IMG/VR virus record: IMGVR_UViG_3300025483_000090
Span: 1 to 20,702 of that record
Strand: one strand, 5' to 3'
Source of the DNA: a virus
DNA: 20,702 nucleotides
The notes under the pieces were generated by a model. That model was not told the DNA's origin, searched no databases, and saw only the letters and a program-made list of their open reading frames with translations. This document shows positions 1-20,702 of this stretch, one piece after another; positions within the stretch are counted from its first letter, which is position 1, and the number at the start of each line of letters is the position of its first letter. Both the position numbers and the translations under genes were made by a program.

Positions 1-668
1 TTGAAACCGACGAGGATGATCTTATTGGTGGGTTCCGTTTGGTTGACGGTAACACTGTTTGGCATAATGGTCCAGTCATCGAAGCTTTGGAACGTGGAGC
101 TGTGTTGCTTCTAGATGAAGTTGACCTTGCATCCAACAAAATCTTGTGTCTCCAATCTGTTCTTGAAGGTAAAGGGATCTTTATTAAAAAGATCGGTAAG
201 TATGTCAACCCTAAAGAAGGTTTCAATGTTATTGCAACTGCAAATACTAAAGGTAAAGGCAGCGATGACGGTCGCTTTATTGGAACTAACGTTCTCAACG
301 AAGCATTCCTTGAGCGTTTTGCGTTGACTTTCGAGCAAGAGTATCCTACTCCTAAAACTGAACAACGTATTCTTGAGGGTATTTCCCTTGATCTGGGGTT
401 GACAGATCGCGAGTTTTGTGAGAAACTTTCTACATGGGCAGATGTCATTCGTAAAACTTTTGCTGATGGTGGTATTGATGAAGTGATTTCAACACGTCGT
501 CTGGTTCACATCATCCGTGCCTATGCTATTTTTGGTAAGCGTATGAAGTCTATCGAAGTTTGTGTCAATCGTTTCGATGATGAAACCAAGCAGTCCTTTA
601 TTGAACTCTATGATAAAATTGATGAGAACGCTACTACAGAACCAGATACGGTAGACACCCTTGACTAA
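1..668 (+). CDS. cobS: CobS-like AAA+ ATPase (MoxR/CobS type), 3' part only
   Basis: The reading frame is open from the first base (first full codon at 3), so the N-terminus and Walker A loop lie upstream; the TTG at 39 is not a real start. Visible parts are the GAVLLLDEVDLA Walker B segment, the VIATANT sensor-1 strand, and the NEAFLERF segment that follows it in MoxR/CobS ATPases. CobS is the AAA+ subunit of aerobic cobaltochelatase (cobalt insertion in B12 synthesis), and cyanophages of the T4 group commonly carry a cobS-like gene. Whether the phage protein acts in cobalamin synthesis or as a general MoxR-type remodelling ATPase cannot be told from sequence. The TAA stop overlaps the -35 box of the next promoter. 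No CobT partner is visible in the window. Confidence 0.85.
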   Translation, partial: ETDEDDLIGGFRLVDGNTVWHNGPVIEALERGAVLLLDEVDLASNKILCLQSVLEGKGIFIKKIGKYVNPKEGFNVIATANTKGKGSDDGRFIGTNVLNEAFLERFALTFEQEYPTPKTEQRILEGISLDLGLTDREFCEKLSTWADVIRKTFADGGIDEVISTRRLVHIIRAYAIFGKRMKSIEVCVNRFDDETKQSFIELYDKIDENATTEPDTVDTLD

Positions 669-689
669 ATCCTTTATGGATGCTATTAT
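661..689 (+). promoter_or_regulatory. Early sigma-70 promoter upstream of the DUF3310/clamp operon
   Basis: The -35 box is TTGACT (661-666), the spacer is exactly 17 bp, and an extended -10 element TGC precedes TATTAT (684-689). Predicted transcription start is near 696, which leaves only 8-14 nt before the candidate ATGs (704, 710). The same layout recurs at 6091-6119 and 19776-19804. It should be read by unmodified host sigma-70 RNA polymerase early in infection. Confidence 0.8.
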
Positions 690-703
690 ACCTATATTGA
701 TTG

Positions 704-997
704 ATGACTATGGCAAAAAAATATAATGAAGATGCTCTGTTAAAAGAGTTGAGTGATTACATTGCTGGAACTTATGGACAACACTATTCTGCAGGCAATG
801 ATAAAATTCAAACGTTAGATCTTATTGAAGCCTGCGGTGATGCAGAAGCATTCTGCCGTTCTAACATCTTGAAGTATGCTTCGCGATATGATCGCAAGGG
901 AACTGCTCGCCGCGACATTATTAAGATCCTTCACTACGGTCTTCTTTTACTTCACTTCTCTGACAAGTCAAACACTACCGAATCTTATCCTCAATGA
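704..997 (+). CDS. DUF3310-like small protein
   Basis: About 97 residues. The central region (HYSAGNDKIQTLDLIEACGDAEAF, then an ILKYASRYDRKG segment and a D-I-I-K-I helix) resembles the DUF3310 pattern of phage proteins: an xKYxxRxxxKG core followed by a helical segment. Function is unknown; an association with nucleotide metabolism has been suggested for some members. There is no Shine-Dalgarno in front. ATG 704 or ATG 710 (sequence beginning MAKKYNED) are both possible because the predicted transcript starts near 696. The gene ends 4 nt into the sliding-clamp gene (ATGA overlap), so it is the first gene of the clamp operon and probably early. Confidence 0.75.
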   Translation: MTMAKKYNEDALLKELSDYIAGTYGQHYSAGNDKIQTLDLIEACGDAEAFCRSNILKYASRYDRKGTARRDIIKILHYGLLLLHFSDKSNTTESYPQ

Positions 998-1662
998 GCA
1001 CAGTAATTCTTTCTAAACAAACCCGAGATATTCTTAAGAACTTTTGCACTATTAATAGTTCTATTCTTATACGAGAAGGTACTGTACTGAAAACCATTAG
1101 TGTGGGTGAGAACTCTATTGCTCAATATACTAGTGAAGAAATTTTTCCACAAACGTTTGGAATCTATGATTTAAATCAGTTTCTCTCTGGTCTTTCTTTA
1201 TTTGATGATGCTACTCTAGAGTTTGATAATGAAAACTATGTGACAATTAAGGGAGGTGGTAGATCAGCAAAGTATTATTTTTCTAATCCAGAGATTACAT
1301 TGCAGTCTGCCCCTGATCGTAATGTTCAGTTTCCAGGAACAGACTTTAGTTTTAATCTAAAGTATGAAGATCTAATCGCTTTGCAAAAAGCATCTGCAGT
1401 GTATGGTCTTCCTGATCTTTCATTCAGAGCAAGTCAAGAAGGTACTATTGATTTGGATCTTTGTGATAGAGAAAACGATACTGGTAATGTGTATAGTCAA
1501 ACTGTAACTGGTGAGAGCACTGGTAATTTTGAAATGTATATGAAGGTGGAGAATATTCGTCTTCATCCAGGAAACTATCATGTAAAAGTTTCTAGTCAAC
1601 ATATTACCCAGTGGCAGCATCAAAGTATTGATCTCGTTTATTACGTAGCACTTGAACCTTAA
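994..1662 (+). CDS. 45: Sliding clamp, T4 gp45 family
   Basis: 222 residues, against 228 for T4 gp45. The protein begins MSTVILSKQT and has the alternating strand/helix character of the PCNA-like fold, with no enzymatic motif, as expected for a trimeric DNA clamp. The call rests on overall resemblance to cyanophage gp45 and on position directly ahead of the clamp-loader subunit 44. In T4 the clamp tethers DNA polymerase gp43 and also serves as the mobile activator of late transcription with gp33/gp55; the late-type promoters in this window fit that second role. ATG overlaps the previous stop by 4 nt, and the stop shares one base with the next ATG (TAATG), suggesting translational coupling. 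Confidence 0.88.
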   Translation: MSTVILSKQTRDILKNFCTINSSILIREGTVLKTISVGENSIAQYTSEEIFPQTFGIYDLNQFLSGLSLFDDATLEFDNENYVTIKGGGRSAKYYFSNPEITLQSAPDRNVQFPGTDFSFNLKYEDLIALQKASAVYGLPDLSFRASQEGTIDLDLCDRENDTGNVYSQTVTGESTGNFEMYMKVENIRLHPGNYHVKVSSQHITQWQHQSIDLVYYVALEP

Positions 1663-2147
1663 TGAATATCAAAGAGTGTGGAGAATGCACACTGTGCTGT
1701 CGGGGAACTATCACACTCCGAGTAAACGAGCATAAGGTACTACCAGGTCAACCATGTCCTCATGTATCAGAATCTGGATGTGGGATTTATGATGATTTGT
1801 CAAGACCCCATATGTGTGATTCTTACAGTTGTTTGTGGGCATCGGAATGGTCTTTTCCTGATTGGATGAGACCAGATAAAGTGGGATTTTTATTGACTTT
1901 AAGTAGACATAGAAATACCGTGATGTTAGCATCCGATTTTTCTGGTAACAATATAGATGGAGCAGCTCTACTCTGGGTTATAGAATGGTGTAGAAAAGTA
2001 AATATGACATTAGTATATACTGTAAAAGGTAAAGAAGGTCAGGGAGACTATGTTCGTGGTAACGTAAAGAGTCATCCAAAAAGTATGTACATGACTGGAT
2101 CTTTAACAGAGATTTTTGAACCAATTGAATTATTAAATGATGAATAA
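1662..2147 (+). CDS. YkgJ-like cysteine-cluster protein
   Basis: 161 residues. The N-terminus carries C6-x2-C9-x2-C12-C13, then C32, C40, an R-P-x-x-C52 segment and C57, eight cysteines in 57 residues. This CxxCxxCC...CxIY...RPxxC pattern is that of the YkgJ family, thought to bind zinc or an iron-sulfur centre. The remaining 100 residues contain a hydrophobic strand/helix region and no recognised catalytic motif. It lies between clamp 45 (1-base overlap) and clamp-loader ATPase 44 (11-base overlap), so it is co-translated with the replisome. Its role is unknown; metal binding is inferred from cysteine spacing only. Confidence 0.7.
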   Translation: MNIKECGECTLCCRGTITLRVNEHKVLPGQPCPHVSESGCGIYDDLSRPHMCDSYSCLWASEWSFPDWMRPDKVGFLLTLSRHRNTVMLASDFSGNNIDGAALLWVIEWCRKVNMTLVYTVKGKEGQGDYVRGNVKSHPKSMYMTGSLTEIFEPIELLNDE

Positions 2148-3084
2148 AAAGTTTCTCTGGGTAGAAGAGTATCGTCCTCACACACTTGAGGATTGTATTT
2201 TGCCAAAGAGCATTAAAGAATCCTTTGAAGCATTTCGTGGAAAGGGGGAGATCCCTAATCTACTTCTAGCAGGCACTGCAGGAGTCGGTAAGACTACTGT
2301 TGCTAAAGCATTGTGTGAAGAGATTGGTGCTTCTTTCATTGTGATCAATGGATCTGATGAAGGACGCTTCTTGGATACTGTTCGGAACAAGGTGCGACAG
2401 TTTGCTACAACGGTCTCATTGACCTCTGGAGCGCCTCACAAGGTGGTCATCATTGATGAGGCAGACAACACGACTACTGACGTACAACTCTCCTTGAGAG
2501 CGGCAGTAGAAGAGTTTCATAGTAACTGCCGTTTTATCTTTACTTGTAACTTCCCCAATAAGATTATTGATCCACTGCATTCTAGATGCACCGTTGTAGA
2601 CTTTCGGGTAAAGAACGAAGCGAAGTTAGATTTGCAAGGAGCATTCTTCGTTCGTCTGAAACAGATCTTGAAAGACAATGAAGTTGAATGTGAAGACAAG
2701 ATTCTTGTCAAACTTATTCAACGTTATTATCCTGACTGGCGTCGTTTGATTAACGAATGTCAACGCCATGCAGCAACAGGTAAAATCAACTCTTCCATCT
2801 TGGTTGATATCGCTGACGTATCTGTCAACGATTTGATTCGAGCAATGAAGAACAAAGAGTTTACTACAGTCCGTAAGTGGGTTGTGGAAAACATAGATAA
2901 TGATCCTACCATTATCATTCGTAAGATCTACGATTCTCTTTACGAAAATCTTAAGGCACCATCTATTCCGGAAGCTATTTTGATTCTTGCGAAATATCAA
3001 TATCAAATTGCTTTTGTTGCAGATCAAGAGATTAATCTGTTAGCATGTCTTACGGAAGTCATGATGAGTTGTGAATTCAAATAA
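2137..3084 (+). CDS. 44: Clamp-loader ATPase, T4 gp44 family
   Basis: 315 residues (T4 gp44 is 319). AAA+ motifs are complete: Walker A GTAGVGKT (about 46-53, K52), Walker B VVIIDEAD (D107, E108), and the clamp-loader arginine-finger motif S149-R150-C151. The start MxxKFLWVEEYRPHTLEDCILP is the typical entry of gp44/RFC small subunits. With gp62 (4689-5069) it should form the ATP-driven loader that opens gp45 and places it on primer-template DNA. Tandem ATGs at 2137 and 2140 are both possible; neither has a strong Shine-Dalgarno, and the start overlaps the upstream gene by 11 nt. Unlike T4, where 44 and 62 are adjacent, about 1.6 kb of other genes separates them here. Confidence 0.95.
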   Translation: MMNKKFLWVEEYRPHTLEDCILPKSIKESFEAFRGKGEIPNLLLAGTAGVGKTTVAKALCEEIGASFIVINGSDEGRFLDTVRNKVRQFATTVSLTSGAPHKVVIIDEADNTTTDVQLSLRAAVEEFHSNCRFIFTCNFPNKIIDPLHSRCTVVDFRVKNEAKLDLQGAFFVRLKQILKDNEVECEDKILVKLIQRYYPDWRRLINECQRHAATGKINSSILVDIADVSVNDLIRAMKNKEFTTVRKWVVENIDNDPTIIIRKIYDSLYENLKAPSIPEAILILAKYQYQIAFVADQEINLLACLTEVMMSCEFK

Positions 3085-3104
3085 ACTAAACACTGAAACC
3101 TAAA

Positions 3105-3389
3105 ATGAACACCAAACTTGTACGTCTAAATTCTGGCGAAGATATCATCTGTGATCTTATTGAAGATACTGATGATAGTATTACCATGGGAAATGCTATT
3201 GTTGCTGTGCCTCAAGGACAGGGACAACTTGGATTTGCACCTTGGTCCCCACTTGCAAAAGAAGATGTGACATTCACTGTTCCTAAATCTTTTGTAGTAT
3301 ATGTTTCAGAACCTAATCCTAATATTACTGAACAGTATGAAGGGATGTTCTCAACAGTAATTACCCCACAGAAAAAACTTATTCTCTGA
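3105..3389 (+). CDS. Small Sm-like phage protein (copy A)
   Basis: 94 residues. The N-terminus LVRLNSGEDIICDLIED and the later FAPWSPLA...FTVPKSFVVYVSEPN...EQY segments resemble the five-strand layout of small Sm/LSm-like barrels seen in T4-like marine phages. The protein aligns by eye with the product of 6143-6541 (SGE/SGER, D-L-x-E, F-x-x-W-x-P-x-A, x-E-x-Y) and more weakly with 6519-6770. Function is unknown; RNA or protein-assembly scaffolding would fit an Sm-like fold but is inference. It is separated from gene 44 by 20 nt and shares one base with the next gene (TGATG). Confidence 0.6.
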   Translation: MNTKLVRLNSGEDIICDLIEDTDDSITMGNAIVAVPQGQGQLGFAPWSPLAKEDVTFTVPKSFVVYVSEPNPNITEQYEGMFSTVITPQKKLIL

Positions 3390-3586
3390 TGAAAGTTCCT
3401 AGTCAAGAAGAACTGATCCATCTGAAGATCCAGGCAGCAATGCGAGAAAATGCTTTTCCTAAAGATGAGATGATGTATCTCGGTGAACGTGCTGGTCACC
3501 ACTGGTATCTTATTGCTGGAGAGCATGAGGTATCTGCAAATCAAATAGAGGATTTTGAAAATGTCGATGAAGAAGACGACACCTGA
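3389..3586 (+). CDS. Hypothetical small acidic protein
   Basis: 65 residues with no recognised domain. It has a predicted helical N-terminus (SQEELIHLKIQAAMRENAF), a short aromatic stretch (GHHWYLIAGEHEV) and a very acidic tail (ENVDEEDDT). It is coupled to the upstream Sm-like gene through a TGATG junction and overlaps the following gene by 26 nt. I do not recognise it. The tight overlaps on both sides and the absence of a competing frame are the main evidence that it is real. Confidence 0.55.
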   Translation: MKVPSQEELIHLKIQAAMRENAFPKDEMMYLGERAGHHWYLIAGEHEVSANQIEDFENVDEEDDT

Positions 3587-3827
3587 AAACGTAAAAGAAG
3601 CAAACGAAGGTCTCTTCTATGCTACAATGAATCTACCCCATGCTGCTGCCCATTGTGGTATGACAAAGCGTGAAATGAAACACATCTTTCGTGAGTACCT
3701 TAAATATCATGACAAAAACTTTGAAGTCACTGAAGACGCCACTTCGATATCCTGGGGGGAAGAGCAGAGCGTTAAGCAAACTGTTCCAGTACCTCCCAGA
3801 CCTTTCCCAGGTAAAAGAGTATCGTGA
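3561..3827 (+). CDS. Hypothetical protein with a 3' end overlapped by the methylase gene
   Basis: 88 residues from ATG 3561, which has an AGAGG Shine-Dalgarno 9 nt upstream; the TTG at 3555 is a poorer start. The first ~50 residues (ATMNLPHAAAHCGMTKREMKHIF region) resemble a short cyanophage hypothetical protein with a helix-turn-helix-like look (AAxxCGMTxxEMKxxF). The last ~40 residues are proline- and charge-rich, end in PFPGKRVS, and are encoded entirely within the start of the methyltransferase gene in another frame. They may be non-native sequence acquired when that gene arrived. DNA binding is only a possibility. Confidence 0.5.
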   Translation: MSMKKTTPENVKEANEGLFYATMNLPHAAAHCGMTKREMKHIFREYLKYHDKNFEVTEDATSISWGEEQSVKQTVPVPPRPFPGKRVS

Positions 3828-4557
3828 ACCATTTATTGGTGGTGGATCTGTTGCCATTGAGATTGGTAAACGTTATCCAAAACTAGACATCTGGGTAAAT
3901 GATCTATACGAGCCACTCTATAACTTCTGGAGAGAACTCCAGGAGAATGGTGTGGAGATGCGTGATCAACTTGTGCAACTCAAGAATCTTCACCCAGAAC
4001 CAGTATCTGCCAGAGTATTATTTCAACAGTCAAAAGATTTTTTAAATGAAACACCAAGTAATCAATCCAATCTATCTCGTGCTGTTGCTTTTTACATTGT
4101 TAACAAGTGCTCTTTTTCTGGTCTCACTGAATCCTCATCCTTTAGCAAACAGGCATCAGAAAGCAACTTCTCAATGCGAGGGATCGAGAAACTTCCTGAC
4201 TACTCCTTGATGATTAAGAAGTGGAAGATTACTAATCTATCTTATGAAGAACTATTTTGTGACAGCAAGTCAACCTTCATCTATCTCGATCCCCCCTATG
4301 AGATCGGATCTAATCTTTATGGTAAGCGAGGAAACATGCATAAGGGATTCGACCACGACCAGTTTGCTGTTGATTGTGATCGTTTTGTCAGTCCTCAACT
4401 TATATCTTACAATTCGTCACAACTGATCCGAGACCGCTTCAAGCAGGGATGGACAGCTGCTGAATTTGCACACACATACACCATGAGGAGCGTGGGATGC
4501 TATAATACAGATCAAGCGTCTCGCAAGGAACTCGTCCTTACCAACTATGAAATGTGA
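3709..4557 (+). CDS. D12-class DNA adenine-N6 methyltransferase (Dam-like)
   Basis: 282 residues from ATG 3709; GTG 3691 is possible but adds only six residues that are atypical for the family. Motifs are TPLRYPGGKSR near the N-terminus, the AdoMet-binding EPFIGGGSVAIE (FxGGG at 42-46) and the catalytic DPPY (D194-Y197), in the order of the D12/Dam (alpha-class) methyltransferases. It would transfer a methyl group from S-adenosylmethionine to adenine in a short DNA site, GATC being common in this family. Plausible roles are protection against host restriction or marking phage DNA. The gene sits inside the normally compact 44-62 region and overlaps its upstream neighbour by 119 nt, which suggests an accessory insertion. 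Length is normal and no frameshift is visible. Confidence 0.92.
   Translation: MTKTLKSLKTPLRYPGGKSRALSKLFQYLPDLSQVKEYREPFIGGGSVAIEIGKRYPKLDIWVNDLYEPLYNFWRELQENGVEMRDQLVQLKNLHPEPVSARVLFQQSKDFLNETPSNQSNLSRAVAFYIVNKCSFSGLTESSSFSKQASESNFSMRGIEKLPDYSLMIKKWKITNLSYEELFCDSKSTFIYLDPPYEIGSNLYGKRGNMHKGFDHDQFAVDCDRFVSPQLISYNSSQLIRDRFKQGWTAAEFAHTYTMRSVGCYNTDQASRKELVLTNYEM
4498..4506 (+). promoter_or_regulatory. Possible extended -10 promoter inside the methylase gene
   Basis: TGC followed by a perfect TATAAT. The 10-mer TGCTATAATA differs at one base from the -10 regions of the three strong promoters at 684, 6114 and 19799. No convincing -35 box exists at 16-18 bp (4478-4483 reads ACACCA), so activity would depend on the extended -10. 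It would start transcription near 4513 and serve the 46-residue gene, 62 and regA. Confidence 0.35.
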
Positions 4558-4687
4558 AGTCACCCTCTACGTAGCAGGCACCGTGTTCAAGGAGCAGGTC
4601 ATTGCTCGTAACTATTCAGAAGCGCGAGAGGTTGCTCTTGCTCGTAACCCAAATGCAAAAGTGATGGGCGTAACTGCCAAAATGTAA
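4547..4687 (+). CDS. Small conserved-looking protein of 46 residues
   Basis: This short gene begins MKCEVTLYVAG and ends GVTAKM. The pattern (hydrophobic strand, F-K-E-Q-V-I-A-R-N-Y-S-E-A-R-E-V-A helix, NPNAKV strand) suggests a compact beta-alpha-beta fold, and I recognise similar tiny genes from T4-like cyanophages. The ATG lies 11 bases inside the end of the methyltransferase gene, and the stop is one base before the gp62 start. That close packing, plus the need for something to fill the 131-nt gap, supports it. Function is unknown. Confidence 0.7.
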   Translation: MKCEVTLYVAGTVFKEQVIARNYSEAREVALARNPNAKVMGVTAKM

Positions 4688-4688
4688 T

Positions 4689-5069
4689 ATGGAATTAAAG
4701 GATTATCTTTACAGCATTAATCAATCAAAAAAGAATATTTTAATTGATAACGAGGATGCCGTAAAAAAGTATCCTCCTTTTATTATTAACAAGTGTCTGT
4801 CTGGTTTTACTGATACCATTCTTTACGCTAACGAAATGAATAAGTATCCTTCGTTAGATAAAAAGATGCAGTATGACTTTTTCCTAAATAGTTTGAAGCC
4901 TAGAAAGCGTTTTACGCCTTGGGTGCGAAAAGAAACTCTTGAGCATCTTGAATTGGTTAAGCAATATTATGGTTATAGTCATAATAAAGCAGTCGCCGCT
5001 TTAAGAATTCTCACGAATTCTGATCTTAATGAGATTAAACAACTATTAGATAAAGGCGGACGAAAATGA
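4689..5069 (+). CDS. 62: Clamp-loader small subunit, T4 gp62 family
   Basis: 126 residues, shorter than T4 gp62 (187) but typical of the compact cyanophage form. The start MELKDYLYSINQSK, the YPPFIINKCLSGF segment, and the PRKRFTPWVRK region are the recognisable parts; there is no ATPase motif, as expected for the non-catalytic subunit. It should complex with gp44 in the clamp loader. It lies one base after the 46-residue gene and overlaps regA by 4 nt (ATGA). The order 62-regA is as in T4, while the block between 44 and 62 is extra. Confidence 0.85.
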   Translation: MELKDYLYSINQSKKNILIDNEDAVKKYPPFIINKCLSGFTDTILYANEMNKYPSLDKKMQYDFFLNSLKPRKRFTPWVRKETLEHLELVKQYYGYSHNKAVAALRILTNSDLNEIKQLLDKGGRK

Positions 5070-5488
5070 CAACTGAAATTGAAGTACAGTGGCAGCCTTC
5101 TGATATGGTAGAAGTGAGTTTGTCTGAACCTGATGATTTTCTTAAGGTTCGTGAGACTCTCACCCGTATTGGTGTTGCTTCAAGAAAAGAACGTAAACTA
5201 TACCAATCATGTCATATCTTACATAAGCAAGGTAGATATTACATCGTACATTTTAAAGAGTTATTTTCTCTAGATGGGAAGAGAACAAACTTTACTCTTA
5301 ATGATTTGCAAAGAAGAAATAGAATTGCACAACTTCTTTCTGATTGGGGATTGGTTACTATAGTAGACGCAACTAAAATTGAAGAAGTTGCTCCACTCAA
5401 TCAAATTAAAGTCCTGGCATTCAAAGATAAAGATGAATGGACTCTTGAGTCCAAATATAATATCGGTCGTAAGAAAACTGAAGTGTAA
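5066..5488 (+). CDS. regA: Translational repressor RegA
   Basis: 140 residues (T4 RegA is 122, so there is a short C-terminal extension). Family signatures visible are MVEVSLSEPDDFLKVRETLTRIG at the N-terminus and the KLYQSCHILHKQGRYYIVHFKELF core. RegA binds the initiation regions of early phage mRNAs and blocks their translation, including its own and those of replication genes 44 and 45 in T4. Its start overlaps gene 62 by 4 nt, and an intrinsic terminator follows after 16 nt, so it closes the clamp-loader operon. RegA recognition sites are degenerate and I could not assign them by eye. Confidence 0.92.
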   Translation: MTTEIEVQWQPSDMVEVSLSEPDDFLKVRETLTRIGVASRKERKLYQSCHILHKQGRYYIVHFKELFSLDGKRTNFTLNDLQRRNRIAQLLSDWGLVTIVDATKIEEVAPLNQIKVLAFKDKDEWTLESKYNIGRKKTEV

Positions 5489-5504
5489 ACCGAATAAAAA
5501 TCTA

Positions 5505-5527
5505 CGGGGTTCGCTACCCCGTTTTTT
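5505..5527 (+). terminator. Intrinsic terminator after regA
   Basis: A GC-rich stem CGGGGT/ACCCCG (5505-5510 with 5516-5521) with a five-base loop is followed by six Ts (5522-5527). This is a strong Rho-independent terminator that ends the clamp-loader/regA transcript before hsp20. Confidence 0.88.
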
Positions 5528-5537
5528 AATGTCGTCT

Positions 5538-5545
5538 AATAAATA
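5538..5545 (+). promoter_or_regulatory. T4-type late promoter for hsp20
   Basis: AATAAATA matches the T4 late octamer TATAAATA at 7 of 8 positions, sits in the short gap between the regA terminator and hsp20, and has no -35 box, as in T4 late promoters. By analogy transcription would start near 5551. Confidence 0.55.
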
Positions 5546-5549
5546 TTGA

Positions 5550-5568
5550 TGGATGCCTTCGGGGTCCA
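5550..5568 (+). promoter_or_regulatory. UUCG-tetraloop hairpin at the 5' end of the predicted hsp20 late mRNA
   Basis: TGGATGCC and GGGTCCA pair around a TTCG loop (58-61) closed by C-G, with one bulged G at 5555 and one G-T pair. The C(UUCG)G loop is exceptionally stable. If the late start is near 5551, the transcript would begin with this hairpin, which could protect the 5' end. The ribosome site AAGGAG (5591-5596) lies downstream and is free. Confidence 0.5.
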
Positions 5569-5603
5569 CTTTAAATAAACTCGCTTATTAAAGGAGATTA
5601 AAA

Positions 5604-6041
5604 ATGAATAACACTTGGGATTTATATGTGCCTCACTACGTTGGGATGGATGAAATCTTTCATAGACTAGATAGTATGTCCAGTCACAATAAAAGTTATC
5701 CACCCTACAACCTTATCAAACACGATAATGCGAATTACGAAATTGAAATGGCTCTTGCAGGTTTTAAACCGGAGGAAATTGAAGTATCAACAGAATCAAA
5801 CATTCTCAAAATTACCAATGTCGGTTCGCCAAAAGATTCTACAGTAGAATATATTCATAAAGGATTATCAAAAAGATCATTCTGCAATACCTGGCAATTA
5901 TCTGAAGACATTGAAGTGCATGATGTTAGTTTTGAAGATGGTTTGTTAAAGGTATCACTTGAAAAAATTATTCCAGAAAGTCAAAAGAGAACAGTGTACA
6001 ATATTACTGCGGATTCAAAAAAAGAATTGTTGCTTGAATAA
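5604..6041 (+). CDS. hsp20: Small heat-shock protein (Hsp20/IbpA family)
   Basis: 145 residues. The alpha-crystallin domain spans about 32-122: PPYNLIKHDNANYEIEMALAGF opens the sandwich, GLSKRSF (87-93) matches the IbpA-type G-x-x-x-R-x-F segment, and VSFEDGLLKVSLEK is the conserved xxxDGLLxVxL strand pair. Such proteins are ATP-independent holdases that bind unfolding polypeptides. Hsp20 is a hallmark gene of T4-like cyanophages, normally between regA and 43, as here. It has its own control: terminator upstream, a late-type promoter, the strongest Shine-Dalgarno in the region (AAGGAG, 7 nt from ATG), and a terminator downstream. Late control suggests a role in virion protein folding, which is inference. 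Confidence 0.92.
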   Translation: MNNTWDLYVPHYVGMDEIFHRLDSMSSHNKSYPPYNLIKHDNANYEIEMALAGFKPEEIEVSTESNILKITNVGSPKDSTVEYIHKGLSKRSFCNTWQLSEDIEVHDVSFEDGLLKVSLEKIIPESQKRTVYNITADSKKELLLE

Positions 6042-6066
6042 ATAGCGTATATCGTCGTCGCATGAC

Positions 6067-6109
6067 AGGGGGGTAACTGGCACAATCCAGTTGACACCCC
6101 TCTTTTTTT
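6067..6109 (+). terminator. Intrinsic terminator after hsp20
   Basis: The two-part stem pairs A-G6-T (6067-6074) with ACCCCTCT (6096-6103, one G-T pair) and AACTGG (6075-6080) with CCAGTT (6087-6092), leaving three bulged bases at 6093-6095 and a six-base loop. A T run (6103-6109) follows. Its 3' arm contains the TTGACA -35 box of the next promoter. Confidence 0.82.
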
Positions 6110-6119
6110 ATGCTATCAT
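6091..6119 (+). promoter_or_regulatory. Early sigma-70 promoter for the polymerase operon
   Basis: Perfect -35 TTGACA (6091-6096), 17-bp spacer, extended -10 TGC, and TATCAT (6114-6119). The predicted start is near 6126, 17 nt before ATG 6143, with no clear Shine-Dalgarno between. The position rules out ATG 6110 as a start for the next gene because it would lie inside the promoter. It overlaps the hsp20 terminator. Confidence 0.85.
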
Positions 6120-6142
6120 ACTTATGTTCGTTACCAAAAAAT

Positions 6143-6541
6143 ATGGCTGAATCAATTGTTGTCTTTCACAGTGGTGAAAGAGTGATTACAGATCTGCAAG
6201 AGCAGAGAGAAAATAATGATCCTGAAGGGAAGCCACTTTGCTTTGTTATGGTCAGACCATACATCTTGAGCGTGGAGAAAACTGTTGGTGATCCTGCCAA
6301 TCAAGAAGTCCAAGTAAGATTTACCAAGTGGCTTCCTTATGCCAGCGATAAGCAGTTTCGTGTAGCATTCAATACGTTTATTGCAATCGGAACTCCTGAT
6401 GAGGGACTTGTAGAAGCATATCGCAACACTGTTGCACAAGCAGAAGCAGCTGAAGCACAAGCAACCCGCACTGAAGTGTCTGCTGAAACTGGTTTTGTTC
6501 CTACTGAAAGTACTGAAGATGCTGAAACTCCTGAAGTTTGA
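6143..6541 (+). CDS. Small Sm-like phage protein (copy B) with acidic tail
   Basis: 132 residues from ATG 6143; the in-frame ATG at 6110 falls inside the promoter -10 region. The N-terminal ~90 residues (VVFHSGERVITDLQEQ, a PYILSV strand, FTKWLPYASDKQFRVAFNTFIAIG, and VEAYRNTV) match by eye the protein of 3105-3389 and suggest an Sm-like barrel. The C-terminal 40 residues are Ala/Glu/Thr-rich and probably disordered. Function is unknown. It is the first gene of an early transcript that continues into DNA polymerase, and overlaps the next gene by 23 nt. Confidence 0.65.
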   Translation: MAESIVVFHSGERVITDLQEQRENNDPEGKPLCFVMVRPYILSVEKTVGDPANQEVQVRFTKWLPYASDKQFRVAFNTFIAIGTPDEGLVEAYRNTVAQAEAAEAQATRTEVSAETGFVPTESTEDAETPEV

Positions 6542-6770
6542 TGGTCACTGGATCGTCGCAGAAGTTAACGAGATTCCTGGTGTAGAGTTTGGTGATCCAG
6601 ACTGTGTGCTAAAATACCCCTGTGAAGTATCGGTGAATGGTGCAATACCATTCCCTTTCTGCAGTGATGAGCGCGAACTTACTGTAAGGTCATCTGACAT
6701 TACTTTAATTGCAGAACCAAGTGCTATGTTCGCTGCCCAATATTATGATTTGAAAGACAAAGAGGACTAA
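6519..6770 (+). CDS. Small Sm-like phage protein (copy C)
   Basis: 83 residues from ATG 6519 (MLKLLKFDGHWIVAEVNEIP). Longer starts in this frame (6432) only translate the shadow of the upstream gene's repetitive tail. It shows the same spacing as copies A and B: I-V-A-E-V-x-E, G-x-P-D-C, an EVSV strand, F-C-S-D-E-R-E-L-T-V, a final EP...AAQYY helix. Function is unknown. Its TAA shares a base with the polymerase ATG (TAATG), so translation is probably coupled to gene 43, and AGAGGA near 6760 provides the polymerase Shine-Dalgarno. Confidence 0.65.
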   Translation: MLKLLKFDGHWIVAEVNEIPGVEFGDPDCVLKYPCEVSVNGAIPFPFCSDERELTVRSSDITLIAEPSAMFAAQYYDLKDKED

Positions 6771-9262
6771 TGAAGTTTTACACCAGTGTTGAACAATCTG
6801 GAAATAACATTTATGTAAGAGGATACCAGGATGGTAGGGCATTTGAGGACAAAGTAAAATATAATCCTACTCTATACTTGCCATCACTGAAACCCACTGA
6901 TTGGAAAACACTGGATGGTAAATGTGTCCGTCCTGTACAGCAAGGCACCATCAAAGATGCCAAACAGTTCATTGAAGATCATAAAGAGATACCTGACTTT
7001 GAGATCTGTGGTCAAACAAGGTTCTTGAATCAGTATATCTTTGAAGAATATCCTGACGAGGAGATGAAATTTGATGTCAATCAGATTCGAGTCTTTACTC
7101 TTGATATTGAGACTGGTGCAGAGAATGGTTTCCCTGATATTGAGTCTGCTGACCAGCAAATATTGTTGATCAGTATTAAAGATTCTCATACCGGTAAGAT
7201 TTCTGTATTCGGCACTCGCCCGTTTCATAATACCGAGAAGGATGTGCAATACATGCACTTCCAGACGGAAGAAGGTATGTTAAAAGCATTCCTTCACTGG
7301 TGGTCTTCAAACTATCCAGATGTTATTACTGGATGGAATGTACAACTGTTTGATATGCCGTATATTATCAGGCGTATTGAACGTTTGCTGGGAAACAAAG
7401 CAGCAAGACTTATGTCTCCGTGGAAGAACATATATTGTAGAGAAGTTTGGATTAAAGGTCGTAAGAATATTGCTTATGATATCACTGGAATATCTACATT
7501 AGATTATCTTGAGTTGTATCGTAAGTTCACGTACACCAACCAAGAATCGTATCGTCTGGACCACATCGCATTTGTAGAACTGGGGCAGAACAAACTGGAT
7601 CACAGTGAGTATGATACCTTCAAAGAGTTCTACGATAATGACTGGCAGAAGTTTGTAGAGTACAACATCATTGACGTTCGCCTGGTAGACAGGTTGGATG
7701 ACAAGATGAAACTACTTGAACTTGCTATTGTCATGGCATATGATGCCAAAGTAAACTTTGAAGATGTGTACTCACAGGTACGTATGTGGGACAACATCAT
7801 CTATGTTTATCTTGCTCGTAGAAATGTTGCTATTCCACCTAAACGTCAATCACAAAAGGATGCAAAGTATGCTGGAGCGTATGTTAAAGAACCTATTCCG
7901 GGGATCTATGATTGGGTTGTGTCCTTTGACCTCAACTCCCTGTATCCACACCTTATCATGCAGTACAATCTCTCACCAGAGACGCTATTGCCCACCAAAC
8001 ACCCGTCAGCGAACGTTGAGAGACTGCTGAACAAGGAGATAGACCTGTCTGACCTAAAGGGGCAGACGGTATGTGCTAATGGAACCCTGTACACTACAGA
8101 GACCCATGGTTTCTTGCCCGAGTTGATGGATAAAATCTACCAAGAACGAACCATCTACAAGAAGAAGATGCTTGCTGCCAAGCAGCAGTATGAAAAGACT
8201 CCTACCATCCAGTTGCAGAAAGAAATCTCTCGCTGTAATAACATTCAGATGGCAAGGAAGATCCAACTCAACTCTGCTTATGGTGCTATCGGTAATGAAC
8301 ACTTCCGATACTATCGTCTGGAGATTGCAGAAGCGATTACAACATCTGGTCAGTTGTCTATTCGTTGGATTAGTAACAAGACCAATGATTACTTAAACAA
8401 AGTTCTGAAAACTAATGATGTTGATTACGTTATTGCTTGCGACACCGATTCTATGTATCTTAACCTCGGTCCTCTGGTGCAGAAGGTATTCGCCGGACGA
8501 GAGGCAGATGATGAAAGCGTTGTTGGGTTCCTTGACAAGGTGTGTGAAGTGGAATTTGAGAAGTTTATTGAAAGTTCTTACCAAGAACTCGCCACTTATG
8601 TTCGGGCATACGCGCAGAAGATGAAGATGAAGCGGGAGAACATCGCTTCCAAGGGTATCTGGACTGCCAAGAAACGATACATCCTCAACGTCTGGGACAG
8701 TGAGGGTGTACGTTACTCTGAACCAAAGATGAAAATCTGTGGTATGGAAACGGCACGATCATCTACCCCCGCATTCTTCCGTGATAAACTTAAGCAAGCT
8801 TATAAAATTATTATCACTGGTAATAATGATGATGTAATCGAGTACATCCAAAAAGTTAAAAGTGATAGTCGCAAAGAAAACTATGCAAACATTGCATTCC
8901 CGCGAGGAGTTAATAACCTATCAAAGTATAAAAGTGTTCATGACATCTATGAAAAAGGAACTCCTATTCATGTAAGAGGAGCATTGCTTTACAACTTCTA
9001 CATTAAGAAGTATAATGTGGAGAACAAGTATGCTCGTATTCAGGAAGGTGAAAAAATTAAATTCTTATACCTGAAAGAACCAAATCCTATCGGTGAGAAT
9101 GTAATCTCATTCATGGGAAGCATACCAAAAGAACTCAATGTGGAAAAGTATATTGATTACAATCTACAGTTTGAGAAATCATTTTTCTGTCCACTAGAAA
9201 ATGTATTAAAATGCATTGGGTGGCAGAGCAAAAAAACAGTATCACTTTTATCATTCTTTTAA
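6770..9262 (+). CDS. 43: Replicative DNA polymerase, family B (T4 gp43)
   Basis: 830 residues (T4 gp43 is 898). Proofreading exonuclease motifs are DIE (D112, E114), [14 protein letters not shown], and [10 protein letters not shown]. Polymerase motifs are [10 protein letters not shown] (D387), B: K497-IQLNSAYG, and C: CDTDSMYL (D558, D560). All catalytic carboxylates are present, so both activities should work. The C-terminus ends TVSLLSFF, the position and type of the clamp-binding tail in T4/RB69 polymerases, which would dock on gp45. The gene is intact and unsplit. It begins at a TAATG junction with the small Sm-like gene and ends one base before the uvsX ATG. It copies the phage genome with gp45, gp44/62, gp41 and gp61. 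Confidence 0.97.
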
Positions 9263-9263
9263 T

Positions 9264-10325
9264 ATGGATTTTTTATCACAAGTAATCAAGGACAGCAAAA
9301 ATGAGTTTGCTTCTCTTGCATCTGATGGCATTGCTGCTGGTGACGTTGAAACTTTTGTTGATACTGGCAGTTACATCTTTAATGCCCTGGTTAGTGGCAG
9401 CATTTTTGGAGGTATTCCCTCCAATAAGATCACTGCTCTTGCAGGAGAATCAGGGACTGGAAAGACTTTCTTTTGCCTTTCTGTCGTTCGTAATTTCCTT
9501 GACCTTGATCCTGCTGCTGGCGTCCTTTATTTTGAAACCGAGTCTGCCATTAGTAAGCAGATGATTGAGAGTCGTGGTATTGACTCGAAGCGTCTGGTGA
9601 TCTTTCCTGTCAATACAGTGGAGGAGTTTAGGACCCAGGCAGTCAGGATCATTGACAAATATATGGAAACCCCTAAAGAGGAACGCAAACCTCTCATGTT
9701 TGTGCTAGACTCTCTTGGTATGCTAGCCACCAACAAAGAAGTGCAAGACGCTACGGACGATAAGCAAGTTCGTGACATGACCAAATCACAATTGATTAAG
9801 TCCTGCTTCCGTATCTTGACTTTGAAACTTGGTAAAGCTAATATACCTATGTTAGTTACTAATCACACTTATGATGTCATCGGTTCTTATGTCCCTACAA
9901 AAGAAATGGGGGGAGGCAGCGGACTCAAGTATTCTGCTAGTACAATCGTTTATCTCGGAAAGAAAAAGGAGAAAGATGGAACGACTCTCGTCGGAAACAT
10001 TATCAAATGCGAGGCTAAAAAGTCTCGTCTGACAAGAGAAGGTTCCAAGATTGAAACAAGACTGTTCTTTGATGAACGTGGACTTGAAAAATATTATGGT
10101 CTGTTGGAGTTGGGAGAGAGAGCAGGACTGTGGAAGAATGTTGCTGGTCGGTATGAAATCGACGGCAAGAAAGTATATGCAAAGGCAATCTTAAAAGATC
10201 CGGAAACATATTTTACACAGGATGTTCTTGACGAACTAGATAAACAGGCACAACGCGAATTTTTATACGGAGCATTTGATGACGGAGAAACTGGAACTGA
10301 CGATCTTGAGGAATCTTCTGTGTAG
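9264..10325 (+). CDS. uvsX: UvsX RecA-like recombinase
   Basis: 353 residues from ATG 9264, immediately after the polymerase stop; the longer frame starting at 9216 only overlaps the polymerase tail. The RecA-fold core has Walker A GESGTGKT (61-68), Walker B LMFVLDS (D149), the loop region around the [11 protein letters not shown] segment, and an acidic C-terminal tail ([14 protein letters not shown]). UvsX forms filaments on single-stranded DNA and drives strand exchange for recombination-dependent replication and repair. The position between 43 and 41 is standard in T4-like cyanophages. It overlaps gene 41 by 47 nt. Confidence 0.95.
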
Positions 10326-11667
10326 TGAAGAATACTTTCGCAAAGTAGTTCCTTTCCTGAAGAAAGAATACTTTCAAGAACCAGTAGAGCAATACATCTT
10401 TGAAGAAATCAGCGACTTTGCTTCTACATATGATAAGTTTCCTACCAAGGAAGTTTTAATCATCAACTTGCAACAAAGAAATGACCTCACTGAAGAAACT
10501 TATAAAAAGACTGTTTCGCAGATCGACACCCTCACAGACGAGTGGGTTGATACCAGATGGCTCACAGACACCACTGAAAAATGGTGTCAGGAACGTGCAG
10601 TCTACAACGCCCTCCTACGGTCGATCAAGATCGCAGATGGAGGCGATTCAGAGGTATCACCAGGGGCGATCCCAGGTATCTTACAAGAAGCCCTGGCAGT
10701 ATCTTTCGACGAAAACATCGGACACGACTACGTACAAAATGTAAAAGATAGATACGATTACTATCACCTTGAAGAGCACAAGATTCCCTTTGATATTGAT
10801 AAGTTGAATCTAATCACCAAGGGTGGTATTCCTAACAAGACACTTAACGTTGCTCTTGCTGGTACAGGTGTTGGTAAGTCACTATTCATGTGTCATATGG
10901 CAGCTGCCTGTCTCTCTATTGGATTTAATGTGCTGTACATTACAATGGAGATGGCAGAAGAAAAGATTGCTGAACGTATTGACTCCAACTTATTGAATGT
11001 CAATATTCAAGACATCGGTTCAATACCAGAAGACATCTTTACATCAAGAGTTAATGAGATTGGTAGGAAGTCTCAAGGTAAGTTGATTATCAAAGAGTAT
11101 CCTACTGCTGCTGCACACGTAGGACACTTTGAGTCACTATTAAGTGACCTGTCATTGAAGAAAGATTTTAGACCTAACATTGTGTTTATAGACTATCTAA
11201 ATATCTGTGCTTCTGCTCGCTATAAGGGACACATTGTTAACTCTTACACCTATGTCAAAGCGATTGCAGAAGAACTTCGTGGTCTTGCGGTCAAGCATGA
11301 TCTACCTGTGTTCACTGCTACTCAAACTACTCGGAGTGGTTTTGGTAATAGTGATGTTGACCTTACAGATACTAGTGAATCTTTTGGTCTTCCCGCTACT
11401 GCCGATCTTATGCTTGCTCTCATATCTACTGAAGAGTTAGAGCAGTCAGGTCGTATCATGATCAAGCAACTCAAGAACCGATACAACGATGCTGCCTACT
11501 ACAGACGCTTCACTGTAGGCATTGACAGATCAAAAATGAAGCTGTATAATGTTGATGATTCTGAAGGTGATATCACGTCCGACCAAGAGGACGAGACATA
11601 CGAAGCACTTGAAGAAATCTCAACCAAACAATCAAGACTAGATAAATTCTCCCAATTTGTAATATGA
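10279..11667 (+). CDS. 41: Replicative DNA helicase, DnaB-like (T4 gp41)
   Basis: 462 residues from ATG 10279 (T4 gp41 is 475); the TTG three bases upstream is unlikely. The N-terminus ([23 protein letters not shown]) matches the gp41 entry helices. The RecA-type motor carries Walker A GTGVGKS (195-201, K200), a [14 protein letters not shown] segment, Walker B IVFIDYLN (D305), and an ATQTTRSG motif. It should form the 5'-3' hexameric ring that unwinds the fork and pairs with primase gp61 at the end of this window. It overlaps uvsX by 47 nt and mazG by 4 nt. Confidence 0.95.
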
Positions 11668-12068
11668 CCGTAGATTTCAATCGTTATGAAGAGTTTGTGG
11701 CAGCAGTCACTAGCGAATCTTCAACAAACTTTGTTGACTTTGCTGATAGGATTGGCGAGCTTGATCGTCAGGGTGCCAATATTGAGCGTCTCCTTACTAG
11801 TGGTGTTGGGATTAATGCTGAAGGTGGTGAGTTCCTTGAGATCATTAAGAAGATGGTCTTCCAAGGAAAACCATGGAACGAAGATAATCGTGAGCATCTC
11901 ATTATTGAGTTGGGTGATATTATGTGGTATGTTGCTCAAGCTACAATGGCACTTGATATTTCCTTCGATGAGGTAATCGAGACCAATGTCAACAAACTGA
12001 AGAAGCGTTACCCTGGTGGTGAGTTCAATGTTCACAACTCTGAAGTTCGTGCAGTAGGCGATCGTTAA
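11664..12068 (+). CDS. mazG: MazG-like nucleoside triphosphate pyrophosphohydrolase
   Basis: 134 residues. The all-alpha NTP pyrophosphatase signature is clear: E53-GGE56-FLE59, an FQGKPW loop, then E82-L-G-D85-IMWYVAQA, which supplies the metal-binding carboxylates. It hydrolyses (d)NTPs to monophosphates. Cyanophage MazG was proposed to lower (p)ppGpp, but dGTP/dCTP-type substrates have been reported for cyanophage enzymes; sequence alone does not decide this. It is coupled to helicase 41 by an ATGA overlap and followed by a weak hairpin, so it ends the replication operon. Confidence 0.92.
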   Translation: MTVDFNRYEEFVAAVTSESSTNFVDFADRIGELDRQGANIERLLTSGVGINAEGGEFLEIIKKMVFQGKPWNEDNREHLIIELGDIMWYVAQATMALDISFDEVIETNVNKLKKRYPGGEFNVHNSEVRAVGDR

Positions 12069-12080
12069 GATATTATAAAG

Positions 12081-12101
12081 AACCCTCCATTTGTGAGGGT
12101 T
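12081..12101 (+). terminator. Weak terminator-like hairpin after mazG
   Basis: AACCCTC (12081-12087) pairs perfectly with GAGGGTT (12095-12101) around a seven-base loop, but only a short T run (TTTC) follows. It may terminate partially or stabilise the 3' end of the mazG transcript. Confidence 0.5.
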
Positions 12102-12117
12102 TCGTGATAAAATATAG

Positions 12118-12138
12118 ATGTCTGACACTGAACTGTAA
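12118..12138 (+). other. Six-codon leader ORF (MSDTEL) overlapping the next start
   Basis: ATG TCT GAC ACT GAA CTG TAA, whose stop overlaps the ATG at 12138 (TAATG). It could couple or modulate translation of the following gene. It may equally be chance, since nothing else supports expression. Confidence 0.3.
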
Positions 12139-12347
12139 TGATCAATCTTCACGAACGATACGGGCACTACCTCCACACAAATAAAAAGCATGAAATCACT
12201 GGAGAAAGAGTGTTAACGTATGGTTGGGAGGATGATGGTTCTAAACTTATTGGTTACTATGTGATCACCGAAAATCATAAGATGCTATTTTGTCCCAAAG
12301 GAAATTTAAAAAGCAAGGAAGCGTGGCAGAGCGGTTTATCGCGTTAG
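12138..12347 (+). CDS. Small hypothetical protein whose 3' end runs into tRNA-Ser
   Basis: 69 residues (MINLHERYGHYLHTNKKHEI...). The body looks protein-like, with hydrophobic strands (KLIGYYVITENHKMLFCP) between polar turns, but the last ten residues are translated from the acceptor and D-arm of tRNA-Ser and the stop lies within the tRNA. Either the native C-terminus was replaced when the tRNA gene arrived, or the ORF simply reads through. No strong promoter precedes it: a TGATAAAAT extended -10-like run at 12105-12113 lacks a -35 box. Function is unknown. Confidence 0.5.
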   Translation: MINLHERYGHYLHTNKKHEITGERVLTYGWEDDGSKLIGYYVITENHKMLFCPKGNLKSKEAWQSGLSR

Positions 12348-12403
12348 TCTTGAAAACTAATGTGTCTTCACGGGCACCGCTGGTTCAAATCCAGCCGCTT
12401 CCG
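12317..12403 (+). tRNA. tRNA-Ser (anticodon UGA)
   Basis: 87 nt. The acceptor stem GGAAGCG (12317-12323) pairs with CGCTTCC (12396-12402), with G discriminator at 12403. The anticodon stem TTAGT/ACTAA flanks loop CTTGAAA with anticodon TGA at 12351-12353. The T arm is GCTGG-TTCAAAT-CCAGC (12379-12395), and a long variable arm (about 12361-12378) is present, as required for serine tRNAs. CCA is not encoded and must be added by the host enzyme. It decodes UCA and probably other UCN codons, compensating for codon-usage differences between an A+T-rich phage and its host. It is a single tRNA with no other nearby. Confidence 0.95.
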
Positions 12404-12407
12404 TTCC

Positions 12408-12439
12408 ATCCTCCTCTAAATATTAGGGGAGGATTTTTT
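12408..12439 (+). terminator. Intrinsic terminator that also masks the next ribosome site
   Basis: A 12-bp stem (12408-12419 with 12423-12434, one T-G pair) closes a three-base ATA loop and is followed by Ts to 12439, a classic Rho-independent terminator directly after the tRNA. The 3' arm is TTAGGGGAGGAT, which contains the Shine-Dalgarno GGGGAGGA of the gene starting at 12440. Read-through transcripts would therefore have that site paired and closed. Confidence 0.85.
12415..12422 (+). promoter_or_regulatory. Probable T4-type late promoter inside the hairpin
   Basis: TCTAAATA matches TATAAATA at 7 of 8 positions and covers the top of the 5' arm and the loop of the terminator hairpin. With T4 spacing the start would be near 12428, giving a short mRNA leader that keeps GGAGGA but lacks the 5' arm of the stem, so the ribosome site would be open only in late transcripts. 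Confidence 0.5.
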
Positions 12440-14116
12440 ATGGCAATTCAACAAAAAAGCAAAAGATTCTTTTTGATGCAGGAATATGGGCAGAATGCTA
12501 TGCCTGATTTGCATCAAACTCAAATGAAAGCATTGATGGATGAGATCCCTGATGGAGCACAACTGTGGAATGATCCACAAAAATGGGATGGAAAAAACTG
12601 GCCAAATAGAGATCCGAAAAAAGACGGTTCACTTGGAACTCCAAAACAAATTTTAATAAAGAGTGACTCTGGAACTATTAATATAATTGGAGACTATTAT
12701 TCTAAAGGACAGCAACGCAAACGTTTGATTCAATATAAAGCACATGATATTGTGTCAATCAAATTTAATTTTGGTATGACTACCAAAATGAAAGGAAGGA
12801 GAAGTGTTAAAGTAGAACAACCAGCGCAGGTAGTTACATTTAAAGCGACTGGAAAAACGTTGTCTGCTTCTGGTTCTGCTATATCAGCTTCAACGATGAC
12901 TGCTATGCAGGAGTTGGGAACTCTGTGGATATTCAGACAAGTCATTCAAGAAAATAAAAAATTTAGGAAGTGGCAAGACATTAAAAAGGATGATGATACA
13001 TTCAATGAGTTAAAAAAAATCTGGAGTCTCCTTGGAGATGTAGAAACAGGACCTGAAGACAAGTGGTTGGAAATTTTCTATAAACAGAACAAAGTTTTTA
13101 TGGAAAAAATGAGTGACCCTAAAATAAAATTGCTTGAAGAGTTTAACCGGGGTTCTAAACACGCGGGTGGAAAACAATATACTATTCCTGGATCATCTTC
13201 CTCGTCACAAACGTTTATGGAATTTATTTCTGACCATGTAAAACAGTACGGCATTTCCCAGAAAGATAACTGGAATCCTGCTGATATTTGGTTAATTAAA
13301 AATGAAGACACCTGGAGAGATATAATAACACGACAGAGTTCGGTTGAAGGTGGATCTAGTCCTGCTAGTATGGCGCATAATCTACAGCAGTGTAATGCTA
13401 TTTTGCGTGAAGCTTGGTCAAAGCATGAGATCATAGGAATATCTTTGAAAGCAATTGGGCGAGGAGATGAGGCTAGGTGGGAAGCTGTTAATACAACTGT
13501 AGAGTTTGTCAATCAAAGAAGCGATCTTAACTTTAAGAAAACATTTAAACTTGATGAGATTAGATGTTTTTTACAAATTGATAAGAATGGCACAGTTACA
13601 CAAGACAGTTGGGTTTACATTAATAATGGAAAAACTACTTACAAGTTTCAAGTAAAAGCAAACAGTAGTTCAGACAGAAGTGGATCCGGACTTAAGTATG
13701 AGGGTCAACAGGAAGGAGCAACTGCTGCTAGATTGGGCAAAGCAACTGTTGATCTATTGATGGATCTTATGAGTGAAGCAGGTATACCATTTGATAAAAA
13801 TAAAACCAGTTATCCAATAACTGTTGAGCAGTTGATGGAAGAAGAAAAAGATTACAAAAAGAATCTGGAGACCCTTGCTTCCAACCGTGTTAAGTTAAGT
13901 AAAGATGGTACTCAAAGTGCCACAGCCGCCTATGACGCTCTGCTATACTTGATGAATCGAGAACCGTGGGTGGCAAACTCCAGATGTCAGCAGATCACTT
14001 GGTTGTGTCAACTATTAAAACTACAGGGACAGAAGCAACAAGAATTTTTAGCAGACTTGGTATTTCTTTCTAAAAAAGAAGGAAAAAGATACGGACCTTT
14101 CGGAAAAATTTACTGA
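12440..14116 (+). CDS. Unknown 558-residue protein (weak nuclease-like pattern)
   Basis: The start is ATG 12440, with GGGGAGGA 6 nt upstream; extending to 12290 would translate the tRNA gene and is rejected. I recognise no family with confidence. The middle contains NPADIW (279-284) followed about 50 residues later by GISLK (333-337). This spaced acidic residue and lysine in hydrophobic strands recalls PD-(D/E)xK-type nucleases, but no complete motif is visible. A serine-rich linker (GSSSSSQ) and a KLSKDGTQSATAAYDALLYL segment follow. It shares one base with the next gene and starts a four-gene overlapping run, apparently under late control. Ordinary alternatives are a structural or DNA-packaging accessory protein. 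Confidence 0.75.
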   Translation: MAIQQKSKRFFLMQEYGQNAMPDLHQTQMKALMDEIPDGAQLWNDPQKWDGKNWPNRDPKKDGSLGTPKQILIKSDSGTINIIGDYYSKGQQRKRLIQYKAHDIVSIKFNFGMTTKMKGRRSVKVEQPAQVVTFKATGKTLSASGSAISASTMTAMQELGTLWIFRQVIQENKKFRKWQDIKKDDDTFNELKKIWSLLGDVETGPEDKWLEIFYKQNKVFMEKMSDPKIKLLEEFNRGSKHAGGKQYTIPGSSSSSQTFMEFISDHVKQYGISQKDNWNPADIWLIKNEDTWRDIITRQSSVEGGSSPASMAHNLQQCNAILREAWSKHEIIGISLKAIGRGDEARWEAVNTTVEFVNQRSDLNFKKTFKLDEIRCFLQIDKNGTVTQDSWVYINNGKTTYKFQVKANSSSDRSGSGLKYEGQQEGATAARLGKATVDLLMDLMSEAGIPFDKNKTSYPITVEQLMEEEKDYKKNLETLASNRVKLSKDGTQSATAAYDALLYLMNREPWVANSRCQQITWLCQLLKLQGQKQQEFLADLVFLSKKEGKRYGPFGKIY

Positions 14117-15348
14117 TGTCAAAGAACACACACCTAGAACACATTGAAGATCTCATGTTAATGTTTGGTGAGAGTGGGGTAAAAGAATCTTTCGATTACA
14201 TTGATGATTTAGTGAGGACTTTTTCTGGAGATCCTAAAAATAGTAGGAAGTTCTCTACAAAATGGGATGGATCGCCTGCTATTTTTTGTGGACCTGATCC
14301 TGAAGATGGTCAGTTCTTTGTGGCAAAAAAAGGAATCTTCAACAAAACTCCCCAGTTGTTTAAGAGTCTTGATGAAATTCAGAATGATAAAATTGCTGAA
14401 GGTTTGAAGAAAGTATTTACATATGTGTTCAAATATATGAAACCTTTGTATGATAGCGGAAAGTTGAAGGACGTTGTTCAGGGAGACTTTCTTTATCACG
14501 AAGGAACCAGAAAAGTTGTGCGAGATGTTCACGGCGAAGACTGTGTAATTTTTAAACCACAACTTATTAGTTATTGTATTCCAGACCACGATGATTTATA
14601 TGATGCTGCTAAATCTTGTAAGGTGTGTGTAGTAATTCACGCAAAATATCCAACCAACAATGCAACAACGGTACAAGATCTTTCTGTAAATTTTGGTTTT
14701 GATGCCTCTGAACATTCAACTAAAGATCTTCTTATACTAACGCCTTTCACATCCGAACTTGGCAGGGAGATGATGATTACAAAATCAGAAAAAAATAAAT
14801 TGATTTTGTGGAAAAAATCTGCTATGGTATTACTCCCCAAGTGCAAGTCTTTTCTTAATGAAATTGCTCCATCTCACAATGATTCTTGGGGTATGGCATA
14901 TTTTCTTAAGCAATACTTCAATGCCAAGGTAAGAGAAGGTAAGAAAGTTGGTAGCGCAAACAAGTTTTATGAGGAGTATGTAAACTATTGGGAGGAAAAA
15001 TTTCGTAAGAAATATTCTTCTCTGAAGCAACCACCAAAGATTGCTGAATGGAAATCGAGAATGTATGAAGGTATGAAACTTCTTGAGAAAAATAAATCTC
15101 AATTCATTGCAATGGTTGGACTATATAATACAATCCAGAATATTAAGAACATTTTTGTTCCTAAATTAGAAAAGGGTGAACGGTTTAGAACATATTATTA
15201 TGATGAAAAAACTGGAACTTATGAAATTGGTAATCAAGAAGGGTACGTTGCTATTCGCGAGTCGAATAATGCAGTGAAGTTGGTACAACGTCTTGGTGGA
15301 TTTAGTCAACGCAACTTTGAAGAGATAAAATCCTGGGCTAAAAAATGA
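14116..15348 (+). CDS. KxDG-motif protein, nucleotidyltransferase/ligase-like
   Basis: 410 residues. STK49-W-D-G52-SPAIF matches motif I (KxDG) of covalent nucleotidyltransferases such as DNA/RNA ligases and capping enzymes, where the lysine carries AMP or GMP. VVQGDFLYHEG (122-130) could correspond to the motif III acidic strand, and CVIFKPQLISYCIP to a later core strand; motif V (KxK) is not certain. The protein belongs to a type I recognise from marine T4-like phages, where function is unassigned. A ligase-like reaction is inference from motif I and spacing. Start and stop overlap both neighbours (1 nt upstream, 4 nt downstream), so it is co-expressed with the 558-residue protein and the nucleotidylyltransferase. 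Confidence 0.75.
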   Translation: MSKNTHLEHIEDLMLMFGESGVKESFDYIDDLVRTFSGDPKNSRKFSTKWDGSPAIFCGPDPEDGQFFVAKKGIFNKTPQLFKSLDEIQNDKIAEGLKKVFTYVFKYMKPLYDSGKLKDVVQGDFLYHEGTRKVVRDVHGEDCVIFKPQLISYCIPDHDDLYDAAKSCKVCVVIHAKYPTNNATTVQDLSVNFGFDASEHSTKDLLILTPFTSELGREMMITKSEKNKLILWKKSAMVLLPKCKSFLNEIAPSHNDSWGMAYFLKQYFNAKVREGKKVGSANKFYEEYVNYWEEKFRKKYSSLKQPPKIAEWKSRMYEGMKLLEKNKSQFIAMVGLYNTIQNIKNIFVPKLEKGERFRTYYYDEKTGTYEIGNQEGYVAIRESNNAVKLVQRLGGFSQRNFEEIKSWAKK

Positions 15349-15896
15349 AGAGAGTAGTATTTACTTGGGGTAGATTTAATCCTCCAACAATCGGTCACGA
15401 AAAACTTATTGAAAAAGTTGCATCGATTGCTGGTAGCGATGACTACTTCATATATCCTACTCACACTCATAAAAAACCTAAAGATCCATTGCCATCAGAT
15501 AAAAAAGTCGAATGGATGAAGATGATTTATCCCCAGCATGCGAGATATATAATTTATGATAGAGAAATAAATACCTTTATCAAACTGCTTCAAAAATTGC
15601 AAGTAGATTATGATGATGTAGTATGGGTTGCTGGATCTGATAGAGTTTCTTCTTATCAGGATCTTCTTAAAAAATATAATGGAACAGAGTTTTCATTTAG
15701 AAATGCAGAATGTGTATCTGCAGGTGAAAGAGATCCAGATGCTGATGGTGCTGCTGGTATGTCGGCTAGTAAAATGAGAGCAGCTGCAGAAAAAGTAGAG
15801 ACAAGTAAATTTATGAGCGGTATTCCAGATACATTATCTGTCAAACAAAAACTAGAACTAATGGAAGATGTACGTAATGGTATGGGGTTGAAATGA
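15345..15896 (+). CDS. Nucleotidylyltransferase, cytidylyl/NMN-adenylyltransferase-like
   Basis: 183 residues in a Rossmann-like HUP fold. The N-terminal VVFTWGRFNPPTIGHEKLI has the (H/T)xGH nucleotide-binding motif as TIGH (15-18). VWVAGSDR (about 94-100) is the second phosphate-binding strand, and MSASKMR (139-145) matches the ISxTxxR-type signature. These enzymes transfer AMP or CMP from a nucleoside triphosphate to a phosphate-bearing partner, with release of pyrophosphate. NMN adenylyltransferase (NAD synthesis) is a reasonable guess for a short single-domain protein, but substrate cannot be fixed by eye. It overlaps both neighbours by 4 nt. Confidence 0.85.
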   Translation: MKRVVFTWGRFNPPTIGHEKLIEKVASIAGSDDYFIYPTHTHKKPKDPLPSDKKVEWMKMIYPQHARYIIYDREINTFIKLLQKLQVDYDDVVWVAGSDRVSSYQDLLKKYNGTEFSFRNAECVSAGERDPDADGAAGMSASKMRAAAEKVETSKFMSGIPDTLSVKQKLELMEDVRNGMGLK

Positions 15897-16168
15897 AAAA
15901 CTTTAAAAAACTACGTGAAGAAGCACTGCGTCAGCAACACAGACACAGTGATGTTTTTGTGGAGGGTGATGTCATCATGTCTTCTATCACTGGCGAGAAA
16001 GGTACGATTCATCGTGCTGGTGTTAACTATGTCATTGCAATCACCGAGTCTGGAGACATGTTTCGTGCATGGATTAAGGATATCCGAGCAGTACAAGTAA
16101 CAGACGCTATAAATAAAGAGAGGAAAAGTAGTATTTTCAATAATGGAAAGGCAAAAACCAGTCAATAG
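15893..16168 (+). CDS. Small KOW/SH3-like phage protein
   Basis: 91 residues. After a basic helix (MKNFKKLREEALRQQ) comes a beta-rich core: FVEGDVIMSSITGEKGTIHRAGVNYVIAITESGDMFRAWIKDI, whose GDxV...GxxGxI...NYVI spacing resembles SH3-like/KOW barrels. I recognise related N-termini (MKNFKxxREE) in marine T4-like phages. Function is unknown. It overlaps the nucleotidylyltransferase gene by 4 nt and the next gene by 26 nt; the next gene's late promoter lies inside its 3' end. Confidence 0.65.
   Translation: MKNFKKLREEALRQQHRHSDVFVEGDVIMSSITGEKGTIHRAGVNYVIAITESGDMFRAWIKDIRAVQVTDAINKERKSSIFNNGKAKTSQ
16108..16115 (+). promoter_or_regulatory. T4-type late promoter (exact octamer)
   Basis: A perfect TATAAATA lies 27 bp before the ATG of the zinc-ribbon/EF-hand gene. 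Predicted start is near 16121. An AGAGG at 16118-16123 lies at the start site and is about 20 nt from the ATG, so it is probably not the ribosome site. Confidence 0.7.
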
Positions 16169-17348
16169 TGTGCAGCATAATGATGCCTTCTCCCAGGCAC
16201 TGATCGAATCTTATGGTAAATGGTTAGGCGGCGCTGGATTTGGTTGGCATCTTAATGAAGATGGTATTCCAACACCAGAGAAAAAAGATCTAGGAGCTCC
16301 TGGTCCTGCTGGTGGTACTGATGCATCTACTTCTATCCCTGACCTTGCTGGTAAGGAAAAGAAAGAGGATGATTTCTCAACTAAAGATCCTAAAACAAAC
16401 GCTGCTCCCCCTGATCCTGCTGCTAACCTGCGTACAGGTCAGGGTATGAAGTATTCTGTTGGAGCACAGATCAAAGATACTACTAAAGTTGTTGCTCGTG
16501 AAGAGACTGAAGGGAAAAAGAAGTGTCCCGAATGTGGTGGAAAAGGTTGCTCTCACTGTGGAGACACAGGAGTTCACAAAATGAAGAAGGAGGATGTTGA
16601 TATCCTCGATGAAAAGAAAGGTCTTTATGCCAACATCTTTGCTAAAAAGAAGCGCGGAGAAGCACCTGCAAAGAAAGGTAGTAAGGACTATCCTGCTGCT
16701 GATGCCTTCGCTAAATCTGCAAAGACTGCAAAGAAAGAAGAAGTATCGTTTGAGTTAGATGGCGAGACTTATATTTTCGAGAGAGAAGTAATCGAAGAAG
16801 GTAGTATGAAGGCAGCACGTAAGAACGTTGGTGCTTCTACTTGCTGGAAGGGTTACAAAGCATCCGGAACCAAGATGGAGGGTGGTAAGTCTGTTCCTAA
16901 CTGTGTCAAAGAATACTTTGAAAAGGATCCCAAGACAGGTAAGATGGTCAAGAAGCACAACTGTGCAAAGAAAGTTAAGAAAGAAGGTCTTGAGTATTCT
17001 GTAGTTTCTGGTGAGCATACTATGCTCGAAGATGGAACTGTAACTCACTACGATATTATGAGAGAGAATACGATTCTCCACAATGTTCCTGTCAACGAAC
17101 TTGAGATCATGATCAGTGAAGTTCATGAGCACGTTGTGAACGATGACAAGAACAGAGAAGTTCTTGGTGAAAAGAAACTTGATGCTGTAGGTAAAGCAGA
17201 TGCTGATATTGACAACGATGGTGATGTAGATAAGTCTGACAAGTATCTACATGCTCGTCGTAAAAAAGTTACTAAACTGATCAACACCAAGAAGAAAATG
17301 AAGGAGCAGGCAGAACTTCAGAAGGAGATTGAAGAAGAAAAAAAGTAA
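16143..17348 (+). CDS. Late protein with zinc-ribbon and EF-hand loop; zero-frame product
   Basis: 401 residues. Visible parts are: a DAFSQALIESYGKWLGGAGFGW entry; a Pro/Ala/Lys-rich low-complexity stretch (45-110); a DnaJ-type CxxCxGxG cluster, C128-PEC131-GGKGC136-SHC139-G, able to bind zinc; a SFELDGETYIFERE strand pair; four further cysteines in the STCWKGYKASG to HNCAKK region; and a textbook EF-hand/dockerin calcium loop, D355-I-D-N-D-G-D-V-D-K-S-D366. The C-terminus is a Lys/Glu helix. Structural or assembly roles are plausible given late control, but I do not recognise the family. The gene ends in A AAA AAG TAA, with signals for a -1 frameshift into a 41-residue extension. Confidence 0.8.
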   Translation: MERQKPVNSVQHNDAFSQALIESYGKWLGGAGFGWHLNEDGIPTPEKKDLGAPGPAGGTDASTSIPDLAGKEKKEDDFSTKDPKTNAAPPDPAANLRTGQGMKYSVGAQIKDTTKVVAREETEGKKKCPECGGKGCSHCGDTGVHKMKKEDVDILDEKKGLYANIFAKKKRGEAPAKKGSKDYPAADAFAKSAKTAKKEEVSFELDGETYIFEREVIEEGSMKAARKNVGASTCWKGYKASGTKMEGGKSVPNCVKEYFEKDPKTGKMVKKHNCAKKVKKEGLEYSVVSGEHTMLEDGTVTHYDIMRENTILHNVPVNELEIMISEVHEHVVNDDKNREVLGEKKLDAVGKADADIDNDGDVDKSDKYLHARRKKVTKLINTKKKMKEQAELQKEIEEEKK

Positions 17349-17394
17349 AGTCCGCGACCGTTCAAATTATGCCTGAAGTTGAAGACGGCGCGGA
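17321..17394 (+). promoter_or_regulatory. Probable programmed -1 ribosomal frameshift signal
   Basis: All parts of a dnaX-type cassette are present. An upstream Shine-Dalgarno-like AAGGAG lies at 17321-17326. The heptamer A AAA AAG, in the correct phase (17339-17345), is directly followed by the zero-frame TAA (17346-17348). After five spacer bases a stem begins: TCCGCG (17351-17356) pairs with CGCGGA (17389-17394), and, past one bulged A, CCGT (17358-17361) pairs with ACGG (17385-17388); TCAA/TTGA (17362-17365 with 17379-17382) can extend it. A AAA AAG is the most shift-prone heptamer known in bacteria. Confidence 0.72.
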
Positions 17395-17470
17395 AGATGC
17401 TACTACTAAAAAGAAGCATAAAAAATATGTTCTTAACACTATTGAAAAACAAAGATTGAAAGATAAATAA
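17345..17470 (+). CDS. -1 frame C-terminal extension of the 401-residue late protein
   Basis: After a -1 slip the frame reads GTA AAG TCC GCG and continues without a stop for 41 residues (VKSATVQIMPEVEDGAEDAT...VLNTIEKQRLKDK), giving a 442-residue fusion. Composition (Lys/Glu/Asp-rich, helical) resembles the preceding C-terminus. An independent gene could start at ATG 17369 (33 residues), but that ATG has no Shine-Dalgarno and lies in the loop of the predicted hairpin. A sequencing error in the seven-A run would also make the two frames continuous, so comparison with relatives is needed. Confidence 0.6.
   Translation, partial: VKSATVQIMPEVEDGAEDATTKKKHKKYVLNTIEKQRLKDK
17462..17469 (+). promoter_or_regulatory. 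T4-type late promoter before the 66-residue gene
   Basis: GATAAATA (7 of 8 matches to TATAAATA) overlaps the last codons of the frameshift extension, 25 bp before ATG 17495. Predicted start is near 17475. Confidence 0.5.
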
Positions 17471-17494
17471 AAAGGTAGTCATGCCTTTAAAATT

Positions 17495-17695
17495 ATGTTA
17501 GCATTCTTACTTCCACTCGCATCAAAAATTATCAAAGATGCAGTTGCAAATATTCCAGATAATGAAGAACTCGGTGAGAAGATGGTTGAGATCTGTCTTG
17601 TTATTCTTGCTAAAGCAGTTAAGTTAACCAAGACTGATATGGATGATCAACTTCTTGAAGTTGTTTCAGCAGCGATTAAAAACCGGGAAGAGTGA
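17495..17695 (+). CDS. Small hydrophobic-helix protein of 66 residues
   Basis: It begins MLAFLLPLASKIIKDAVANI, then an acidic turn (PDNEELGEK) and two amphipathic helices (MVEICLVILAKAVKLTK and QLLEVVSAAIKNREE). The first helix is too interrupted by lysines to be a clear membrane anchor or signal peptide, so a small all-helical soluble or membrane-associated protein is likely. I do not recognise a family. It has its own late-type octamer upstream and a strong terminator 8 nt after its stop, so it seems a self-contained late unit. The Shine-Dalgarno is weak. Confidence 0.65.
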   Translation: MLAFLLPLASKIIKDAVANIPDNEELGEKMVEICLVILAKAVKLTKTDMDDQLLEVVSAAIKNREE

Positions 17696-17702
17696 TCATA
17701 TT

Positions 17703-17733
17703 GGGAGGGGTATATTGCCTCTCCCTTTTTTTT
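17703..17733 (+). terminator. Intrinsic terminator after the 66-residue gene
   Basis: GGGAGGGG (17703-17710) pairs with CCTCTCCC (17718-17725, one G-T pair) across a seven-base loop, followed by eight Ts (17726-17733). The last T is the first base of the next late promoter. Confidence 0.9.
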
Positions 17734-17740
17734 ATAAATA
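17733..17740 (+). promoter_or_regulatory. T4-type late promoter for the Ig-like gene (exact octamer)
   Basis: A perfect TATAAATA starts at the last base of the terminator's T run. Predicted start is near 17746, leaving a ~27-nt leader with GGAGAT (17764-17769) placed correctly before ATG 17773. Confidence 0.8.
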
Positions 17741-17772
17741 ATATCAGAATCGAATAGTCTACTGGAGATCCA

Positions 17773-18348
17773 ATGTCCCTATACGGAAACACGGACAGCA
17801 ATGATAATGTGACCAAAGCTGGTCGTGGCATTGCTGAATCCTCACAAGCAAAACAAACAATCTTTATTGACAATACAGAAGCAGCACTTGCTGAAAACAA
17901 AGCTCGTGGTCTGAATGCTCCTGGTTGGTGGTCTTACTATACCTATACCGATACGGAAGGTAACACCCGCCATAAGGCAGAGATGCTGGTCACTATTGCC
18001 GAACCAATTGGTCCTGAAACTCAACCAGACGATGCTGTAGCAGCAGACGTAAGCGTAGCAATCACTATCAATACACAACCAGCAGATACTGCTGTTGCTG
18101 TTGGTGCCGCTCTACAACTTGTTCTTGCCGCTATCGCAACTCCTCCTGGAGATGCTTCCGTCCTCACGTATCAGTGGCAGAAGTTGTCTGATGCAAATCG
18201 TTGGGCAAATGTTTCTGGTGAGACTGCAACCACACTTGACGTTGCTTCTTATGCCGAAACTGATGCTGGTTCATACCGTGTCAAGATCAACTCGACTAAT
18301 GGTGCTGCCGAGGTTATCTCTGCTACTGCAGTAGTTACAACTGCTTAA
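17773..18348 (+). CDS. Virion-type protein with C-terminal Ig-like domain
   Basis: 191 residues. The N-terminal part (MSLYGNTDSNDNVTKAGRGI... APGWWSYYTYTDTEGNTRHKAEMLV) is a type I recognise from marine T4-like phages. From about residue 95 a single Ig-like domain follows: ITINTQPADTAVAVGAALQL opens it, LTYQWQK carries the core tryptophan, and ETDAGSYRVKI is the D-x-G-x-Y motif before the F/G strands. The usual cysteine pair is missing, as is common in phage Ig domains. Such domains decorate capsids, tails or neck proteins and may bind surface sugars. An exact late promoter and a good Shine-Dalgarno (GGAGAT) support late structural expression. Confidence 0.82.
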   Translation: MSLYGNTDSNDNVTKAGRGIAESSQAKQTIFIDNTEAALAENKARGLNAPGWWSYYTYTDTEGNTRHKAEMLVTIAEPIGPETQPDDAVAADVSVAITINTQPADTAVAVGAALQLVLAAIATPPGDASVLTYQWQKLSDANRWANVSGETATTLDVASYAETDAGSYRVKINSTNGAAEVISATAVVTTA

Positions 18349-18355
18349 TGATTAA

Positions 18356-18712
18356 ATGAAATTTGATGAATTGACGCCCGATAACTGGGTAATGTTTGCT
18401 ATTAAACATTATAATAATCCAAGTTCAGTAACCTTTGATGACTTTAAAAAAGATCTAAATAAGATTAAGTACATTAAAAGGTTGTTTCGTCGCTATGAAA
18501 CTCATGGTGAATTAAAAACTCATCTTATATTAAATCATATTATTGTGATGTATAATGTATTTGATGACGCTGCAACGCCTCTATTATTTTACAAAATAGC
18601 GGCAACGCATTGGTCTGTGTTAAAAGCTTTTATGCTAGTATTGAATCGTTTACCTGAATCTATAAACAAGGATGTAGATCGAGAATGTCTGAAGGAATTA
18701 AACCTACTGTGA
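18356..18712 (+). CDS. Conserved hypothetical helical protein of T4-like marine phages
   Basis: 118 residues. MKFDELTPDNWVMFAIKHYNNP, KKDLNKIKYIKRLFRRYETHGELKTHLILNHIIVMYNVF and DAATPLLFYKIAATHWSVLKAFM are recognisable segments of a widespread marine T4-like phage protein with no assigned function that I know of. It is predominantly alpha-helical, without a signal peptide or obvious catalytic residues. It starts 7 nt after the Ig-like gene, with no separate promoter visible, and overlaps the next gene by 28 nt. A virion-assembly role is plausible from the neighbours only. Confidence 0.75.
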   Translation: MKFDELTPDNWVMFAIKHYNNPSSVTFDDFKKDLNKIKYIKRLFRRYETHGELKTHLILNHIIVMYNVFDDAATPLLFYKIAATHWSVLKAFMLVLNRLPESINKDVDRECLKELNLL

Positions 18713-19404
18713 ATGAAATGATTGCGGGAGATGGGTCTGGATTGGCTCTACCTCCGGCATTTGTTTTCGTTAATCCGAGATCTCATCGTCGCTATAAAAA
18801 AGCAAATCAAGATAAGGTAGATGGCCGTACCAAAGGTGCGAAGAAAATGCTGTCTCGTATAACTACACGTAAAAAAATGAAAGAAGAACTAGAAACAAAA
18901 ACTATTTCTGAAGCAGTTCCCTCGGAAACCGAGAGAGCACAGAAGCAGATCGGTCAGATGAAAAAACTGAACCGCGCTAAAGATCTGCAGAAAAAACGTG
19001 GTGAAGCAAAATCTAAAATGATGAATAAGACTAAAGAGATGGACACTCTTATGAAAGCCCGCATGTCGGACTTTAAGAAAAAAGCAGGTGAACAGACAAA
19101 GAAACTTAAAAAAGAACAAACTGAATTGACTGACAATACTATGATTGAATCTACACAACAAGATGCATTGGATGTTGCAATGCAAGTAGCAACTTCTGAA
19201 CTTAATCCAAGTGGAGAAACTTCTTTTGCGAAGATCACATTTGGAGATGGTTCACAGCAAAACCTAGATAACTTTTCAGCAAAAAGAATTGCTGCATGCT
19301 ATGCTCAACTGGAAGACAGTCAGCAACAGCAGTTTCGTTATATGTTAAACAAAGATGCTGCTACATATCAGTCGGCTCTTGACTTCGCAGTAAGGAACGT
19401 TTAA
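18685..19404 (+). CDS. Lysine-rich coiled-coil protein, unknown
   Basis: 239 residues. A short N-terminal region (PPAFVFVNPRSHRRY) leads into a long, highly charged helical region (about 40-150) rich in Lys, Glu, Met and Gln with heptad-like spacing, which looks like a coiled coil. The C-terminal ~80 residues are more globular (ALDVAMQVATSELNPSG, FAKITFGDGSQQNLDNFSAKRIAACYAQLE). The TRKKMKEELE segment recalls the NTKKKMKEQAEL segment of the 401-residue late protein, perhaps a shared interaction helix. The ATG is inside the preceding gene (28-nt overlap). Scaffold or virion roles are guesses. Confidence 0.65.
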   Translation: MSEGIKPTVNEMIAGDGSGLALPPAFVFVNPRSHRRYKKANQDKVDGRTKGAKKMLSRITTRKKMKEELETKTISEAVPSETERAQKQIGQMKKLNRAKDLQKKRGEAKSKMMNKTKEMDTLMKARMSDFKKKAGEQTKKLKKEQTELTDNTMIESTQQDALDVAMQVATSELNPSGETSFAKITFGDGSQQNLDNFSAKRIAACYAQLEDSQQQQFRYMLNKDAATYQSALDFAVRNV

Positions 19405-19406
19405 GT

Positions 19407-19841
19407 ATGGCATTCGGTCTTGGTAGATTAGCAGTTTTAGAAAGTAAACTGGATATTTATGAAGATCTCTCCAAAGAGATGCTTGACAAACTTGAAAGAG
19501 CAGTAGGCACAATCTCAGAAAACAGCAACAGAGTTGCTGTAATCTTGGAGCGCCATGAAAATCGTTTGGATGAATCCGAACGTGCCGATAAACTTATCAT
19601 CGGTATGCTTGAGGAGATGAAGGAAAGACATGATAAGGATTTTCTACTAGCTAATAGTAGAATGGATAGGATCCAGAAGAAAACAGAAAGCAATGCTAAG
19701 TTTGTCATTGCCACTACTGCTGTACTGACCACCATTGTGACAGTACTACAAGTGATCCCGCCGTTCGTTAAACAGTTGACAAGAATGGACCCGTCTGCTA
19801 TTATAGGCACAGTAAGTCCTTCCATACGTGAGCTATCTTGA
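19407..19841 (+). CDS. Coiled-coil protein with one C-terminal membrane segment (XhlA/holin-accessory-like)
   Basis: 144 residues. Residues ~8-95 form a continuous polar helix with heptad leucines and valines (LESKLDIYEDLSKEMLDKLE...RMDRIQKK). They are followed by one hydrophobic span, about 99-121 (FVIATTAVLTTIVTVLQVIPPFV), and a short basic tail. This layout, coiled coil then single transmembrane helix, is that of XhlA-type hemolysin/holin-accessory proteins, suggesting a lysis role, but no sequence signature confirms it. AAGGA at 19392-19396 is a usable Shine-Dalgarno. The last 14 nt overlap the primase start, and the primase promoter lies within its 3' end. Confidence 0.7.
   Translation: MAFGLGRLAVLESKLDIYEDLSKEMLDKLERAVGTISENSNRVAVILERHENRLDESERADKLIIGMLEEMKERHDKDFLLANSRMDRIQKKTESNAKFVIATTAVLTTIVTVLQVIPPFVKQLTRMDPSAIIGTVSPSIRELS
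19776..19804 (+). promoter_or_regulatory. Early sigma-70 promoter for primase 61
   Basis: Perfect -35 TTGACA (19776-19781), 17-bp spacer, extended -10 TGC, and TATTAT (19799-19804), all inside the end of the upstream coding region. Predicted start is near 19811, 17 nt before the GTG at 19828. The architecture is identical to the promoters at 661 and 6091. Confidence 0.8.
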
Positions 19842-20702
19842 TACAAAATATATCAGTATGGTATCTGCTTCATTGCAGAGATTTAAAAGAGTAAAGACAG
19901 ACCTCTATAACTTCCGATGCCCGTACTGCGGAGACTCCCAGAAGCATCAGAACAAAGCACGAGGGTATCTCTTTAAGATAAAGAATGATTATGTCTACAA
20001 GTGTCACAACTGTGGCGTAGGTAGAACATTTACTAACTTCTTAAAAGATAATAATACAATGCTTCATGACGAGTATGTTATGGAGAGATATCGTGACGGG
20101 TTAACTGGTAAAAATAGTCAGACTAAAGAACCAAAGTTCGAGTTCAAGAAACCAGTATTCAAGAAATCAAAACAAGACATCACTTTGCAGAAGATTTCGG
20201 AGCTAAATAACTCTCACCTGGCGCGACAATATTTAGAGCAACGAAAAATTAAAGATCTCGATTACTTCTTTTACTGTCCTAAATTTAAGGAGTGGACTAA
20301 TCAACAGAAAGAAACCTTCTCCGATATGAGAGGTGATAGTCCACGTATAATTCTGCCTCTTTATACAGCAGATAAGAAACTATTTGGTTTCCAGGGTAGA
20401 GCACTATCCAAAGCAACAAAACTACGTTACATAACGGTGATTCTTGATGAGAGTCAACCGAAATTTTTTGGTCTCGATAAGATAAATTTAAATGAAAGAG
20501 TATACATCACAGAAGGACCCTTTGACAGTACGTTCATTCGCAATGCGATTGCTATGTGTGGAAGTGACGTTCATGCTGATCGTGGGGTCTATCGCGATAT
20601 TGTCTGGGTCTATGATAACGAACCGAGAAATGTTGAGATCGTCAAACGAATCAAACGTACCATTGATCAAGGAGACCCAGTAGTTATTTGGCCCAAATCA
20701 AT
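19828..20702 (+). CDS. 61: DNA primase, T4 gp61 family, 5' part
   Basis: 291 codons before the window end. GTG 19828 is chosen because it gives VSYLDTKYIS..., which parallels the N-terminal WIDNEF region of T4 gp61, and because the frame is closed at 19813; ATG 19858 would lose ten matching residues. The zinc-binding domain is C31-PYC34 and C59-HNC62. The TOPRIM core has the ITEGPFDS motif (E229) and the VWVYDNEP acidic motif near the end of the visible part. It should make short RNA primers for lagging-strand synthesis with helicase gp41. It overlaps the coiled-coil/TM gene by 14 nt and is separated from the main replication cluster by late genes, but has its own early promoter. Confidence 0.93.
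   Translation, partial: MSYLDTKYISMVSASLQRFKRVKTDLYNFRCPYCGDSQKHQNKARGYLFKIKNDYVYKCHNCGVGRTFTNFLKDNNTMLHDEYVMERYRDGLTGKNSQTKEPKFEFKKPVFKKSKQDITLQKISELNNSHLARQYLEQRKIKDLDYFFYCPKFKEWTNQQKETFSDMRGDSPRIILPLYTADKKLFGFQGRALSKATKLRYITVILDESQPKFFGLDKINLNERVYITEGPFDSTFIRNAIAMCGSDVHADRGVYRDIVWVYDNEPRNVEIVKRIKRTIDQGDPVVIWPKS

Follow-up and report, generated by a model that had tools for sequence, protein, structure and literature searches.

Background

A lock-and-escape control of translation is used by the T4 genes e, soc, 49 and I-TevI and by mobE of phage Aeh1 (PMC2988022, PMC3014915). The reason proposed for it is that a potentially harmful late enzyme or endonuclease is kept off early RNA (PMC2988022, PMC3014915), and by analogy this reason would also fit the cyanophage genes described below. 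The original prediction for the locus studied here had invoked the logic of e, soc and I-TevI, and the same regulatory logic is indeed described for these genes as well as for mobE (PMC2988022, PMC3014915). In e, soc, I-TevI and mobE, as proposed for the cyanophage locus, the Shine-Dalgarno (SD) sequence is hidden in a hairpin of early or middle read-through RNA, the late promoter is located in the DNA of the 5' strand so that this strand is missing from late RNA, and several of the genes encode endonucleases. Unlike in these systems, the cyanophage hairpin has the shape of a terminator, its T run is at the same time the spacer between SD and ATG, and the predicted late leader is only 12-18 nt long. 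The cyanophage element further differs in that it appears to be conserved at a single locus, as the port of many different genes.

T4-type phages also contain PeSL cassettes, which combine a stem-loop with an early promoter, occur as dispersed repeats and are linked to gene shuffling. The cyanophage unit is similar in that a stem-loop and a promoter are tied to gene shuffling, but its promoter is a late one placed within the stem, and the unit is found at one fixed locus. An assignment to the PeSL cassettes was rejected, since the unit carries a late octamer instead of an early (sigma-70) promoter and the strict pattern occurs only once in the genome of Synechococcus phage S-CAM3, namely at the tRNA-Ser site.

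Genomic context of the hairpin

The window, a stretch of 20,702 nt from an IMG/VR virus record, is a fragment of a T4-like cyanophage. The 3.2-kb stretch around the hairpin is matched by 49 phage records, all of which are cyanophages, with S-CAM3 (Kyanoviridae) as the top match (81% over 45% of the query). The gene order is gp43, a uvsX-like gene, gp41, mazG, an ORF of 69 aa (phrog_6312), tRNA-Ser, the hairpin, a gene encoding a 558-aa protein, DUF6267 and a cytidylyltransferase-like gene. An overview of the features around the hairpin is given in Table 1. The product of the T4-GC190 family was detected in S-SM1 virions (PMC3037559). Downstream of the cytidylyltransferase-like gene, genes with ordinary late promoters are encoded, including a head protein gene. 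The latter is preceded by an ordinary tandem (17703-17740) of a terminator (GGGAGGGGTATATTGCCTCTCCC, T8) and, immediately behind it, the late octamer TATAAATA, which is thus located outside the terminator hairpin.

The tRNA was the only match in an Rfam search. The DUF6267 protein contains the sequence KWDGSPAIF, which recalls motif I of ATP-dependent ligases and nucleotidyltransferases; a PDB sequence search for a ligase-like nucleotidyltransferase gave no match.

Table 1 Features of the hairpin locus in the window
Feature	Position	Strand	Remarks
mazG pyrophosphatase gene	11664..12068	+	constant gene left of the slot
tRNA-Ser(TGA)	12317..12403	+	incidental neighbour of the hairpin; present in 6/63 loci with the element
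Composite hairpin	12408..12434	+	12 bp, 3-nt loop, 27 bases; homologous hairpin in about 60 mazG-anchored loci
Late-promoter octamer TCTAAATA	12415..12422	+	five bases in the 5' arm, three in the loop; 7/8 match to the T4 octamer
Shine-Dalgarno sequence GGGGAGGA	12426..12433	+	in the 3' arm; pairs with the 5' arm in read-through RNA
Predicted late transcription start	12428	+	octamer end + 6, from the T4 -13/-6 rule (PMC1524935)
T run (T6)	12434..12439	+	terminator tail and SD-to-ATG spacer at once; ATG at 12440
Slot gene, 558 aa (phrog_1462, unknown function)	12440..14116	+	invariant W.PADIW...GxSLK signature; putative PD-(D/E)XK nuclease by motif only
DUF6267 (PF19782) gene	14116..15348	+	constant gene right of the slot; homologous in every locus pair compared
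Cytidylyltransferase-like gene (T4-GC190 family)	15345..15896	+	

Sequence and fold of the hairpin

The hairpin consists of the 5' arm ATCCTCCTCTAA (12408-12419), the loop ATA (12420-12422) and the 3' arm TTAGGGGAGGAT (12423-12434), with one T-G among its 12 pairs. The RNA of positions 12395-12460 has a minimum free energy of -19.4 kcal/mol (z -3.4), and 0 of 200 shuffled sequences were equally stable. Among the terminator-like sites of the window, the hairpin is listed second. The sequence confirms the hairpin as it had originally been described, with a 12-bp stem, a T run, the SD in the 3' arm and an octamer that agrees with that of T4 at seven of eight bases.

Conservation of the element in relatives

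A single-sequence search of IMG/VR with the 558-aa protein retrieved one near-copy only. For this reason, relatives were gathered from IMG/VR with mazG as the anchor, in addition to a pattern scan. To lessen circularity, the mazG loci were anchored on SD, T run and ATG alone, leaving the octamer unused. In 62 of 62 loci selected in this way, a list that excludes mazG loci already seen to be without a hairpin or ending too early, TCTAAATA is located within the hairpin; these loci represent 27 distinct 30-mers. Conservation of both arms and of the octamer had been proposed as a check of the original prediction, and it is borne out by the octamer in all of these loci and by the homologous hairpins.

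Two main forms of the element can be distinguished, A (CCTCCTCTAAATAnTAGGGGAGG) and B (CCTCCCCTCTAAATAGTTAGACGGGAGG), the latter with TCTAA paired to TTAGA. Of the 22 non-SD columns of form B, 7 are variable, none of them among the 8 octamer columns, and the variable ones include some pairing partners of the octamer; the test on the octamer columns is weak alone (P about 0.02 in form B and 0.26 in form A, which is too uniform to test). The first octamer base, the only position left free by the promoter, pairs as T-A, T-G, A-T, G-C or C-G across 73 elements, and these changes read as compensation.

Similar designs are found outside the two main forms. In a second design (L072-L074), the octamer AATAAATA is located upstream of CCCCTATAGGGG-T7-ATG, which places the predicted transcription start in the loop, past the 5' arm; the design in L065 is similar. 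At L065:2330-2365 and L072:3730-3764, the hairpin downstream of the late octamer is a CCCC/GGGG terminator hairpin, again with the predicted start in the loop. As a hairpin of terminator, octamer and SD, CCTCCGCTAAATACAGCTGGAGGCTTTTTAATG or a close variant of it is also present in four unrelated contigs (L088, L101, L197 and L200). The hairpin of one of them (L101:4072-4270) lies at the boundary of a Clp-like ATPase gene and virion/tail genes. Taken together, the compensatory changes and the recurrence of the same design in unrelated contigs argue for function rather than mere homology.

A few relatives (L060, L066, L076, L085, P-HM2 and S-RIM14) have the late promoter only and no lock. Late expression would accordingly be the constant part and the SD lock an addition, which appears to be inessential in some relatives. 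In P-HM2 (L207:1240-1270), the end of TCTAAATA is separated by 5 nt from the start codon ATG of the slot gene PHM2_161, so that the predicted late mRNA is leaderless.

Probable late-promoter octamer

The window itself contains 37 octamers with one mismatch or none, compared with 29.8 expected, and by itself the octamer in the window is weak evidence. This frequency would suit a terminator hairpin that merely doubles as a mask of the SD, the octamer being a chance feature of its A/T-rich top. Such a coincidence is very improbable in view of the relatives. The octamer is invariant in all 62 loci of the octamer-independent selection, while other bases of the hairpin vary, and it persists where the hairpin is missing or differently built. 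Moreover, hairpins with TAAATA followed by a T run and ATG account for 52 of 119 database matches, as opposed to 0 of 120 for the reversed core (ATAAAT) in the same setting; this control overlaps the test in some loci, as ATAAATA contains both cores, and amounts to 0 of 67 without those loci. The conservation of the octamer across relatives thus seems to be far more than chance would produce.

In T4, the late octamer is located at -13 to -6 (PMC1524935). Late promoters of S-PM2 were described as NATAAATA (PMC2984593), a form that would rule out the C at position 2 of TCTAAATA, while those of Aeh1 use CTAAATA (PMC1524935). In the S-CAM3 genome, the coding strand carries 53 copies of ATAAATA and the opposite strand 3; for CTAAATA, the numbers are 18 and 4. 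GTAAATA (14/15) and TTAAATA (12/15) are without bias. Since CTAAATA is strand-biased and is also found upstream of gp3 and of a baseplate hub gene, the C at position 2 is best read as real, and CTAAATA as a genuine minority late-promoter variant in the S-CAM3 clade.

A presumably late gene is thus preceded, on the coding strand, by an octamer that nearly matches TATAAATA. With the T4-type late promoters, including the variants of S-PM2 and Aeh1, the locus shares the octamer, the geometry, the purine start and the coding-strand bias; it differs from their consensus in the minority C at position 2 and in being buried in a terminator stem. The late promoter of the original prediction is therefore supported by comparison and folding, that is, by the invariant octamer, by the strand bias of CTAAATA and by a predicted +1 that is always a purine beside the SD.

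Predicted Shine-Dalgarno lock and start geometry

The predicted late start in the window coincides with the first G of GGAGG. The predicted late mRNA begins with GGAGGAUUUUUUAUGG and has a leader of 12 nt. Across the elements, the predicted +1 falls at positions from one base within the scored SD window to 3 nt ahead of it and is a purine (A or G) in each of the 73 elements; the late leader measures 12-18 nt in all elements but one.

Folding in silico gives an SD opening cost of 16.7 kcal/mol for the read-through RNA of the window and of 2.6 kcal/mol for its late RNA, in which A-U pairing is predicted to leave some structure (-6.4 kcal/mol over 53 nt). The respective medians over the 73 elements are 13.9 and 2.4 kcal/mol (in silico), and the difference exceeds 4 kcal/mol in each of them. 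In silico, the SD is therefore paired in upstream-initiated RNA and free in late RNA, both in the window and in 73/73 elements, and folding supports the SD lock that had been suggested. A general design for all late genes was rejected, as a scan of S-CAM3 flagged only three sites at which pairing of the SD with sequence before the +1 is relieved in late RNA.

Probable terminator and tRNA

The hairpin has the form of an intrinsic terminator (a G+C-rich stem of at least 5 bp with an immediate T run), with 12 bp and T6 in the window. This form is kept in the relatives, and a T run of at least 3 is retained in all elements. The spacers between SD and ATG of other SD-bearing genes in S-CAM3, in contrast, are A-rich and, with a single exception, have T runs of 0-2, and the T run is therefore a feature of the hairpin element. 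Both observations speak for the terminator that had been predicted.

As the T run ends directly before the AUG, it might instead represent a T-rich spacer, and for marine cyanobacteria intrinsic termination has been little characterised. The locus could then be a late promoter with an SD-masking hairpin as in T4 e, soc and I-TevI, in which the hairpin does not terminate and the T run is an unstructured spacer, and the T4 precedents were described without termination (PMC2988022, PMC3014915). We consider this unlikely, given that a T run directly follows a stable G+C-rich stem in all elements, in contrast to the A-rich spacers of S-CAM3, and that other late promoters of the clade likewise come after canonical terminators.

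The 3' processing of the tRNA, in contrast, which had been included in the original design, does not hold as a part of it. Just 6 of 63 elements come after a tRNA, the others being located behind ORFs or intergenic DNA, and tRNA processing therefore falls outside the conserved design.

Swap slot between mazG and DUF6267

The gene behind the element occupies a slot in which genes are exchanged. Slot genes of about 340-560 aa belong to six cyanophage families without mutual BLAST similarity at the threshold used. In locus pairs with mazG at least 95% identical, the slot genes lack detectable homology in 52%, while DUF6267 is homologous in 417 of 417 comparable pairs. In 6 of 6 locus pairs, identity is 90-99% over the 200 nt preceding the ATG, and no alignment is obtained over the first 400 nt of the slot gene itself. 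The hypervariable slot is seen at 12440-14116 of the window and in L008-L087. Homologues of the window gene are found at the same place in several isolates, next to mazG and the DUF6267 and cytidylyltransferase genes. The wide conservation of the element and the gene-swap slot behind it are two larger facts that the original prediction had missed.

The abrupt end of sequence identity at the ATG in swapped pairs would also be expected if the element were mainly a recombination or homing landmark, kept because slot genes swap through it, with regulation as a secondary role; in addition, I-Ssp6803I, a homing endonuclease, is one of the PD-(D/E)XK enzymes to which the structure model of one slot family is similar. 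Forms A and B, however, differ in sequence and yet retain the octamer, the stem, the SD position and the T run, and the compensatory changes and the same design in unrelated contigs also speak against a mere landmark, which we regard as improbable.

Products of the slot genes

The family of the window gene has the signature W.PADIW...GxSLK, in which D282 and S335-L336-K337 are invariant among 10 relatives and a serine takes the acidic position. The family of the S-CAM3 slot gene shows KADLA...SHKKG with invariant D and SxK positions, and most members of slot family A2 have TDITL...YLSVK. By eye, PTDVLV...LGLSAK, GVDSLFL...ISSK and SADLIV...GLSLKKK were found in the remaining families. These D...SxK signatures resemble those of PD-(D/E)XK nucleases, the acidic residue being replaced by serine.

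An AlphaFold model of an A2 protein (pLDDT 72) has its best matches in HinP1I (Z 8.8), I-Ssp6803I (5.5), SwaI (5.3) and Holliday resolvases; the Foldseek E-values of this model are above 0.2 and thus non-significant. The model of the 558-aa protein of the window is of low confidence (pLDDT 65) and has no convincing match, and sequence searches of this protein against Pfam, NCBIfam and the PDB returned no meaningful match. Polymerase beta and SpoT-like chains were weak matches of this model (Z under 5) and were not used. In view of the A2 matches and the poor model of the window protein, a nuclease identity is likely for some slot families, whereas for the window gene it is suggested at the level of the motif.

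Proposed mechanism

The hairpin is probably a compact early/late boundary element that unites a terminator, an SD lock and an internal late promoter and acts as the port of a swap slot. After transcribing the early replication genes (gp43, uvsX, gp41, mazG), RNA polymerase would reach the predicted intrinsic terminator. Any read-through RNA would fold the hairpin and bury the SD, so that the next gene is proposed to be untranslated early in infection. At the late stage, gp55, the phage sigma factor, would direct the polymerase to initiate at the octamer that overlaps the 5' arm and the loop. The resulting RNA would start at the SD or at most 3 nt from it and lack the 5' arm; neither hairpin nor terminator would form, and the leader of 12-18 nt could be translated. 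The late operon behind the element (DUF6267, cytidylyltransferase), which includes a virion protein, would be switched on at the same time. In this way, the element, located where the early replication genes meet the late operon, may serve as a fixed expression port that silences a possibly harmful nuclease until late.

More tentatively, and with somewhat less than even confidence, the hairpin may control, as a fixed port, a slot of T4-like cyanophages in which endonucleases of the PD-(D/E)XK type are exchanged for one another, perhaps by intronless homing or phage-phage exclusion. Each of them would be silenced early and released late.

The lock-and-escape logic itself is already known. What appears new is that this logic is combined with a terminator, that the leader is very short, that the unit is conserved among cyanophages and that it is used as the fixed port of a hypervariable slot that probably encodes endonucleases; none of these four features was found in the literature searched. 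If the proposed mechanism is true, cyanophages, which are without homologues of alt, modA, modB, motA and asiA, would separate early from late expression by a triple-purpose element of 27 bases. The element also predicts an exact late start site. In addition, a hypervariable locus in abundant marine viruses is exposed, the products of which appear endonuclease-like and were previously annotated only as hypothetical proteins.

Follow-up and report, generated by a model that had tools for sequence, protein, structure and literature searches.

The window analyzed here is the whole 20.7-kb stretch of IMG/VR virus record IMGVR_UViG_3300025483_000090 (positions 1 to 20,702), and it carries T4-type replication genes. 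An ORF on its plus strand at 16143-17348, identified from the ORF list and by homologues, encodes a putative short product of 401 amino acids that matches the PHROG family phrog_4359 (E 2e-113). Upstream of this ORF are genes for the clamp, clamp loader, polymerase, UvsX and a helicase; downstream is a head-protein family, and the neighbours also include a cytidyltransferase. The original prediction described the product as a late protein, which this setting, with replication genes on one side and a head-protein family on the other, does not establish. The -1 reading frame past the end of the ORF matches a second family, phrog_11250. Both PHROG families are of unknown function, a Pfam search gave no match for the body or for the extension, and a PDB profile search returned nothing usable. 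An AlphaFold2 model of the 401-aa protein, built with 30 relatives, was too poor for use (mean pLDDT 45.8, pTM 0.22). Residues about 281-343 of this protein match genes of syn9, S-RIM2 and the ACG-2014 phages, several of them carrying a cytidyltransferase annotation; judging by these matches, the segment is possibly a shuffled module. A 91-aa gene at 15893-16168 has relatives annotated as the alpha or the small subunit of ribonucleotide reductase, but has no Pfam match, and the label is probably a misannotation carried along cyanophage records.

The 401-aa ORF terminates GAA AAA AAG TAA, and the elements around this junction all lie on the plus strand. The slippery heptamer A_AAA_AAG (17339-17345) is in the zero frame, in the X_XXY_YYZ register, and runs directly into the zero-frame stop TAA (17346-17348), which reads GTA in the -1 frame, so that no GTG start is available there. 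Entry into the -1 frame is bounded by a TGA in that frame just upstream of the heptamer (17330-17332). The -1 frame then stays open for 41 codons (17345-17467; VKSATVQIMPEVEDG...), identified by the PHROG match and by the selection test described below, and closes with TAA at 17468-17470, giving a predicted long product of 401+41 = 442 amino acids. Its first ATG (17369-17371) falls within a conserved motif. A stem-loop of -18 kcal/mol, with one bulged A, occupies 17351-17394 after a 5-nt spacer; its arms are TCCGCG (17351-17356) and CCGT (17358-17361) on one side, and ACGG (17385-17388) and CGCGGA (17389-17394) on the other, or, written out, TCCGCG-a-CCGT / ACGGCGCGGA. The zero-frame end, the GC-rich stem with its spacing and the 41-codon frame were thus found as the original prediction had placed them. 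A Shine-Dalgarno-like AAGGAG is also present upstream (17322-17327), but the gap to the heptamer is 11 nt and not the 12 nt that had been claimed.

We searched for this arrangement in other phages. By tblastn, 311 annotated phage records were matched, nearly all of them cyanophages. The nearest relative, S-CAM3 (81%), keeps GAA AAA AAG TGA, and its extension is annotated separately through a GTGA overlap; S-CAM1 likewise has GTGA at the junction and a separately annotated extension gene. In Syn1 the stop is TAA with GTA, and the annotated start of the extension lies further on. The same junction is found in S-PM2, S-RIM32, S-RIM44, S-H9-2, Sf-FR1, Sf-FP1 and Sf-CH11, and in P-HM2 the heptamer stands one codon ahead of the stop (AAA AAG CAA TAG), with the -1 frame again entering the motif. 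Scans of IMG/VR with three queries brought the total to 161 loci with 107 distinct junctions. Each of the 107 has an in-frame A_AAA_AAG 0-1 codon before the stop and then a -1 extension with a VEVMP-type motif, a figure of 107 of 107 that holds by construction, the set having been gathered by requiring heptamer and motif; this and the following counts are over related sequences and are not independent. The heptamer directly precedes the stop in 97 junctions and lies one codon earlier in 10, and the stops are divided among TAA (46), TGA (36) and TAG (25). The extensions range from about 30 to more than 200 codons, with a few shorter, and match DUF6321 or DUF3008 in some relatives. Many, including those of L013, L015 and L083, end with a module like APPGKKYERMVKHIKKNYPKDKEGIAYATAWKHKNK, labelled DUF6321 in Sf-CH11. 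A stretch similar to this module occurs in L113 before the junction, and a protein encoded at L144:2501-3940, with tandem GYQKGGMVK repeats, shares short modules with the frameshift gene family. Surveys made without this selection give the fairer picture, and outside the heptamer set they contain: 27 loci of an ATGA class, the fused L073 and L074, a rearranged L005, L113 with a broken frame, truncated contigs and non-homologues. The frame of L217 is broken as well, upstream of its heptamer.

A run of As is a typical site of sequencing error, and the junction might reflect such an error, a faulty assembly or a frameshift that arose recently by mutation in what is really one continuous gene. The comparison refutes this: the same junction recurs in independently sequenced isolates from several groups, which also supports the predicted dnaX-like -1 frameshift, and in 107 distinct sequences, and the -1 frame past it is under protein-level selection. 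We consider this the least probable of the explanations weighed here, and negligible.

The codon ahead of AAA AAG varies among the junctions (GAA 98, TCA 5, GGA 2, GCA 2, encoding E, S, G and A) and always ends in A. Lys-Lys pairs elsewhere in the same genes are written AAA AAG in 103 of 977 cases (10.5%). Among the other ORF ends in the collected loci, a single one of 629 distinct ends reads AAAAAAG-stop, and it belongs to the homologue L005. The same fusion product could arise by transcriptional slippage on the A run, through an extra A in some mRNAs, and the seven As found in the window and in 147 of the 161 loci would suit this. The other 14 loci, however, have only six As, which is short for known RNA polymerase slippage, and the run is always closed by AAG rather than AAA. 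A downstream RNA stem beyond codon constraint and an upstream Shine-Dalgarno-like element fit a ribosomal mechanism instead, and slippage of the polymerase appears highly improbable.

Over the 107 junctions, the 54 nt past the slip site fold with a minimum free energy of -16.8 kcal/mol, versus -9.7 kcal/mol when the -1 codons are replaced synonymously (z -2.64), whereas control regions further downstream and upstream give z values of -0.67 and -0.08. The fold ranks at or below 5% of the synonymous randomisations in 84 of 107 junctions; for the window the figure is 0.2%. This, together with the rarity of AAAAAAG-stop at other ORF ends, bears out the view that the elements are unlikely to have come together by chance. 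Dinucleotide shuffles agree over the junction set, and the stem-loop of the window was matched in 2 of 200 shuffles. In a gap-free alignment of 24 window-type sequences, 88% of the cells in the window's stem are paired and 26 changes are two-sided, the covarying exchanges being C-G/G-C and A-U/U-A/G-C. Its covariation score, 0.253, exceeds that of every version with slid partners (0.018-0.120), and RNAalifold independently finds an overlapping stem. Other subgroups have different stems at the same place. There is a downstream structure of the stimulatory type here beyond coding constraint.

The position profile of the upstream element is also conserved, with a GGAG or AGGA core within 24 nt of the heptamer in 93 of 107 junctions, mostly ending 11-12 nt before it. 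This core is found in each of the three codon phases and across different peptides, and is lacking in the L020-L029 group. When the upstream peptide is recoded with synonymous codons, an equally strong match arises 37% of the time, and we therefore regard the internal Shine-Dalgarno as a probable stimulatory element: its position is conserved, but its strength is only weakly above amino-acid constraint. The comparison across cyanophages that the original prediction had proposed finds heptamer, stem and -1 frame all conserved.

Selection was examined in the segment from the slip site to the M of the VMP motif, using 49 disjoint pairs. Before the first ATG, pN/pS is 0.405 in the -1 frame, versus 1.37 in the zero frame and 2.05 in the +1 frame. 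No ATG, GTG or TTG precedes the M of the motif in 46 of the 107 junctions, and within these the -1 frame still shows a pN/pS of 0.32 (18 pairs). Purifying selection thus acts on the extension as a -1-frame protein, even ahead of the first ATG, and where no start codon exists it does so beyond the reach of normal initiation. These values bear on the main competing reading, in which no frameshift occurs and a small independent protein is made from the extension, beginning at ATG 17369 (or, in relatives, at an earlier GTG or TTG) with translation coupled to the upstream stop. The extension is indeed annotated as a gene of its own in S-CAM3, S-CAM1, Syn1 and S-PM2, GTGA is present at 42 of the 161 heptamer loci, and 27 relatives start the extension at an ATGA overlap. 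However, the overlap in the window is GTA and not GTG, ATG 17369 splits the conserved VEVMP motif, and the heptamer is absent from the ATGA relatives, as it should be if these express the module by a different route. Initiation at ATG 17369, named in advance as an observation that would count against frameshifting, fails to explain selection upstream of it. Independent translation is accordingly improbable, if less so than transcriptional slippage.

Related phages appear to deliver the module in other ways. In L073 and L074 both parts are encoded in a single ORF, and L073 has no heptamer (SEKASKFVEVNPEIE). The virtual frameshift product of the window aligns with L073 across the junction (45% over 89 aa, E 4e-17), as does that of L189 (43%, E 4e-7). 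In the alternative ARRANGEMENTS, seen in S-RSM4, S-WAM2, S-H9-1, Sf-CH1b and contigs related to them, the stop overlaps an ATG that opens the module (aaATGA). This ATGA pair resembles the frameshift arrangement in having a related upstream gene and the extension module, also in the -1 relative frame, but differs in lacking the heptamer and in giving the module its own ATG. A separately encoded module of this kind (MKTFKQLREECGC...) is present in L084, L085, L086, L087 and several loci among L046-L078. The 27 relatives of this class are a minority lineage that expresses the extension from a gene of its own, so that not every relative depends on the fusion. In a tree of the neighbouring cytidyltransferase, with L094 as a control lacking the module, the heptamer and ATGA types do not form separate groups (8 changes, 3 forced), a weak result given long branches and likely gene exchange. 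In L005, a single-cell genome, the heptamer (1144-1150, with TAG) lies earlier in a rearranged gene with changed domain order, and 165 codons of open -1 frame lead from it into the same C-terminal module. Here the slip site seems to have changed its position inside the gene, although the single-cell assembly may be chimeric.

Synechococcus WH7803, the listed host of S-CAM1 and S-PM2, carries a single tRNA-Lys gene (UUU) among its 43 tRNA genes and no gene for a tRNA with CUU. Its genome contains two copies of GGCTGGATCACCTCC, the sequence usual at the 3' end of 16S rRNA. For E. coli dnaX, a noted feature is likewise a single tRNA-Lys whose pairing is better with AAA than with AAG (PMC5009743). 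The junction shares with dnaX the same A_AAA_AAG, a host with a sole tRNA-Lys (PMC5009743), a stem-loop about 5 nt downstream and a Shine-Dalgarno-like sequence 11 nt upstream; in dnaX, spacings of 8-11 nt stimulate (PMC6321510). It differs in that the gene is unrelated, the shift would lengthen the product, and the zero-frame stop comes right after the site, a reversed layout that has been described for dnaX of some other bacteria (PMC5009743).

The elements and their conservation, the selection acting on the -1 frame ahead of any start codon, the covariation of the stem and the single-ORF fusion in a relative all argue, as evidence from sequence, for a programmed -1 ribosomal frameshift of the E. 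coli dnaX type with predicted products of 401 and 442 amino acids, to which we assign a probability of roughly 0.93; the conserved and widespread signal is very probably functional. Most ribosomes would read GAA AAA AAG and stop at TAA, releasing the 401-aa protein. A fraction would pause at the downstream stem-loop, with the internal AAGGAG probably adding to the pause by pairing with 16S rRNA. On slipping back by one base, at whatever rate, both lysyl-tRNAs would re-pair on AAA AAA, and 41 more codons would be read to give the 442-aa protein with its conserved C-terminal module. The two forms may be needed in a ratio, but the claim that the signal sets a ratio of short to long protein is not supported by the sequence comparisons.

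As in lambda gpG/gpGT, the shift would occur near the end of a gene and give a C-terminally extended product. The gene families differ (phrog_4359/phrog_11250), however, and no tail-gene context is present, so the proposed analogy with tail-assembly frameshifts is not supported. A tail-assembly chaperone identity, which implies a pair of gpG/gpT homologues between the major tail protein and the tape measure, is not borne out: the neighbours are a cytidyltransferase and head-protein families, and the PHROGs of both parts are of unknown function. For the chaperones of T4-like phages, a route that does not involve frameshifting has been reported (Vladimirov 2022, as cited in PMC10885494). The neighbouring cytidyltransferase, T4-GC190, is present in the S-SM1 virion (PMC3037559), and the S-CREM2 virion contains a cytidylyltransferase and hypothetical ORFs with adjoining numbers (PMC10665884); a virion role for the frameshift gene product is a guess. 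We tentatively suggest, as one possibility and not the favoured expectation, that marine cyanomyoviruses deliver one conserved C-terminal module by three interchangeable routes, frameshift fusion, an ATGA-coupled gene and direct fusion, and that the frameshift form is a long-kept cassette that sets how much of a possibly virion-borne protein carries the extension.

No database record examined annotates a frameshift in this gene, and a literature search found no report of one, although most subscription journals lay outside the search and novelty is not proven. A functional signal would add an unannotated gene family, from heavily sequenced ocean viruses, to the known phage frameshifts outside tail-assembly chaperones, and would correct the annotation of two genes that are partly one. 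The junctions would also form a naturally occurring set of slip sites on which the rules of dnaX could be tested with cyanobacterial ribosomes, within a family whose sister lineages appear to meet the same need without frameshifting.
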